Part shown: positions 1 to 64,000 of the stretch, one piece after another | Layout of the letters: the number at the start of each line of letters is the position of its first letter | Numbering within the stretch: the stretch's first letter is position 1 | Origin: Rhodopirellula sp. | GTDB lineage: Bacteria; Planctomycetota; Planctomycetia; Pirellulales; Pirellulaceae | Length of the DNA: 64,000 bases | Assembly (NCBI GenBank): GCA_002701385.1 | Contig: NZVD01000087.1 | Location: 113,077-177,076, forward strand | Direction of reading: 5' to 3' | Notes under the pieces: generated by a model | The model's input: the letters and a program-made list of their open reading frames with translations, nothing else | What the model was told of the DNA's origin: nothing | The model's database searches: none | Program-made: the position numbers and the translations under genes

Positions 1-1467
1 GAGCAGGCCCGTGACACTGATGTGTATCAGGAAGTCTACAATGTAGCGGACCTGGTTATTGGTATTCCGAATTTCGTACCAGGATTCAATGTTGGCTTGC
101 CATCTGCGATACGAGATGCTCACAATGTGATGGCTCCGAGTGGATTCGGTGGTATGAACAATAGTGGAAGTATGCCGCTGACGATGGCTTCGGCCGATCT
201 GATGCCCGGGCAGCAGAACAGTTCTGTTCTATCACAAATGCCTTTGGATGATTTGCTTCCTGGTGCTAGTTCACTAGGCAATAACCCAACAATTACTCCC
301 GGAGGTCAGGGCGGTGCCGCTATGGCCGACTTTGACACCCTGATCCAGTTGATTAAGGATACGATTCAACCAGATTCCTGGGATGATTTGGGAGGTGCGG
401 GAACGATTACTCCATTCCCGGGTAACCTCAGTTTGGTTGTCAGTGCAACACAACAAGTACATGAAGAGATTCGTGACTTGTTGGAACAATTGAGGAAGTC
501 ACAGGATCTGCAGGTCACGATTGAAGTTCGAATGATCACATTGACTGATAACTTCTTCGAACGGATTGGAGTCGACTTCGACTTTGAAATTGACGACAAC
601 GTCGACCCGGCGCAAATTCAGGATGATTCTGGAAGTTCCGTTATGTTCGGGATGGACAGTCAGGGGCCGACGGTAGACCTGGATATGGTATTCGATCAGA
701 ACGATGCCTATAACTCGGCGATACCGATGTTTGGAGCCTATGACGCGGGGACAGCAGCTCAATTCGGGTTCGCCATTCTCAGTGATATTGAAGTGTTCTT
801 TTTGTTGGAGGTTGCTCAGGGAGATACCCGAAGTAATGTTCTGACAGCCCCGAAAGTGACGCTTTTTAATGGTCAAACTGCCTCGGTTAGTGACTTGAGT
901 CAGCGTCCGTTTGTGACCGGGTTATCGCCGGTTGTTGGTGACTTCGCTGTCGCTCACCAGCCTATTATCGTCGTGCTTGGTGAAGGTACGACCATGAGTG
1001 TGCAGGCTGTTGTTTCAGATGATAAACGATTTGTTCGTCTGACGATGGTGCCGTTCTTCAGTCGAATTGGTGAAGTCGAAGAATTTACCTTCGATGGTGA
1101 AACAACGACTAGTTCCGGTGAAACTGTTCTGGACCCGGATGGAAATCCTGTTAATCGTGACAATGCTGTTACTACAACTCGAGGTACCACTGTTCAATTA
1201 CCGACCTTCAATTTCACCTCGGTATCCACAACCGTGAGTGTGCCTGATGGTGGAACGGTTCTACTTGGCGGTATCAAGCGTTTGGCAGAAGGCCGATCGG
1301 AGCGTGGTGTGCCTATATTGGCTCAGCTACCGTATATCAGCCGCTTGTTTAAAAACGTAGGTATTGGTCGAGATACAGAAAGCTTGATGATGATGGTGAC
1401 GCCACGAATTATCATTCAGGAAGAAGAGGAAAAGCGTCAAACTGGTATTAATGCCGATGACCTCTAA
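1..1467 (+). CDS. Secretin (type II/III secretion GspD-like), 5' truncated by window edge
   Basis: The reading frame is open from base 1, so the gene begins outside the window; 488 residues are visible. The family forms the outer-membrane ring of type II secretion and type IV pilus systems. The start of the visible part (VYNVADLV) resembles the linker seen before N-domains in planctomycete secretins. A short N3-like region follows near residues 130-175 (LSLVVSATQQVHEEIRDLLEQL). The secretin core comes next, with SNVLTAPKVTLFNGQTA, VSVPDGGTVLLGGIKR and a terminal SLMMMVTPRII strand typical of the family. A Gly/Ser/Met-rich linker separates the N-terminal part from the N3-like region. The GspF-type gene at 7199-8230 could be a partner, but it is not adjacent. 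An intrinsic terminator follows the stop. Confidence 0.9.
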   Translation, partial: EQARDTDVYQEVYNVADLVIGIPNFVPGFNVGLPSAIRDAHNVMAPSGFGGMNNSGSMPLTMASADLMPGQQNSSVLSQMPLDDLLPGASSLGNNPTITPGGQGGAAMADFDTLIQLIKDTIQPDSWDDLGGAGTITPFPGNLSLVVSATQQVHEEIRDLLEQLRKSQDLQVTIEVRMITLTDNFFERIGVDFDFEIDDNVDPAQIQDDSGSSVMFGMDSQGPTVDLDMVFDQNDAYNSAIPMFGAYDAGTAAQFGFAILSDIEVFFLLEVAQGDTRSNVLTAPKVTLFNGQTASVSDLSQRPFVTGLSPVVGDFAVAHQPIIVVLGEGTTMSVQAVVSDDKRFVRLTMVPFFSRIGEVEEFTFDGETTTSSGETVLDPDGNPVNRDNAVTTTRGTTVQLPTFNFTSVSTTVSVPDGGTVLLGGIKRLAEGRSERGVPILAQLPYISRLFKNVGIGRDTESLMMMVTPRIIIQEEEEKRQTGINADDL

Positions 1468-1533
1468 ACCAGGACAACTGTCCTGATTGGGAACAAAACC
1501 CCTGAGGATTTATTCCTCACGTTTCCTTCGAAG

Positions 1534-1564
1534 AAACTCTGGCCTTTCGGGTCAGAGTTTTTTT
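1534..1564 (+). terminator. Intrinsic terminator after secretin gene
   Basis: An 8-bp perfect stem (AAACTCTG at 1534-1541 with CAGAGTTT at 1553-1560), extended by a GCC/GGG top, runs into seven T residues (1558-1564). It lies between two convergent genes, so it may also stop transcription from the minus strand. A second small dyad, CAGGACA/TGTCCTG (1470-1485), sits directly behind the stop codon. Confidence 0.8.
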
Positions 1565-1577
1565 GTGGAATCGCTGG

Positions 1578-2468
1578 TTACTCTGATTGCATACTGGCTT
1601 GCGCTACGATGTCGATACCAACACTTTGGCTCCAAGTCCGTTGGAGTAGGGCCGTGACTGTTTCGTGGCCAAGTGTACCGACGGCTTTTCCATTACATTG
1701 CGTCACAGGCCAGATACACGGCGAGGTGCTGCAAAGTAATATCTCTGCTGCATTGAGTAGACGATCGATGGAAATCGTGTCGTATTGAAACTTGACTTCG
1801 TTCTGTGCAGCGAGTTGTTCAACCACCGAAAGGCTGATTCCCGGAAGGATGTATTCGAGAGGTGGACTCACCAAGCCGGTTCCCTCTTCGTAGATTAGGA
1901 TATTGGCTGTTGATGCTTCCGCGACATTTCCGAGTTGGTCCAACATCAGTGCTCGAGCACCGGCCTGAGTTTGCCATGCCTGCTGGTCCGCTAGGTAGTA
2001 GTGCATCCGGCTTCGGCATTTGAGTTGAGGGGGCCAGCAATTGCCGGGGACCTGGCGGTAGTCACTAACTTGAAGTGATATGCCGACCTCGTACCAGCGA
2101 GCCATCTGTTGAAATGGTAATTCGTCTGTATACATCATGACGTTGGGTTGGTCCGCGCCGGAAATTCCCGGAGTGACCAATACTGCGAGTCCAAGGTCGC
2201 TACCTGTCGGTAGAAACTGATGGTTGTGTGTCACAAGTTTTGTGGCCGAATCCATTAGCTCTGTGAGTGAAATGGATGGTTTGAGCTGCGTTAACTCTAA
2301 GCTTTCTTGAAGACGCTTGAAATGCTCGTTCAGCTTATAGAGTGTACCACCAAAAGTTCGCAATCGTTCGCTAACTGTTGTTCCCATGATGAACCCGAGA
2401 TCTCTGACATCGACAGTCAGATCACTATGATCAATCAATTCGTTATTGTAATAGGCAAGGGGTGGCAT
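1578..2468 (-). CDS. PLP-dependent class IV aminotransferase (BCAT / aminodeoxychorismate lyase type)
   Basis: Class IV aminotransferases either transaminate branched-chain amino acids or release p-aminobenzoate from aminodeoxychorismate. The product has DLGFIMGTTVSERLRTFGG near its start, the PLP-lysine segment LKCRSRMHYYLAD (Lys at residue 150 of the 296-residue form), and NVAEASTANILIY followed by a SPPLEYILPGIS block that binds the cofactor phosphate in this family. I chose the ATG at 2468 because homologues start at the PLAYYNNEL strand. A GTG 26 codons upstream (2546) would add a leader without family similarity. Substrate cannot be told from sequence. The gene is convergent with the secretin gene and shares its terminator region. 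Confidence 0.85.
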   Translation of the reverse strand: MPPLAYYNNELIDHSDLTVDVRDLGFIMGTTVSERLRTFGGTLYKLNEHFKRLQESLELTQLKPSISLTELMDSATKLVTHNHQFLPTGSDLGLAVLVTPGISGADQPNVMMYTDELPFQQMARWYEVGISLQVSDYRQVPGNCWPPQLKCRSRMHYYLADQQAWQTQAGARALMLDQLGNVAEASTANILIYEEGTGLVSPPLEYILPGISLSVVEQLAAQNEVKFQYDTISIDRLLNAAEILLCSTSPCIWPVTQCNGKAVGTLGHETVTALLQRTWSQSVGIDIVAQASMQSE

Positions 2469-2697
2469 GGGGTGGAGCTTGTGATCCGCAACTTCTCTCA
2501 GAGTTTTTATTCTTATCGACCATTTAACTTGGTATGTGTCGAACACGCTTTATTAAGGTTTGATTATGACGATTAGGCAACCGGCAAAATCCATGAAAAT
2601 ATTGATAAAGATTCGACGTGGGTGATGCGGGTGAGGTACGTTTGTGTGGCTAAAATTTTCAATTTATTTAATTACGCGAATCCACGGAGAATTCACG

Positions 2698-2886
2698 ATG
2701 AAACGGCTATTTACATTAGGCCTGATCGCGGTTCTGACTCTCAGTACCATTGGCTGCTGCCGTCCTCTGTTGCAACGTCCTTTATTAGGCGGCGGTTTAT
2801 TCCGCTGTAATGGTTGCCAAACCTACGAAGGTGAAGTGATTGTTAGCGATGAAGCAGTACCAGTTCCGGCTGACGCAGTTCAGTAA
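2698..2886 (+). CDS. Small Cys-rich lipoprotein-like exported peptide (62 aa)
   Basis: The product has a basic start (MKRLF), a hydrophobic stretch to about residue 18, and then TIGCC, which resembles a weak lipobox, followed by an RCNGC pair. The rest is short and acidic (EGEVIVSDEAVPVPADA). GGAG at 2686-2689 lies 8 nt before the ATG and decides this start; an upstream in-frame ATG at 2644 has no such site. The family is not recognised. Planctomycetes carry many short exported peptides of this shape. A strongly structured non-coding region follows (2921-3070). Confidence 0.65.
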   Translation: MKRLFTLGLIAVLTLSTIGCCRPLLQRPLLGGGLFRCNGCQTYEGEVIVSDEAVPVPADAVQ

Positions 2887-2920
2887 GTACAGGTTTGCAC
2901 AAAACATCGATCAAAACGAA

Positions 2921-3070
2921 GGTGGTCACCGCGAGGATTATCCCCCTCCATATATCATCACACTTGCAGTGACCTACCATGCTTCAAACAGCACGGGAAA
3001 ACGACGGTACCTAACAGGACTAAAGCGGGATTCTGCTGAGGTACTAAATCGTCGTCGTTCCGTGCTGTTT
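2921..3070. repeat. Two consecutive inverted-repeat structures between convergent genes
   Basis: The first structure pairs GGTGGTCAC (2921-2929) with GTGACCTACC (2969-2978), leaving one bulged T. The second has three collinear stems in 85 nt: AAACAGCACGG (2986-2996) with CCGTGCTGTTT (3060-3070), ACGACG (3001-3006) with CGTCGT (3053-3058), and GTACCT (3007-3012) with AGGTAC (3039-3044). The total is 23 paired positions with one small internal loop and one larger one. It sits between the lipoprotein-like gene and the DUF423 gene, which converge. It could be a bidirectional terminator, a structured RNA, or a palindromic repeat element. Confidence 0.7.
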
Positions 3071-3110
3071 GGCTGCGCGCGGAGTATAGGTTGATGCAAC
3101 CTGTGGGATA

Positions 3111-3575
3111 CTAATTGGAATTGTCTTGATTCAAGTTGCAAGAGGTTCCGGTCCACAAGGCCGTTGCCAGGCAGGCCCAGCCGAGAATGTAACAGACTCC
3201 ACCGAGTGGAACGACAGCAGCGACCAGAATGATCACTTTGGTTCCGCTAGAGATTTGAATCAGATTGAACAGCAGTAGCCCTAAGCTAAATCCGAGGATG
3301 CCGGCAGTGAAGAAGCTTCCGGCCCATGTGAGGAATTTGGAGCAAAGGTGAATCGAAACCAGACCGACCAGTACGATTGCGATCGAGTGATACATCATGT
3401 ACTCAGTTGCTGTAGACCAGTTGTCTAAAATCGTCACCATCTCTTCGGCTTTTAGCGTCGTTGCTTCGACCTTCGCCTGTAAAGAAGTCTTAACTGCGTG
3501 AGCACCGAGTGCACCAATACTAACACCAAGGGCTCCACTAATGGCACCGATACGAATCCATTTGCTGCCGTACAT
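3111..3575 (-). CDS. DUF423 family small membrane protein
   Basis: The 154-residue product has four hydrophobic segments and the N-terminal GAISGALGVSIGALGAHAVK pattern, together with a YHSIAIVLVGL helix, both characteristic of DUF423 (YgdD-like) inner-membrane proteins. A charged insertion of about 20 residues (LQAKVEATTLKAEEMVTILD) lies between the first helix and the YMMYHS helix. Biochemical role of the family is unknown. It starts at the ATG at 3575, 30 nt after the stop of the exported HEAT-like protein on the same strand, so the two are probably co-transcribed. Confidence 0.8.
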   Translation of the reverse strand: MYGSKWIRIGAISGALGVSIGALGAHAVKTSLQAKVEATTLKAEEMVTILDNWSTATEYMMYHSIAIVLVGLVSIHLCSKFLTWAGSFFTAGILGFSLGLLLFNLIQISSGTKVIILVAAVVPLGGVCYILGWACLATALWTGTSCNLNQDNSN

Positions 3576-3605
3576 AGTTGATTCCGGTATAGTTCGAGAG
3601 ATTGC

Positions 3606-4835
3606 TTAGAGGCCGCGACGTCGCAAATTAACTCGCGCTGGCGTATTCATGCGGATGTACCAATTCATCCATTGTTCTTCGTTTAAGCCGTAATTGACGC
3701 CTTCAGGTACGAGCGACAGTAAAGCTGACAATGCGGCTCGATTTTGAAGTTCGCGTTCGATGATTTTTGGTTTACCGCCAAATTGAAGGCCACCCAGACC
3801 GGGTTGGTTACCGGAGAAGCCGGCATTTACGTTGTTGCCACCACCGACTTGAAATTGATGAGTTGTGATTAAAGACTCAATCAACGGAAGTGTAGCATCC
3901 TTCATGGCTAACGACCCTAAGGCATTGGCGGCACTATTTACCGTTTTGTTGTCATTTGACTTCAGTAAACCAATGAAGAAGTTCATGGCCGTTCTGCTTT
4001 TCCAGTCGCGTAGCTGATCAAGGCAGCGTTGTTGCATCACATCATCAGGATCTTCGGTAATACATTTGAGCATTGCTTGAACGGGAACGCCTCCCCCGAT
4101 CTCAGACAAAATTTCAAGATACATGATCTTCATCTCGCGGGGTAACTGAGGTTCATTTAGCCTTTCAGCCAATGTTTTGGTCGCCCGATAATCTTTGATT
4201 TCCCTCATGCTTTTGATGGCATCCGGTGCGGTCGAGCGATTCTTCAGAATGGCACCTTCCCAGCGGAGGATCTTGGTACGCCACTCGATTTCTTGGTCTT
4301 CGATTTGTTCATTGGCTTCTATCACTGCGACTTCTTGAACCGTACGCCAGCGTCCTCCGTGTCGAATGTAGCCTTGCTGTCGCATTAAGACGTCTTCACG
4401 TCTCCATTCTGTTCCGACTCTGACATACCCAAGTTTTTGACGGACGACGGCGTGGTCCGGTTCCAGCCGGAGAACTTGTTGTAAATGAAAGTCATGTTGT
4501 TCAAGAAGATTGACGGCCTTGCATTTATTTGCCATATCCAAATGAGCTTCGACCGTATCAGGCAAACTTGCCACCGACGCTTCATACTGCTGTAAAACAA
4601 GCGGCTTCGAAGTGACTTTGATGACCTGTTTGCCGTCCAGAGTGACTTTGCCAAAGGGAGTTTCAATTTGGTAATTGATGCGTGGATCTTGGTCAGGGTT
4701 TAGAAGCTTGCCGCTGAGAGTGCTTCCAGACGAAAGCTGAAATGTATCCGCATTCAGCGATGAGGAATCTACAACTGGCAATAAGACGATCAATAGTAGA
4801 AGGCGAATCGGCAGTTTGAGCAGTTTCGGTGACAT
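3606..4835 (-). CDS. Exported protein with HEAT-like helical repeats
   Basis: The 409-residue product starts with a signal peptide (KLPIRLLLLIVLLPVVDSSSLNADT). A short beta-rich segment follows (FQLSSGSTLSGKLL...FGKVTLDGKQVIKV), then a TPR-like helical stretch near residues 90-135 and a GYIRHGGRWRTVQEV segment. After about residue 195, alpha-helical pairs such as AMLKCITEDPDDVMQQRCLDQLRDW and AANALGSLAMKDATLPLIESL match HEAT/PBS-lyase-type repeats. A Gly/Asn-rich loop precedes the C-terminus. Such proteins usually act as scaffolds; no catalytic motif is visible. The gene precedes the DUF423 gene on the same strand. Confidence 0.65.
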   Translation of the reverse strand: MSPKLLKLPIRLLLLIVLLPVVDSSSLNADTFQLSSGSTLSGKLLNPDQDPRINYQIETPFGKVTLDGKQVIKVTSKPLVLQQYEASVASLPDTVEAHLDMANKCKAVNLLEQHDFHLQQVLRLEPDHAVVRQKLGYVRVGTEWRREDVLMRQQGYIRHGGRWRTVQEVAVIEANEQIEDQEIEWRTKILRWEGAILKNRSTAPDAIKSMREIKDYRATKTLAERLNEPQLPREMKIMYLEILSEIGGGVPVQAMLKCITEDPDDVMQQRCLDQLRDWKSRTAMNFFIGLLKSNDNKTVNSAANALGSLAMKDATLPLIESLITTHQFQVGGGNNVNAGFSGNQPGLGGLQFGGKPKIIERELQNRAALSALLSLVPEGVNYGLNEEQWMNWYIRMNTPARVNLRRRGL

Positions 4836-5095
4836 GACTTTTGTTCCGGACCAGATCTGACCTATTCAAAGTATACGTATTGATTCGTGATTAAACCAAT
4901 AATTTTTGAGCGCTGGCATACTCATGAGATTCCGTGATGGAATTTCCGGAATTCATGGAAGTGTCTATGAAGTGATATCGGCTTTTTTTCCCGCAATTAA
5001 TCGGGCCAATTCGTGGATGCAGCGGGGATTTCGATAAAACGTTTATGTAGAAGTTTAGGACGATTGGCCGAAGAATGAGTTGGGGAGTATTTAAA

Positions 5096-6061
5096 ATGCA
5101 ACGCCAATCATTACAACGCCGTCAATTTCTGATGTCCACAGCTGCAATCGGAGCATTGGGGAGTCATTTAGCCTTTGGGCAACAGCCCGTGTCGGAATTC
5201 GCTCCACAATACGGAGATGGGGTGAAGCGACTTTGGAAAGTAGGTTTGACGCTGGCCGCTCCTACGGGATTCTGTGCCAATGTCTACTTTACGGCAAATG
5301 TCCCTGCAAACTGGAAAGCAGAGCAGGAGGTTAAGGTTGCCAACGAGCAGTTCACTCGTCATGTCGCCCAGTACAAATACCGAGATGGCCTGTATGGCCT
5401 GAAGCAAATGCTAGTTTTCATGCCTCAGGTTCCAGCTCGTCATACCGCGATGGCTCATGTCACATATGAAGTGGAAAGAAAAACGGTTCAGACGCCTCAA
5501 AACAAAAAAGCTCTGAAAGTCACTCCCAACCTGCCGCGGGACGTCCGTTTCTTTGTCGGTATCAGTCCTCTGATTGAGAACCGAAATGCATTGCTGTTAA
5601 AGAAGGCCAATGAAATCACTTCCCAAGCGGAGAATGATTGGGAGAGAGTTGAGTTGCTGTATGACTGGGTTCGAGAGAATATTACCTATCAGAATGGTTC
5701 CAGGAAGGGAGCATTAGCAACGCTGCGAGCGGGGTTTGGTGAAAAGGAAGATCTCACCAGTCTGTTTATCGCCTTTTGTCGTAATCTGAAAATCCCTGCT
5801 CGTACAGTTTGGGTGCCGGATCACAACTATGCTGAATTCTTCCTGCAGTCTCCGGACGGACAGGGATTCTGGTTCCCTTGCGAATTGTCTGGTAGACGAT
5901 CGTTTGGTGAAATGTCCGATAACCGCCCGATGCTTTTACGGGGAGATAATTTCAAGGTGCCGGAAAAGCAGGAGCCACAACGTTATGTCGCAGAGCACCT
6001 TAAAATCAAAGGTGGCAGTAAACCACAGGTTCGGTTTATCCGCGAATTCGTGCAAAGCTAA
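5096..6061 (+). CDS. Tat-exported transglutaminase-like protein lacking the catalytic Cys
   Basis: The product (321 aa) carries a twin-arginine signal (LQRRQFLMSTAAIGALG), a beta-rich N-terminal half, and a C-terminal transglutaminase-like domain (DWERVELLYDWVRENITY, then LTSLFIAFCRNLKIPARTVW, then DHNYAEFF). Aligned with the next gene, the nucleophile segment GDCEELTSLF reads GEKEDLTSLF here: Lys replaces Cys (codon 5744-5746). The His of DHNY (corresponding to GHCY) is kept. Thus the fold is present but ordinary thiol chemistry is not. GGGGAG at 5082-5087 supports the ATG at 5096; an ATG at 5075 is also in frame. It is a tandem paralogue of the gene that follows. Confidence 0.8.
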   Translation: MQRQSLQRRQFLMSTAAIGALGSHLAFGQQPVSEFAPQYGDGVKRLWKVGLTLAAPTGFCANVYFTANVPANWKAEQEVKVANEQFTRHVAQYKYRDGLYGLKQMLVFMPQVPARHTAMAHVTYEVERKTVQTPQNKKALKVTPNLPRDVRFFVGISPLIENRNALLLKKANEITSQAENDWERVELLYDWVRENITYQNGSRKGALATLRAGFGEKEDLTSLFIAFCRNLKIPARTVWVPDHNYAEFFLQSPDGQGFWFPCELSGRRSFGEMSDNRPMLLRGDNFKVPEKQEPQRYVAEHLKIKGGSKPQVRFIREFVQS

Positions 6062-6096
6062 CCTGCAGGCGTTCGCGTAATTCAAGCAGGACTCGT

Positions 6097-6102
6097 TATA
6101 AT
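6097..6102 (+). promoter_or_regulatory. Possible -10 element before second transglutaminase gene
   Basis: A perfect TATAAT lies 57 nt before the ATG at 6159. The -35 region is weak (TTCGCG with 19-nt spacing), so this is only a suggestion. Confidence 0.3.
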
Positions 6103-6158
6103 TCCGCTTGCAACGCTGTATCCGTCAATTGTTCTTCGATTCAACTTACAGGCTAAAT

Positions 6159-7172
6159 ATGAACTCTTTTGTATTGCACTGTTTCGTTTACTGTCTTACG
6201 GTCGTTACCATCGGTACGCAATGGGCCCCGGCCTCAGTGTTTGCTCAAACGACGCAGGCAACCCGGACTGCTCAGGCAGGTCCGTACGATATTCGATTGC
6301 AACAACCACAGAAGCAGCAATGGGAAATAGGATTTGAAGTCAAATCACCGGGGTTGATGACCGGGGTATCAGCGACAATGACGATCCCTATGGACTGGCC
6401 CGAGCAAAAGGTTACCATTGTTAAGGAAGATCTTTCGCCAGGAGTCCGCATTCGCCCTCGAGTGGTGATGGGAGATGTCAAACAGATATTGGTTTCGATC
6501 GCGCGTGTGGAGCCAGGGGCGACGGTGAAGGCGATCGTGACTGTGGAAGTCGAACGCTCGTTAATCGAAAAGCCCGTTCAAACAGACAAGCTTTATATTC
6601 CCAAGCTCATCACACCAGATTTGCGGAAGTACATGGGAGTGAGCCCCTTTATAGAAACGACGAACCCAAAAATCGTTCAAGTCTCCCAGGGGTTGGGAGA
6701 CGATGGTAAAGATGCATGGCAAAAAGTGGAGATCATTTTTGACTGGGTTCGTGATCATGTGAAGTACCAATTTGATGAAGAGCTAAAAGGTGCGCTAACG
6801 GCTTTAGAAAGTGGGCAGGGCGATTGCGAAGAATTGACGAGCCTGTTTATCGCAATCTGCAGAAATAATGGGATTCCAGCCCGTAGCGTTTGGATCCCTG
6901 GTCACTGCTATCCGGAGTTCTATCTCGAAGATGTTACTGGGAAAGGGCATTGGTATCCTTGTCAAATTGCAGGTTCTCGATCTTTTGGCTCCATGCCTGA
7001 ATACCGCCCGGTCCTCCAAAAAGGGGACAGCTTCCGAATCCCCGGGAATCCTCGTCCTCAGCGTTATGTTGCCGAGACATTCAAAGCGTTACGCCACACT
7101 CAGCCACCAAGTGTACAGTTCATCCGCCGTCAGGCAGGGACGGAGGATCCCTTTGCACCGGTTATCAAGTAA
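6159..7172 (+). CDS. Exported transglutaminase-like cysteine protease-fold protein
   Basis: The product (337 aa) has a Sec-type signal (FVLHCFVYCLTVVTIGTQWAPASVFAQ), a beta-sandwich-like region, and a transglutaminase-like domain. The nucleophile Cys is at residue 223 in GQGDCEELTSLF, and the His at 249 is in PGHCYPEFY. WYPCQIAG occupies the position where the third catalytic residue usually lies. It shares the order of motifs and the tail RYVAE with the preceding gene, so the pair arose by tandem duplication. I chose the ATG at 6159 because it begins the signal peptide; the frame also reaches a TTG at 6108. It may hydrolyse or cross-link peptides outside the cytoplasm; the substrate is unknown. 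Confidence 0.85.
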   Translation: MNSFVLHCFVYCLTVVTIGTQWAPASVFAQTTQATRTAQAGPYDIRLQQPQKQQWEIGFEVKSPGLMTGVSATMTIPMDWPEQKVTIVKEDLSPGVRIRPRVVMGDVKQILVSIARVEPGATVKAIVTVEVERSLIEKPVQTDKLYIPKLITPDLRKYMGVSPFIETTNPKIVQVSQGLGDDGKDAWQKVEIIFDWVRDHVKYQFDEELKGALTALESGQGDCEELTSLFIAICRNNGIPARSVWIPGHCYPEFYLEDVTGKGHWYPCQIAGSRSFGSMPEYRPVLQKGDSFRIPGNPRPQRYVAETFKALRHTQPPSVQFIRRQAGTEDPFAPVIK

Positions 7173-7198
7173 TGAAGGTAACCGCCCAGTAATCTCGC

Positions 7199-8230
7199 TT
7201 AGCCTCCGCCCAACACGTTATTGAGCGGGTTGATGATAAAAGTGTTGTACATGACGAATATCATCACAATGATGACGGCTGCCACACCTCCATAAATGAT
7301 GCCACTGCATATTTTGGAAAGCCATTTCAATTGGCTTTCGGCCTTGTCTCGGAAAGTACTGGCTTCTCGCGAAAGTGACTCCGAGATAGTTCCGGCCTGT
7401 TCAGCTGTGGAAAGAATGGTTAAGAAATCGTCAGGGTAAGTCTGCGTCCTGGCAAAGGCAGAATAGAATTCGTCGTTTTGGCGAATCGCCTCCAGAATGG
7501 CTTCAAGCGTCTTGATATATACCGGGTTCCCACTGGCTCTGACAGCCAATGCGACGGACCGTTCTGCATCGACCCCGGCGTTGTGTACGAGCGAAAATGT
7601 CCAGCATAATCGGGACATGGCGAGGTTTAAAAAAGCATGTTTTATACCTGGGATTAGTGAGATCAGTCCAACAAAGACTTCAATGTTTAACCATTGCATG
7701 TAGATGGCATATCCAACACCTCCAGCAAATCCATAGAAGACTATCATGAACGCGACATATTTACTGAAGATGGAGCCATCACTTATCCAGGCAGGTAACA
7801 GGTCACCTGCTCCTCCATCACCGAGAAGGATCGACATGATAAGCAGGATCAATCCAAATACGCCAGTCGCGATAACGAATTGCATGACCGGCCAGGTGAC
7901 ACTTTTGATAAACCCACGGACCAATGCAACTCGGTTGTCATAGTAATCGGCAAGTCCCTTGAAGGCATCTTCCGTTTTCCCGGAAATCTCCCCTACCTGT
8001 ACTAACATGGTCATGAGTGGTGGGAACGTGCTTTTACATTGTTTGATGCTCTCATGCAATGTGCCACCAGTCTCTAATTCATTTGCGATATAAGTCAGAC
8101 TGGCGGTGTGCCCTTTGCCCAATAGGTGTTGGCATGTATGGAATGCTTTGCGGGTATCGAGTCCGGCATTGAGGCTGGTGCTCATTTGTCGGCAGAAGTT
8201 AGCAAGTCGTTTTGAGGAGACGGTGGGCAT
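7199..8230 (-). CDS. GspF/PilC-type inner membrane platform protein
   Basis: The 343-residue product has two T2SSF domains, each opening with the family signature (LANFCRQMSTSLNAGLDTRKA; then LSRLCWTFSLVHNAGVDAERSV-like at about 200). Hydrophobic segments lie near residues 110-135, 155-180 and 310-330. GspF/PilC proteins form the cytoplasmic-membrane platform for pseudopilus or pilus assembly. The length is below the usual 400, with the N-terminal cytoplasmic leader missing, as is common for minor GspF-like proteins. No gspE or pseudopilin gene is next to it here. A good sigma70-type promoter lies just upstream. Confidence 0.85.
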   Translation of the reverse strand: MPTVSSKRLANFCRQMSTSLNAGLDTRKAFHTCQHLLGKGHTASLTYIANELETGGTLHESIKQCKSTFPPLMTMLVQVGEISGKTEDAFKGLADYYDNRVALVRGFIKSVTWPVMQFVIATGVFGLILLIMSILLGDGGAGDLLPAWISDGSIFSKYVAFMIVFYGFAGGVGYAIYMQWLNIEVFVGLISLIPGIKHAFLNLAMSRLCWTFSLVHNAGVDAERSVALAVRASGNPVYIKTLEAILEAIRQNDEFYSAFARTQTYPDDFLTILSTAEQAGTISESLSREASTFRDKAESQLKWLSKICSGIIYGGVAAVIIVMIFVMYNTFIINPLNNVLGGG

Positions 8231-8271
8231 GTAATAAGTGAGATTGTTAAGGGGTATTTAGTGGAGTACGC

Positions 8272-8300
8272 ATTATAGTGTGCAGCTTCGAGGGCAACAA
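8272..8300 (-). promoter_or_regulatory. Sigma70-type promoter for the gspF-like gene
   Basis: On the minus strand TTGTTG (complement of 8295-8300) is followed after exactly 17 nt by a perfect TATAAT (complement of 8272-8277). The expected start of transcription near 8265 gives a leader of about 35 nt to the ATG at 8230. Confidence 0.55.
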
Positions 8301-8426
8301 AACCCGAATCTCATCAAATCATTTGAGTAATTCATGGAATCCGTTGGTGTCTGAGTGGTGGAACAACTGGGGTAAATCTGTTACTTTTGATGTCTGACAG
8401 GAGTCTCGTTTGGTAAGGATTACTTG

Positions 8427-9266
8427 ATGAAATCCCTCGGTACCGTGGCAATTATGGGTGTCGGGCTGATTGGTGGATCAATCGGTCTGGCATTGCGGCA
8501 GCGCGGTTTGTCTGAGAGGGTCATTGGCATTGGTCGTAACGCTGCCAGATTGCGTAAAGCAAAGCAGTTGGGAGCGATTACAGAAACGACGACACAAATC
8601 GAACGTGGGGTCTCCGATGCGGATATTGTGATCGTGGGAACACCGGTTCAATTGGTGGTCGAACACGTGAAACAGATTTCACAATTCGTTGGGCCCCAAA
8701 CATTGATTACCGACGTGGGGAGTACCAAGCAAACGATTGTGGAAGGCGTACGTAAGCTGGAGCAAGGACTGTTTGTGGGTTCGCACCCTATGGCTGGTAG
8801 TGATCAGGGAGGTGTGGCACATGCCGATGCCGACTTGTTTGCCAATCGAACGGTAGTCGTGACTCCGGATAAAAGTACAGATGAAAATGCGTGTCGACGA
8901 GTGGCACGTATGTGGAAAGCGCTTGGAGCGCGAGTCGTCACGATGGATTGTAAAGCTCATGACCGCGCCGTTAGCGTCATCAGTCATTTGCCTCACACGA
9001 TCTCATCGGTGCTGTCGTCTCAGGCAACGTCTGAGCAGTTGGAATTAGCTGCAGGAGGATGGGCCGATACGACACGGATTGCCGGAGCGGATCCAGCATT
9101 ATGGCTTGAAATCCTGCGTGACAACAATAAACAAGTAATTCGAGCAGTCGACCGTTTTCTGGCCGATTTGCACAAGTTTCGAGACGCACTGGAGGATGAT
9201 AATGCTCGAGTGTTACTACGATATTTGAAGCAAGGAAAGCAAAATCGTGAGTCTTTGGGAAATTGA
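8427..9266 (+). CDS. tyrA: Prephenate dehydrogenase
   Basis: TyrA oxidatively decarboxylates prephenate to 4-hydroxyphenylpyruvate in tyrosine synthesis. The 279-residue product has the dinucleotide motif GVGLIGGS (residues 11-18), the substrate segment FVGSHPMAGSDQGG, the family Asp/His region DRAVSVISHLPH, and GGWADTTRIAGADPALW. There is no chorismate mutase or ACT domain, so it is the short monofunctional form. AAGGA 7 nt before the ATG at 8427 decides the start. The end overlaps the start of purL by 20 nt, so the two are translationally linked, although their pathways differ. Confidence 0.92.
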   Translation: MKSLGTVAIMGVGLIGGSIGLALRQRGLSERVIGIGRNAARLRKAKQLGAITETTTQIERGVSDADIVIVGTPVQLVVEHVKQISQFVGPQTLITDVGSTKQTIVEGVRKLEQGLFVGSHPMAGSDQGGVAHADADLFANRTVVVTPDKSTDENACRRVARMWKALGARVVTMDCKAHDRAVSVISHLPHTISSVLSSQATSEQLELAAGGWADTTRIAGADPALWLEILRDNNKQVIRAVDRFLADLHKFRDALEDDNARVLLRYLKQGKQNRESLGN

Positions 9267-12174
9267 CATTTATCCTGCAGAAGGTCATGTAGACCGAGCA
9301 GGTGAAGAAATAACATCGGACGCAATTGATTTGGGCCTGGCCCCTTCAATCAAAGTGGCCGCCGTACACGGTTATTTGCTGGAAGGCAGTATCGATGCGG
9401 ATGAAGCCTCATTGCTGGCCAATAAGCTGTTGGCAGATTCGATCGTGGAGAAAACAGTGGTCGCACCGGTGGGGGACCCCTTGTTAAACGAAGCTCCTGT
9501 CGACGGAGCTATATTGGTGCACGTGATCAATAAACCGGGAGTCATGGATCCTGTTGCCATGAGTGCCCAACAGGGCATCTCGGATCTGGGGATTGGCGTG
9601 GAGCAGGTGCGTACGTTTAGGAAGTACTGGATTACCGGGGTGGACGAGGCAAGTGTGCATCGCCTGGCTGAAAAAGTACTGGCCAACGATGCGATTGAAT
9701 TGGCCGTTCATGGGCCTCTACAACTTGAGGCACTTGCGATGGGGGCCGCAAGTGAATTTGAACTGAAGACGATCCCGATACGTGATCTGGACGACGATGG
9801 GTTGGAACTTCTTAGCAAAGACGGTCAGCTGTATTTGACGCTGATTGAAATGCAGACCATTCAACAGCACTTCCAACAATTGGAACGCGATCCGACGGAT
9901 ATCGAGTTGGAATCTGTTGCGCAAACCTGGAGTGAACATTGTAGCCACAAGACCCTAGCCGGCAGGATTGCTTACAAAGATGGGGAAACCGAACGACACT
10001 TTGAGAATATGTTGAAAGAAACGGTCTTTGCCGCGACTGTCAAAATTCGTGAAGAGTTAGGTGCTGAAGACTGGTGTGTCAGTGTATTTAAGGATAACGC
10101 GGGAATCGTGACGTTCGATGACGATTTTAATGTGGCATTCAAGGTGGAAACTCACAATCATCCCTCGGCCTTGGAGCCATATGGTGGAGCAAACACAGGG
10201 ATTGGAGGTGTGATTCGTGACACCCTTGGGACGGGACTCGGGGCGAAACCAATCTGCAACACGGATATTTTCTGTTTTGCCAATCCTGAAATCGCACATA
10301 GTGATTTGCCAGCAGGCGTACTGCATCCGCGTCGAGTGATGAAAGGCGTGGTATCGGGGGTTCGTGATTACGGCAATCGAATGGGGATTCCGACGGTTAA
10401 CGGAGCGATATATTTTGATGATCGATATCTGGGGAATCCACTAGTTTATGCCGGTAATGTGGGGCTGATCCCCAAAGAAAAATCGTTCAAAGAAGCTCTC
10501 CCGGGAGAATGGGCGGTTGTTATTGGAGGCCGGACCGGTCGTGATGGAATCCATGGTGCAACCTTTAGCTCAGCAGAATTGACCAGTGACAGTGAAATGC
10601 TGTCAGGTGGTGCCGTTCAAATCGGTAATGCGATTACAGAAAAAATGGTCATGGACGTGATGCTCGAGGCACGTGATCAGGAACTTTACAGTTGTGTGAC
10701 AGATTGTGGAGCCGGTGGGCTTTCAAGTGCGATTGGAGAGATGGGAGAAGAGATCGGTGTCGAGGTGTACCTTGACAAAGCTCCACTCAAGTACGATGGT
10801 TTGAGCTATACAGAGATTTGGATTTCCGAAGCTCAGGAACGTATGGTCTTTAGTGTGTCGGATGAAAACTGGGAAGCCTTTCGTTCACTCTGTGAATCAG
10901 AAGGAGTCGAAGCCACGATCGTTGGGAAGTTTGTTGATCACGGGCGATTAGTCCTGAAATATCAGGACACAGTTGTAGGTGATTTGACAATGGAATTCCT
11001 GCATGACGGGCGGCCACCGATCATTCGGGATGCTCATTATCAAATTCCGGAAGTTCAGCCGATCGACCTAAACGGAAAGGCTGGGAATCTTGAACAGGAT
11101 TTAGTAGCCATTCTTGGTAGCCTCAATGTCGCTAGTAAAGAATGGGTTGTCCGGCAATATGACCATGAGGTGCAGGCGGGAAGTGTTATCAAGCCTCTGG
11201 TCGGAGTGCAAAACGACGGACCTGGTGATGCAGCAGTTGTAAAACCCGTATTAGGAAGTAATCGGGGGATTACCGTCAGTTGCGGAATGAATCCAAGGTA
11301 CGGCGATTATGATACGTATCACATGGCTGCCAGCGCCATTGACGAAGCGGTGCGAAATAGTGTCGCGGTCGGAGCAGACCCATCTCGAATTGCAGTGTTG
11401 GATAACTTCTGCTGGGGCTATACCGATCGCCCTGAAACCTTAGGTTCACTTGTGCGAGCAGCGCTCGCCTGTCACGATTTGGCCGTCGAACTTAAAACCC
11501 CCTTCATTTCCGGGAAAGATAGTCTGAATAATGAGTTTAGCTATCAAAATGATGCTGGTGAAAAGGTCACCATTTCGATTCCTCCGACGCTACTCATCAG
11601 TGCAATGGGACAAGTCGATGATGTGACGAGCTGTACCACAATGGATGCCAAAGAAGCAGGGAATGTGATTTATCTGGTGGGAGTGACCAAACGAGAGTTG
11701 GGAGGATCTCACTGGACCTTAGTGAATGAGCTTGATGGTGGAGCCGTGCCCACGGTCTGTCCGGAAAACTGTAATAAGACCTTTCCTGCAGTTCATCAGG
11801 CGATTAAGTCCGGGCTTGTCCGAGCTTGTCACGATCTCAGCGAAGGTGGTTTGGCTGTGGCAGCGGCGGAAATGGCGTTTGCAGGTGGTTTGGGGTTGAA
11901 ACTTGATCTGGCCAAGGTAGCAACCGATGCGGATTACCAAGGCGATGAAGATACATTGATCAAACTGTTCTCGGAATCCAATACAAGATTCTTAATCGAA
12001 GTCGCTCCGGAAAACTGCGATGCCTTTGAGTCCGGACTGGAAGGTGCTACTCTGTCACGCATTGGTTCGGTAACCGAGGACGATCAACTAGTTGTAGAAA
12101 GCGGAGGGCAGTTGTTGCTCTCAACTCCCGTTGGACAATTGAAGGAAGCCTGGCAGTCACCACTGCGTTGGTAA
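9247..12174 (+). CDS. purL: FGAM synthase subunit PurL with two fused N-terminal PurS-like repeats
   Basis: PurL makes formylglycinamidine ribonucleotide, using ammonia supplied by PurQ. The core is clear: WSEHCSHKT, ETHNHPSALEPYGGANTG, DCGAGGLSSAIGEMGEE, and the second-half CHDLSEGGLAVAAAEMAF. Before it, residues 1-170 hold two copies of a PurS-like fold. Copy 1 starts LWEIDIYPAEGHVDRAG and ends near LLADSIVEKTVV; copy 2 starts ILVHVINKPGVMDPVAM and ends LAEKVLANDAIELAV. The 975-residue total is longer than the small PurL (about 730) and shorter than the single-chain enzyme (about 1300). It starts at a GTG with AAGGAAAG upstream, inside tyrA. purQ follows after 54 nt, and no free purS is seen. 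Confidence 0.93.
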   Translation: MSLWEIDIYPAEGHVDRAGEEITSDAIDLGLAPSIKVAAVHGYLLEGSIDADEASLLANKLLADSIVEKTVVAPVGDPLLNEAPVDGAILVHVINKPGVMDPVAMSAQQGISDLGIGVEQVRTFRKYWITGVDEASVHRLAEKVLANDAIELAVHGPLQLEALAMGAASEFELKTIPIRDLDDDGLELLSKDGQLYLTLIEMQTIQQHFQQLERDPTDIELESVAQTWSEHCSHKTLAGRIAYKDGETERHFENMLKETVFAATVKIREELGAEDWCVSVFKDNAGIVTFDDDFNVAFKVETHNHPSALEPYGGANTGIGGVIRDTLGTGLGAKPICNTDIFCFANPEIAHSDLPAGVLHPRRVMKGVVSGVRDYGNRMGIPTVNGAIYFDDRYLGNPLVYAGNVGLIPKEKSFKEALPGEWAVVIGGRTGRDGIHGATFSSAELTSDSEMLSGGAVQIGNAITEKMVMDVMLEARDQELYSCVTDCGAGGLSSAIGEMGEEIGVEVYLDKAPLKYDGLSYTEIWISEAQERMVFSVSDENWEAFRSLCESEGVEATIVGKFVDHGRLVLKYQDTVVGDLTMEFLHDGRPPIIRDAHYQIPEVQPIDLNGKAGNLEQDLVAILGSLNVASKEWVVRQYDHEVQAGSVIKPLVGVQNDGPGDAAVVKPVLGSNRGITVSCGMNPRYGDYDTYHMAASAIDEAVRNSVAVGADPSRIAVLDNFCWGYTDRPETLGSLVRAALACHDLAVELKTPFISGKDSLNNEFSYQNDAGEKVTISIPPTLLISAMGQVDDVTSCTTMDAKEAGNVIYLVGVTKRELGGSHWTLVNELDGGAVPTVCPENCNKTFPAVHQAIKSGLVRACHDLSEGGLAVAAAEMAFAGGLGLKLDLAKVATDADYQGDEDTLIKLFSESNTRFLIEVAPENCDAFESGLEGATLSRIGSVTEDDQLVVESGGQLLLSTPVGQLKEAWQSPLRW

Positions 12175-12202
12175 CTGTAGCTATTTATATTTCCCCAAAA
12201 GG

Positions 12203-12220
12203 CCTGTGTTACATTACAGG
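12203..12220 (+). promoter_or_regulatory. Small hairpin covering the purQ ribosome binding site
   Basis: CCTGT (12203-12207) can pair with ACAGG (12216-12220), with one more G-U pair inside. The 3' arm overlaps the AGGA (12218-12221) that lies 7 nt before the purQ ATG, so the hairpin could modulate purQ initiation relative to purL. Confidence 0.35.
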
Positions 12221-12228
12221 ACTCAAAC

Positions 12229-13005
12229 ATGACGACACCAAAAGTTCTAGTATTACGTGCCCCGGGCACTAATTGTGACCACGAAACCAAGTATGCTTTC
12301 GAACTAGCCGGAGGTCAGGCGGATCGCGTTCATTTGAATCGAGTGCTGGAGAATCCAGCCTTGGTAGAACAATACCAAATCATGTGTATCCCCGGTGGAT
12401 TTAGTTATGGCGACGATGTCGCAGCCGGCCGAATTTTTGCAAATCAGCTAAGAAGTCAACTCGCCGATGTGATGCACGAATTCAAAAACAGTGACAAGCT
12501 GATATTGGGGATTTGCAACGGTTTTCAGGTTCTGATTAAGTCTGGATTACTTTTGGAAGATGATGCCCAGGGAGATCCACCAGCGACGCTGTGTTGGAAC
12601 AACCATGGCCTCTATGAAGATCGTTGGGTTACGCTTCAAAATTCGACAGATAAGTGCGTCTTCCTTCGGGGTATTCAACAGGTTTACTTACCGATCGCTC
12701 ATGCAGAAGGCAAATTCGTGATGCGTGATCAGCAGGTCGCGGACCAGTTGGAATCCAATCAGCAACTCGCCTTACGTTATGTGAATTCGGACGGGGCGCC
12801 GGCTGATGGCTTCCCGGAGAATCCAAATGGAGCCCAGCGAAATGTTGCTGGAGTCTGTGATGACTCAGGCCGAGTGTTTGGGTTGATGCCCCACCCTGAG
12901 AGATTCTTAGATGGAACGCAACATCCTCGTTGGACGCGAGAGGGACTGCAACAGGAAGGCGATGGTGTTGCCATCTTCAGAAATGCTGTTGAGTACTTTG
13001 CTTAA
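12229..13005 (+). CDS. purQ: FGAM synthase glutaminase subunit PurQ
   Basis: PurQ is the class I glutamine amidotransferase that feeds ammonia to PurL. The product (258 aa) shows the fold start VLVLRAPGTNCDHET, the oxyanion region CIPGGFSYGDDVAAG, the nucleophile Cys at residue 96 in ILGICNGFQVL, and the catalytic His in LMPHPERF near residue 222. Length fits the family. The separate glutaminase confirms that the neighbouring purL is not the single-chain enzyme. The stop TAA overlaps the stop of the convergent DCC-family gene. Confidence 0.95.
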   Translation: MTTPKVLVLRAPGTNCDHETKYAFELAGGQADRVHLNRVLENPALVEQYQIMCIPGGFSYGDDVAAGRIFANQLRSQLADVMHEFKNSDKLILGICNGFQVLIKSGLLLEDDAQGDPPATLCWNNHGLYEDRWVTLQNSTDKCVFLRGIQQVYLPIAHAEGKFVMRDQQVADQLESNQQLALRYVNSDGAPADGFPENPNGAQRNVAGVCDDSGRVFGLMPHPERFLDGTQHPRWTREGLQQEGDGVAIFRNAVEYFA

Positions 13006-13439
13006 GTGCCGGAGTTGCTGTCCGAACGTTGTCGGTTGTAGTTAAAATGCAATTCGCAAGATCCATTGTCACAGCTGAGGCGATATCTTCGTCTGGCAAC
13101 TTGTCGATAGCCCCACTGCCAGAGCGGTAAGGTCAGTGGGATGTGTAGCAGAATAGCCAAAGGCCATAGTCGCGGAAGCCGTCTGGAAATCACTCGTAAA
13201 GCGGCAGCACCTCGATGACGTCGGCCCTTTTGGTCGACTAAGTACATGGCCTGCATCATCTCGTCATGAGAGAGGTCAGGGTAATGTTCAGCAACAAAGT
13301 CGTCGTGTAGTGAAATGAAACTTAGGCGGTTTTTTCCATCCCAGCGGTGTAGTTTGGTTACCTGCTTTGTGCAGAAGCTACATTGTCCGTCATAAATGAC
13401 AACGTCCGTGTCAGGCCAGTTGTGGGGCGTTGGTAGCAT
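13002..13439 (-). CDS. DCC family (DUF393) thiol-disulfide oxidoreductase-like protein
   Basis: The 145-residue product begins VVIYDGQCSFCTKQVTKL, the hallmark DG-x-CxxC motif of the DCC family (Cys 20 and 23). A WDGKNRLSFISLHDD segment and the conserved GAAALRVISRRLPRLWPLA helix follow. Family members are thioredoxin-like and thought to catalyse thiol-disulfide exchange; their partners are mostly unknown. Its stop overlaps the purQ stop on the other strand, leaving no room for a terminator between them. Confidence 0.85.
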   Translation of the reverse strand: MLPTPHNWPDTDVVIYDGQCSFCTKQVTKLHRWDGKNRLSFISLHDDFVAEHYPDLSHDEMMQAMYLVDQKGRRHRGAAALRVISRRLPRLWPLAILLHIPLTLPLWQWGYRQVARRRYRLSCDNGSCELHFNYNRQRSDSNSGT

Positions 13440-13447
13440 GACTGATT

Positions 13448-13984
13448 CTATTCACTAATTAAATCGTCGATATCAAATTCGTCGTTAAATGCATCAAGAT
13501 CAAATTCGTATCCGTCTTGATCGTCCGAGCCATCTTGGTCGTCATCATCGTTATTGTAGTCTTCCGCCTCTTCTTCGTCTTCTTCGAATTCAATATCGTC
13601 CTCATCTGTAGCGACTTCTTCCCATTCATCATCGGAGTCCTCGTCAGACTGAGTTATTCCTTCGTCGTAGTCCAGGTCAGCGATTTGTAGATTCGCTGCG
13701 TTTGAGGAAGGTGAAGAAGTAGGGCGTGTTGTCGTCGTGGATGATGCTCCCTTTTGAGATGTAATATTGGGGAGCTGTCGGTTGAAGGTATTGTAGAGAG
13801 TTAAACTAGTCCCTAAGCCAATGGCGAGCCAAGAGGCAAGAGACGTAACCTCAACCTGTGACGTAGGTGCGTCTGTGCCATGAAATACTTCCGGAGGTGA
13901 GATAATGACACTCTCTATCGCCAGGCCCTCAAGCCCAACAAGTATGAGCGAAACACTGACTCCCAATATAATTGCACGGAACAT
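13448..13984 (-). CDS. Hypothetical membrane protein with very acidic C-terminal tail
   Basis: The 178-residue product is not recognised. It has two hydrophobic segments (MFRAIILGVSVSLILVGLEG, then LASWLAIGLGTSLTLY). A Ser/Thr/Pro-rich linker follows, and then about 75 residues dominated by Asp and Glu with a few Tyr and Phe. The tail is likely disordered, and its side of the membrane is not clear. I took the ATG at 13984; the frame also extends to a TTG at 14044. The stop is 8 nt upstream of the DCC gene start on the same strand, so the two are probably co-transcribed. Confidence 0.55.
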   Translation of the reverse strand: MFRAIILGVSVSLILVGLEGLAIESVIISPPEVFHGTDAPTSQVEVTSLASWLAIGLGTSLTLYNTFNRQLPNITSQKGASSTTTTRPTSSPSSNAANLQIADLDYDEGITQSDEDSDDEWEEVATDEDDIEFEEDEEEAEDYNNDDDDQDGSDDQDGYEFDLDAFNDEFDIDDLISE

Positions 13985-14394
13985 GGTCGTGACCGAAGTA
14001 GTTGCTTGACAATCTGGAAATAGGACAGCCGTTTTTATCGACAATCCTATTCTTAGTATCGAGCGGATTCCGCGTACGAAACGAGCCTGAATTTCGTAAA
14101 CAATCTTATATTTGGCGGGGGGGTAGTTCGGTACGTAAAATCCATTGGAGCCTGCGGTTCAGCGAAGTCTAAGTAAACACCTGAATTAGGGTTTCCGAAT
14201 GTTTTTTGGGTGGGCGGTATAGGCTGATGAATTAGTTCAGATTATAAAGAACGTAGCGACAGAGATTTGGTAAAGTTTGTTGCCCGTAGATGGCACGAAT
14301 TGCTGAATAACCTCGTCGCTAATTGTCGATATTCGTTATTGGGTGTAAATGTTTTTGGTTGGTCCAGCCACATTTATACGAAGAGGCATAGTAA
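13985..14394. other. Divergent intergenic region without a recognised gene
   Basis: About 410 nt separate the acidic membrane protein gene and the PAS-GAF-receiver gene. It holds a run of seven G (near 14118-14124) and AT-rich patches such as ATTATAAAG near 14240. I found no tRNA, no strong hairpin and no convincing -35/-10 pair. Confidence 0.5.
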
Positions 14395-16122
14395 GTGGGG
14401 ATTGGCGTGTCAGACCAAGCCAAGATCCTGTTCGTGAAATCCGCTACATCTGCCGAGATGTCCGCGCCGCAAGAGCTGTGTTCCCTGTTCGATGTCGAAG
14501 TCGCCGATGACTGGAGCGAAGCTCGCCGCCTGATGAAGCAGCAGTGTTTCGATGGGGTTTTTAGTGACACCGCTAATGACGCTCCCAAGAAACAGTTCTT
14601 TACGGATTCCTTCTGGGTGATCCAAAAGCTGCACCAAGGAGTCGCCATACTCGATCAGGATAAGAAAATCCTCTGGGCAAATGAACAAATCAATGAATGG
14701 GCCGATTGCGAAAACGTAATCGGCCTTCCTTTTTATGGTTGGCTGGAAGGTGGGCAGTGGGAGTCCGGGCATCACTGTCCTTGTGATGCGTCCATCGTCA
14801 AGAAACAGCGTATTTCCGCTTTATACAAGTTGTCCTCGGAAGTTTACTTCCGGATAGAAGCCAAGCCAGTACGACGTGGCGAGCAGGAATCCGGTGAACT
14901 ATTGGTCATTATTCATGATGTCACCGAAGAACAGCTGTACCGCCAGAAATTGGATGCAATTCATGAAGCGGGGGTGGAGTTGTCTAACCTCACTCCGGAA
15001 GAAGTCTTCCATATGGAAGTCAAAGATCGTATTGAACTCTTAAAGTCCAATATCCTTCACTACACTCAGGAGATTCTAAACTACGAAAAGGTGGAGATTC
15101 GTCTGGTGAATCAGCGGTCTGGTATGTTGGATCCGCTGTTGTCAGCAGGTATCGACAAAGAGGCTGCTGAAAGGTCTCTCGAAGTCGGGCGGGAATCAAA
15201 TGGAATTACTGGATTTGTAGCGGCGACCGGTGAGAGTTATCTGGTTGACGATGTTGCCAGTGACGAGTTATTTATCGAGTCCTTCTCCGGAGCTCAGAGT
15301 TCTCTTACGGTACCCTTGAAGTGGCAGGATCAGGTGATCGGTACGTTTAACGTTGAAAGCCCGGAAGCCGAGGCCTTTTCAGAAAATGATATGCATTTTC
15401 TGGAGTTGTTTGCCCGGAACATCGCCTTCGCACTGAATACGCTCGACCTTTTGGCCGCCGAAAAGAGCAGTGCGACACAAAAGAGTATTGAGGCGATTCA
15501 CCGTGAAGTGGCGTTGCCGATTGACAAGATCCTCACCGACGCGGTCAATGTGATGGAAAAGTACATTGGCCATGAACCGGAAGTGGTGGATCGAGTTAAG
15601 AGGATTTTGAGAAATGCCAGAGACATTCGCCAGGTGATTCATAAGATCGGTAAAGATATGGCTCCCGGTGAAGCCACGCCTGCAGGTGCGACGGTTGACC
15701 ATCACCCTAAACTGTCAGGCCAGCGTGTACTTGTCGTGGATGCCAACGAAGGCGTTCGCAATGATGCCCATGCCCTGCTGGAACGATATGGCTGCATCGT
15801 GGAAACTGCCGAGTCGGGTGGTGAAGCGGTTTATATGGTCAGGAGTTCAGTTGGGAGTGAAAGTTACAATATTATTATCTCCGATATTCACCTGCCTGAC
15901 TTTAGTGGCCATCAATTGATGCTGCGGCTTCAGGAAATTATGGACCCCGTCCCGCTGGCATTGATGACCGGTTTTGGATATGACCCGGGACACTCAATTG
16001 TGAAAGCACGACAGGCTGGGTTACACCCGAATGCAATTCTATACAAGCCCTTCCGCCTGGATCAATTAGTGGACGTCTGTGAAACATTGATTGATTTCCA
16101 TAGCGATGTGGCTCGCACTTAG
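14395..16122 (+). CDS. PAS-GAF-receiver signalling protein without a kinase ATPase domain
   Basis: Order of domains in the 575-residue product: a receiver-like stretch at residues 8-60 (AKILFVKSA...FDGVFSDTAND) lacking most receiver residues; a PAS domain at about 65-185 (LHQGVAILDQDKKILWANEQINEW...HDVTEEQLYRQKL); a GAF domain at about 195-360; a DHp-like helix pair at about 365-425 with IHREVALPI; and a C-terminal receiver at 448-570. That receiver has VLVVDANEG, the phospho-acceptor Asp in IISDIHLPDFSG, Thr in ALMTGFG and Lys in LYKPF. No HATPase_c domain is present, so it probably receives phosphate rather than making it. AAGAGG 8 nt upstream supports GTG 14395; GTG 14407 is possible. The metallophosphoesterase gene follows after 15 nt. 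Confidence 0.8.
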   Translation: MGIGVSDQAKILFVKSATSAEMSAPQELCSLFDVEVADDWSEARRLMKQQCFDGVFSDTANDAPKKQFFTDSFWVIQKLHQGVAILDQDKKILWANEQINEWADCENVIGLPFYGWLEGGQWESGHHCPCDASIVKKQRISALYKLSSEVYFRIEAKPVRRGEQESGELLVIIHDVTEEQLYRQKLDAIHEAGVELSNLTPEEVFHMEVKDRIELLKSNILHYTQEILNYEKVEIRLVNQRSGMLDPLLSAGIDKEAAERSLEVGRESNGITGFVAATGESYLVDDVASDELFIESFSGAQSSLTVPLKWQDQVIGTFNVESPEAEAFSENDMHFLELFARNIAFALNTLDLLAAEKSSATQKSIEAIHREVALPIDKILTDAVNVMEKYIGHEPEVVDRVKRILRNARDIRQVIHKIGKDMAPGEATPAGATVDHHPKLSGQRVLVVDANEGVRNDAHALLERYGCIVETAESGGEAVYMVRSSVGSESYNIIISDIHLPDFSGHQLMLRLQEIMDPVPLALMTGFGYDPGHSIVKARQAGLHPNAILYKPFRLDQLVDVCETLIDFHSDVART

Positions 16123-16137
16123 GCCGTTTCATTCACT

Positions 16138-17325
16138 ATGTCATCTGTAGTCGAAATCCTACTGTGCTTTCTGGGTTTTTTGGGGCACGTCTCTGTATGC
16201 GTAGCGGCAGTCAATCGGATTCAGGGGGCGGTCGCTGATCATTCGTTTGAGAAGATTTTCAAACGCAGCGTTTACCTTTGGGCTTTGCTTGGACTCGTGC
16301 TACCGTTTTTTCTCATGTGGCGAAGTGTGGAATTGGTGACTCCCTGGCAGGTTGTTGCACGGCAACTTGTGGCTGATTGGGGGTATTTCACATTAGCAAC
16401 GGCGTGGCTGGTCGTGGTGGTGATACGACGTCTTGCTCAGCTGGTTGTCGATCGTTGTCCGGATGCCTGGGCGTTGACTCAAACAAACGTTTACCATATC
16501 GCAGAAGAGGTAGTCGAAGAGTCTAAAGGAAAATACTATCCAGAGGCGAACCGCTCGTTTTTACTGAATCTTACTGGTAATCAAGTAGGGCAGCTGGAAG
16601 TAAACAAGAAGACGTTGTACCTACCCCAGTTACCTTCAAAGCTCGAAGGCCTAACGTTAACCCATTTTTCTGATCTACATATCACCGGCGTGATTCCTCA
16701 GATATTTTATGATCGCTTGTGTGATGAAATTCTTAAATTGGACTCTGACCTGATGTTTCTGACTGGAGATGTACTGGATGTTCCATCCAAGTTGCCTTGG
16801 GTTTCAAGATTGGCCAAGCGTTTGACGACCTCGAAAGAATGTTATTTTGTATTGGGAAATCACGATGTCCGTCATGGGCAGGATGAGAAGCTGCGAGCGG
16901 CATTGGTGGCTGAGAATTGTGTCGATCTTGGTTCGACTTACCGGCATGTTGATTTTCGTGGTGAGCCAATTCTTTTAGCAGGCAATGAACTTCCTTGGGT
17001 GGGCACGGCGCCAGAGTGTCGACCGAAGTCGAATGAGTTTGCGATTGGCGTCGTTCATACCCCCGATTTGATTGGCTGGGGAAGACAGCAGGACTACGAT
17101 TTATTGTTAGCTGGCCATGCCCATGGTGGTCAGATTCGAATTCCGGGAATAGGCCCAATAATCTGTCCCAGCGTTCATGGTGTTCGCTATGCCAGTGGTG
17201 TATTCCAGAAAGGCCGGACCTTGATGCATGTCAGCCGAGGGATTTCGGGGCTTCAGCCTATACGACTTCGCTGTCGTCCGGAGCTGACGCAATTAACTTT
17301 GCGACGCCCAGATCGTCACTCATGA
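16138..17325 (+). CDS. Membrane-anchored metallophosphoesterase (YkuE-like)
   Basis: The 395-residue product has about four hydrophobic segments in residues 1-105 and a calcineurin-like phosphoesterase domain from about 170. Metal ligands are visible: FSDLHI (Asp179, His181), LTGDVLD near 210, LGNHD near 240, HT near 305 and GHAHGGQ near 326. The set is complete, so it is probably an active two-metal enzyme. YkuE relatives act at the membrane, some on lipid-linked phosphates, but the substrate here is unknown. It follows the PAS-GAF-receiver gene by 15 nt and is probably in its transcript. Confidence 0.87.
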   Translation: MSSVVEILLCFLGFLGHVSVCVAAVNRIQGAVADHSFEKIFKRSVYLWALLGLVLPFFLMWRSVELVTPWQVVARQLVADWGYFTLATAWLVVVVIRRLAQLVVDRCPDAWALTQTNVYHIAEEVVEESKGKYYPEANRSFLLNLTGNQVGQLEVNKKTLYLPQLPSKLEGLTLTHFSDLHITGVIPQIFYDRLCDEILKLDSDLMFLTGDVLDVPSKLPWVSRLAKRLTTSKECYFVLGNHDVRHGQDEKLRAALVAENCVDLGSTYRHVDFRGEPILLAGNELPWVGTAPECRPKSNEFAIGVVHTPDLIGWGRQQDYDLLLAGHAHGGQIRIPGIGPIICPSVHGVRYASGVFQKGRTLMHVSRGISGLQPIRLRCRPELTQLTLRRPDRHS

Positions 17326-17338
17326 GCAAAGGTGGTTG

Positions 17339-18307
17339 TCAGGCTGGTCGTTGGGCAATCATGATGCCGTAGATATGAGGTACTTCATTGAGATGGGAGT
17401 ATTGAGGGGTGTCTAATCCAGTTTCCTCGATCAGTGTTTTAATCTCCATTGGGTCGACCAATTTTCCGTTAGGTACATGCAATTCAAGATCAATTGCAAA
17501 TAGGGCGCGACTAACGTCTCCTGCGTCCTGCCCTGGGAAGACATCGACGATCACTAGCTTTCCTCCCGGCTTAACACATTTGGAAGCCGCCTGAATGAGT
17601 CTTTGCTGTTCTTCTCTGGCAAGTAGATGGAGGAGGTTGGCTAGGATTACTAAATTGTGTTGGCTTGTGGGTAAATCAGCCTGAAGCGGATTTCCGATGA
17701 TTGTTTGAATGCGGCCGGCCATCCCGATTGATTCGGCAGTTTCCACGGCGGTCGCCAATGGTTCTTCTTGGTCCATGAAGGTGATTTGAGCTTCCGGATC
17801 AACGTGGGCAATTGAAAGACTCCAGACTCCCGTTCCACACCCAATGTCTAAAATGTCAAGCGCCTCGTTTTGTTCGCTGAGATGCAGGAACTTGGCAATC
17901 TGCATAGCCGACGGGGAAACCTGCCACTGGGTTGAAGTCATTCGTTGGCGATAGATTTCACGTAAGTCTTCTACCTGCTCGTTACTCTTGACATACTGAT
18001 CGAGTTTTTGGAATCGAGACTCACCCAGATCGGCATCATGTGAAGTGAGTAAATGCATCATTTGGCTAAGGGCATAATCGTCCTGATATCGTTCCACCAC
18101 TAATAATCCGACAAGAACATCTAACAGTAGAGCAACCCGCCTTGGGTTTGCATCGACTGCATCGGCAATCTGCGCGGCCGTTTTCTGCCCTTCTCGTAAG
18201 ACACTGAAAACTCCGAGTCGTCGGGCTGTCTGGAAAGCAGCCACGCCTGCGGCAGCGTTATTAATGTTTTTGTAAAGTGTCAGCGTGTTGATTTGGGAAG
18301 TCGACAT
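17339..18307 (-). CDS. SAM-dependent methyltransferase of the O-methyltransferase (winged-helix) type
   Basis: The 322-residue product has an N-terminal winged-helix dimerisation region (FQTARRLGVFSVLREGQKTAAQIADAV...NPRRVALLLDVLVGLLVV). A Rossmann methyltransferase fold follows with motif I LDILDIGCGTGVWSL near residue 155, an acidic ribose-binding region (FMDQEE) and CVKPGGKLVIVDVF. Relatives methylate hydroxyls of carotenoids, phenols and polyketides; others act on C or N. There is no neighbouring biosynthetic gene to name the substrate. It is convergent with the phosphoesterase gene, 13 nt away. Confidence 0.8.
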   Translation of the reverse strand: MSTSQINTLTLYKNINNAAAGVAAFQTARRLGVFSVLREGQKTAAQIADAVDANPRRVALLLDVLVGLLVVERYQDDYALSQMMHLLTSHDADLGESRFQKLDQYVKSNEQVEDLREIYRQRMTSTQWQVSPSAMQIAKFLHLSEQNEALDILDIGCGTGVWSLSIAHVDPEAQITFMDQEEPLATAVETAESIGMAGRIQTIIGNPLQADLPTSQHNLVILANLLHLLAREEQQRLIQAASKCVKPGGKLVIVDVFPGQDAGDVSRALFAIDLELHVPNGKLVDPMEIKTLIEETGLDTPQYSHLNEVPHIYGIMIAQRPA

Positions 18308-18357
18308 AGGGTTTCAGGGGCTAGCAAGGAGGTGGCTGATGGCAGGGGAAATTGGAG

Positions 18358-19890
18358 TTAGACGAGAGGGAAACACGTGGCGCCAATTAATGTTGCCAGC
18401 AGGCCCACGAGTCCCATGACGATACTCATCGGAGTGACCGTTCGGAGTCCTTCCGCTTCGGTCATTCCGCTCATTTTACAGATGACCCAGAATCCGCTAT
18501 CGGCCATCCAGGCAATGGGTTTGGAACCACAGCCGACTGCCAATGCCAGATATACAGGGTGATATGGAAGAAGATCCGGAGCGAGAGCCAATGGGGCAAA
18601 AATACTGGCAACAGTAATCATTGCAACGGTAGATGATCCCTGAGCTGTACGAATTAAAGTCGTCAGAAAGAAGGCCATGATCAGTGTTCCTAGTGTGGCT
18701 GCGTCTCCACCAGAGCCGGCAACCACTTCTTTAATACCGCTTTGTCTAATGGCAGCACCGAAGCCACCACCGGCCGAGGTGATTAGGATGATAATCCCAC
18801 CACTCGCCAACGCACCACTAATGGCGGTTGCCATCTTCTTGCGGTCAATGCCGGGACGGCTTATCAGCGTCGCCATTGCTATGATCCCTGCCAAGATTAA
18901 TGCGATATTCTTATCGCCCAGTGTTTTGACTGTTGGCTTAATGGATTCAAGCCATTCGGCTGGTGCCTGGCCATCAGAAAGGTTTTTGTAATACGTATCG
19001 GTGGCAGTTGCGGCGGCGATTAGGAGTACAGGCAGGATAATAGGTAGTAAGGATACGAGAAAGGACGGTAATTCGTTGTCCGCTTTTTGCGTTTGAGCTT
19101 CCAGGTCCTCGAGTTTGGCGTCCGCGCTGTCTCGTAAAGGAACTTCCATTGTGCGGTTACGCCATGCTGCAAAGGTGAGTCCGGCTGCGGAAGAGCAGAG
19201 CCCGACGCAACAACCAGCAATAATCATCGAGATGAGTGAAACATTGAATTCCTCTGCCACGATCAGTGGCCCCGGGGTTGGCGGTACTAGCGAGTGAGCC
19301 ATGGATCCTCCGGCGACAATGGCCATGATATAGAGGACGTAGTTTTTACCGACACGAATACGGGTGGCTTTGGCTAATGGAATCATCAAGTAGAAGACAG
19401 TGTCAAAGAAGACCGGAATGGAAAGCAGGAATCCGCTTCCCATAAAAGCCACACCAGCATTCTTTTGTCCGAGTTTTTTCAGGACTGTTCGCACGATTCG
19501 GTCGGCAGATCCGCTGTCGAGCATGCATTTTCCGATGATCGAGGCCATCGCGATGAGAATGCCGATTTTCCCACACGTGGCACCAAAGCCATTGGCGACT
19601 CTCGACATGGGAGACCGTTTGAGGAATTTGGCTTTGTATTTGTCAACGAATTCAATCTTGGACTCGTCATATTCGACTTGAGCTTCTTCATCCCCGGGGC
19701 GTTGGCCAAATAGGCTTTCGAATTCCGTTTCGGCTTCATCAAGAGCATAGGTGTCTAAAGCTTCGCCGGACGTAAGGAAGGCGGCGACTAATGCTGCAAG
19801 CAGAAGAGCGAGAAACGCATGTAACTTACAGACCAAGATGCCTGCAACCACCAGTACGATTGAAATAATGAGGATGACGATAGGACTCAT
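18358..19890 (-). CDS. GntP-family gluconate/organic acid permease
   Basis: The 510-residue product is mostly hydrophobic with the GntP pattern: FGATCGKIGILIAMASIIGKCMLDSGSADRI, SIPVFFDTVFYLMIPLAKA, GGSMAHSLVPPTPGPLIVAE, and a C-terminal GCGSKPIAWMADSGFWVICK. Members carry gluconate, idonate or related acids with protons. A charged insertion of about 50 residues (residues 45-95, rich in Asp/Glu) separates helix 2 from the conserved core and is not found in the Escherichia coli proteins. A minus-strand TATAAC at the complement of 19936-19941 could be its -10 box. It runs in the same direction as the methyltransferase gene, 50 nt upstream of it. Confidence 0.88.
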   Translation of the reverse strand: MSPIVILIISIVLVVAGILVCKLHAFLALLLAALVAAFLTSGEALDTYALDEAETEFESLFGQRPGDEEAQVEYDESKIEFVDKYKAKFLKRSPMSRVANGFGATCGKIGILIAMASIIGKCMLDSGSADRIVRTVLKKLGQKNAGVAFMGSGFLLSIPVFFDTVFYLMIPLAKATRIRVGKNYVLYIMAIVAGGSMAHSLVPPTPGPLIVAEEFNVSLISMIIAGCCVGLCSSAAGLTFAAWRNRTMEVPLRDSADAKLEDLEAQTQKADNELPSFLVSLLPIILPVLLIAAATATDTYYKNLSDGQAPAEWLESIKPTVKTLGDKNIALILAGIIAMATLISRPGIDRKKMATAISGALASGGIIILITSAGGGFGAAIRQSGIKEVVAGSGGDAATLGTLIMAFFLTTLIRTAQGSSTVAMITVASIFAPLALAPDLLPYHPVYLALAVGCGSKPIAWMADSGFWVICKMSGMTEAEGLRTVTPMSIVMGLVGLLATLIGATCFPLV

Positions 19891-20116
19891 AGGGACTCAT
19901 TTGAATTCGAGATGGAATGAGAAAGTAAGCTATTTGTTATAATCGCAATTGCTAATTGATTCACGGGGCAATTTGGTAGTTGAAGGGCTGAAACCAAGAC
20001 TTGCGAGATGTGAATTCTGCCTCACAGATTATTCAGATTGAATTGGTCTATGTTGAGCCTTACAGGGTGGTAAAATGGTTGGTACCTTATCGAAGAGGTC
20101 GCATAACAAGGATTTG

Positions 20117-20146
20117 ATGAGTTGTTGTTTGAGCCTAAGGGACTAA
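20117..20146 (+). other. Possible 9-codon upstream open reading frame
   Basis: An ATG at 20117, preceded by AAGGA (20108-20112), opens MSCCLSLRD and stops at 20146, five bases before the GTG chosen for the DUF1549/DUF1553 gene. Its spacing to the ribosome site is short (4 nt), so it may be chance. Confidence 0.2.
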
Positions 20147-20151
20147 TTGAA

Positions 20152-22986
20152 GTGGTTAATAGATCCTTTTTGACAATTGCCGCGTTGTTTAGCGGCCTTT
20201 TCTGCATGCAGCCAGTTCAGGCAGTCCAAGAAGTAGGAGAGAATTCAGCACTCTCGACGCAGCCGACTCGGGAGCAATTGGATTTCTTTGAAAAGAGGAT
20301 TCGTCCTGTATTGGTTAAGCACTGTTACAAATGCCATTCCGAAGAAGCGGCCAAGAAAGATGAATTGAGAGGTGGGCTGTTACTGGATAGTCGTGACGGA
20401 ATTTTAGCCGGGGGGGAAAGCGGCGAGGCATTGGTTCCCGGGAAACCAGAAGAGGGAACTCTGCTGGGCTCACTTAATTACGATCTCTATGAAATGCCTC
20501 CGGCAGGTAAATTGCCGCAAGAAGTCATCGCAGATTTTCGTGCGTGGATCGAAATGGGAGCGATTGACCCGCGTGAAGGTAAGGTTGTTGCCGCCTCTGA
20601 AATTGATATCGAGGCTGGCCGTGAATTTTGGGCTTATCGACCGATCGTCAGACCTGAAATTCCAATGATCGAGAATGCAGGAACTGCGATTGATGCCTTT
20701 ATAGGTCAGGCTTTACAGCAAGCAAATCTGGCTTCGGTTGGGCGGGCAAATCGTGAGACGCTGGCAAGTAGGTTGTACTATGACCTGTGGGGGTTGCCAC
20801 CAACACCGGAACAGCTAGAGAATTTTGTGAGTAGTAATTCAGAGAATGCCTATGAAGACCTCGTGGACGAATTGTTACGCTCGCCGCGATTTGGAGAGCG
20901 TTGGGGCAGACATTGGCTGGACGTTGTGCGTTATGCAGAATCGGTTACGTTGCGAGGATTGATCTATAAGGAAGCTTGGCGGTACCGGGATTATGTTATT
21001 GAAAGTTTTAATGACGACGTCCCATTTGATTTCTTCATCCGACAACAAATCTCTGGGGATTTACTTGAGGCTGAGGGGTTTGAACAACGGCGAAAGAACC
21101 TGATTGCCACAGGTTATCTGGCAATGGGGAATAACAATCTCGAGGATCAGGACAAAGAGAAACTGCGGATGGACGCAGTGGATGAACAGTTGGAGACAAT
21201 CGGTCGCGGGTTGCTAGCTCAAACCATCGGTTGTGCCCGATGTCACGACCATAAATTCGATCCGATTCCAACGAGCGACTATTATGCACTGGCTGGAATT
21301 TTGCGTAGTACAGAGTCAATCATCAATGCGAATGTCGGACGCTGGGTGGTGGCAGAGTTACCGGTTCCCCCTGAAAAAATGGAAGCTGTGAAGGCCTTGA
21401 GTCAGGAGCTTGCCTTAGTAAAGAGCGAATTGGCAAAACTAACCAAAGACAAAAGTGTAGGCGTTATAAAAGTTTCCGATGTCATTGGTATCGTCGTTGA
21501 TGATCCTGCTGCCATGCGTACAGGCAATTGGAATACATCCACTTCCAACAAGACCTATGTCGGGCCCGGGTATCAATATGCCAGTGGCGGGAGCCCCGAT
21601 ACGCGAGCTGTTTTCGAGCCACCGACAGAACTGGAAGGCGAGTATGAAGTCCGATTCGCTTACGCTTACGGAAGTAATCGGCCCAAGTCGTTACCAGTCG
21701 AAGTTTGGGATGCTGACGGTTCGAGAATAACTGTTTTGAACGAAACGACCTTGCCTGCTGTTGATGGACACTTCGATTCGTTGGGGACTTATCGGTTTGA
21801 AAAGGGAATGAAACCACGGGTCGTCGTGGATGTATCCAAGGCATCCGGCGCCGTTGTTATTGACGCCGTCCAATTTTTATCGGAAGAGGTGTTGGCCCAA
21901 GAGTCCGCGCCGACAGATCAAAAAGACAAGGAGGCCGTGGCAGCCAGAGTGAAAGTGCTGCAGTCGAAACAAAAAGAATTGGAAGCTCAGATTCCAGCTA
22001 AAGAGACTTACATTACGGTGAATGAGGCGAAGCAAATTGAAGACGCTCCGATCCACATTCGCGGAGACGTACATAATCTTGGAGATGTGGTCGCACGCGG
22101 TTTTTTACAAGTGGCTTCTTCAAGCCGGCCTCCCCAGATTACTCAGGGGGTGAGTGGTCGAGTGGAACTAGGTCAGTGGATTGCCAGTGATTCCAATCCG
22201 CTTACAGCACGAGTGTATGCTAATCGTGTATGGGGGTGGTTGATGGGGATAGGCTTGGTACGAACACCAGATAACTTTGGCTTTACTGGCGAATCTCCTT
22301 CTCACCCCGAGTTGTTAGATCATTTGGCCATGACACTTAAAGATTCCGGTTGGTCGACGAAACAACTGATTCGAGAAATTGTACTGTCTCAAACCTACCA
22401 AAGAGATTCGAAGCCAACGGTAAAGCAAAGGGAACTCGATCCTGAAAATCGGTTATTGGGACATATGAACCGTAGGCGTAAGGATGCTGAGAGTATTCTG
22501 GATGCGATGTTGCAAGTAAGTGGTCAGATCGACTTCACAATGGGAGGCCCGACAATTAGGCCGGGTACTTCGAATGACTATAACTATGACCATCAGGGAT
22601 TTCGCCGTGCGGTGTATTGGCCAGTGTTTCGGAATTCTTTGCCGGATGTATTTCAGGTATTTGATTATCCGAATCCGAGTGTGGTTGTTGGGAAACGTGA
22701 TGTTTCCAGTACGTCACCGCAGGCACTGTTCCTTCTCAATAATCCTCAGGTTATGGAATATGCAGACCTAGCCGCTCGGGAGTTTCTAGCGATTCCAGAT
22801 ATTGACGATGCCAGACGATACACTTTATTAACACGATCCATCTTGGGGAGAAATCCGACGGAATCCGAACGAACCGTCTCCTTGGCGTATGTCCAACGTG
22901 CTGAAAATGATGAACAACGTCAGCAAAACTGGGCACGCGTGATTCAAGCTGTATTTGCTTCGGTTGATTTTCGATATATTAAGTAA
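20152..22986 (+). CDS. Planctomycete DUF1549/DUF1553 (PSD1) protein with cytochrome-c-like motif and inserted golvesin-like domain
   Basis: The 944-residue exported protein opens with a signal peptide (RSFLTIAALFSGLFCMQPVQA). A planctomycete cytochrome-c-like domain follows, with a CxxCH haem motif (KHCYKCHSEE, about residue 56) and EMPPAGKLP. DUF1549 comes next (LYYDLWGLPPTPEQL; FGERWGRHWLDVVRYAES) with a second CxxCH (GCARCHDHKFDPIP). A beta-rich domain at about 445-580 (VVDDPAAMRTGNWNTSTSN...VVIDAVQFL) resembles golvesin/Xly-type domains and sits between two coiled-coil helices. DUF1553 closes the protein (ARVYANRVWGWLMGIGLV...SPSHPELLDHLA). Role unknown; the pair with DUF1501 is typical of planctomycetes. 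AAGGGA 9 nt before GTG 20152 supports this start; TTG 20122 is also open. Confidence 0.85.
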   Translation: MVNRSFLTIAALFSGLFCMQPVQAVQEVGENSALSTQPTREQLDFFEKRIRPVLVKHCYKCHSEEAAKKDELRGGLLLDSRDGILAGGESGEALVPGKPEEGTLLGSLNYDLYEMPPAGKLPQEVIADFRAWIEMGAIDPREGKVVAASEIDIEAGREFWAYRPIVRPEIPMIENAGTAIDAFIGQALQQANLASVGRANRETLASRLYYDLWGLPPTPEQLENFVSSNSENAYEDLVDELLRSPRFGERWGRHWLDVVRYAESVTLRGLIYKEAWRYRDYVIESFNDDVPFDFFIRQQISGDLLEAEGFEQRRKNLIATGYLAMGNNNLEDQDKEKLRMDAVDEQLETIGRGLLAQTIGCARCHDHKFDPIPTSDYYALAGILRSTESIINANVGRWVVAELPVPPEKMEAVKALSQELALVKSELAKLTKDKSVGVIKVSDVIGIVVDDPAAMRTGNWNTSTSNKTYVGPGYQYASGGSPDTRAVFEPPTELEGEYEVRFAYAYGSNRPKSLPVEVWDADGSRITVLNETTLPAVDGHFDSLGTYRFEKGMKPRVVVDVSKASGAVVIDAVQFLSEEVLAQESAPTDQKDKEAVAARVKVLQSKQKELEAQIPAKETYITVNEAKQIEDAPIHIRGDVHNLGDVVARGFLQVASSSRPPQITQGVSGRVELGQWIASDSNPLTARVYANRVWGWLMGIGLVRTPDNFGFTGESPSHPELLDHLAMTLKDSGWSTKQLIREIVLSQTYQRDSKPTVKQRELDPENRLLGHMNRRRKDAESILDAMLQVSGQIDFTMGGPTIRPGTSNDYNYDHQGFRRAVYWPVFRNSLPDVFQVFDYPNPSVVVGKRDVSSTSPQALFLLNNPQVMEYADLAAREFLAIPDIDDARRYTLLTRSILGRNPTESERTVSLAYVQRAENDEQRQQNWARVIQAVFASVDFRYIK

Positions 22987-23041
22987 GTGGAAATTTGAAT
23001 GGACTTTGATTCGTAGGGACTCAAAAAGTAGGTTGAATGAC

Positions 23042-24469
23042 ATGAATGGAATCTTTTTTAGTCGAAGGCAGGCTTTGCAGTTGGCATCATGTGGATTTGG
23101 GTCGCTGGCCCTATCCGGAATGTTGGCTGCAGCTGACGCTGCATCGGTTAAGAACCCGCTCGCTGCTAAACGTCCCCATTATCAAGCCCGTGCTAAAAGA
23201 GTCATTTTTCTGTTTATGCAGGGTGGTCCAAGCCAGGTTGATACTTTTGATTACAAACCGATTCTTGAAAAACGCCACGGCGAGAAGATGCCGTTTGATG
23301 ATGATCGGGTGATTGCCAATTCAGGGAAACGCGGAAGCGAACAAACCCTGATGCAATCTCCCTGGAAGTTTCGTCGGTATGGTGAATGTGGCCAACCAGT
23401 TTCTGAGTTGTTTCCGCACATGGCCAACCATGTAGATAAGATGTGCATGATTCATAGCATGCATACAGAAGGCGTCGCGCACGGACCGGCAACCTTATTT
23501 CTCCATACAGGTGCGACGAACTTTGTGAGACCATCAATTGGTTCCTGGATTAGCTATGCTCTGGGAAGTGAAAATGATAATTTGCCGGCCTTCGTTTCAA
23601 TTGCACCTTCTCCGGGTAATGGCGGAGCTAGAAACTATGGCAATGCATTCCTGCCACCAATTCATCAGGGGACGACGCTGGGTAGTGCCGGACGAAATGC
23701 CGAAGAAGCCAAAGTCAGGAATCTGGTTAATAAGTCATTGACCCCAAAACAACAGTTTGAGCAATTTGAGTTGTTACGAGCGATCAATGCCGGGCAAACT
23801 GCTGATGCACAGGGTGACAAAGAACTCGAAGCAGTAATCAGTTCTTACGAACTAGCGTGGCGGTTTCAAAATAACGCTCCGGAAATCCTGGATGTTACTC
23901 AAGAAACAGAAGCAACTCAGAAAATGTATGGTATCGATCAGAAGGATACCAAAGACTTTGGAATGCAGTGCTTGATGGCCAGACGTCTGGCGGAATCCGG
24001 AGTGCGTTATATCCAGGTGACTTATGGAGATAGTGGTGCCAACCCTGCCTGGGATCAGCACTCGAATCTTCCCAAGCATGCAGAGCATGCCAAAAAAGTT
24101 GACCTACCCATTGCTGGATTGTTGCAAGACTTGGCTCAACGTGGATTATTGGAAGATACGCTAGTTTGGTTTGGTGCAGAGTTTGGGCGTACTCCTTACT
24201 CACAAAACAATGGGACAGGTCGTGATCATAATCCTAGTGGGTTTACGACATGGCTGGCCGGTGCCGGCGTTAAATCTGGATTTAAGTACGGACGCTCTGA
24301 TGAATTCGGACATCAGGCCGTCGAAAATAAAACGCATATGCACGACTTACATGCAACCTTGCTCCATCTTTTGGGGGTAGATCATAAGCAATTAACCTAC
24401 AGTTTTTCTGGTCGGAATTTCCGCCTGACCGATGTGCATGGGGAAGTTGCTCACGATATCCTAAGCTAA
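23042..24469 (+). CDS. Tat-exported DUF1501 protein (sulfatase/phosphatase-fold-like)
   Basis: The 475-residue product starts with a twin-arginine signal (SRRQALQLASCGFGSLALSG). DUF1501 landmarks follow: RVIFLFMQGGPSQVDTFDYKP, MHTEGVAHGPATLFLHTG, LPAFVSIAPSPGNGGARNYG, WDQHSNLPKHAEHAKKVD and GAEFGRTPYSQNNGTGRDHNP, ending HMHDLHATLLHLLGVDH. The His/Asp-rich blocks suggest a metal site related to the alkaline-phosphatase superfamily; activity is unproven. It follows the DUF1549/DUF1553 gene after 55 nt, and the two are almost always paired in planctomycetes. The ATG at 23042 begins the signal; upstream in-frame starts lie inside the previous gene. Confidence 0.9.
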   Translation: MNGIFFSRRQALQLASCGFGSLALSGMLAAADAASVKNPLAAKRPHYQARAKRVIFLFMQGGPSQVDTFDYKPILEKRHGEKMPFDDDRVIANSGKRGSEQTLMQSPWKFRRYGECGQPVSELFPHMANHVDKMCMIHSMHTEGVAHGPATLFLHTGATNFVRPSIGSWISYALGSENDNLPAFVSIAPSPGNGGARNYGNAFLPPIHQGTTLGSAGRNAEEAKVRNLVNKSLTPKQQFEQFELLRAINAGQTADAQGDKELEAVISSYELAWRFQNNAPEILDVTQETEATQKMYGIDQKDTKDFGMQCLMARRLAESGVRYIQVTYGDSGANPAWDQHSNLPKHAEHAKKVDLPIAGLLQDLAQRGLLEDTLVWFGAEFGRTPYSQNNGTGRDHNPSGFTTWLAGAGVKSGFKYGRSDEFGHQAVENKTHMHDLHATLLHLLGVDHKQLTYSFSGRNFRLTDVHGEVAHDILS

Positions 24470-24491
24470 CAAGCACCGTCGATAGCGTCGC

Positions 24492-24516
24492 CTCAATACA
24501 GTCTCTACTGTTTGAG
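24492..24516. terminator. Bidirectional terminator-like hairpin
   Basis: CTCAATACAGT (24492-24502) pairs with ACTGTTTGAG (24507-24516), giving 10 bp with one bulged T and a 4-nt loop, followed by a T-rich stretch. It lies between the convergent DUF1501 and 50-residue membrane peptide genes and includes the stop codon of the latter. Confidence 0.55.
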
Positions 24517-24657
24517 TTTGTTTAGCATGACTTTTATTTCTTTCCAGCCCTTGATGGTGACAACCACGGCGACGATCGAGAAGACGCCGAGTCCGCCATA
24601 TAATAGTGCCATCCAAAAATTGAACCACTCAGTATATTGATCGGGTGCTTCAGGCAT
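24505..24657 (-). CDS. 50-residue single-span membrane peptide coupled to a symporter
   Basis: The peptide starts MPEAPDQYTEWFNFWMALLY and holds one transmembrane helix (ALLYGGLGVFSIVAVVVTI), then a basic tail (KGWKEIKVMLNKLKQ), so the C-terminus is probably cytoplasmic. Its ATG overlaps the symporter's last codons and stop by 8 nt (ATGCCTGA), a classic coupling arrangement that supports it being a real gene. It may be an accessory subunit of the symporter, as known for other small partners of SSS-family carriers. No family is recognised. Confidence 0.6.
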   Translation of the reverse strand: MPEAPDQYTEWFNFWMALLYGGLGVFSIVAVVVTIKGWKEIKVMLNKLKQ

Positions 24658-26251
24658 AGTGCTGATCCTCCTCGGGTTCAGAGCATCGGTCAGGTTTGCA
24701 AAGGGAGACGATAACAAACAGTGACGTTGTTAATCCCAGGCTGAACAAACCAACAACCGAGGAAGTAAGTTCCTGTTTCATTTTGGGAGCGTCGAAGGTT
24801 AGGAAACCTGCAAAGACGTCAATGCAGGCATGCCTTACTGGCTCAAGTCCTAAGATTGCAGTGGCTCCGGCCAGCAGAGCAGCCATCGCACCAGCCCGAC
24901 TTGCTCTTTTCCAATAAAGGCCGCCGACGAGAATGACAATTGCTCCGGTGAAGTAAATCGAACCGGTGATCACCATGTAGTCCCAAATACTGTCACTGCC
25001 TTTGTAAAAGAGGCCCCAGCCCCAGATGAATGCTCCAATCAGCACGATAAAGACCCGTGTAAGAAAAATTCGTCGCTGGTTGCTGAGTTCACCTATGCTA
25101 AGTGGAGCCACCACGTCCTGTGTGAGGACACTGGACCAGCATAATAAGTAGCTGTCATGTGTTGACATAAAGGCAGCAATCATGGCAGCAACGATAAGTC
25201 CCAATAATCCGGTGGGAAGTACTTGGCTTAAAAAGGCAGGCATCGCGTACAGCCCTGCATCTGGAATAGCATCTTCGCCGATGAACAACGAGGCGATCTC
25301 CGGCGTGCTGTTCGTGAAGAATGTATACGCGGCAATTCCCCAAAACATGGGGATCAAAAAACGGATCGTAAATGAAATAGCCGAAACCGTATATTGTTGC
25401 TTGACGGCCTTCGGGGACTCCATGGCCAAAGCACGTGAAACGGCTGTCGGCCATACCGCACAGCCTACAATGCCAGCGGCAAATAACTGGAACAGTACAT
25501 AAGAGATTCCAAATTCGCCATCGTTTGCCATCGGGTTGAATCCCGCTTCCCCCATACCAAGAGCAACGGCAGCGTGCATTTCGTGAACTCCGATTTGCTT
25601 GATCGCCAGAAAACTGGTCACAATCACTCCAATTGAAAGCACAACGAATTGTGTGTAGTCGGTGAGGATCACAGAGATCATTCCGCCTAATACCGTGTAA
25701 ACGAGTACCAGAACCAGCAGCACGGTCATTACAATGACTAACGCCGTGCCATCAAACGACAATCCAGTAGCTCCAACGATAAATTTAGCTCCGACCTGAA
25801 GAAAGAGCCCCATGTTAAGAATGCCAGCTAAAGCCAGAATGATTCCTCCGACTACTCGAGTATCCTTGCCAAAGCGTTTCTCATAGTACTCGGGGATGGT
25901 AAGTACTTTCTCTGCTCGTAGAGGAGCCACAATGAAACCTGTCAGGCCGACAAATAATGTGCCAAGACCTGCTATCACGGCCATGTGAAAGGCCGCAAAG
26001 CCGCCTTTAAAACCTGCTTGTGACATGTACATGACGGTAATCAGTCCCATTTCCGTACCGGTCATTGTGGCAACACCTAGCCAGGGGCCCACACTGCGAC
26101 CCGCTCCGATATAGGCCGTCATGCTAGTGGCATAACGCGTAACCAGAATCCCGATCACCAAAGAGATGGAGAGATAGCATGCCACGATAATCCAGTCGAT
26201 AATCTGGAAATTCGAAAGTTGGCTAAGGCTGGCTTCGGCGATGATGTGCAT
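24650..26251 (-). CDS. Sodium:solute symporter (SSS family)
   Basis: The 533-residue product has 13-14 hydrophobic segments and family marks: an N-terminal helix with DWIIVACYLSISLVIGI, GRSVGPWLGVATMTGTEMG, an APLRAEKVLTIPEYYEKRFG loop (the conserved LPEYL-type element), YTVLGGMISVILTDYTQFVVL near helix 5-6 and AAFMSTHDSYLLCWSSVLTQDV near helix 8-9. It imports a solute with Na+; sugars, amino acids and organic acids are all possible. It is divergent from the SGNH hydrolase gene and co-transcribed with the 50-residue membrane peptide. Confidence 0.88.
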   Translation of the reverse strand: MHIIAEASLSQLSNFQIIDWIIVACYLSISLVIGILVTRYATSMTAYIGAGRSVGPWLGVATMTGTEMGLITVMYMSQAGFKGGFAAFHMAVIAGLGTLFVGLTGFIVAPLRAEKVLTIPEYYEKRFGKDTRVVGGIILALAGILNMGLFLQVGAKFIVGATGLSFDGTALVIVMTVLLVLVLVYTVLGGMISVILTDYTQFVVLSIGVIVTSFLAIKQIGVHEMHAAVALGMGEAGFNPMANDGEFGISYVLFQLFAAGIVGCAVWPTAVSRALAMESPKAVKQQYTVSAISFTIRFLIPMFWGIAAYTFFTNSTPEIASLFIGEDAIPDAGLYAMPAFLSQVLPTGLLGLIVAAMIAAFMSTHDSYLLCWSSVLTQDVVAPLSIGELSNQRRIFLTRVFIVLIGAFIWGWGLFYKGSDSIWDYMVITGSIYFTGAIVILVGGLYWKRASRAGAMAALLAGATAILGLEPVRHACIDVFAGFLTFDAPKMKQELTSSVVGLFSLGLTTSLFVIVSLCKPDRCSEPEEDQHYA

Positions 26252-26291
26252 AGTGGTGGGATACGTTGGTGCTAGTCTGTTAATGCATCAT

Positions 26292-26309
26292 AGCCTACAC
26301 ATGTAGGCT
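26292..26309. promoter_or_regulatory. 18-bp dyad, candidate operator between divergent genes
   Basis: AGCCTACA (26292-26299) and TGTAGGCT (26302-26309) are perfect 8-bp arms around a 2-nt centre. The site is 41 bp from the symporter start and 60 bp from the hydrolase start. Dyads of this size between divergent transporter and enzyme genes commonly bind a dimeric repressor. Confidence 0.45.
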
Positions 26310-26368
26310 GTGCTAAATTGAAGCGGCAATTTAGCCTCTGTTTCAAGTCGTCCCTAAGGAGAGTTTTT

Positions 26369-27025
26369 ATGTCGTTTCGTCGTTTTTCAAATCCGTTGTT
26401 GGTGCTGATGGTAGGATTGTTGCTAACCAATCAGGGCGATGCAGCGGAGCCTGTGAAGGTGGCGTGTGTTGGGGATAGCATTACCTTTGGAGCGGGAATC
26501 AAAGAACGCGAGACACAATGCTATCCAGTCCAATTGGGGCAATTGTTGGGCGACGAATTTGAAGTAAGGAATTTTGGCGTCAACGGAGCGACCTTACTGA
26601 AGCAGGGAGATTTGCCGTACTGGAACCGCCCCCAATTTAAGATGGCGACGGAATTCCAGCCGGACATTGTGATCATTAAGCTTGGGACCAACGATAGCAA
26701 ACCTCAAAATTGGAAATTCGCATCCCAGTACGGCTCGGATCTTATAGCGATGATCTCACATTTTCAAAATCTGGATTCGCAGCCTGAGATCTATGTATGT
26801 CGCCCCGTTCCTGTGCCAACCAACCGTTGGGGAATCACAGAGGAAGTCGTCAAAGGTGAAGTGATTCCAGCGATTAATAAGGCAGTGAAACGAACCAAAG
26901 GAGTGAAGATTGTTGATCTCTATAAAGCCCTCGCTCCGCACCCAGAGTTACTGCCCGATGGTGTGCACCCCAATGCCGAGGGGGCTAAGCTAATGGCCCA
27001 GGCAATTTACAATCAGATCAAGTAG
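26369..27025 (+). CDS. Exported SGNH/GDSL-type hydrolase
   Basis: The 218-residue product has a signal peptide (RFSNPLLVLMVGLLLTNQGDAAE) and the SGNH blocks in order: block I VACVGDSITFG (nucleophile Ser), block II Gly in NFGVNGATL, block III KLGTNDSKP and block V LPDGVHPNAEGAKLM with Asp and His. All catalytic residues are present, so it is probably an active esterase or acetylesterase acting on carbohydrate or lipid esters outside the cytoplasm. AAGGAGAG 6 nt before the ATG at 26369 is a strong ribosome site; an upstream frame to 26318 is less likely. Confidence 0.9.
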   Translation: MSFRRFSNPLLVLMVGLLLTNQGDAAEPVKVACVGDSITFGAGIKERETQCYPVQLGQLLGDEFEVRNFGVNGATLLKQGDLPYWNRPQFKMATEFQPDIVIIKLGTNDSKPQNWKFASQYGSDLIAMISHFQNLDSQPEIYVCRPVPVPTNRWGITEEVVKGEVIPAINKAVKRTKGVKIVDLYKALAPHPELLPDGVHPNAEGAKLMAQAIYNQIK

Positions 27026-27071
27026 AACCTGATTTTCCCCAAGTGCAACATCCTTTTGGCTGGAACGCGGT

Positions 27072-27100
27072 TCGGATTATTCCGATTAGGTAGTTTTTTT
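27072..27100 (+). terminator. Weak intrinsic terminator after SGNH hydrolase gene
   Basis: TCGGA (27072-27076) pairs with TCCGA (27081-27085) around TTAT. A run of seven T starts 8 nt later (27094). The stem is short and the spacing long, so this is tentative. Confidence 0.35.
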
Positions 27101-27157
27101 CGGGAACAAAGAAAGAATCCCTAGCGTCTTAATGTTATAGAAGTCGTGGATTTCGCT

Positions 27158-27170
27158 TTGCGCTGCGCAA
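27158..27170. promoter_or_regulatory. 13-bp dyad upstream of the giant-protein gene cluster
   Basis: TTGCGC (27158-27163), one T, GCGCAA (27165-27170): a perfect dyad about 130 bp before the first gene of the cluster. It lies in the only long gap upstream of that cluster and is a candidate regulator site; no clear sigma70 promoter was found beside it. Confidence 0.35.
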
Positions 27171-27299
27171 GTTTGAATTCACAATGAAATCAATACCCGT
27201 AAAACTCCTCCTATCCTTCCGTGGTTGCGTAATGTGAAACATGGCGGATTTGGTGGAAGAAGTAATACAAACTCTTTATTCACGGCGATGAGACTCGAA

Positions 27300-30200
27300 A
27301 TGAATTCAAAGCATTTCTTATTTAGTTTGGTATTTAGTGTTTTTTGGGGGCAGATCGTGTCGGGGCAGCAGGTTACAGAACCTGAGCGGCCTCCTGCCGC
27401 AGAAAGTCAGCAAGAAAGTGATGCAGACGTATTAAAAGAGCAGATCATTTACGTCCCCTACGAAAAACTTCCTCAGGTTTTTGAAAAACCGGCACGTGGA
27501 GTTTTTCTGCCGTACGATCAATTTCAGCAACTTTGGGATTCGGCTCGCAAGAATTCCAGCACCGAGGTGGATCAAGGGCCTCCGTTAAGGTCGCTAATAA
27601 CAAGTATTGAATCGTCAGCTGAAGTTCGTGGCGATGTCATGCAAGTTCGAGCTCAGTTGAAGATCCAGTTGTTAGGAGAAGGCTGGCACGAGATTCCGCT
27701 TCGGCTGGCAGATGCTGCTATTTCTTCTGCAAAGATTGGGGATGAGAATGCACGGATTGTCTTCCGTCCAGGGCAGGGATATTTTCTCCTTTTAGAGGAA
27801 ACTGAAACAGAGGCCAATAGCCTAACGTTGGATCTCACGTACGCCAAGACGTACGTCAAATCACCGGGGCTTAATCAAGTTGGCTTTCAGGCTCCCCAAG
27901 CGTCAATTAATCGCTGGAAAATTACCATCAAAGACCCAGGCGTGAAAGTAAATGTCCGTCCGTTAGTTGCGGCGACCGAAACACGCGATGGTGCAGATGC
28001 TGATAACGGGGAAACGCCTGCCCCTCAAGTTCCCACTGAAACAGTACTCATCGCCTTTTTCGGTTTAACGCCGCAGGTCCAGATTGACTGGACGCCTAAA
28101 AGTGAAGGAGCCTCAGGACTTACGGCACTTGCAACGGTACAGACTCGACAAAACGTTGTGATTGGCGAAGGGGCTCAACGAACTCAGGCGACACTGACCT
28201 ATGCGATTACTCGTAGTGAATTGACGGAACTTCAGATTCGCATACCTGCGAGACAAAAAATTGCGGGTGTTTTCGACGCGAATGTTCGCCGTTGGGATGT
28301 TGAAATCCAAGAGAACACTCAGGTGATCAAAGTCGAGTTATTCGAACCAGCCACCGCTACACAGAATATTAGCTTGGAATTGGAGCGATTTGATCTTGAA
28401 GTGGGGATGCAAAACGAAGCAGTCGAAGTCACCATTCCAGAAATTGAAGCCTTGGGGGTTTCAAGGCAGCAAGGGTTGGTCATGGTTCGAACCGAGGGTG
28501 ATTTGCGTGCGGACGTGACAATACGAACCGGACTCCTTCAGGTGGATTCTTCTCAGGTCGGTAATCAGCAAGGTGTCTGGGATTTTGTTTATCGATATGC
28601 CGCTCCACCCTACGAGTTAGTACTCAAGATCGAAAAACTGCAACCGCGTGTTTCTGCAGAAGAATATGTTGATATTCATGTGCTCGAGGACCAGTTGCGA
28701 GTCGATGTGACGACCTTGTTCAATGTAGAGCGAGCGGGAATTTTTCAGGTGGAATATAAAGTGCCTGAAGGATATACCGTGCGGGAAGTTCGCGGTGTTC
28801 AGGCTGGTAATTATCAGCCTTTGGTCGTCGAGAATCATCACATGGTGGAAAACGCTCCCGGTGTTTACCGAGTGAATTTTTCCAGAAAAGCGTTTGGTCT
28901 GGTTGGTCTTCGACTTGGCTTGGAAAAGCGACATAACGACGAGAACTTAGTTACCCCGACAGGTGTAGCGACAGAATACACATTAGAATTGGCTCGCGTT
29001 GTACCTTCTTCGGTAGAGTATGTTCGCGGTCGCGTCTTAATTCTTGCTCCGGAAGGCCTGCGATTAACACCTAAAGATACTTCCGGTGGTCAAAGTGTCG
29101 CGGTGAATGAAATTCAGGCCGAGCATATTGCTCCGTTATCCATCCGACAGAATGCTCGACCCGCCCAAGGATTTCGCTATGCGGAAGAGGTGTTTGCCCC
29201 AGTCTTTGATGTGGAACGTAGAAAACCGCACATTGAAGCAGGACAGCTAATCGTTGCAGATGTGGGCCAGGGGGAAGTCAAGTTTAACCTCTGCCTGCAT
29301 TATCAGATTCGCTACAGTGGAGTGAATACTTTCCGCGTCGATGTTCCGAAAGGACTGGCTGACCTGATTCGGAATGATTCGTCTAACTTCATTACTAAAA
29401 ACGTCATTGCTCCGGCTCCGGATGATATCGCAGATGGTTACGTTGCTTGGGAATTGAAGTCGAATCGTGAGTTACTAGGAGGCGTTCAGATCAATCTGTC
29501 ATGGAATGCGGAACTCAAGGGGTTGGACCAACATGGAGAAGATGTTGGGAATTCTGTAGATAGCGTGACGGTAGGCCGGCTAATGCCTCAGGGTGTAGAC
29601 CGTAGCTGGGGACAGATTGTCTTAAAGAAAGCCGAAAATCTGGATGTTACACCTACGGGTTTATTAGATGAAGCCGGGCAAGGCAATTTGCCAGTGAATT
29701 TGAGGCCCATCGACCCACAGCACGATATTCTACTTACCGGCGATACTGCCGGGGGGGCATTGGCTATGGAATTCCATGGCAATGATTGGGAATTGGGATT
29801 AAAAGTTCAGCGGTTTGAACTTAAAGAAGTGGAAAAGACGGCTGTCGAATTAGGATATGTCCGTGTGCAGATTGGTAAGGGAGGCAATGCGGTTGTTCGC
29901 GCAGTCTTCAGGATGCGATCGGTTGATCAGCGGATCGGTCTTACCATGCCACCTCATGCTGAATTGACGAACGACCCGCTGAGGATTAACGGAGCTTCGG
30001 TAGGTCTGGAGATTAACGATCGTGGCGTAGTCTCTAATGGTGAACAGAGCAATTACTTCATTCCTCTGACGACACAATCGTTAGGCGAAGTTTTTGTGAT
30101 CGAACTCGTGTATAACATTTCACAAGATTCAAATCTGATTTCAATTCCTCAATTCCCAGAAGTGGAAGCTGTAAATCAGATCTTTGTCGGTGTGGAGTTG

Positions 30201-31022
30201 CCAAAAGATTATGTCCTGCTGGACTATAGCGGCGATTGGGATGACCACTTGGAAGGTTCCTGGCTCGAACATCTTCAGACGCAACTGGTTGATCATGACC
30301 GTTACTTTGATGCACAACAGGTGATTAATGAAGTCGTCGCTGGCTATCCTGTATCAGATATCTATCCGTCGCACCATCAGCAGACGATCTATTTTTCAAC
30401 CATCAATCCTGGGGATTCCGTCCTAAATCTCACACTGAAAGAGAAGTCGCAGGTAAATCTGATGATCTTCATTGGGTTGGCTGTCGTAGGATTCGTTGGA
30501 ATTTTCCTCAATTTACGTAAGCAGGTAGCGTTGCTATTGATCGTAATAGCAGCATCTCTGGGGATAGCAATGATTAAACCTGTGCTGTCCAGTAGTGTTG
30601 AGATCAGTGGCATTCTAGTTGGTATGTCGATGATGGTGGTGGTCTGGGCAGTGAGGGACATTGGTCGTCCGTTTGTCGGCCTATCGAAGCTAATCGTTAA
30701 TCGCACGAAAGCGTCTGTGTCCAAAGAAGAAGCCGAAGTTGATGTGACGCCAGAGCCTGAATATTCTGAGGCTGAATTGGACGGTGAATCGGACCTAGAG
30801 GAGTCAGAACTTGCTGAACAAGCGGATAGTGGGGAATTAGATGGATTTCTTAGTCTCGAGGATGATCAAGGACAGGATTCATCTGAAGCTGATGGAATTG
30901 ACCTAGAGTCTCTTAATTTAGAGGAGCTTCCGGAGGATCCGGATGTCGGTCAGACGGAGGAAGACAGTAGTGATGAATCAGATTCCGATGAAAGTGATGC
31001 TAATTCGGGGGATGAAGAATAA
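27300..31022 (+). CDS. Giant exported membrane-anchored protein, unrecognised planctomycete family (module copy 1)
   Basis: I do not recognise a named family. The 1240-residue product has a signal peptide (KHFLFSLVFSVFWGQIVSG), then YVPYEKLPQVF...GVFLPYDQFQQLW, then about 950 residues of mostly beta-sandwich-like sequence. One segment reads LQIRIPARQKIAGVF...RRWDVE. Three hydrophobic segments follow near residues 1050-1135 (IFIGLAVVGFVGIFL; ALLLIVIAASLGIAMI; LVGMSMMVVVWAV). The last 99 residues (30723-31019) are very acidic, rich in Asp, Glu and Ser. Its VPY and RxW motifs recur twice in the next gene. The stop overlaps that gene's start (TAATG). I chose ATG 27300 because it opens the signal; ATG 27288 and TTG 27225 are also in frame. 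Confidence 0.75.
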   Translation: MNSKHFLFSLVFSVFWGQIVSGQQVTEPERPPAAESQQESDADVLKEQIIYVPYEKLPQVFEKPARGVFLPYDQFQQLWDSARKNSSTEVDQGPPLRSLITSIESSAEVRGDVMQVRAQLKIQLLGEGWHEIPLRLADAAISSAKIGDENARIVFRPGQGYFLLLEETETEANSLTLDLTYAKTYVKSPGLNQVGFQAPQASINRWKITIKDPGVKVNVRPLVAATETRDGADADNGETPAPQVPTETVLIAFFGLTPQVQIDWTPKSEGASGLTALATVQTRQNVVIGEGAQRTQATLTYAITRSELTELQIRIPARQKIAGVFDANVRRWDVEIQENTQVIKVELFEPATATQNISLELERFDLEVGMQNEAVEVTIPEIEALGVSRQQGLVMVRTEGDLRADVTIRTGLLQVDSSQVGNQQGVWDFVYRYAAPPYELVLKIEKLQPRVSAEEYVDIHVLEDQLRVDVTTLFNVERAGIFQVEYKVPEGYTVREVRGVQAGNYQPLVVENHHMVENAPGVYRVNFSRKAFGLVGLRLGLEKRHNDENLVTPTGVATEYTLELARVVPSSVEYVRGRVLILAPEGLRLTPKDTSGGQSVAVNEIQAEHIAPLSIRQNARPAQGFRYAEEVFAPVFDVERRKPHIEAGQLIVADVGQGEVKFNLCLHYQIRYSGVNTFRVDVPKGLADLIRNDSSNFITKNVIAPAPDDIADGYVAWELKSNRELLGGVQINLSWNAELKGLDQHGEDVGNSVDSVTVGRLMPQGVDRSWGQIVLKKAENLDVTPTGLLDEAGQGNLPVNLRPIDPQHDILLTGDTAGGALAMEFHGNDWELGLKVQRFELKEVEKTAVELGYVRVQIGKGGNAVVRAVFRMRSVDQRIGLTMPPHAELTNDPLRINGASVGLEINDRGVVSNGEQSNYFIPLTTQSLGEVFVIELVYNISQDSNLISIPQFPEVEAVNQIFVGVELPKDYVLLDYSGDWDDHLEGSWLEHLQTQLVDHDRYFDAQQVINEVVAGYPVSDIYPSHHQQTIYFSTINPGDSVLNLTLKEKSQVNLMIFIGLAVVGFVGIFLNLRKQVALLLIVIAASLGIAMIKPVLSSSVEISGILVGMSMMVVVWAVRDIGRPFVGLSKLIVNRTKASVSKEEAEVDVTPEPEYSEAELDGESDLEESELAEQADSGELDGFLSLEDDQGQDSSEADGIDLESLNLEELPEDPDVGQTEEDSSDESDSDESDANSGDEE

Positions 31023-34000
31023 TGAATTCGTCTAATCGTTTTACATCGTTACTGTTTCTTGGGATGGTCGGACTCGTCTGCAGCCTGCTTGGCACCTCAC
31101 TCGAAGCTCAGGTGAAGTCGCGGGAAATCTATGTTCCCTTTAAGGACTTGAAATCCGTTTTAGCGGGGCCGATCGAGCGAATCTATTTGCCGCGTAGTGA
31201 ATATGAGGACCTATTGAAGAAAGCGGATATTAAGCCGGGGGATACACCTCCTCAAAACACAGTGCTTGGTAAAGCTCGGTATGACGTTCGGTTGCACGAA
31301 GACTTTGCCACGATCAGAGCGACCTTGGAGGTGGAGTCATTGGCAGAAGGCCTACAATTACTTCCGTTGCGATTCGTAGGCGTTTCCGTCTTGAGTGCGC
31401 AAATCGCCGGAGTGGCAGCTCCGGTAGTACGCGCCTCACCGCAGCAGGTGAATCTGTTGGTGGAAGGGAAGGGAAAGGCGACAGTGATTATGGAATTGGC
31501 AACGCCCGTGCGACACTCTGCTGCCGAACAATCGTTCGCATTAGAGTTGCCCCACGCGCCGAACGAATCCATTGGTATGGTCGTGCCTGGCAATATAGAG
31601 ATTAAATCCGGTGCTAGTGTTGTTTCACGATCGATTGATGACCAGGCCAATGAAACTTCCTTTGAGCTGTTGCCCACGCCCGGCCCTTTGTCGGTCACGA
31701 TGTCACTCAACAATAAACGGTTGCAAACCGAACGTCAGACGATTGCTCGCAGCGTGATTGTAGATGAGTTGAATGAATCGCTAGAAAGGATTCATGCAAC
31801 TTATTCGATGGAAATCGTACAAGGAGCAGCGGCGGAATTTATCTATGAAATTCCGGTTGGTTTTGAAGTGACTAATGTGGATACGCCGGACTTGGCTAGA
31901 TGGTCAGTTAGCCAAGTCGATGGAGCCAATCTACTTAAGGTGGAATTTCGATCGCCACAAACGTCGGCTGTGACCGTGAAAATAACCGCCATAGAAACTT
32001 CCCCTTCATGGGAAGAGTGGAGTTTTCCAATGATTAAGGCCAGAGATGTGGAAGCATCAACAGGAGTGGTTGGGATTCTTGCTGAACGGCGTTTGGCAGT
32101 GGGGTCTCTGCAAGCTGCGGGAGCCATCCCGCTAAATAATGCTGTGCTTGAAAATGCCTTGCCGCAGTCCATTTTTATCGTTGAGCCTGGTGCACCCCCT
32201 CTGCAAATTCTCGCAACTTACTATGTGCCTCAGGAAGACTATTCGGTAGTTGCGAAGGTACTGCAACCTGAGAGTCAATTGAATGTGCAAACTAATACGG
32301 TATTAACGTTGCTTCGCGATCGTCATCAGGCTGCGGTGGATTTTTATCTGTATCCGGCTTTGGATGATCTCTTTGGATTTGATGTGCAGGCTCCGGAAGG
32401 TTGGAACGTAACAGCCATTGTTGATGAGAATCAAAATACGTTGAAGTACCATGAGACAATTGACGAGCAGGGTGTGCGACGACTGCACGTGAAATTTCCG
32501 GGACGCCGAGCGTTTGGGCAGTTACACCGTGTGACATTGATTTCAGACCGAGTTCCGGATGGTTGGCTGGAAAACTGGGACGAATATACCTTAGAGACAC
32601 CAGCTTTTGTGGTGGAAGATACCTACCGTAGTGCCGGAGTGATTGGCATTAGGGCTATTGAACAGTATCAGGATGTGTTTGAAATTCGAGCAGATATGGT
32701 GCAGGGAGCTTTTCCTTTATCGGCTTCGGATCGGACACGAGTATCGTTGTCCAGTCCTGTGGCACTTGCATATCAATACGATTCGACGGACTTTGCCGTG
32801 TCGACCATGGTCCGAAAGGTTCCCGCTCTTTACGCATCGAGACTAGCTTCCTTTTTTGATGTTCAACAAGGAGTCCACAAATCGTATCACGAGATCGCGA
32901 TTAACATACAACGATCTCAGATCGAGGAAGTCGTATTGGCGTTGCCGGCTGATTCCACACCGGAAAACATCACGATCAACGGTTTAGCTGGTACTCAGGT
33001 AAAGCAATATAGCTCAGAGGATGGTGGTCCTCTGCGTAAATGGACGATTCGGCTCAGTACGCCTGCGTTTAGTAATGTTACGCTCGGTGTTCAATACGAC
33101 AATCAAGTGGAAAATGACGAAGCCCAACTAACTCCGGCATTTCCAGAAGTAGTTGGAGCAGGTTATCAATCAGGCGTATTCTCCATCGAAGCATCTCCAG
33201 AGTTGGAACTGACTGTAGATGAGCCTGGACTCAAGCCGGTGGATGCCGGTGAATTGGCGGTGAACGGGTACGTGGTTGGTAAGCATCGAGTTGCAGCCTT
33301 CCGCTATACCGGAGAGTCTCCATCGATCAATGTAGGTGTCGAATACCCGGAACTTCGTGCCATCCCTGCTGTTCTGGTGAATCGAGCTGAATTGCTGACT
33401 TATGTTGCTTCACGCGGAGTTTATCAAACGGTCGCTAGATATTCACTTCTTACTAAGGCAGACTACGTGCGAGTCGTATTGCCAGGCGACGCTCGACTGT
33501 GGAGTGTTGTGGTTGATGATGTAGTTACGGTGAGACCTCAGAAGACCCCACGAGATGATGGGTTTTTGGTGGACTTATCTACTGCCGGCGAGGATGTTGG
33601 CAACCTTCGGGATCTACGTTTGATCTATGAAGAATCCCAGGGAAGTACAGGCGACTTTAGTCTGAATGCTCCGCAATTGTTCGAGCATGGGCGTAATCAG
33701 GATTCAAATACTGCTCCGCTCGTGCAACCGGCCCGAGTGAAGTGGCAAATGATGGTACCGGCAAGCTATCGATTAAGTTTGAAAAATGCAGATGTCATGA
33801 AGCAGACGAATACTCCCGTCCGTGTAACGCCTCAGGCGGCTTACCTTGGCGGTGGCCTGTTTTTGGCAACAGGTGGTCTGCAGTTCGGTGAATCAGCTCC
33901 AACATCGAGCGTGTTCGATAGTCAGATTGCGTCGGCTTATCCCGACACGGCCGATGCAGATTATGCGATGCCAATGGATGGCACGGAAGAATTGGCAGAG

Positions 34001-37000
34001 TTTGAGGCACCTACCGGAGCAATGGCTCCACCGATTAACTCAGCCGAACCGAAATCGGAATCCGTACCCAAATCCACGGCTCCACCAGGTCCGTTTGCAA
34101 ATAATGAAACATTGGAGTTGGATTTGGCCGAGCGAGCCAAGGCAGCGTCTCCGACAGATGAAGTCTTCGATTCACCTGCGAATGCCCCGCAACAACCGCA
34201 ACCGGAGGTTCTTGCGGATGATATGGAAAAGGTTCAGGAGGAAATTCAGGTTGATGGTGAATTGGCTGGCGAATCGCAAGGATTGATCGGACGTCAGTCG
34301 GAATTGGGTTGGGCATTGGAGGGACGTAATAGTCTGGATATTAATCTGGTTTCACGCGTTGACTCCAATGACGCGTATAAACTGAGTTCGGATTACTTGC
34401 TCTATGAATTCGGAAACCTTGGTGGCGTTGCTGCTGTTGAAGGGCAAGTAGTGCGAAAGAGCTTCGGCATAGTTTTGGGATGGGTTGTTGCACTCGTGAT
34501 CTTAGCTTTGGGGGCTCTTATCGTCCGAAAAGATGCGAAAGCCAAACGACGGTTTCTTGTCCTAGTACTCTTTTTAGCGATTGTGATTTCCGCTTTACCG
34601 CAATTTGTAGCTTATCGTGAGGTCGCCGAAATGATGTTTGCCTCGGTTATCGTTCTCATGGTTGGGTACATTGTTTTCCATATGCTACGCCCCGGGATGT
34701 CTTGGTGTTGTGAGGCAGGGGTTAGTAAGCTGATTAAATTCAGTGGAGGCAAGGGCGCCCGAGCAGGTTTGGTATTGTTACCCCTGCTGACTGGATTGCA
34801 AAACAGTATTCACGCACAGCAGATAGATGGTGTGATACCTGTCGATGTCCCTAAGGATGCGGTCGTTGTGCCGTATGACCCTTCAGCATTGCCTGTACAT
34901 AGAAGTGATGATCAACAGTTGTTGATTCCGTTGAAGCGATATACCGAACTATTTAAGCGAGCCTATCCCGGTTTAACTCTGGAACACGAGTACTTGCCCG
35001 TAAAATACGCCTTTAACGGCGTCGAGTATTCCACCTCACTTTATGAAGACAACAGTCTTCTGATTGAAGGAGTGATAGGAATTGATGTGTTCACAGATCA
35101 GGAATTGATCATCGGGTTACCGTTAGGTGATTTGGTAATTGAATACGCTACACTGGACGAAAAGCCGGCCCAGATGAAAGTGGGAGGACCGCAGGGTCCG
35201 CTGGCCCCCAATGTGGCTCCGCAAGCACAAGTTAAACAACAAGCCGAACAGCAGCAGGTCGTTCAGCCCGCACCGGTTCCGGTGGCGGCCTCTCATCAGC
35301 TCTTGATCTCTGGTAAAGGTCAGCACGAACTACGTCTGGGATTACGCATGTCGATTGCCCGTCAGGGTGGATGGCGAATCGCTAGTGGACAATTGCCGAT
35401 CGGTGTGAGCGGCATGATGAATCTCATGGTGCTTGAAGCAAATACTGAACTGCGTTGGAATAATCATCTCGGGCGAAGTGAATATAGAACGAGTCAGGCC
35501 AATGAAGAAGTCGTTTCCTCTTTAGGAATCAACGGTTCGTTTGATTTTCGTTGGCGGCCTGTGATTCAGGAGAGTCTGACCGATCGTGATCTAACCAGTC
35601 AGTCCGAATTGATTATCGATGTTCAGGAAGATGGTGTTTATGCCGACTGGTTTGTAAATCTGAGCTTTCGTAATAGCACCAGAGATTTGTTCCGCTTGCG
35701 AGTCCCGACAGGAATGAGAGTCGAAGCGGTGAAGGGGGCGAATATCCGCAGCTGGGAAGTCGTGAATGATGAGGCGGGAAATCAGGATATTAGTATTGAA
35801 ATGCTCGAAGCGGCTCAGAATACAGCTCAGCTTCGAGTTAGTCTGGTTCGCTATCGAGCACTACCTACAGGAAAGTCAGACCAATTTAACATTCCCGTTG
35901 TATCCGTTCCGGATGCTGTGTCCCAGAAAGGCACGATATTAATTCGTCGAAGTCCCATGCTGAATGTTGTCATAGATGCAGTTGAGGGGGTATCTCGTTT
36001 GGACGTGGATGAATTTCCGGGTTTACATCGAGTGAATGGGAACAATCAACCGGAAGCTCAGGTAATCACTCGAGAAAATCCACTGGGGATTCAGTCGTTA
36101 CTTGCTTACCAGTTTTCAGGGAATGCTTATGTTTTGACCCTGAGCGCGACAGAAGTGGCCTCGAGGTCTTCAGCCAATTTGAAGTCACTTGTGCGAGTAT
36201 CACCTCAGGAAATCACTTTGGAGTCGATGATCCGAGTATCTGATAGTCGCAGGCCGGTGCATCAGGTGCAATTGGTAGTACCCCAAGATCTGGTCATTCG
36301 ACAATTAAGTGCACCTGGTTTAGTCGAGTGGGCAGAAGATGAATACGCTGCCATCATTGGTAAGGCAAAATTGGTCACCGTGCTATTAGGGCAGGGGATA
36401 CAGGGCGGTTTTAACGTGATTCTGGAAGGGAAGTTGGAACGCAAATTAGAGAATATGACGACGACCGTTCCTTATCTGGCTGTGCTCGGTGTCCAGTCAC
36501 AGTATGGTGAAACCGTATTGCTATCGGACCCGTCGTTTGATGTGGAGTTGTTAGATGTTCAGCAGGGTGAATCTGTTGCCATGGCATCCATGTTTGGGTG
36601 GTTGCGATCTAATCAACGTCCTTTGGCTCGAACGGCGTTGAAATTCCGCGGCCCTAATTACGCCGCGAAATTCCAGCTAATACCGCGCGACGTCAGTGTT
36701 AATTGCCGTACGTTTACCAATGTGCATGTAACCGACCGCGCTGTCGAAGAGACGATTTTGCTGGAATACACCGTGTCGAATGCCGGTGAGCGTAATTTTT
36801 CATTCCGATTACCAAAGTACATGAAGGGGAAATCGATTATTTCCGCTCAATACGTGCAACGGGTGGTCTGGGAAGACGAAGCGGAGGATTCAGATTATGT
36901 GACCGTCCGTTTGTTGCTTGAAGATGAAGTTCTCAATGAATATCGAGTCTTGATCCAAATGGATCGTCAGTCCGGCGAAAACACCAGGCCTCCAATTCCT

Positions 37001-39061
37001 GTCATCCTTGGGGAAAATGTGGGAGTGTTGGGGCAATTTGTCTCTCTGGAAAGCTCAGGGGATCAGATTAGTGTTGAAGATTTGGATCAAGATGGCAATC
37101 AACTTGTAGGGTTTGAACGATTGAATCGTCAGTCTGTTCAGTGGCGAGATGTCACGGCGGTATTGGGAGATCGAATTAGCGAAGCGTTTGTCGTGACTGC
37201 ACAGGATCCTACTGCAGTCGATATTCTGTACAGCGTGACGAGCAATAAAGTCCTGAATCGGGATGCAGCGAAGATAAGGCTCGCCACTACCTATGTAGCA
37301 GTTGATTTCGCAGGGACGTACCGAGCTAAACTTGAGCTGCTTGTGGACAATCAAACCGAGCAGTTTCTTGAAGCAACGTTACCGGACGGTGCACAGCTAT
37401 GGGCTATTTCGGTGGCGGGAGACCCTGTCAAACCAATCAAAGGAGTGTCGGATCGGGATTTGAAAGTTCCGTTGGTTAAAACAGAGGATGGGGAATTGTC
37501 CTATCTCGTTCAGATTCATTATGCGGGAAATGTCGGTGGACAACTCGAACAATATGGAAAGCTAGAGACGCTTCCTGTTATAGGAACAAAAAATATCGTT
37601 GCTGACGGTAGTACATTTGTAAAACTTTATCTGCCTAAGGATCGACGTTGGTTTGGATTCGATGGAGCCGGTGAGTTGATCGCCAGAACGGACGAAAAAA
37701 TGAGCTCCGTGCTTAAGTCCAAACAGAGCTTAGTTATCAATCAGGAAATTGGTGAAAAGCTACGGCGTGCAAATCAATCTTCCAACCCCTATGAGAAAAT
37801 CCGTCTGTTTAATAGCTTAAAGTCCGAAACGGATGTGAATAACTATTCGACGCAAACGGAGGTTGAATCGCGGAACGGGCAGCAAATTCAAGAGTTGAAT
37901 AAGCAAGTGGATGAGTTGGTACAACAACCAGAAGAAGATATGGGGGAGGTAGAGCAACTCTTCGACAACCGTAAACAACTCAATCAACGTTTTCTGGAGC
38001 AGACCAACGACATTACCAATAACGCAGTTAATCAGCTGGGGAATAATTTTGATTTGCCCGTTGAAAATGCCACCAGTGAGGATGAAAAAGCGGCTGCCGA
38101 GTCACAATTTAAAAAGGGGTGGTTTGAAGGTAATGGGCTCATCCGGGAATCCCGGAAAGAAGAAGACGGTAGTGCAAAGCGTCTTTACAAAGGTAATACG
38201 CAGAACTTCAAGACTCCCGCAAGCAAGCCATCCTCCGGGCAAGGTGGTCAGAGCCAGGATCGAGGCGAGCAGCAACAACGCTTGAATCGGAATGAATCCA
38301 GCCAACAACGAATGCAACAACAGTTGCGTCAGTATCAGATGCAACAAAAGCAATCCTTGGATAGCCGTAATCCTGAGGATAAAATTCGTTCTTTCTTTGG
38401 TAAACCACAAGCCACGGATCTGGTAGACCCAATGGCTGAGGGAGGCATGGACTTAGGCGGCTATATGGCCGGCGGCGTTGGTGGTGGAATGGCTGGTATG
38501 AATCGAAGAGGCCAGGCTCCCTCAGGAGGCATGGGCGGTGGTGGTACTGCTATGGGAGGTTTTGGAGGTGAATTAGCTCAGAACGGTTCTGGCGGAAGGG
38601 CCCCCGAATTTATCGATGGTGTTTCAGCACTAGATGGAAAACGTGATCAGGCGGGCCTAATGTCTCACGCTCAGGCTACTGGTTTTGCAAGTATCGCAGG
38701 TTTTGAGTTTGATGAAGCCAGTCTGAATAACGAATTCGATCAGTTTGAGTTGGAGTTTATTGCTGCGACCAAAGAATACGATTTTTCAGCCCAATACGTC
38801 AGTCATTCGCTGATCGAGACGTTTCTGCGAGTTGGAGTTGGGCTGGGCGGTATTTTGGTGATATTGATAGGCAGTTGGGTAATCCGCGTGGCCTCACGTA
38901 GTACCTGGTTGGTTGGATTCGTGGCCGTTTGTTTCCTCCCAATAAGCTTGTTTATGATTTTGCGTTGGGTATTTCCAGTGTTAGGAGTCATTGTTTTGTT
39001 GGCTTCACTCAGCTGGTTGTTAAAACTTCGCTTTTCCCGCTCGACGCTTAAGGCTGCTTAA
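31022..39061 (+). CDS. 2679-residue membrane protein made of two fused modules of the same unrecognised family
   Basis: Module A follows a signal peptide (FTSLLFLGMVGLVCSLLG) with REIYVPFKDLKSVL...RIYLPRSEYEDLL. It ends in a Pro/Glu-rich linker and membrane helices near residues 1150-1235. A signal-peptide-like segment (AGLVLLPLLTGLQNSIHAQQ, about 1245-1265; nt 34756-34820) then introduces module B, which opens DAVVVPYDPSALP...LLIPLKRYTELF. Both modules carry beta-rich repeats with an RxW motif (LARWSV, about 289; IRSWEV, about 1577). After about 2260 come a helical region with Asn/Gln, a Gln-rich stretch (RMQQQLRQYQMQQ), a Gly/Met-rich stretch near 2480-2520, and three C-terminal membrane helices. 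I see no catalytic motif. Translation is coupled to the upstream gene by TAATG. Confidence 0.75.
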   Translation: MNSSNRFTSLLFLGMVGLVCSLLGTSLEAQVKSREIYVPFKDLKSVLAGPIERIYLPRSEYEDLLKKADIKPGDTPPQNTVLGKARYDVRLHEDFATIRATLEVESLAEGLQLLPLRFVGVSVLSAQIAGVAAPVVRASPQQVNLLVEGKGKATVIMELATPVRHSAAEQSFALELPHAPNESIGMVVPGNIEIKSGASVVSRSIDDQANETSFELLPTPGPLSVTMSLNNKRLQTERQTIARSVIVDELNESLERIHATYSMEIVQGAAAEFIYEIPVGFEVTNVDTPDLARWSVSQVDGANLLKVEFRSPQTSAVTVKITAIETSPSWEEWSFPMIKARDVEASTGVVGILAERRLAVGSLQAAGAIPLNNAVLENALPQSIFIVEPGAPPLQILATYYVPQEDYSVVAKVLQPESQLNVQTNTVLTLLRDRHQAAVDFYLYPALDDLFGFDVQAPEGWNVTAIVDENQNTLKYHETIDEQGVRRLHVKFPGRRAFGQLHRVTLISDRVPDGWLENWDEYTLETPAFVVEDTYRSAGVIGIRAIEQYQDVFEIRADMVQGAFPLSASDRTRVSLSSPVALAYQYDSTDFAVSTMVRKVPALYASRLASFFDVQQGVHKSYHEIAINIQRSQIEEVVLALPADSTPENITINGLAGTQVKQYSSEDGGPLRKWTIRLSTPAFSNVTLGVQYDNQVENDEAQLTPAFPEVVGAGYQSGVFSIEASPELELTVDEPGLKPVDAGELAVNGYVVGKHRVAAFRYTGESPSINVGVEYPELRAIPAVLVNRAELLTYVASRGVYQTVARYSLLTKADYVRVVLPGDARLWSVVVDDVVTVRPQKTPRDDGFLVDLSTAGEDVGNLRDLRLIYEESQGSTGDFSLNAPQLFEHGRNQDSNTAPLVQPARVKWQMMVPASYRLSLKNADVMKQTNTPVRVTPQAAYLGGGLFLATGGLQFGESAPTSSVFDSQIASAYPDTADADYAMPMDGTEELAEFEAPTGAMAPPINSAEPKSESVPKSTAPPGPFANNETLELDLAERAKAASPTDEVFDSPANAPQQPQPEVLADDMEKVQEEIQVDGELAGESQGLIGRQSELGWALEGRNSLDINLVSRVDSNDAYKLSSDYLLYEFGNLGGVAAVEGQVVRKSFGIVLGWVVALVILALGALIVRKDAKAKRRFLVLVLFLAIVISALPQFVAYREVAEMMFASVIVLMVGYIVFHMLRPGMSWCCEAGVSKLIKFSGGKGARAGLVLLPLLTGLQNSIHAQQIDGVIPVDVPKDAVVVPYDPSALPVHRSDDQQLLIPLKRYTELFKRAYPGLTLEHEYLPVKYAFNGVEYSTSLYEDNSLLIEGVIGIDVFTDQELIIGLPLGDLVIEYATLDEKPAQMKVGGPQGPLAPNVAPQAQVKQQAEQQQVVQPAPVPVAASHQLLISGKGQHELRLGLRMSIARQGGWRIASGQLPIGVSGMMNLMVLEANTELRWNNHLGRSEYRTSQANEEVVSSLGINGSFDFRWRPVIQESLTDRDLTSQSELIIDVQEDGVYADWFVNLSFRNSTRDLFRLRVPTGMRVEAVKGANIRSWEVVNDEAGNQDISIEMLEAAQNTAQLRVSLVRYRALPTGKSDQFNIPVVSVPDAVSQKGTILIRRSPMLNVVIDAVEGVSRLDVDEFPGLHRVNGNNQPEAQVITRENPLGIQSLLAYQFSGNAYVLTLSATEVASRSSANLKSLVRVSPQEITLESMIRVSDSRRPVHQVQLVVPQDLVIRQLSAPGLVEWAEDEYAAIIGKAKLVTVLLGQGIQGGFNVILEGKLERKLENMTTTVPYLAVLGVQSQYGETVLLSDPSFDVELLDVQQGESVAMASMFGWLRSNQRPLARTALKFRGPNYAAKFQLIPRDVSVNCRTFTNVHVTDRAVEETILLEYTVSNAGERNFSFRLPKYMKGKSIISAQYVQRVVWEDEAEDSDYVTVRLLLEDEVLNEYRVLIQMDRQSGENTRPPIPVILGENVGVLGQFVSLESSGDQISVEDLDQDGNQLVGFERLNRQSVQWRDVTAVLGDRISEAFVVTAQDPTAVDILYSVTSNKVLNRDAAKIRLATTYVAVDFAGTYRAKLELLVDNQTEQFLEATLPDGAQLWAISVAGDPVKPIKGVSDRDLKVPLVKTEDGELSYLVQIHYAGNVGGQLEQYGKLETLPVIGTKNIVADGSTFVKLYLPKDRRWFGFDGAGELIARTDEKMSSVLKSKQSLVINQEIGEKLRRANQSSNPYEKIRLFNSLKSETDVNNYSTQTEVESRNGQQIQELNKQVDELVQQPEEDMGEVEQLFDNRKQLNQRFLEQTNDITNNAVNQLGNNFDLPVENATSEDEKAAAESQFKKGWFEGNGLIRESRKEEDGSAKRLYKGNTQNFKTPASKPSSGQGGQSQDRGEQQQRLNRNESSQQRMQQQLRQYQMQQKQSLDSRNPEDKIRSFFGKPQATDLVDPMAEGGMDLGGYMAGGVGGGMAGMNRRGQAPSGGMGGGGTAMGGFGGELAQNGSGGRAPEFIDGVSALDGKRDQAGLMSHAQATGFASIAGFEFDEASLNNEFDQFELEFIAATKEYDFSAQYVSHSLIETFLRVGVGLGGILVILIGSWVIRVASRSTWLVGFVAVCFLPISLFMILRWVFPVLGVIVLLASLSWLLKLRFSRSTLKAA

Positions 39062-39157
39062 AGACTTCTCTGCGGGCGTGCGAGATCTGCCTTTATGTGA
39101 AAGTCTGATTTCATTATCTTGTAGAGGAAATAAGAATTCTCCTATGGCAGAAGAAGT

Positions 39158-40678
39158 ATGAGTGACTCTCCTCTAGAATCTGACAAACCGACGCCTGAGG
39201 CTGCGAAGGTCGCTGATTTGTCTGATTACAGCGTTGTGTCCCGGCGTCACCGCCCGGACATGCTGACCGTGCTTTTGGTTTGTGCTGCCGGAGTTCTTGC
39301 AGTGGTGTGGGGTTTGATGGGGATTGCGCCGTCGCTGACTTCAGAGATTCGAGTATTTCAAGCCCATCCGAGGCACCGTTGGACCGCGGTGGATCTTGAA
39401 ATCAAAAAATACATTCCTGCGCAATTACGGGATTTAATCGGTGCAACGCCTGGTGAATTAGAGGCTATTGACGATCCACATGAAGTACGAATAACAAATG
39501 TTCAGGTAGTTGATGTCGATGGCGATGGTATGAATGACGTGCTTGTTTGTAATGCGTCACAGAATACTGTCATTGCTTATACGTATGAAGGTAAAAAAAC
39601 GATTGAACCTGACTTTGGTGAGGATGTTTCCGTGGAGGAATTGCAGGCTCAAATGGCAAAGTCTGCTGAGACGAATGGCATGGAGTACTTGTGGCAGGAG
39701 ACTTTGATTGGCGAATCAATGGTCGCACCGGCACATGCAACCGTCGTTGATATTAATGGGGACGGCAAGTTGGATGTCGTCGTCTCTGTGTTAGGTAATA
39801 TCATGCCATCGGATGAACTGATTGGTGAAGTGTTGTTGTTTCTTAAAACTGAAGAGGGTTACGACCGCCACGTGTTGTTATCGGACGTGCGCCGGGTTGC
39901 AGATGTACAGCCCGGGGACTTTGATGGCGACGGCGACCTGGATTTGGCAGTAGCAGTCTTCGGTTACGCTCGAGGGGGCGTGCGGCTTCTGGAAAATTTG
40001 GGCGATCTTGAATTTCGAGATTCGTCGCTGTTGGATCGGCCGGGTGTGATCCATGTACCGGTACATGACTATGATCTGGATGGAGATCTGGATATTGGAG
40101 CTATTGTCACACAGGATGAGGAAGAGGTGTGGGCATTAGAGAATGACGGCTCAGGCAATTTCAGCCGGCGTATTCTTTATGAGACAGATAATTATGATGT
40201 TGGTGGGGGAGGTTTGGTTGCAGCCGATCTCGATCAAGACGGGAAGATGGACTTTTTGATGAGCCAGGGGGATAACTTAGAATTTGGACACGGTTGGCCG
40301 ATGCCTTACCACGGCTGCGTTTGGTTACGCAATAAGGGTGACTGGACGTTTGAAGCAGAGCTAATTGGTAAATTAGGAGGGACCTATGCCGCCTCTCCAT
40401 CCGATGTGGATGCCGATGGGGATTTAGACGTAGTGTTGGTTAGTATGTCCAACGACTATGCTAACCCTCAAAATCCAAGCGTAATTTGGGTAGAAAACGA
40501 AGACAATCAGTTTAATAAGCACCATCTGATAGCTCGTCAGCCAGTGGAGCTCATTACAGTCGATTGTGGTGATGTGGATGGCGATGGGATAGATGATATC
40601 GTCACAGGTCAGTTTAGAATCCCCCTTAGTGTCGTGCCGGATCATCCCGTCCGGGTATGGTTCAAGGAGGAATTCTAA
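39158..40678 (+). CDS. Membrane-anchored FG-GAP/VCBS-type beta-propeller protein
   Basis: The 506-residue product has a charged N-terminus, one membrane helix at about residues 35-58 (MLTVLLVCAAGVLAVVWGL) and an outer domain. That domain contains seven calcium-binding loops of the FG-GAP/VCBS type: DVDGDGMND, DINGDGKLD, DFDGDGDLD, DLDGDLD, DLDQDGKMD, DVDADGDLD and DVDGDGIDD. This spacing fits a seven- or eight-bladed propeller, a fold used for protein or ligand binding. It begins 96 nt after the giant gene and its TAA overlaps the next ATG (TAATG), placing it in the same cluster. Confidence 0.85.
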   Translation: MSDSPLESDKPTPEAAKVADLSDYSVVSRRHRPDMLTVLLVCAAGVLAVVWGLMGIAPSLTSEIRVFQAHPRHRWTAVDLEIKKYIPAQLRDLIGATPGELEAIDDPHEVRITNVQVVDVDGDGMNDVLVCNASQNTVIAYTYEGKKTIEPDFGEDVSVEELQAQMAKSAETNGMEYLWQETLIGESMVAPAHATVVDINGDGKLDVVVSVLGNIMPSDELIGEVLLFLKTEEGYDRHVLLSDVRRVADVQPGDFDGDGDLDLAVAVFGYARGGVRLLENLGDLEFRDSSLLDRPGVIHVPVHDYDLDGDLDIGAIVTQDEEEVWALENDGSGNFSRRILYETDNYDVGGGGLVAADLDQDGKMDFLMSQGDNLEFGHGWPMPYHGCVWLRNKGDWTFEAELIGKLGGTYAASPSDVDADGDLDVVLVSMSNDYANPQNPSVIWVENEDNQFNKHHLIARQPVELITVDCGDVDGDGIDDIVTGQFRIPLSVVPDHPVRVWFKEEF

Positions 40679-42048
40679 TGCGCTGGAATCAAATGGTTCT
40701 GACCGTGATTATTCTTGGATTAGTTGTACAAATTGGTTTGCGATACCAGGAAAACGGTGGTATGCAAGCTCCGATCGTATCCCGGGTACACAAACTGGAG
40801 ACAGGTTTTCGGGATGCCGTCAGAGAATTGGAGGATTCACACGACGTAACGGATGTTAAAGCCTGGGTGGAATTGGGGGAAATCTACTCAACGTTTGCTT
40901 TAATGCCCGAAGCTGAATATTGTTTTCGGCGAGCTCTGAAAGTTGGGGACTTGGATCTTGAACAGCAATTCAAATTCGGGATCTGTCTTAGTCGGCGAGG
41001 CAAGCTGGAAAAGGCGATTGCAATTCTGAAACCCGTTGGCGCTTCAGGCCATTCACTAGCCTCTCACGCCAATTTGCAGATAGGCCTGGATTATTTGCGA
41101 CTAGACGATCGAACGAATGCGGAGATTTTTCTCCGATTGACCGAAAGCGATGAAATTGCAGACTTTGCCTTGTCCCGGATTCTCATTCGTGATGGCAGAG
41201 CCGAAGAAGCTGTTGCGATTCTTGGAAGATTGATCGAACGTAGTCCGAATTCAATGCGTGCACATCAAATGCAGGGATGGGCTTACGAGGCATTAGGTGA
41301 CGCGGAGGAGGCACGGAACTGCTTCGATCGCTCCATGCATACGTCGGAGATGATTACGATTCACCCCATCTCGCGGGATTGGGATGAAAAAACGGTTAAT
41401 AAGATGGGAGCAGCAGTCCCGTTGACTAAAAGCACGAATGCGTTGGAGGTAGGCGATACGAGTACGGCGATCGTCGAAATTGAAAAGTCATTTGAATTGT
41501 TAGACCCGCTATGGCGACCAGCGTACGCCATTCAAGCTGCTTTGTCTTATCTTAAAGCAGGCCAGCCTGACACAGCGCTAACGTACCTGAAACGATGGTT
41601 GATTCGTGATGGTGAATCGGCGTATTTGTGGGAAATTGCCGGAGATTGCTTTTTAGATAAAGAGGAGTTAGACCGAGCAGAGGCTGCCTGGAAGCGTGGG
41701 CAATTGGTGCGAGCAAGCAAGACGGTACAGGCTAATGCAGAGTGTTGTCGTAAGCTATCAGAACTTTACCAAACACAGGGCAGGACAGCAGAAGCCGAGT
41801 TGTACCGTGGTTATCACTTGTATGAAAGCGGGCGACTCCAATGGCGTGACAATAAGATTCGCGCGGCGAATAAGCAATTGAGTGAAGCCGTTACTATTCT
41901 AAAAGATGACCCTCACGTTTGGTTTGCATTAGCGGAGGCTCAGAGAGCACTAAGTGATCGAACATCTGCCAAAGAATCCTATTTGAAATGTCTAGCGTTA
42001 GAGCCTAATCATGGACGTGCTATCGTTGGCTTGGAGTTGGTCCAATGA
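40678..42048 (+). CDS. Membrane-anchored TPR-repeat protein
   Basis: The 456-residue product starts with a signal anchor (MRWNQMVLTVIILGLVVQIGL) and consists of helical repeats that match TPR: AWVELGEIYSTFALMPEAEYCFRRAL, KFGICLSRRGKLEKAIAIL, HQMQGWAYEALGDAEEARNCFDRSM, LSYLKAGQPDTALTYLKRWL, and the C-terminal WFALAEAQRALSDRTSAKESYLKCLALEP. It is probably a protein-binding scaffold outside the cytoplasm. AAGGAGG (40663-40669), 8 nt before the ATG, is the strongest ribosome site seen in the cluster. Its stop overlaps the protease start (ATGA). Confidence 0.85.
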   Translation: MRWNQMVLTVIILGLVVQIGLRYQENGGMQAPIVSRVHKLETGFRDAVRELEDSHDVTDVKAWVELGEIYSTFALMPEAEYCFRRALKVGDLDLEQQFKFGICLSRRGKLEKAIAILKPVGASGHSLASHANLQIGLDYLRLDDRTNAEIFLRLTESDEIADFALSRILIRDGRAEEAVAILGRLIERSPNSMRAHQMQGWAYEALGDAEEARNCFDRSMHTSEMITIHPISRDWDEKTVNKMGAAVPLTKSTNALEVGDTSTAIVEIEKSFELLDPLWRPAYAIQAALSYLKAGQPDTALTYLKRWLIRDGESAYLWEIAGDCFLDKEELDRAEAAWKRGQLVRASKTVQANAECCRKLSELYQTQGRTAEAELYRGYHLYESGRLQWRDNKIRAANKQLSEAVTILKDDPHVWFALAEAQRALSDRTSAKESYLKCLALEPNHGRAIVGLELVQ

Positions 42049-43664
42049 ATCACAGGCCTCGGGTACGGCAACGCCGGATGTTGGTTGTGGTGGTTGGCCT
42101 GCTTGTCCATCTTTGGTGTTTGCCGCAGCAGGTTACGGCTAAACTCGTGCTTTGTGTTTGTGCCGAGGAATTTGAGTCGGCTTGGCAGCCGTGGATCAAA
42201 TATCGGAATCAACAGGGATATGTCGTCAAAATACTTCGCCCGAAGGGCTCTGCTGCTGGAATTCGAGAGTCGTTGAAACGGCTGCAGCAGTCACACGAGA
42301 TAGCCGCCATTGTGCTCGTTGGTGATGCCCCTTCTTTTTCCAAAGGTAAGTTTGGTGAGAGGACTGACTGGCACATACCAACGTTTTATTCACAAGCGAA
42401 AGTGAATGTGCTGTTCGGTTCAGAGCCCGAAGTCGCCTCAGATTTGCCATATGGAGACCTCAATGGAGATGGCATTATTGATGTTCCGGTTGGCAGGATT
42501 CCTGTTGTGGACGCTCAGCAATTAGCTGGTTACGTTAAGCGTGTGCAGGAGTATGAAAAGGAGTATCCATCGGCTCCGGATAAACGTGACATCCATTTTG
42601 TGGCAGGTGTCGGTGGGTTTGGTCCGGCTTTAGATGGTGTTTTGACATCAGTCACTCGCAAGTTTATAAGTCAGGGAATTCCGGGTTCGTTTCGCGTGAC
42701 CATGACGCAAGCGAGTTGGCAAAGTCCGTTTTGCCCAGATCCATTTGCATTCGGAAAGCACACGATTAATCGGTTGAATCAGGGAGGGCTGTTTTGGGTC
42801 TATATGGGACATGGCCTACGTGATCAATTGGATCGTGTCGTGGTTCCCGGCGAGCAGCCTGTGTCTATTCTTCGGCGGCAAAATCTGGAAGGCGTTGACG
42901 TTCAAGGCATGCCTCCCGTTTGTGTGTTTTTGGCCTGTTATGTGGGCGCTTTTGATTCAAATGATCCGTGTATTGGTGAACAGTTAATGTTGCTTGAACG
43001 GGGACCAATTGCAGTTTACGCAGCCAGTCGTGTGTCGATGCCGTATGCGATGAGTGTTATGGGCGATGGCATGTTGCGTCAATCATTCCGCTTGCGAGAA
43101 GAGTTGCTTGGAAATGTCATTACCAATGCAAAGCGAAGCTTGGTAGTGCCTGCTCAGGCAGACCGTACAGCGAATCGAATGTTGCTGGATAATCTTGCAG
43201 GTACTTTAAGCCCGGCGCCTCATTTATTGAAGGAAGAACGTGCAGAACATGCTTTGATGTTTAACTTGCTCGGGGATCCTCTTCTACGACTGAATTATCC
43301 TCGTGGAGTGAAATTGACGTCTCCTGTAACAGCTCAGAACGGAAGTGTTATACAAGTTGGTTTTCAAGCGCCAGTTGCCGGAAAGGCCATTCTTGAATTG
43401 GCCGCTGAGCGTGGTGTCCAGAGATTTGTGCCGATGCAACGTCAGGAGTTCGATCGCACGCTGGTGGCTAAATATACAGACGAATACATCCAAGCCAACG
43501 ATGCTGTGTGGCATTCAGAAGAGCGAGCGGTAAATGCAGCAGAAGCCGTTTCGGTAAAAATGAAGGTCGAAAATATAAGCCCCGGTTTTCAGACGATTCG
43601 GCTCTATCTACAGGGCGATCAGCATGTTTATATTGGCTCAAAACGTATTTACGTTAGCAACTAG
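42045..43664 (+). CDS. Exported C25 (gingipain-type) cysteine protease
   Basis: The 539-residue product has a basic leader and signal (MLVVVVGLLVHLWCLPQQVTA). A caspase-like C25 fold follows: KYRNQQGYVVKIL, AAIVLVGDAP, LPYGDLNGDGIIDVPVGRIPV, the catalytic His256 in WVYMGHG and Cys298 in VFLACYVGAFD. The dyad is intact. The C-terminal 120 residues form a beta-sandwich-like domain (VTAQNGSVIQVGFQAPVAGKA). There is no long N-terminal propeptide and no recognisable type IX C-terminal sorting domain. It is the last gene of the five-gene cluster; its targets may be the giant neighbours, but that is inference. Confidence 0.87.
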   Translation: MNHRPRVRQRRMLVVVVGLLVHLWCLPQQVTAKLVLCVCAEEFESAWQPWIKYRNQQGYVVKILRPKGSAAGIRESLKRLQQSHEIAAIVLVGDAPSFSKGKFGERTDWHIPTFYSQAKVNVLFGSEPEVASDLPYGDLNGDGIIDVPVGRIPVVDAQQLAGYVKRVQEYEKEYPSAPDKRDIHFVAGVGGFGPALDGVLTSVTRKFISQGIPGSFRVTMTQASWQSPFCPDPFAFGKHTINRLNQGGLFWVYMGHGLRDQLDRVVVPGEQPVSILRRQNLEGVDVQGMPPVCVFLACYVGAFDSNDPCIGEQLMLLERGPIAVYAASRVSMPYAMSVMGDGMLRQSFRLREELLGNVITNAKRSLVVPAQADRTANRMLLDNLAGTLSPAPHLLKEERAEHALMFNLLGDPLLRLNYPRGVKLTSPVTAQNGSVIQVGFQAPVAGKAILELAAERGVQRFVPMQRQEFDRTLVAKYTDEYIQANDAVWHSEERAVNAAEAVSVKMKVENISPGFQTIRLYLQGDQHVYIGSKRIYVSN

Positions 43665-43789
43665 AGCAGGCACGCACGTCCAATATTTATTAGGATAATC
43701 TTATTCCTGTCAGTGCCCGGTTCTCATGGATGGAACGGAATGGGGTTGGACAGCTTATAGATAATCGATCGAAAAGGTAGAGGCTCGGA

Positions 43790-45268
43790 ATGAAAAACAC
43801 GTTGTTTTGTGTTGTCATTTGCTTATTGACCCACTGGGTTCAAGCAGCTCCCAAAGTCACGGTGAAGATTCCTGAGACGGCTTTGGAACATCCCGTTGAT
43901 GGACGACTTTATTTGTTTACTTCAACCGGTAATGGAGCTCCTGTTTCCGGGCCGAATTGGTTTTCTCCGGAGCCGTTTTATGCGGTGGATGTAACATTGA
44001 ACGGAGGCGGTCTTGTTGAATTGAGTGGTGCGACAAAGGGCTTTCCCGGGAGCTTGGGAGAGCTCGAGGAGGGAGCTTATCGTATACAGGCCCTGTTCGA
44101 CTTTGATGTGTACCATTCCAATCATGCCAATGGGGAGGGCAATCTTTATAGCGAAGTTCAGGAAGTTGATTGGACAGGAGACAATGTACTGGAGTTCGAA
44201 TTAAGTAAAGTTATTGAAGGCGTGCCGTTTAAACAGACGGAATATCTCAAGCAGGTTCGCCTATACAGCCCTCGCCTTTCGTCCTTTTACGGTCGAGAAA
44301 TTGTTCAGAAAGCTGCGGTCGTTCTGCCTCGTTCTTACTTTGAATCTCCGGAACTGCGTTACCCGGTAATCTATACGGTATCTGGCTTTGGTGGCCTACA
44401 CGAGACAATGGGATTACGCTTGGGCGATGGAGGCCCCGAACCGGCAGCCGGTGAGGTTGAGTTTATTCGGGTGCTCCTGGATGGGCAGTGCAAATGGGGA
44501 CATCATGTTTATGCAGATAGCGCAAAAAATGGTCCTCGCGGAGCCGCATTGATTAAGGAATTGATCCCGGAGATTGATAAGCGGTATCGAACGGTGGATG
44601 CGAGTACTGCTCGCTTTGTTACCGGTCATAGTAGCGGTGGTTGGAGTAGTCTCTGGCTGCAGGTGAACTATCCCGAGACGTTTGGTGGCGTTTGGAGTAC
44701 GGCCCCCGATCCGGTTGATTTCCGCGACTATCAGGAGGTCGATCTATATGCCAAAAAACCACTGAGTTTGTATACGAATCCCGATGGAGATCGTCGGCCC
44801 TTAGCCCGCCGTAACGGGCAGGTCATGATTTGGTATGAAGACTTTGGTCATATGGATGATGGGCTTGGTCGGGGCGGTCAGCTGAAATCATTTGAAGCAG
44901 TTTTTAGTCCACTCGACAGCCAGGGAAGTCCTTTGCTGATGTGGACTCGAGATCGAGGGGATGTGATTCCCAGTACGGTAAAGTATTGGGTGGAGTATGA
45001 CATTAATCGACTCATTAAACGGCGTTGGCATGCAGGGTTAAAGGAAAAGCTGGCAGGTAAAATCAATGTCTTTATGGGAACAGAAGATACGTTCTATTTA
45101 GAGGGTGCCTGTGAATTCCTGAAGCAAACGATGGAGTCATTGGAAAGTGACGCCGTTATTGAATTGCATGAAGGCCGGGATCATTTTAATTTGCTGACGC
45201 AGGACTTGAGAGATCGTATTCGCAAGGAAATGTCAGCCACTTATTTACAGTATCACAGCATCGAGTAA
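43790..45268 (+). CDS. Exported alpha/beta-hydrolase esterase
   Basis: The 492-residue product has a signal peptide (TLFCVVICLLTHWVQA), an N-terminal beta-sandwich of about 170 residues, and an esterase-D/ferric-enterobactin-esterase-like hydrolase domain. The domain shows YPVIYTVSGFGG, the nucleophile elbow TGHSSGGWSSLW, the acid residue in MGTEDTFY and the His in GRDHFN. The triad is complete. GAGG 6 nt upstream supports the ATG. The enolase-superfamily gene follows after 3 nt, suggesting that ester removal and acid-sugar dehydration are linked. Confidence 0.85.
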   Translation: MKNTLFCVVICLLTHWVQAAPKVTVKIPETALEHPVDGRLYLFTSTGNGAPVSGPNWFSPEPFYAVDVTLNGGGLVELSGATKGFPGSLGELEEGAYRIQALFDFDVYHSNHANGEGNLYSEVQEVDWTGDNVLEFELSKVIEGVPFKQTEYLKQVRLYSPRLSSFYGREIVQKAAVVLPRSYFESPELRYPVIYTVSGFGGLHETMGLRLGDGGPEPAAGEVEFIRVLLDGQCKWGHHVYADSAKNGPRGAALIKELIPEIDKRYRTVDASTARFVTGHSSGGWSSLWLQVNYPETFGGVWSTAPDPVDFRDYQEVDLYAKKPLSLYTNPDGDRRPLARRNGQVMIWYEDFGHMDDGLGRGGQLKSFEAVFSPLDSQGSPLLMWTRDRGDVIPSTVKYWVEYDINRLIKRRWHAGLKEKLAGKINVFMGTEDTFYLEGACEFLKQTMESLESDAVIELHEGRDHFNLLTQDLRDRIRKEMSATYLQYHSIE

Positions 45269-45271
45269 ACC

Positions 45272-46393
45272 ATGATTAAGATAACTTCGATTGAATGTCA
45301 TAAACTACTAGGCGCCACGGTGGATGGTGGATGGCCGGAAGGCCATGAACCGGAAGATGACCTGCATACACTTGTAGAGGTCCACACTGATGCAGGAATA
45401 TCAGGAATCGGTAGTGTATTTACAGGTTCTGCATTAACTCAGGCCGGTGTTGATTTCTTGAAACCGTTCTGGCAGGGAGCGCCGGCGGACGAACCGGAAC
45501 GTGTGAGCGAGTTGCTGCGTCAAAGTAGCTTTTGGCAGGGGCGAGGTGGAACGGTTGAGCATGTGATTTCAGGAATTGATATCGCTCTGTGGGATCTGTT
45601 TGGGAAGATTTGTAATCAACCGATTAAGAAGCTTTTTGGTGGTGTATATCGCGACAAGATTAAACCCTATGGTTCAATCTTGTTTGATCAGCCTGACGTG
45701 CTTGCCGAACGCCTTAAGGATACGGTAGCTCGTGGTTTCAAGGCTATTAAACTAGGGTGGCGACCTTTCGGAAGAGTGAGTCGAAGCTTTGATGAGGAGT
45801 TGGTACGGACTGCGAGAGAGACGGTTGGGCCGGATATTACCTTGTTGGTCGATGCAGGAGGTAGTGAGCAGTTTTGGCCCCATGACTATAAATGGGCAAT
45901 CAATACGGCACACATGCTAGCCGAATATGGTGTTGAGTGGTTTGAGGAGCCATTGCCCCCGGATGATATTGAGGGGTATATCAAACTGCGAGAACATTCT
46001 CCCGTCCCCGTAGCCGGATGTGAAGTTTTGACACGTCGGCAGGCATTTATTCCCTGGATCGAAAGGCATGCTGTCGACTTTATTCAACCCGATGCAACGA
46101 AATGTGGTGGATTGACTGAGGCTCGGCGAATCGCCTGGCATGCTTATGACCATAATGTTCGGTTTGTGAGCCATGGTTGGAATACGGCGATTGGTTTGGC
46201 AGCTGATTTGCAGTTAGCAGCATCACTTCCCGTTGCTTGGTATGTGGAATATCTGACGCCCGCGGCTTATATAGAAGATCTGGTTGTAGAGAAATTTAAA
46301 TTGGATGAAGAAGGTTTTTTGACCATTCCAAACGGCCCCGGTTTAGGGATCGAACTGGATCGAGATGCCTTGGCAAGATTCAGCGGCCCCTAA
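45272..46393 (+). CDS. Enolase-superfamily (mandelate racemase/muconate lactonizing) enzyme
   Basis: Members abstract a proton next to a carboxylate; many in this subgroup dehydrate acid sugars. The 373-residue product has the capping domain, then FKAIKLGWR (Lys near 157-160), metal ligands Asp194 in LLVDAGG, Glu225/226 in WFEEP and Glu251 in VAGCE, QPDATKCGG, and the His301 base in VSHGWNT. The set is complete. The SHGWN and PLPPDD context resembles acid-sugar dehydratases or galactarate-type enzymes; the exact substrate is not determinable. It is expressed with the preceding esterase. Confidence 0.9.
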   Translation: MIKITSIECHKLLGATVDGGWPEGHEPEDDLHTLVEVHTDAGISGIGSVFTGSALTQAGVDFLKPFWQGAPADEPERVSELLRQSSFWQGRGGTVEHVISGIDIALWDLFGKICNQPIKKLFGGVYRDKIKPYGSILFDQPDVLAERLKDTVARGFKAIKLGWRPFGRVSRSFDEELVRTARETVGPDITLLVDAGGSEQFWPHDYKWAINTAHMLAEYGVEWFEEPLPPDDIEGYIKLREHSPVPVAGCEVLTRRQAFIPWIERHAVDFIQPDATKCGGLTEARRIAWHAYDHNVRFVSHGWNTAIGLAADLQLAASLPVAWYVEYLTPAAYIEDLVVEKFKLDEEGFLTIPNGPGLGIELDRDALARFSGP

Positions 46394-46398
46394 CTAAG

Positions 46399-46428
46399 TT
46401 GGCAGACAACCTAGAGAAAAGCTATTTA
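46399..46428 (+). promoter_or_regulatory. Possible sigma70 promoter upstream of rnpB
   Basis: TTGGCA (46399-46404), 18-nt spacer, TATTTA (46423-46428). It would start transcription about 45 nt before the first paired base of rnpB, so a short precursor leader would remain. Confidence 0.3.
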
Positions 46429-46478
46429 TCTTCTTCACATTCTGGCGGTTTACCTCAAAATACAGAGTGAGGATTGAT

Positions 46479-46846
46479 GGTGGGCAGGATGGTCGCTGGT
46501 TCATTAGCTTGAACGAGAGGAAAGTCCGGGCTTCATAGAGTGCAATGGTCGGTAACACCGACCGGTCGTAAGATCAGGGATAGTGCAACAGAAAGTAAAC
46601 CGCCCGCTTGCGGGTCAGGGTGAAACGGTGAGGTAAGAGCTCACCAGCATGTCAGGTGACTGGCGTGGCTAGGCAAACCCCATTGGAAGCAAAGCCAAGC
46701 AGGAAAGAAGATGGTTTTACCGTCCGGGAGTAACTCGCTCTCGTTGATTTCCGGGTAGGCTGCTCGAGGTGGCAAGCAATTGTCATCCTAGATGAATGAC
46801 CATCTCATCGCTTTTAGTGATGACAGAACCCGGCTTATGGTCCACC
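46479..46846 (+). ncRNA. rnpB: RNase P RNA (bacterial class A)
   Basis: This is the catalytic RNA that trims the 5' leader of tRNA precursors. Conserved parts are visible: GAGGAAAGTCCGGGCT (46517-46532), the ACAGAAA element (46589-46595), GAGGTAAGAGCTCACCAGC near 46631 and ACAGAACCCGGCTTA (46823-46837) near the 3' end. GGTGGGC (46479-46485) pairs with GTCCACC (46840-46846) as helix P1, which sets the limits; length is about 370 nt, normal for class A. No strong terminator hairpin follows, only a T-rich run. Confidence 0.93.
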
Positions 46847-46898
46847 TCTTTCCTCTTTTTATCGTCACCAACTCCATGTTTCTAATTGAGAATGATTC

Positions 46899-48512
46899 AT
46901 GTCTGAAGTCGTAAAGAAAACAGACCAGCCGGACCAAGAGCCACGAAACGGATCCACTCTATTGCCTAAGTGGCTTTTGGTTTTAGGCATACTGGCAGCA
47001 GGTGTTGTTTATATGTTCCAAAGGGGAACGCCGGTAGATCAGGCAATGTCCAACGCAGTTAGTGGTTTGTCGGTAATCTTCTTGTTGGGCGTGTATTGGT
47101 TGTGGTTTGTGTTCAAGGGCCCGGCTGGCGTGAAGATTAGGCGAGTTTTTGGTTGGGGCTGTATTTTGATTGTTGTCGCTTTAGCGGGCATGGTCCGCGT
47201 GACTGGTGTTGATGGCGGGTTGATTCCGCAATGGCAATGGCGATGGGAGTCGGTTGCTGACAGGTCACTGGATGGAATTCAAAACTTAGTAGTGCCGGGG
47301 AAAGTGGATTTAAAGTCCTTGGGGAATCGCTTGGATTTCCCTGGGTTTCTAGGAAAAGATAGACATCCGTTTGTCGCAGCTCAGTGGAGTCAGGATCCAA
47401 ATTCAGACAATGTAATTGAATTGTGGCGACAGGAAATAGGGGCAGGGTGGTCTGCCTTTGCTGCTGTTGGTGGTTATGGCGTCACCATGGAGCAGCGTGG
47501 TGAACAGGAGATTGTAAGCTGTTACGACCTTGAATCCGGAGAAATTCGCTGGGCTCATGAAACGACAAGTCGGCATGAGACTATTTTAGGAGGTGTTGGC
47601 CCGCGAGCGACCCCAACGATTGATCGAGGCATCGTGTTTAGTTTGGGGCCAACCGGAAATCTGCTTAGTCTTGATGGTATGACAGGAGAAGTGCTTTGGC
47701 AGAAAGATATTCTTGCGATCGTTGGGTCGACGGCAAAGCAGGATAACGCCAATGTGGGGTGGGGGAGAAGTACATCTCCCTTGGTGGAAGGTGACTTGGT
47801 GATTGTGCCAGGAGGAGGGCCCTTGGAAGGTCCTTTTGTTAGTTTGTTAGCGTTTCACCGAAAGACTGGGGAATTAGCTTGGAAAGGTGGGGCTGAGCAG
47901 GTTAGTTTTGCTTCCCCCGTGATTTACACGATCAATGGCACGCAGCAGGTGGTCGTTGTTAACGAAAGTTCGGTGGCAGGGCATGACTTTAAGACGGGAG
48001 CACAGATTTGGAAATACCCCTGGGCTGGCTCCAGTACGAGTCGTGCTAGTAATTCACAGCCGTTTTTGGCTGGGGAAGATCTGATCTTTGTTTCTAAGGG
48101 TTACGGTCAAGGTGCGACGGTATTCAGAGTAGACGGCGATCAAGGCGTAGAGGTATGGAAGAATCCGACAATTGCACGAACGAAATATACGAATGCAGCA
48201 CTGATCGATGGAAGAATTTACAGCTTATCGGATGGAATAATGGAATGTGCGGATCTGGAGACTGGTGTACGCATTTGGAAGCGAGGTCGGTTTAACCACG
48301 GGCAATTGTTGGTCGTTGGTGAACTGATATTGGTACAGTCGGAAGAAGGGGAATTGCACTTCCTGAGACCAACTGACCGAGGGTTCGATACGCTGTATCA
48401 GGTTCAGGCATTACAAGATCGTTGTTGGGCCACCTTGACTCTCTATGATAACAAGCTGATCTTACGGAATTCTGAGGAAGTTGTTTGTTATCAGTTACCC
48501 GTGCAGCGATAG
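46899..48512 (+). CDS. Membrane-anchored PQQ-like beta-propeller protein
   Basis: The 537-residue product has three hydrophobic segments in residues 22-100 (WLLVLGILAAGVVYMF; VIFLLGVYWLWFVF; ILIVVALAGMVRV). An eight-bladed PQQ/BamB-like propeller follows. Repeats of the form CYDLESGEIRWAHET, SLDGMTGEVLWQKD, AFHRKTGELAWKGG, GHDFKTGAQIWKYP and CADLETGVRIWKRG are plain. No quinoprotein active-site residues (Trp-disc, vicinal Cys) can be pointed to, so it may be structural rather than a dehydrogenase. Planctomycetes encode many such proteins. It is convergent with the ribbon-helix-helix gene. Confidence 0.85.
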   Translation: MSEVVKKTDQPDQEPRNGSTLLPKWLLVLGILAAGVVYMFQRGTPVDQAMSNAVSGLSVIFLLGVYWLWFVFKGPAGVKIRRVFGWGCILIVVALAGMVRVTGVDGGLIPQWQWRWESVADRSLDGIQNLVVPGKVDLKSLGNRLDFPGFLGKDRHPFVAAQWSQDPNSDNVIELWRQEIGAGWSAFAAVGGYGVTMEQRGEQEIVSCYDLESGEIRWAHETTSRHETILGGVGPRATPTIDRGIVFSLGPTGNLLSLDGMTGEVLWQKDILAIVGSTAKQDNANVGWGRSTSPLVEGDLVIVPGGGPLEGPFVSLLAFHRKTGELAWKGGAEQVSFASPVIYTINGTQQVVVVNESSVAGHDFKTGAQIWKYPWAGSSTSRASNSQPFLAGEDLIFVSKGYGQGATVFRVDGDQGVEVWKNPTIARTKYTNAALIDGRIYSLSDGIMECADLETGVRIWKRGRFNHGQLLVVGELILVQSEEGELHFLRPTDRGFDTLYQVQALQDRCWATLTLYDNKLILRNSEEVVCYQLPVQR

Positions 48513-48539
48513 AGCACGCTTTGGACAGACTTTCTTCCA

Positions 48540-48585
48540 GTAGGCGAGTGGGCTAATCGGGTGAATGATTAGGCCGCTCGTCTAC
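48540..48585. terminator. Bidirectional terminator-like hairpin
   Basis: A 19-nt arm at 48540-48558 pairs with 48567-48585 around an 8-nt loop, with two G-U pairs and one mismatch. It sits between the convergent propeller and ribbon-helix-helix genes and reaches the stop codon of the latter. Confidence 0.65.
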
Positions 48586-49160
48586 TGTACTAGATCTTTG
48601 TCGATAATTTGCAGTAGTTTCGAAATGCAAAGCTTGTTCATGCTTGTGTCCAGGTCGTTGGCTTCCTGCATTAAGGCTGCGTGCAAGCTTTCGGGTAACC
48701 TTACGGTGATCATCTTCGTCTTCTCGCGGTTAACGAGATTGCGTTTTTGAGGGCGACTACGCATTTCTGCCAGAATGTGTTGGATTTCTACATATTCCGA
48801 AGTCGTTTCAAATTGGCGCCGTTGATCTGCGGTTGGAAATAGGCTGTAGATTAAGCCGTCTACTCCCATAACCTGCTTAAAGAAAACTTCCCAATCGCGC
48901 GCGGCTCCAGAAAGGCGTAAAGCCTGCGTTACTGCTTCACGTCTCTCGTCGAGTGTGATTTGAGGAGTCTTGTTGTGGCTGGCCGACCAATTGTTGGAGT
49001 AATCAACCAATTCCTGTGACTTTGGGCTATTACTGTGTCCGGATTCGGTCACATCGCTCGGAATTGTTGATGGCGACAAATGTGGCTCGTTGTAATAACG
49101 CGGCCTGGGCTTTAGTGGTTGACTAGATAACTGTTTGTCTTTGAATGCGGCTTTTGACAT
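48582..49160 (-). CDS. Ribbon-helix-helix DNA-binding-type protein with long flexible N-terminus
   Basis: The 192-residue product ends with MITVRLPESLHAALMQEAN followed by a second helix (SMNKLCISKLLQIID), matching the Arc/HicB/ParD-like ribbon-helix-helix fold. The first half is rich in Ser, Pro and Asn and looks disordered. The middle (ARDWEVFFKQVMGVDGLIYSLFPTADQRRQFETTSEYVEIQHILAEM) is helical and unrecognised. GGGGGG directly upstream supports the ATG at 49160; an ATG at 49172 is also in frame. No toxin gene lies beside it, so a free regulator is more likely than an antitoxin. Confidence 0.6.
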   Translation of the reverse strand: MSKAAFKDKQLSSQPLKPRPRYYNEPHLSPSTIPSDVTESGHSNSPKSQELVDYSNNWSASHNKTPQITLDERREAVTQALRLSGAARDWEVFFKQVMGVDGLIYSLFPTADQRRQFETTSEYVEIQHILAEMRSRPQKRNLVNREKTKMITVRLPESLHAALMQEANDLDTSMNKLCISKLLQIIDKDLVQ

Positions 49161-49679
49161 GTTTCCCCCCATTGGTAACGAATTAAATTTCCAGCTTGCT
49201 GCGGAACTGCCCTATGAATTACTTCATAGCCTTGGATTTAAGTACAGTCCGATAATTCCAAACAATCTGGTTGCTCCCGATGGAATGGTTTTTTGGCCGT
49301 CCAGCCTACCCTCTAAGTCATTGTTGTTAAAGGGGTTACGAAAGAAGTGGCTTGCATGTCTATTTAGTAGGCAGGTTTAGGGGCGCTAGGGTAGGCATTC
49401 CGTGCTTAATTTGTGTGCAGGTAACTTTGTCGCATATACCAAGTGTCCGGTTTGTGTTGGTTGTATGGAAATCGTCCTTGTTTTTGTGGTTGGTGAGTAA
49501 AATGCTAGCGTTTTTCAGGGAAATAAGTGGTTTCAAGGCGCCTGTATATTGGGGAATATGTACCTTTTAATAGGTATAGAAACCTACCTGGGGTGAATCC
49601 TGGATGAAATGCTTTTCACTAGGAAGGTCGGTAGTTGGATGTAAGCTATGGCATTGGAAAATCAACCAAGGATGACAGG
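49161..49679. other. Long intergenic region, no gene assigned
   Basis: About 520 nt separate the divergent ribbon-helix-helix and racemase-like genes. The 3' part holds short competing complementary segments: TACCT (49561-49565), AGGTA (49572-49576) and AACCTACCT (49581-49589). These could form alternative hairpins in a leader of the racemase-like gene. No tRNA, no clear promoter and no convincing coding frame were found; an 81-codon frame at 49135-49380 overlaps the neighbouring gene and lacks a ribosome site. Confidence 0.4.
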
Positions 49680-51188
49680 ATGACGAAATCATTTGACAGT
49701 ACATCTCTCTGCTGTAGTGCACGGTGTGTTTTACTATTAACCGGTTTTATGTTTTTCATCCAGTCTCCATTCAGCCTGACGGCGCAGGAGGGATTGGGAA
49801 AAGTGAAGCGGGATGCCGTTAATCGGTTAGAACTGACTTCGGATTACCAAAAGGCTCGCGTTATTAGACAGTACCCCATTGGGGTCTTTGATTCGGGTAC
49901 GGGAGGATTAACCGTGCTTGAGCAGATCCTCGAATTGGATCAATTTGATAACCGACGTCAGGCTCTGCTGGAGAAAGGAGATGGTCGCCGTGACTTTGCC
50001 CGAGAGGATTTCATTTTTCTGGCAGATCAGGCCAATATGCCATATGGTAACTATCCGGTTGTCGATAAGGGGGCAGTCCTAGATGACTTGATCGTAAAAG
50101 ACGCTTCCTTTTTGATGGGGCGTGAGTATTTCACGGTAGAAAACCATCAAAATCCTCTTCGTTTAAAGGCTCCGGTAAAAGCCATCGTCATTGCCTGCAA
50201 TACGGCCACCGCGTACGGTCAATTGGATATTGAACAGGTAATTGAAAGTGCTGGACTGGATATTAAGGTCGTAGGGGTCATTGATGCTGGTGCCAAAGGA
50301 GCGGTGGAAGTATTCCGAGATGGCAAACCCGGTTCGATCGCTGTGGTTCCCACACAGGGGACAGTTCTGTCCGGTGCTTACCCTAAAGCGATTCAGCGAA
50401 ATGCCAATTTGGTGGGATTGGATAAAGAAATACCCGTGTTTCAGCAAGGGGCATTCGGATTGGCTGGATCGATCGATGGTGCGGGGGAATTTGTCAATCG
50501 GGAGGCCACATCGGTTCGGGATGAATACCAGGGGCCGTCACTGACTCATAAAACCGTGAGGATTCATGCTCGGATACTTCCTCGTTATGGTTTCGATATT
50601 CAGAAGAACGGTCTTCTAATCCAGGGGGATCCGAAGATTCCTGAACAAGTCCAATTGAACAGCCCGGAGAACTACATTCGCTATCATCTGGTGAGTTTAA
50701 TGGAGCAGATTCGGCAAGCAGATAACGCTCAGCCGCTTCGTGCGGTCATCTTGGGATGCACTCATTTCCCATTTTTTGAAACTACCTTCCGAGCTGAATT
50801 AAGCAGGTTGCGGGATTATCAGGAGAATGGTCGGTATATCTATCGGGATGTCATGGCCGAGGAAATTCATTTGATCGATCCGGCATTTTATACAGCCCGT
50901 GAGCTTTACCAAAGCTTGGTGGAAGATAACCGGATCCGCAAATCACGTAACGGATCGAGTCAGGGTGAGTTTTACATAACCATTCCCTGCGATGCGACGT
51001 CACCTAAAGATCTCACCGATGCCGGTGGCTTTACTTATGAATATAAGTACGGTCGAACAGACGGGGTGATTGAAAACGACTTTCGAGCCGTTCCTCTGGA
51101 TCATCGTTCAACCTCTCAGGAGGTGCTCGAGCGACTTCAGCAGCGAGTACCCAATGTATGGAATCTGCTTTCACCTTCTTCCAAATAA
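49680..51188 (+). CDS. Exported glutamate/aspartate racemase-like protein
   Basis: The 502-residue product begins with a signal peptide (CVLLLTGFMFFIQSPFSLTAQ). It then shows every landmark of the cofactor-independent racemase fold: PIGVFDSGTGGLTVL, IFLADQANMPYGNYP, IVIACNTATAYG (first Cys), VPTQGTVLSGAY and VILGCTHFPFFE (second Cys and His). MurI is cytoplasmic and about 270 residues; this protein is nearly twice that. The extra length comes from inserts around residues 75-105 and 125-150, an insertion before the second Cys, and a 110-residue C-terminal extension. AAGGA before the ATG at 49680 supports the start. D-amino-acid chemistry outside the cytoplasm is inferred, not shown. Confidence 0.8.
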   Translation: MTKSFDSTSLCCSARCVLLLTGFMFFIQSPFSLTAQEGLGKVKRDAVNRLELTSDYQKARVIRQYPIGVFDSGTGGLTVLEQILELDQFDNRRQALLEKGDGRRDFAREDFIFLADQANMPYGNYPVVDKGAVLDDLIVKDASFLMGREYFTVENHQNPLRLKAPVKAIVIACNTATAYGQLDIEQVIESAGLDIKVVGVIDAGAKGAVEVFRDGKPGSIAVVPTQGTVLSGAYPKAIQRNANLVGLDKEIPVFQQGAFGLAGSIDGAGEFVNREATSVRDEYQGPSLTHKTVRIHARILPRYGFDIQKNGLLIQGDPKIPEQVQLNSPENYIRYHLVSLMEQIRQADNAQPLRAVILGCTHFPFFETTFRAELSRLRDYQENGRYIYRDVMAEEIHLIDPAFYTARELYQSLVEDNRIRKSRNGSSQGEFYITIPCDATSPKDLTDAGGFTYEYKYGRTDGVIENDFRAVPLDHRSTSQEVLERLQQRVPNVWNLLSPSSK

Positions 51189-51191
51189 AAA

Positions 51192-51219
51192 ACCGGGCCC
51201 GATTTCTTTCGGGCCCGGT
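51192..51219. terminator. Strong intrinsic terminator, best oriented for the minus strand
   Basis: An 11-bp perfect stem (ACCGGGCCCGA at 51192-51202 with TCGGGCCCGGT at 51209-51219) has a 6-nt loop. The A-run just before it (51186-51191) becomes a T-run on the minus strand, so it is a standard terminator for the minus-strand isomerase-like gene, and probably also ends the racemase-like transcript. Confidence 0.85.
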
Positions 51220-51243
51220 CATTATTCAGAGTAATCTCAGTTC

Positions 51244-52155
51244 TTAGGCTGATTCGGTGAGCTCTTTTCGAACCTTGAGAAGTAGCTGCTTTGTTAGCTT
51301 GATCCCTTCCATTTCTGGTTTTTCGCGGCCTTCATATTCGATGCCTACGAATCCGTGGTAGCCGTGACTAAGAACGATTTTCATCATTTTGATGTAATCG
51401 GTCCTAGTTTCATTACCGTTTTCATCGAAGTCGTGGCTCTTGGCACTAACAGCTTTAGCAAATGGCATCGTCTCTTCGACGCCCTTGTAGCGATCGTAGT
51501 CATGGAAATTTCCGAAGTCCGGCAAAGTACCGCAATTCTCCATGCCGACCTTTTTCATCACTGAGGCTAGCCACTCGCCATTGGATGAAAGTCCGCCATG
51601 ATTTTCAACAATCACGTTCATGTCGTGCTTAGCGGCGAATTCACTAATGCGACTCAGGCCATCGGCAGCCAACTCGAGTTGCTCGTTATACTCGCCAGCC
51701 GATGCTGCGTTCACTCGAATGCTATGCCCTCCGAGAAACTTCGATGCCAAGACCCATTTATAGTGATTTTCTACAGCCTGCGTTCGCTTATTGCTGTCTG
51801 GGTCGCCTAAACGACCTTCCCCGTCACACATAATTAGATTAGTCGTTACTCCCAGGTCATCCGCTCGTTTCTTGAGGTCTTTCAGGTAAGCCATATCTTC
51901 AGCTTTGTCCTTAAAGAACTGATTTACATATTCGATACTGCTTATGCCAAATTCCTGTTTGGTGACTTTGGCAAAATCTTCATTCTTAATTTTGCCGCCA
52001 CGAATAGCTCGGTGTAGTGACCATTGAGCTAGTGACAGGCGAAACAAAGGCTTTTTCTTCTTTTTTTCGTTTGCAAAAGTTGGAAGAGCCGACGCGGTAA
52101 CAGCCGCAGCAGTGGCTGTTTTGATAAATGCTCGACGAGTTGGGTTGCTATGCAT
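51244..52155 (-). CDS. Tat-exported sugar phosphate isomerase/epimerase-like protein
   Basis: The 303-residue product starts with a twin-arginine signal ([22 protein letters not shown]). A xylose-isomerase-like TIM barrel (AP endonuclease family 2 fold) follows: [74 protein letters not shown] and GFVGIEYEG. Metal-binding Glu, Asp, His and Glu are at the expected strand ends. Such exported isomerase-like proteins are common in planctomycetes, and their substrates are unknown. AGGA 10 nt upstream of the ATG at 52155 supports the start; the frame is open a further 34 codons. Confidence 0.85.
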
Positions 52156-52297
52156 GGTTCGGTGTCCTCTATGCGATATTTGATTACCTGGTGGGCATTT
52201 ACAGGGCCTCAGGTTGTATTCTGATTTGTGACACTTCTTATCTGTTTTCAGCGGCAAGAACGAGTGTAGTTGCCTCTACGAGTATCTCAAGTAGCTA

Positions 52298-52326
52298 AGT
52301 ATAATTCCGAGTGTTAGACTAGGCAA
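52298..52326 (-). promoter_or_regulatory. Sigma70-type promoter for the exported isomerase-like gene
   Basis: On the minus strand TTGCCT (complement of 52321-52326) precedes TATACT (complement of 52298-52303) by 17 nt. A plus-strand TATAAT (52300-52305) overlaps it and could serve the flavin-reductase-like gene, although its -35 region is poor. Confidence 0.45.
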
Positions 52327-52358
52327 TTATACCGAGCAAAACGAATAATAAGGCAGAT

Positions 52359-52958
52359 ATGAGCGAGTTAGTGGTTCAAGCTGAATCCATTTTTCGAAGT
52401 CTTAACCGTGAAGTCTGGGTGGTTACCAGTTCCAGCGCAGAGGCGCGTGGAGGGCTGCTGGCAACATGGGTTTCTCAGGCATCACTCGATCCTGAAAAGC
52501 CAGTTCTGCTTGCAGGGCTGGCCCCTAATCATCACACCACCAGACTGGTGCAGGAATCCGGAATTCTGGCTGCTCATCTACTGACTCAAGATCAACAGGA
52601 ACTTGCCTGGAATTTCGCGAGAGATTCAGGTCGAACTCGGGATAAGCTGGCGGCTTGTGAACTTGCCGAATCCGATTCCGGGATTCCCATTCTGCAAGCG
52701 TGTCATAGCATTTTAGTTGGAAGCGTGTTTGCCAAAGTGGAAACGGGGGATCGGGTCTATTTTTGGGCGGACATTATTGAAGCTCAATGTCACTCCAATT
52801 CGTCACCCCTCTGTGAGCAGGAATTCATTCGCTGGTGTGATGACTCCAAAAAACTAATTCTCAAAGAAGATAAGCAGGGTGATGTTGCATTACAACGTGA
52901 GGGGCAGAGTGAATTCCGTCAATCTCTTCCGAGTTGGTTGCAGTTTAATGGCAGTTGA
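52359..52958 (+). CDS. Flavin reductase-like (FMN-binding split barrel) protein
   Basis: The 199-residue product shows the flavin reductase-like fold: EVWVVTSSSAEARGGLLATWVSQASLDPEKPVLLAGLAPNHHT in the FMN-binding strand region, then SGILAAHLLTQDQQELAWNFA, which matches the conserved F/NxLs-x(n)-l region, and a C-terminal VYFWADIIEAQ strand. Such proteins reduce flavins or bind FMN as part of oxygenase pairs. No partner oxygenase is next to it. hflX follows in the same direction after about 100 nt with its own -10 box. Confidence 0.7.
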   Translation: MSELVVQAESIFRSLNREVWVVTSSSAEARGGLLATWVSQASLDPEKPVLLAGLAPNHHTTRLVQESGILAAHLLTQDQQELAWNFARDSGRTRDKLAACELAESDSGIPILQACHSILVGSVFAKVETGDRVYFWADIIEAQCHSNSSPLCEQEFIRWCDDSKKLILKEDKQGDVALQREGQSEFRQSLPSWLQFNGS

Positions 52959-53005
52959 GGTTGATTCGTCTAGCTGCCCTCATAGGTTAGTTAGCCATGG
53001 TTCGA

Positions 53006-53011
53006 TATAAT
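53006..53011 (+). promoter_or_regulatory. Candidate -10 box for hflX
   Basis: A perfect TATAAT lies 44 nt before the hflX GTG. The region 17 nt upstream (TAGGTT) is a poor -35, so an activator or extended element would be needed. Confidence 0.35.
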
Positions 53012-53055
53012 CACGTTATTGCAATCCAAAAGTCAAACAGGAGTAATCCCTCAAG

Positions 53056-54384
53056 GTGCAGGATTTAGAACGTAAGCAAAGTCTGGCGAAAGAAAAGGCT
53101 GTACTTGCGCGCGTGATTACTCAGGGGGAAATTCTGGACGTGGATGAGGATCCACTGGAGGAATGTGAACGACTGGCTTCCACTGCCGGCACTGTGATCA
53201 AGTCCGGAATTGTTCAGCGACGTCAGGCGATGCACGCAGCGACGGCATTCGGAAAAGGGAAGGTCGAAGAGCTGGCCATCCTGGTGAAGAATCATGAGGC
53301 GGATGTTGTTATTTTCGATAATGATCTCAGCCCCGCTCAGACCAGAAATCTAGAACAGGCAGTTAAAGCGAAGGTGATTGATCGCACTGAGTTGATTCTT
53401 GATATTTTTGCCTCCAACGCACAAACGCTCGAATCCCGCCTGGCAGTGGAGTTGGCGCAACTGGAGTATTCGCTGCCGCGATTGAAACGAATGTGGACTC
53501 ACCTTGACCGAGTTAAAATGGGAGTGGGGATGCGCGGTCCCGGAGAGAAACAGTTAGAAGTTGACCGTCGTTTAGTAGAGAAGCGTATTAGTGATCTGCG
53601 TAAAGAACTCAAGGTGATTGAGCGTCGTAAAGAGCGATTGGTGGCCTCGCGAAGTGATGTCATGACCGTTTCCTTAGTTGGTTATACCAATGCCGGTAAA
53701 TCCACATTGATGAACGCTCTTACTGATGCCAAGGTGTTGGCGGAAGACAAGTTGTTCGCCACACTCGATACCCGTACACGCCGCTGGCATCTTCCCAATT
53801 GGGGACCGGTCCTGCTTAGTGATACTGTTGGCTTTATTAAAAACCTCCCTCACCGACTAATCGCATCTTTTAAGGCCACTCTGGAAGAAGCACATCAGGC
53901 TGATTTGCTTTTGCATATCGCAGATGGCTCTAATCCTGCCGTCTACCAGCAAATCCGTTCTGTCTATGACGTTCTCGAAGAAATTGGGATCGAAGAAAAG
54001 GATGCTCTTCTGGTTATCAATAAAGTTGACCAAATCGCGGATACTCACCAGCTTGACCTCATTATGAACCGGTATCCTAATGCTGTTTCGATCAGTGCAG
54101 TGACCCGAGAGGGATTCCAGAGTTTGGCCATGGCTGTCAGCGATGCTCTGAGCAGGTCTTTCTTAGATCTGATGGTGGAAACGGGTATCGAAAATGGGCG
54201 TCTGATGGCCTTCATCGCCGCTCGTGGAGAGATACTTTCCACTCGTTATACAGAGACCCGAGTTGTGATTCATTGCAGATTGCCAGAGAAATATGCGGGC
54301 CAAATTGATCGCCAGACAGCAACAGTGGTTCCTCGGCAGGAATACATCGCTGAAAGTCAATCCGTTATACAGCCGTCAGAGTAA
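53056..54384 (+). CDS. hflX: GTPase HflX
   Basis: HflX is a ribosome-associated GTPase that splits stalled or heat-damaged ribosomes. The 442-residue product has the HflX N-terminal domain (GTVIKSGIVQRRQAMHAATAFGKGKVEEL, DNDLSPAQTRNLEQ, RTELILDIFA, RGPGEKQLEVDRR) and a G domain. The G domain has G1 GYTNAGKST near 210, G2 region ATLDTRTRRW, G3 DTVGFI and G4 NKVD. Length and order are typical. It starts at GTG 53056; AGGAG lies upstream, rather far at about 13 nt. An SDR gene follows after 15 nt. Confidence 0.95.
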   Translation: MQDLERKQSLAKEKAVLARVITQGEILDVDEDPLEECERLASTAGTVIKSGIVQRRQAMHAATAFGKGKVEELAILVKNHEADVVIFDNDLSPAQTRNLEQAVKAKVIDRTELILDIFASNAQTLESRLAVELAQLEYSLPRLKRMWTHLDRVKMGVGMRGPGEKQLEVDRRLVEKRISDLRKELKVIERRKERLVASRSDVMTVSLVGYTNAGKSTLMNALTDAKVLAEDKLFATLDTRTRRWHLPNWGPVLLSDTVGFIKNLPHRLIASFKATLEEAHQADLLLHIADGSNPAVYQQIRSVYDVLEEIGIEEKDALLVINKVDQIADTHQLDLIMNRYPNAVSISAVTREGFQSLAMAVSDALSRSFLDLMVETGIENGRLMAFIAARGEILSTRYTETRVVIHCRLPEKYAGQIDRQTATVVPRQEYIAESQSVIQPSE

Positions 54385-54399
54385 AGGTGAATTGCTGAG

Positions 54400-55209
54400 A
54401 TGCGGCGTCAATTGTCAGATAAGCAAATTGTGTTAACCGGGGCCTCAAGTGGTATCGGCCGTGCGATTGCGATTCAATTAGTGCAGGCGGGCAATCAAGT
54501 ACTGGCATTGGCTCGCCGACAGGATCGTTTAGAGATACTTGCTGAGGAACTTAAGGATGCATCTGGAACACTTCAGTTTTTAGCTGGAGACATCACGGAT
54601 CTACAATTTCGCCAAACCACTGTGGATTGGGTTGAACAACATTGGCAGTCCAGAGTGGATGTGTTAATTAACAATGCAGGCGTTGGTAGTATTGGACCCT
54701 TTACTGAATCCGACGAAGATACGTTGCGTAAGGTCATGGAAGTTAACTTCTTCGCGGGAGTTGAATTTATTCGTTGTCAGCTTGGGGCTTTACGGCGAGG
54801 GCGACACCCGGTCATCTGCAATGTGGCTTCTGTTCTGGGGCATACTGGCATGCCGTCTAAGAGTGAGTACTGTGCGAGTAAATTTGCCATGCACGGTTTT
54901 TCCGATTCGCTGCGAATCGAGTTGGTTACAGAGGGAATCGATGTGGTGCTTGTAAGTCCGAGTACCACACGTAGTGAGTTTTTCGATTCGGTTCTCGCGG
55001 GAGCTCAGTCTAACGACTCCCGTCATAAGGGGATGTCTGCGGCACGTGTTGCCCGCATTACAGTGAAGGCAATTAGAAGAGGTCGGAGGGAAGTGGTAAT
55101 CTCAGTCGGAGGCAAACTACTTGTAATGCTGGATCGTCTTCTGCCGGGAGTGCTATCCAGAGCACTGACACGGTGGTATCATCGGCAATCGAAAGTTGAG
55201 GCAGAGTAG
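54400..55209 (+). CDS. Short-chain dehydrogenase/reductase (SDR)
   Basis: The 269-residue classical SDR has the nucleotide motif TGASSGIGRAIA near residue 14, LINNAGVG near 90, catalytic Ser in NVASVLGHTGM and the YCASK pair. The C-terminal tail is basic (RALTRWYHRQSKVEAE) and may lie at a membrane, as in relatives acting on lipid substrates. No substrate is indicated by neighbours. It overlaps the start assigned to the next alpha/beta-hydrolase gene by 14 nt. Confidence 0.9.
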   Translation: MRRQLSDKQIVLTGASSGIGRAIAIQLVQAGNQVLALARRQDRLEILAEELKDASGTLQFLAGDITDLQFRQTTVDWVEQHWQSRVDVLINNAGVGSIGPFTESDEDTLRKVMEVNFFAGVEFIRCQLGALRRGRHPVICNVASVLGHTGMPSKSEYCASKFAMHGFSDSLRIELVTEGIDVVLVSPSTTRSEFFDSVLAGAQSNDSRHKGMSAARVARITVKAIRRGRREVVISVGGKLLVMLDRLLPGVLSRALTRWYHRQSKVEAE

Positions 55210-56089
55210 GATTTTGGCGACGGTAGACTGGCGAGACGAATATCCCTTTGAGTCATCCTGGCACACACTGCAGGATGGTAATCGGATGCACTATATAGAT
55301 CAGGGAGCGGGTGAACCGGTGCTGATGGTACATGGCAATCCGACCTGGTCTTTCTACTATCGACATCTGATTCAGGCCATTTCAGAAACACACCGAGCGG
55401 TAGCTGTCGATCATGTTGGCTGTGGCCTTAGTGATAAACCTCAGTCTTATGCCTATACACTGGCCCAACACACGGACAATCTATTGGAACTAATCGAATC
55501 TTTGGGGCTCTCATCCATTCACCTAGTACTGCATGATTGGGGAGGGGCGATAGGCCTCGGTGCTGCAGCAAAGATTAAGGATCGAGTTAAAAGCCTAACC
55601 TTGCTGAATACAGGTGCTTTCCCACCACCCTATATTCCTTGGCGGATCTATGCTCTACGTGCTCCGATGCTTGGGACAATCGGTATTCGGGCCTTTAATC
55701 TTTTTGCTGGACCTGCGATCAAAATGGCGATGTCACGAAGAAAGTTGTCATCCGTCGCAAAGGCGGGCTTACTCGCTCCCTACCGCAGTTGGACTCAACG
55801 CGTTGCCGTGAACGCCTTCGTAAAGGATATTCCGTTTTCAAGAAATCATCGCTCACGTAAGGCATTGGAAGATGTGGAGTCAGGTCTGGCGTCGTTGGCT
55901 GACAAACCAGTGCAGTTAATCTGGGGGATGAAAGACTGGTGTTTTAATACGGTCTGTTTGGAACGATTTAAACAACACTTTCCGGATGCCCGTAGTTTGG
56001 AAATATCGGACGCCGGTCATTACGTGATGGAAGATGCCAGAGATGAAGTGATTCAAGGGATTCAGCACTTCCTGGGACTACAGACATGA
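55196..56089 (+). CDS. Alpha/beta hydrolase of the haloalkane dehalogenase/OleB-like group
   Basis: The 297-residue product has the oxyanion motif MVHGNPTWSFYYRHL, nucleophile elbow LVLHDWGGAIGL (Asp as nucleophile, as in haloalkane dehalogenases, epoxide hydrolases and OleB), an acid in LIWGMKDWCF and the His in DAGHYVMEDA. The cap region (FPPPYIPWRIYALRAPML) fits this group. No oleA, oleC or oleD gene is adjacent, so I do not assign the olefin pathway. Start is uncertain: TTG 55196 is given, and TTG 55214 is an alternative. It overlaps both neighbours by a few bases. Confidence 0.8.
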   Translation: MRQSRILATVDWRDEYPFESSWHTLQDGNRMHYIDQGAGEPVLMVHGNPTWSFYYRHLIQAISETHRAVAVDHVGCGLSDKPQSYAYTLAQHTDNLLELIESLGLSSIHLVLHDWGGAIGLGAAAKIKDRVKSLTLLNTGAFPPPYIPWRIYALRAPMLGTIGIRAFNLFAGPAIKMAMSRRKLSSVAKAGLLAPYRSWTQRVAVNAFVKDIPFSRNHRSRKALEDVESGLASLADKPVQLIWGMKDWCFNTVCLERFKQHFPDARSLEISDAGHYVMEDARDEVIQGIQHFLGLQT

Positions 56090-56961
56090 GCTACCAGAAT
56101 TTGACGTTGGGCCAAAAGGCGACTTTGGCTTGTATGCTCGAAGTCTCCGCACCCAAGCCAGGGAATGTACATCGAGGGGCTGATTTTGAAGATCTGACAT
56201 TCTTTGATTTTATTCAAAGTGCCGCTGCGATTGGTCCTGTGATTCAAGATCGGCCCGAAAATAGACTTGGGCCGCTCGTATTAGCAGCCATCGAAGCTAC
56301 CAGATCGGTAGTTGATAGTAATACCAATTTAGGACTTGTGCTATTGATGGGGCCTATTGCCTTGGCACGCTCGATAGACGTTGACGGAGTGAAGGAAGTT
56401 CTTGAGGATCTTGATGAACGTGATGCCCAATTGGTATATCAGGCAATCTCCTTAGCAGGTGCTGGTGGGCTCGGAACGGTCTCGAAAATGGATGTGCATG
56501 AATCGGCTCCGGAGTCACTGATGGATGCCATGACTGAGGCTCAGGGGCGAGATCTCATTGCTGCCCAGTATGCCAATGGTTTTCGCGATGTCATCGAAGT
56601 GGCGGTGCCGTTGTTTCGCCGAATTCAAGATTCAGGACTGAGTCAGGTGGAAGCGATTGTTCGTATGCACGTTGAATTGATGAGTCGTTATCCGGACAGC
56701 CTGATTGCCAGGAAGTGTGGCCAGGAAGTGGCGCAGGAGTCGGCCGATCGCGCTGCGCGTGTCATTCAACAGGCCGAGCTTGGAGACGAAGCCTACCATG
56801 CTGCGTTGACAGATTTTGATTTTTGGCTGAGGAGTGATGGGCATCGACGGAATCCAGGGACAACAGCTGATTTCATTGGCGTCGTTCTTTTTATAGGATT
56901 AATAGAAGGCTGGTTAATTCCGCCTTCCATAGTCGCATCAGAAGGGAATGAGGATGGCTAA
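56086..56961 (+). CDS. Triphosphoribosyl-dephospho-CoA synthase (CitG/MdcB)-like protein
   Basis: CitG-type enzymes join ATP and dephospho-CoA for the citrate or malonate lyase carrier. The 291-residue product has LEVSAPKPGNVHRGADF, NTNLGLVLLMGPIALA, GAGGLGTVSKMDV and RNPGTTADFIGVVLF, which cover the conserved blocks. No citrate lyase or malonate decarboxylase gene is near. Instead it overlaps a pterin-synthase-like gene by 8 nt, so a coenzyme role in pterin-based C1 metabolism is the better guess. The ATG overlaps the hydrolase stop (ATGA). Confidence 0.8.
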   Translation: MSYQNLTLGQKATLACMLEVSAPKPGNVHRGADFEDLTFFDFIQSAAAIGPVIQDRPENRLGPLVLAAIEATRSVVDSNTNLGLVLLMGPIALARSIDVDGVKEVLEDLDERDAQLVYQAISLAGAGGLGTVSKMDVHESAPESLMDAMTEAQGRDLIAAQYANGFRDVIEVAVPLFRRIQDSGLSQVEAIVRMHVELMSRYPDSLIARKCGQEVAQESADRAARVIQQAELGDEAYHAALTDFDFWLRSDGHRRNPGTTADFIGVVLFIGLIEGWLIPPSIVASEGNEDG

Positions 56962-57460
56962 AAGTTACCGCGTAAAACTGGAAAAGGAGCACTTGATCTT
57001 TAGTGCTGCACATTTCATCACCTTCGCAGGCAATATTTGTGAGCGGATTCACGGTCACAATTACCGCGTATTCGCCGAAGTTCAGGCACCATTGGATGAA
57101 AACCAATATGTCATCGACTTTATTGCTCTACGGGATACGTTGAAGGAAATTACGGATTCGTTAGACCATCATGTACTGCTGCCGACGAGACACGAACAAA
57201 TCAAAGTGTCAGCAGATGACAAAGAGGTTTTGGTGACATTTGAGCAGCGTCGATGGATTTTTCCATTGGATGACTGCATCCTGCTACCCGTAGCGAATAC
57301 GACGGCCGAACTGTTGGCGGACTATATCGCCACCCAGTTATTACAACGATTAGTTAATAAAGGGGTTGGCTGCCTCGAGGAGTTGGTAGTCGGGGTGGAC
57401 GAGAATGAAGGACAGTGGGGAGTGGTGACACGCTGTGGGGATGACCTGATCTGCGAGTAA
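56954..57460 (+). CDS. 6-pyruvoyl-tetrahydropterin synthase/QueD-family protein
   Basis: The 168-residue product keeps the zinc ligands His20 (SAAHF), His33 and His35 (IHGHNY), and the nucleophile Cys29 in NICERIHGH, as in PTPS and QueD. DSLDHHVLL supplies the Asp-His pair and VGVDENEGQWG the substrate Glu. An insertion of about 35 residues (LPTRHEQIKVSADDKEVLVTFEQRRWIF) makes it longer than typical QueD (120). It may act in queuosine, biopterin or methanopterin-like synthesis. GAAGGGA 6 nt before ATG 56954 supports this start over ATG 56948. Confidence 0.82.
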   Translation: MAKSYRVKLEKEHLIFSAAHFITFAGNICERIHGHNYRVFAEVQAPLDENQYVIDFIALRDTLKEITDSLDHHVLLPTRHEQIKVSADDKEVLVTFEQRRWIFPLDDCILLPVANTTAELLADYIATQLLQRLVNKGVGCLEELVVGVDENEGQWGVVTRCGDDLICE

Positions 57461-57526
57461 GTCCAGACGGTTGAATTCATATGCGTAGGATGGAAATTTG
57501 CGCATGAAAGGGTAAAATTTGCTGCT

Positions 57527-60142
57527 ATGGCTAAGACACCGATGATGCAGCAATACGATGAAGCCAAAGCGATCGCCGGCGACGCTTTGTTGCTTTTTAG
57601 AATGGGAGACTTTTACGAACTCTTCCATGAAGACGCTCGTATTGCTTCCCGCGAATTAGGGTTGTCTCTTACCAGTCGCGATAAAGGGGAGAATCCGATC
57701 CCCATGGCCGGTTTTCCTCATCACCAATTAGAACCCTATCTAAGCAGACTGATACATGCTGGATTTCGTGCCGCTGTCTGTGAACAGGTACAGGACCCCA
57801 AAGAGGCCAAAGGATTGGTCAAACGTGAAATCGCTCGGATTGTTTCACCCGGGACGCTGACCGATGACGCGATGTTGGACCCGAGAGAGAGTAATTATTT
57901 ACTGGCTCTGGTAAAGGACGTTGAACAGGGAACGGTTCGTGAAAAACTGATCGAAGAACCTGGTGATAAACGAGTGGGATTTGCCTGGGCAGACCTCTCG
58001 ACGGGGCGGTTTCAGGCTGCCGTATTCCGAATGGCTGACGTGGCAGACCAACTCGTACGTATCGGTCCTGCTGAAGTTCTGATCGACGAAGAATCTGATT
58101 GTGTCCCGGAGTACTTAACAGATCAATTTATGCTCACCCGGCGGCCGGCCTGGGCCTTTGCGTTGGAAAGTGCTCAGACTGCTCTTTCGAAACAATTTGA
58201 AACGAAACACCTCGATGGGTTCGGGTTTACAGATGCAGATAATCCGGCGATTCGAGCGGCCGGCGCTCTGCTTGATTATCTGACCGAAACTCAGAAGAGT
58301 TCGCTTGACCATTTTGAGAGTTTACTTCCATATCGGACTGGGAGTTCTTTGGAAATCGATGAAGCGACTCGGCGAAGCCTGGAAATTACCAAAACCTTAC
58401 GGGATGGTCGTCGTGAAGGCTCGCTGCTGTCTGTGATCGACCGTACGGTAACAGCTATGGGATCTCGCTTACTGGCAGATTGGGTGTCCAATCCACTGAG
58501 CAACAAAAATTCGATTGAGCAGCGGCATGACGGTGTCGAAGAATTTGCTCGGGAAAACCGGCTGCGGGATATTCTGCGAGACCAGTTAAGAGATGTATAC
58601 GACATTGAACGTCTTTTGGCTCGGGTTTCCACCGGCAGGGCAAGCCCAAGAGATCTTGCTCATATCGGTAAGACACTACGTCAACTTCCTCCACTCAAGG
58701 CGGAACTTCAGGGTCGACAGAGTGCTTTGGTGCAGGCTGCGTACGATACGATCGACTTATGCCCGGAGTTATGTGATTCACTCGAGGCAGCATTGGTAGA
58801 TGATTGTCCGCTCCTCGCCCGAGATGGCGGAATCCTCAGAGACGGATACAACGAGCAGTTGGATGAATTGCGAAAACTAGCTGCGGGGGGTAAGCAATGG
58901 ATTGCAGAGTACCAGGCACGGGAAGCAGAACGAATTGGAGTAGCGAATCTCAAAGTCGGTTTCAATAAGGTGTTTGGCTATTATCTCGAACTGAGTAATG
59001 CCAATAAAGATAAGGCTCCAGAAGAATATATCCGTAAGCAGACACTGAAAAATGCAGAACGGTACATTACACCCGAACTGAAGGAATATGAAGAAGAGGT
59101 GTTGAGCAGTGATGACAAAGCGAAGGCTTTGGAGTATGAACTGTTTCTGAAATTACGAGATGAAGTCCATGAGGCTCAGGGACGTCTGAAACGAACAGCA
59201 GATCAATTGGCAACGCTGGACGTTCTGGTATCGCTGGCAGAATTGGCAGTATTGCGAGGCTATTGTCGTCCCGAGATGGATGAAGAACCGCGATTGGAGA
59301 TTCGTGATGGACGACATCCGGTTTTGGATATTACCGAACCGGACGGGACTTTTGTACCGAATGATACGGTGGCAGACCATCAAGATAAGAATCTGCTACT
59401 GATCACCGGGCCTAACATGGCAGGAAAAAGTACCTATATCAGGCAGGTTGCTTTAATCACGTTAATGGCACAGGTTGGAAGCTTTGTTCCCGCCAGTCGG
59501 GCCGTGATCGGAATTGCAGATCGTATTTTTGCTCGAGTTGGAGCCAGTGACGAACTGTCTCGGGGACAGTCGACCTTTATGGTGGAAATGACTGAAACGG
59601 CGAGAATTCTAAACACTGCCACTAAACGTAGTCTGATCATTCTTGATGAAATTGGGCGTGGAACCAGTACATACGACGGAGTTTCATTGGCCTGGTCCAT
59701 CGTTGAGTTTATTCATGAACGCTTACAGGCGAGGACGCTTTTTGCAACTCACTATCATGAGTTAACGGATCTTTCGTCGACGTTAGAGCGGCTGGCGAAT
59801 CTCAATGTGTCAGTAAAAGAGTGGGAAGATAACGTGGTTTTCCTACACAAAATCGTCGAAGGTTCAGCCGATAAGAGTTACGGAATCCATGTGGCAAAAC
59901 TGGCAGGTGTCCCAAGGTCGGTCAATGAACGAGCAACAGAGATATTAGCTCAGTTGGAAGCAACGCACGGAGGGGGCGAAATCGTGGTCTCCGCACCTTC
60001 GAATCCACCGGACGCGCAACTGTCGTTGTTTGGAAATCAGGAGCATCCGCTTCTTGATGACATTCGCGAGGTTGACTTAAATAACCTTACGCCTCTCAAA
60101 GCATTGATGCTGCTACAGCAATGGCAGCAATCTCTGCGTTAA
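57527..60142 (+). CDS. mutS: DNA mismatch repair protein MutS
   Basis: MutS1 recognises mismatches and small loops and recruits MutL. The 871-residue product has the mismatch-binding FYE motif (GDFYELF, residues 27-33), the connector and lever domains, the clamp with GFNKVFGYYLELSN, and the ATPase: Walker A TGPNMAGKST near 627, DELSRGQSTFMVEM, Walker B LIILDEIGRGTSTYDG and the ATHYHEL switch. The C-terminal tail includes PSNPPDAQLSLFGNQEHPLLDDIREVDLN. All parts are of normal length, so it should be functional. Confidence 0.97.
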   Translation: MAKTPMMQQYDEAKAIAGDALLLFRMGDFYELFHEDARIASRELGLSLTSRDKGENPIPMAGFPHHQLEPYLSRLIHAGFRAAVCEQVQDPKEAKGLVKREIARIVSPGTLTDDAMLDPRESNYLLALVKDVEQGTVREKLIEEPGDKRVGFAWADLSTGRFQAAVFRMADVADQLVRIGPAEVLIDEESDCVPEYLTDQFMLTRRPAWAFALESAQTALSKQFETKHLDGFGFTDADNPAIRAAGALLDYLTETQKSSLDHFESLLPYRTGSSLEIDEATRRSLEITKTLRDGRREGSLLSVIDRTVTAMGSRLLADWVSNPLSNKNSIEQRHDGVEEFARENRLRDILRDQLRDVYDIERLLARVSTGRASPRDLAHIGKTLRQLPPLKAELQGRQSALVQAAYDTIDLCPELCDSLEAALVDDCPLLARDGGILRDGYNEQLDELRKLAAGGKQWIAEYQAREAERIGVANLKVGFNKVFGYYLELSNANKDKAPEEYIRKQTLKNAERYITPELKEYEEEVLSSDDKAKALEYELFLKLRDEVHEAQGRLKRTADQLATLDVLVSLAELAVLRGYCRPEMDEEPRLEIRDGRHPVLDITEPDGTFVPNDTVADHQDKNLLLITGPNMAGKSTYIRQVALITLMAQVGSFVPASRAVIGIADRIFARVGASDELSRGQSTFMVEMTETARILNTATKRSLIILDEIGRGTSTYDGVSLAWSIVEFIHERLQARTLFATHYHELTDLSSTLERLANLNVSVKEWEDNVVFLHKIVEGSADKSYGIHVAKLAGVPRSVNERATEILAQLEATHGGGEIVVSAPSNPPDAQLSLFGNQEHPLLDDIREVDLNNLTPLKALMLLQQWQQSLR

Positions 60143-60161
60143 GCATCTTCGGTCGTGGGTC

Positions 60162-61685
60162 TTATAGCAAGACGACGGTCCAAACAGTCCAAAGAGTCGC
60201 CCAGTTGATTCCGGCTATACACACCAAACGCGATGAAACTTTGTTTGAGTTTTCAATCGCGTGATTCAATCCGGCAGCGGCATAGCACAGCAGCATTGGA
60301 AGCATCGGGGCAGTGAATCGTTGCCCCACCGCAATGGGTATGTACCAAGCCAGAATTAGCATGCTCAAAACAATCAACGATCCGACGAAAACTTTTAGTC
60401 CGACAGGTAGGTGCAGCATCATCAGGCTCAGAAAGATGAGCAGCGGTATGGCAAACAAGACCCGGCTATCGTCAATCGGACTGGGGCCGAAGGATCGAAT
60501 GAAAACAAATGACTCCCAACCAATTCCATGGACTTCACGTTTGAGGAGTTCTTCAAAAGTATGCTTCTCCCAATAAGTTTGAATGACTTCTGGCAGCGAG
60601 TGAGAGGCTGCGAGTTTCGCCTGAATCGCCGGTTCGTCGGGGAATTCATCCATATATAGAAAGTACGTGTTTACATTGAAAGTCGGTGATTGGTAAACCA
60701 ATGTGTTACGAATCAACAAGGGATGGGCAGTGATGACCCAGCCGGTGAGGATGATGAGTAAAGTCGCAACCGCAGATCGCACTCGCTGAATTCTTGTGGG
60801 CTGAGTTGAATTCGTGTTGTTGTCATCCTTCCAGTAGTAAGTACTCAAGCCTGCCAGGCAGAGACCTGCCAGAAAAAGTGTTCCGGTGCCTTTGGTTAGA
60901 TAGACCAGCCCCATTAATAGTCCGGCGGCAAACCAATGTTTACGAGAGCTGGCTAATCTTCCCTGCAGTACAGCTCGGTCTAATAAGATCCAGCACAACG
61001 TAAACCAGAGTGTTAGCCAGGATTCACAGGTTGCCAGTCCGCCAAAGTAGGTGAATGCATAATTGGTTGACAATAGTGTGGTGGCGATGGCCGCCATCTG
61101 CCATCCTCTTGTTCGAATCAGATGGATGCTGACGATCAAATACGTGAGTAGAGCTGCTATAAAGCTAAGTGTTTTTCCAAAGGTCAGTGTGGGAGCGATG
61201 GAAAGTAACGCAATATAGAACGGATGTTGATTGGCTTGTATGTACTCGCCGGTATAAAGTCCGGCGATGAGAGACAATGGGCCCCCATCCAATTTCACTT
61301 GCTGAGCAAAACGGAGAAAGGCGGCAGGGTCACTGTCGGTTTCATTGTTAAGAATAGATAAGAAGGTGGCTGTGATTAATAGGAATGCCAACGTGGCGCA
61401 TAGTACACAGACCTTTGCGAGGGTAGTTGTTTTTGGAGGGGATTGGTTGGACGGCTTGCAAATCTCCCAAATTCTGGAGCGATATTTTTCCAGTTTGCGC
61501 TGTGATTCAACGGAGAGAAGAATGCAAAGCATGATTACTACGATTGCTAACAGACCAGAGACTAATGCAAGTGGTCGTGACCGTAGACCTTGCCATCCGA
61601 AATGCTGCCATGCCGTGTAGCACGCTGCTGAATTAATGATGCCAATACAGATGGCGATGAGACGAAGGTGTCGTAGAGCAATCAT
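60162..61685 (-). CDS. GT39/ArnT-like membrane glycosyltransferase
   Basis: The 507-residue product has about 12 membrane helices and the pattern of dolichyl-phosphate-mannose-type GT-C enzymes: a long first loop with Asp residues (NNETDSDPAAFLRFAQ), GGPLSLIAGLYTG, QANQHPFYIALLS, and a late FGPSPIDDSRVLF loop. Such enzymes transfer sugars from polyprenyl carriers to proteins or lipids outside the membrane. The ATG overlaps the stop of the upstream spermidine-synthase-like gene (ATGA). It converges with mutS, 19 nt apart. Confidence 0.75.
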   Translation of the reverse strand: MIALRHLRLIAICIGIINSAACYTAWQHFGWQGLRSRPLALVSGLLAIVVIMLCILLSVESQRKLEKYRSRIWEICKPSNQSPPKTTTLAKVCVLCATLAFLLITATFLSILNNETDSDPAAFLRFAQQVKLDGGPLSLIAGLYTGEYIQANQHPFYIALLSIAPTLTFGKTLSFIAALLTYLIVSIHLIRTRGWQMAAIATTLLSTNYAFTYFGGLATCESWLTLWFTLCWILLDRAVLQGRLASSRKHWFAAGLLMGLVYLTKGTGTLFLAGLCLAGLSTYYWKDDNNTNSTQPTRIQRVRSAVATLLIILTGWVITAHPLLIRNTLVYQSPTFNVNTYFLYMDEFPDEPAIQAKLAASHSLPEVIQTYWEKHTFEELLKREVHGIGWESFVFIRSFGPSPIDDSRVLFAIPLLIFLSLMMLHLPVGLKVFVGSLIVLSMLILAWYIPIAVGQRFTAPMLPMLLCYAAAGLNHAIENSNKVSSRLVCIAGINWATLWTVWTVVLL

Positions 61686-63760
61686 TTGATGATCTGTAGC
61701 AAATTACTGAAATGGTCTGTCCAAGCGGCGACCGGTTTTGTGATGGTTGGGGTGATCGCTGAGGTTGATTGATCTATGGTGGAGGAAACGTCTGAGTTAG
61801 CTGTGATTACGGCCCATTGGGCATCAAACGTGTCGGCTGTCTCTTTGGAATTGATGATTCTCAAATCAAGGTTGTAGTGCTTGCAAACGGCGTGCAACAC
61901 GGGCGTCAAATCAAGATGCTGATTGCTGATGTGGACGCAAATGATGCCATCTTCGCGTAACCTGTCTAAGTAAATGGCAAAGGCTTCAAGCGTCAATAAA
62001 TGAACTGGTATGGCGTCGCTGCTAAAGGCATCCAGGATGATAAGATCGGTCGATTTCGACTGAAGTGATTGAATTCCCAGCCGGCCGTCGATCGCGGTTA
62101 TCTGGACATTTGTCGAGGCTTTTTCAATGAAGCGGAAGTATTTGTTAGAAATGGCAATGACGTCCGGGTTGATTTCGTAAAAACGAAGGACGTCACCACG
62201 TCTGGCGTAAGAGCTAAGCGTTCCAACGCCTAAGCCAACGCCAGTGATGTCGAGGTCCGCTCGGTACTCGAGTGCCTTGAATACCTGACCAATTCCTGAA
62301 TTGGTGCCGTAATAGGCTGTTGGTTTCATGGCTCCGGAATCATCGAGAATTTGGATTCCATGCACAACTCGCCCATGTCGTAATTTCAGCAGATTGCTAT
62401 TGGTTTCAGTTCGTTCAACCTGAAGTGTGCCATAGAAATTGCGTGATGCTTCAAGTGCATTGTTTTGGGTCATTTTCCATTGGCTGAGTACGACAATACC
62501 AAAGGCCAGTCCGCAAGGAATGACCACGGCCAGTTGTTTGAGACTGCTCTGATCGAGTACGTGGCGAACCAAAATGAGTGAGGAGAAAGAAAAACCAGCG
62601 ATGAGCCCAAAGTGGTACTCGTGGTAGTGTGTGAAGATCAAGGGACACACGATGGATACAAAAAAACCACCGGCTGCTCCGCCGATTGCAATGCAGACGT
62701 AATACACGGTCAGATGCTGTTTGTGTGGCCGAAGTCGAAATAGTTCTCCGTGGCATGTCATGCAGATCATGAAGAACACAGCAGTCAGCATGATGGTGTA
62801 ACCAATGAGGCTTTCCGCGAGACTTTGGAAAAATGCTGTTCCCAGATATTGATCCGCTGTTTCTCGGATGTAATACAAGCTGAGTATTAAAATGCCAGAC
62901 GACGTTAGGGCGGCCATCGTTACACGGTAATACCAACGAGGATTGTCGAAAGTGATGATGAAACTAATCAAATAGAGCGCCAGTGGTAGGATCCACAGGA
63001 AGGGAGTAACGGCAATGTCCTGAGTTAATTGGTCTGTGACTGCAAGAAGAAGTGAAGATGCCAAAGCGGCTAAGCCACTCCAATGCAGCATGCGTTTCCA
63101 TGTGGGAGGAGATTGTATCGCAGGCTGAGGGTGCTCTGACTCAGTTTTAATATCAATCTGTTGCCTCAGGCAGGTCCAGCCAAGAATGGACATTGATGCC
63201 GCAAAAATTACATATCCCGCTGACCACAACCAAGCCTGAGTTGGGATGTCCAGATAGACCTCCATTAGAAAAGGGTAGGAAATAAGTGCAGTTAGTGAGC
63301 CAATGTTGGAGAGAGAGTAGAGGCGATAAGGGGTACCAGCCCCCTGAGTGAGCGCGTACCAATTTTGGATGAGTGGCCCTGTGGAGGATAGAACAAAGTA
63401 GGGCAGGCCAAGGGTGGTGAAAAGTAATAATAAGATTGTGCTGGCTGGTTGCTCAGCGGTTGTCGTCGCGTCAGGTGCTGTAAAGGAAAGTGGTAAAAAG
63501 ATGAAGGCAGTCAGAACGACCACGAGATGGCACTTTATCTGACGATGAAGAGGCCAGCGACTTAACCAATGGGCATAACAATAGCCAAACACAAGGATGG
63601 TTTGAAAGAAAAGCATGCTGGTCGTCCAGACACTTGTCGCTCCGCCAAACCATGCGAGGATTGCCTTACTCGCCATCGGCTGAATTTGAAACAGTAACAG
63701 CGCACTGCACAATACCGTCAGTGCAGCCCACCGCGAGATGGATTTATTTGTTTCAACCAT
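61682..63760 (-). CDS. Membrane-fused spermidine synthase-like protein
   Basis: The 692-residue product has two parts. Residues 10 to about 430 hold roughly 13 membrane helices (LTVLCSALLLFQIQPMASKAILAWFGG begins the first). The rest is a class I methyltransferase fold of the spermidine synthase type: GVGLGVGTLSSYARRGDVLRFYEINPDVI, AIDGRLGIQSLQ, LIILDAFSSDAIPVHLLTLEAF and HISNQHLDL. The catalytic Asp pair of genuine spermidine synthases is represented by DAFSSDAIP, but the putrescine-binding N-terminal Asp/His set is not obvious. I chose ATG 63760; the frame runs to a TTG at 63871. A glycosyltransferase gene follows with a 4-nt overlap. Confidence 0.8.
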   Translation of the reverse strand: MVETNKSISRWAALTVLCSALLLFQIQPMASKAILAWFGGATSVWTTSMLFFQTILVFGYCYAHWLSRWPLHRQIKCHLVVVLTAFIFLPLSFTAPDATTTAEQPASTILLLLFTTLGLPYFVLSSTGPLIQNWYALTQGAGTPYRLYSLSNIGSLTALISYPFLMEVYLDIPTQAWLWSAGYVIFAASMSILGWTCLRQQIDIKTESEHPQPAIQSPPTWKRMLHWSGLAALASSLLLAVTDQLTQDIAVTPFLWILPLALYLISFIITFDNPRWYYRVTMAALTSSGILILSLYYIRETADQYLGTAFFQSLAESLIGYTIMLTAVFFMICMTCHGELFRLRPHKQHLTVYYVCIAIGGAAGGFFVSIVCPLIFTHYHEYHFGLIAGFSFSSLILVRHVLDQSSLKQLAVVIPCGLAFGIVVLSQWKMTQNNALEASRNFYGTLQVERTETNSNLLKLRHGRVVHGIQILDDSGAMKPTAYYGTNSGIGQVFKALEYRADLDITGVGLGVGTLSSYARRGDVLRFYEINPDVIAISNKYFRFIEKASTNVQITAIDGRLGIQSLQSKSTDLIILDAFSSDAIPVHLLTLEAFAIYLDRLREDGIICVHISNQHLDLTPVLHAVCKHYNLDLRIINSKETADTFDAQWAVITANSDVSSTIDQSTSAITPTITKPVAAWTDHFSNLLQIIK

Positions 63761-63857
63761 AGAGTAAAACGGTTCCCGCTGTCTTAGTTCGAGCTGTCCG
63801 TATTTGGAATGCCAACCCTTGCCTGATTTGTCGTAGTGGCTACTACGACTGCTTATT

Positions 63858-63911
63858 GGAGATATCGGCAATCTGGCCGATAGGTCTTCATGCCGGCCAA
63901 TTGATATCTCC
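63858..63911. repeat. Two-stem inverted repeat upstream of the spermidine-synthase-like gene
   Basis: GGAGATATC (63858-63866) pairs with GATATCTCC (63903-63911). Inside, TGGCCG (63874-63879) pairs with CGGCCA (63894-63899). The whole 54-nt element lies about 100 nt upstream of the ATG at 63760 and could be an operator or a leader structure. The remaining 90 nt to the window edge hold nothing I recognise. Confidence 0.5.
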
Positions 63912-64000
63912 TACCCATAACGACTAATTCTACGCGTGAAGAGTGATTAAGGCCCCTTTAAATGCCGGCGTTTTTGACTGGGGGTCTGTAGTACGAGGAA

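Follow-up and report, generated by a model that had tools for sequence, protein, structure and literature searches.

Giant membrane-anchored proteins of three related modules form a phylum-wide gene pair in planctomycetes and adjoin an independent C25 peptidase gene set in Rhodopirellula

We analyzed a stretch of 64,000 nucleotides from a Rhodopirellula genome (hereafter, the window). It harbors a cluster of five same-strand genes encoding two giant proteins (giant1 and giant2), an FG-GAP beta-propeller, a TPR protein and a C25 peptidase (Table 1). A re-reading of the coordinates and junctions agreed with a preliminary description of the window, which had reported three overlaps and a single 96-nt gap. 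Giant1/giant2 and FG-GAP/TPR overlap through TAATG and TPR/C25 through ATGA, and the gap (39062-39157) separates giant2 from the FG-GAP gene. In congeners, the spacing of the longest ORFs was -1 or -4 nt for giant1/giant2, -22 to +2 nt for FG-GAP/TPR, -4 to -61 nt for TPR/C25, and 51 to 181 nt for giant2/FG-GAP (six congener contigs measured). The cluster is composed of two tightly coupled parts, giant1-giant2 (set 1) and FG-GAP-TPR-C25 (set 2), with a gap between them. A scan for promoters and terminators found sites no commoner than in shuffled sequences, and therefore no operon boundary was drawn from it.

Table 1. Features of the five-gene cluster, numbered by position in the window
Feature	Position	Strand	Remarks
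giant1 (module A)	27300..31022	+	signal peptide, beta-rich ectodomain, three membrane helices, acidic C-terminal tail; alternative ATG at 27288 possible
giant1, three C-terminal hydrophobic segments	30453..30653	+	by hydropathy; helices in the model; acidic tail after
giant2	31022..39061	+	2679 aa; start inside TAATG overlap with giant1
giant2, module B ectodomain (residues 28-1150)	31103..34471	+	
giant2, module B three membrane segments (residues 1150-1219)	34469..34678	+	by hydropathy
giant2, putative internal signal peptide (residues 1236-1265; KLIKFSGGKGARAGLVLLPLLTGLQNSIHA)	34727..34816	+	predicted cleavage A↓QQ
giant2, module C ectodomain (residues 1266-2605)	34817..38836	+	helical, Gly-rich C-terminal part
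giant2, module C three membrane segments (residues 2606-2667)	38837..39022	+	by hydropathy
FG-GAP beta-propeller gene	39158..40678	+	separate unit from the giants
TPR protein gene	40678..42048	+	
C25 peptidase gene	42045..43664	+	
C25 catalytic His256 and Cys298	codons 42810 and 42936	+	exported C25 peptidase

Profile comparisons revealed that the three modules match one another over 845-871 aligned columns, with E-values of 5.9e-54 (A versus B), 2.8e-56 (A versus C) and 1.7e-51 (B versus C). By these profiles, one module is represented by three paralogues over its full length, namely giant1 and each half of giant2. In each module, hydropathy analysis places three hydrophobic segments after an ectodomain that spans some 1,000 residues or more. 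The preliminary description had assigned the giants to an unrecognised family, and neither giant1 nor giant2 indeed had a match in Pfam or NCBIfam. It had overlooked that they belong to a single family and that giant2 consists of two giant1-like modules in tandem. Among 22 diverse giants, Pfam and NCBIfam gave scattered matches only, with no significant match common to the members. The giant profile had no match among PDB sequences, and no description of the family was found in the literature on planctomycete giants, C25 proteins and vWA/ECF systems. The one clear domain among the 22 was a LysM domain (2e-8) in a giant1 relative (L282:8193-12287), which suggests that this protein contacts peptidoglycan.

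AF2 models of module A and module C (residues 1262-2400) had pLDDT values of 83.5 and 78.1, respectively; their pTM was 0.48-0.51, and the packing of the domains is therefore uncertain. The modelled ectodomains of A and C shared one architecture, a string of beta sandwiches whose strands are long and paired, and the module C model had an extra helical, Gly-rich end compared with A. No enzyme domain was visible, which favours a putative scaffold role. The top usable fold matches were ribophorin I and aminopeptidase N-terminal domains, with TM-scores below 0.5. Ribophorin I/Ost1 of the oligosaccharyltransferase and the N-terminal beta domains of aminopeptidases resemble module A in having beta sandwiches followed by a membrane helix. 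However, human ribophorin I reached a TM-score to target of only 0.37-0.45 against module A, and ribophorin/Ost1 chains 0.22-0.28 against module C, in both cases without a sequence match. With whole models, a ribophorin I/M1 N-terminal fold did not exceed a TM-score of 0.5 (maximum 0.45 for A and 0.28 for C), and the likeness does not imply an oligosaccharyltransferase function for the giants. Matches in a viral fold library mostly reflected long strings of domains and were set aside as without value.

The same models bear on the idea that the giants are cell-surface adhesins instead of periplasmic scaffolds. Adhesins often consist of strings of beta sandwiches, and integrin alpha chains were among the top fold matches. 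However, the integrin TM-scores of both models were near 0.15, which is not meaningful, and these matches were rejected as generic beta-sandwich strings. Moreover, each module has helical membrane segments at its C-terminal end, and such segments are expected in the inner membrane. An adhesin role is the least probable of the readings considered here.

The giants are a separate, phylum-wide pair. Giant2 directly followed giant1 in 69 of 76 named contigs, and the other 7 ran off the contig. We counted 78 distinct small-then-large tandem pairs, and the ORF spacing within the pair was 20 nt or less in 76 of 89 cases. Strain SV_7m_r, a cultured planctomycete, is among the carriers of the pair (L222). 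The family was present in 96 of the 294 genomes sampled over the phylum and, using a sensitive profile, in 43 of 60 relatives.

The genome of the window carries a second giant pair at the start of the same contig, outside the window (L293, G000:C38:1-10694). This type ii pair encodes proteins of 1185 aa (truncated at the contig start) and 2377 aa. In a FastTree tree with several long branches, type ii formed one clade of 21 rows (support 100) that included the sister genus and was separate from the type i pair found in the window. A sensitive search likewise detected a type ii pair in the sister genus. In relatives, this pair is located downstream of an inositol-monophosphatase-like gene, and a conserved gene of 220-316 aa was observed there on the opposite strand (L297). 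In several genomes of family f21, a conserved gene pair was found upstream of the giants (L253-L257), encoding a 222-249 aa protein without a Pfam match and a protein of about 511 aa with an HTTM domain.

At the B/C junction, most giant2 proteins have a basic stretch that leads into a hydrophobic core and a small-x-Ala site, as a rule with Q or E next. This pattern of an internal signal peptide was seen across the phylum, and the A↓QQ site was invariant in the window and six congeners. The signal peptide test was a home-made motif count, in which a strict signal-peptidase motif followed the internal core in 43 of 71 giant2 proteins. The corresponding rates were 72-79% for N-terminal signal peptides and 9-12% for ordinary transmembrane segments, and shuffled tails reached 31%, so composition explains part of the 43/71. 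A second, looser score placed a site in 64 of 82 giant2 proteins and is less specific, as it also did so in 74 of 304 control windows. It missed the giant2 of the window itself, probably because of the hydrophobic start of the mature part. By a crude count, three membrane segments preceded the internal signal peptide in only 44 of 64 cases. The three helices of module B would return the chain to the cytoplasm, and this topology fits the positive n-region of the internal signal peptide. In one genome (G120, L266), A, B and C are encoded by three genes, and B and C (L266:7334-17887) each have their own signal peptide. The simplest reading of these sequences is that giant2 is a fusion that retained the signal peptide of its second half, yields B and C in a 1:1 ratio and is probably split.

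Alternatively, giant2 may stay uncut, with the second hydrophobic stretch acting as a signal anchor; it would then be a single polytopic chain carrying two beta domains in the periplasm. The fusion persists in nearly the whole family and the signal-peptidase motif is imperfect in some members, both of which are consistent with this. However, the site is far closer to cleaved N-terminal signal peptides than to ordinary transmembrane segments, and the separate-gene version in G120 also argues against it. We regard an uncut giant2 as unlikely.

An arrangement of this kind occurs in FbcH, the cytochrome b/c1 precursor of Bradyrhizobium, in which an internal signal peptide links a polytopic membrane part with a second exported part. 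FbcH is the precursor of an enzyme, and its cleavage has been shown by experiment. By motif, giant2 has the FbcH-like arrangement of an internal signal peptide with a predicted cleavage site between two exported parts, its first part likewise being polytopic. Giant2 differs from FbcH in having no sequence relation to it and in that its cleavage is predicted, whereas that of FbcH is experimental. The internal signal peptide makes a sharp prediction, namely a free module C beginning with QQIDG. If the split is true, giant2 would be unusually large for a bacterial precursor that signal peptidase splits.

The proteins of set 2 proved to be largely as first described. The propeller has FG-GAP repeats (PF13517, 1.4e-32) with exactly seven DxDxDG loops and is membrane-anchored by hydropathy, which agrees with the membrane propeller with seven calcium loops of the preliminary description. 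Pfam confirmed the TPR family proposed for the fourth gene product, which has an N-terminal hydrophobic segment. The fifth gene product belongs to family C25 (PF01364 at 1.6e-48; 166.3 bits against a cut-off of 23). The His/Cys dyad, which had been called intact, is invariant (H256 and C298) in 24 orthologues and aligned with the His and Cys region of RgpB (gingipain R). The protein thus has the C25 fold and the dyad in common with gingipain/C25 peptidases and PorU. Unlike gingipain and PorU, it is short and mostly single-copy, and it lies far under the cut-off of the PorU model: the NCBIfam model of the PorU/type IX sortase (NF033707) gave 48.4 bits against a cut-off of 420.

We then considered whether the five genes belong together. 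The preliminary description had proposed a single protease-controlled envelope complex, in which the giants are processed by the C25 peptidase, with the propeller and TPR proteins holding the complex together. In congeners, the order SGNH - giant1 - giant2 - FG-GAP - TPR - C25 - esterase - enolase holds to the limits of the contigs, even where the identity of giant2 is as low as 42%. The same-strand cluster is therefore conserved across the genus, and its coupled start and stop codons are also in keeping with a common complex. However, the neighbouring SGNH, esterase and enolase genes, which nothing evident links to the giants, are conserved to an equal degree in these congeners, so that synteny within the genus is weak evidence of function.

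Comparisons beyond the genus separated the two sets. At the loci examined outside the genus, giants never adjoined a C25, FG-GAP or TPR gene, and the nearest case was a C25 gene about 10 kb from the giants (G028). FG-GAP and TPR genes were near giants in only six of the 76 named contigs, all from congeners, and they adjoin each other as a pair of their own in five other genera. The C25 gene was present in 50 of 60 relatives, usually once per genome, at unrelated positions and with unrelated neighbours; outside the genus, no C25 neighbour was conserved except the esterase in the sister genus. The C25 orthologues in the class sample came mainly from the order of the window. Family f21, of the same class and possessing giants, had no C25 orthologue in this sample at E 1e-30. 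The sister genus (G012) has FG-GAP-TPR and, across a contig break, C25-esterase in place without a type i giant pair. The symporter-SGNH segment adjoining its cluster is inverted (L127), where the type i giants are missing.

Set 2 is thus an independent set that neighbours the giants in this genus only. Co-location in related genomes, on which the proposal of a five-gene complex had been staked, fails beyond the genus, and such a complex is very unlikely given that the giants occur apart from set 2 and, in f21, without C25. From the envelope assembly first proposed, what stands is that the giants look like envelope scaffolds; the protease, propeller and TPR protein as parts of one machine with them do not. 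The giants may still interact with set 2 in a genus-specific manner, since the order of the five genes holds throughout the genus. The protease account is corrected accordingly, co-location in one genus having been misleading.

A distant branch of the giant family has a different neighbourhood. At 12 loci (L271, L272, L274-L279, L282 and L305-L307), in genomes across the phylum that include three from the family of the window, a gene for a vWA/YfbK_C protein is immediately followed by a giant-family gene, and in 9 of the 12 an ECF sigma gene lies just upstream of the vWA/YfbK_C gene. The vWA/YfbK_C protein is anti-sigma-like, with a zf-HC2 finger in several loci, and the giant relatives that follow it are about 2.1-2.4 kaa. 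In this branch, the giant gene takes third place in planctomycete operons of ECF sigma and vWA-YfbK anti-sigma genes. In G068, the order is sigma - YfbK - 1364 aa - 2305 aa, so that both giants are present. These loci raise the possibility that the giants serve a signalling system as its envelope-facing arm, and that those in the lineage of the window may still sense the state of the envelope for a regulator encoded elsewhere. However, unlike these operons, the type i pair has no adjoining sigma or anti-sigma gene in the window or at the loci examined, and the two branches are far apart in sequence. For the pair of the window, we consider a signalling arm rather improbable.

Our preferred explanation, which we hold with about even confidence, is that of three modules anchored in the inner membrane, with a split B-C precursor, forming a periplasmic scaffold, and set 2 independent of them. 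The products of set 1 would be three paralogous modules (A, B and C), in each of which C-terminal helices, as a rule three, fix an all-beta ectodomain to the inner membrane. Module A would be made alone, and a single precursor of 2679 residues would contain B and C. The helices of B would bring the precursor chain back to the cytoplasm, and the second signal peptide would send C through Sec. Signal peptidase I probably cuts at A↓QQ, so that B and C would arise in fixed, equal amounts (1:1). The three modules most likely then come together at the inner membrane as a periplasmic scaffold, which would act in envelope architecture or sensing. Set 2 (FG-GAP, TPR and C25) would be an independent unit that is a neighbour in this genus.

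More broadly, and at somewhat less than even confidence, the family may constitute an undescribed phylum-wide envelope machine, with three giant modules, a precursor split by signal peptidase and one branch wired to ECF sigma/vWA signalling. Planctomycetes have an unusual envelope with an enlarged periplasm, of which few structural parts are known. Occurring in about one third of the genomes sampled from the phylum, the giant family is a strong candidate for one of these parts.
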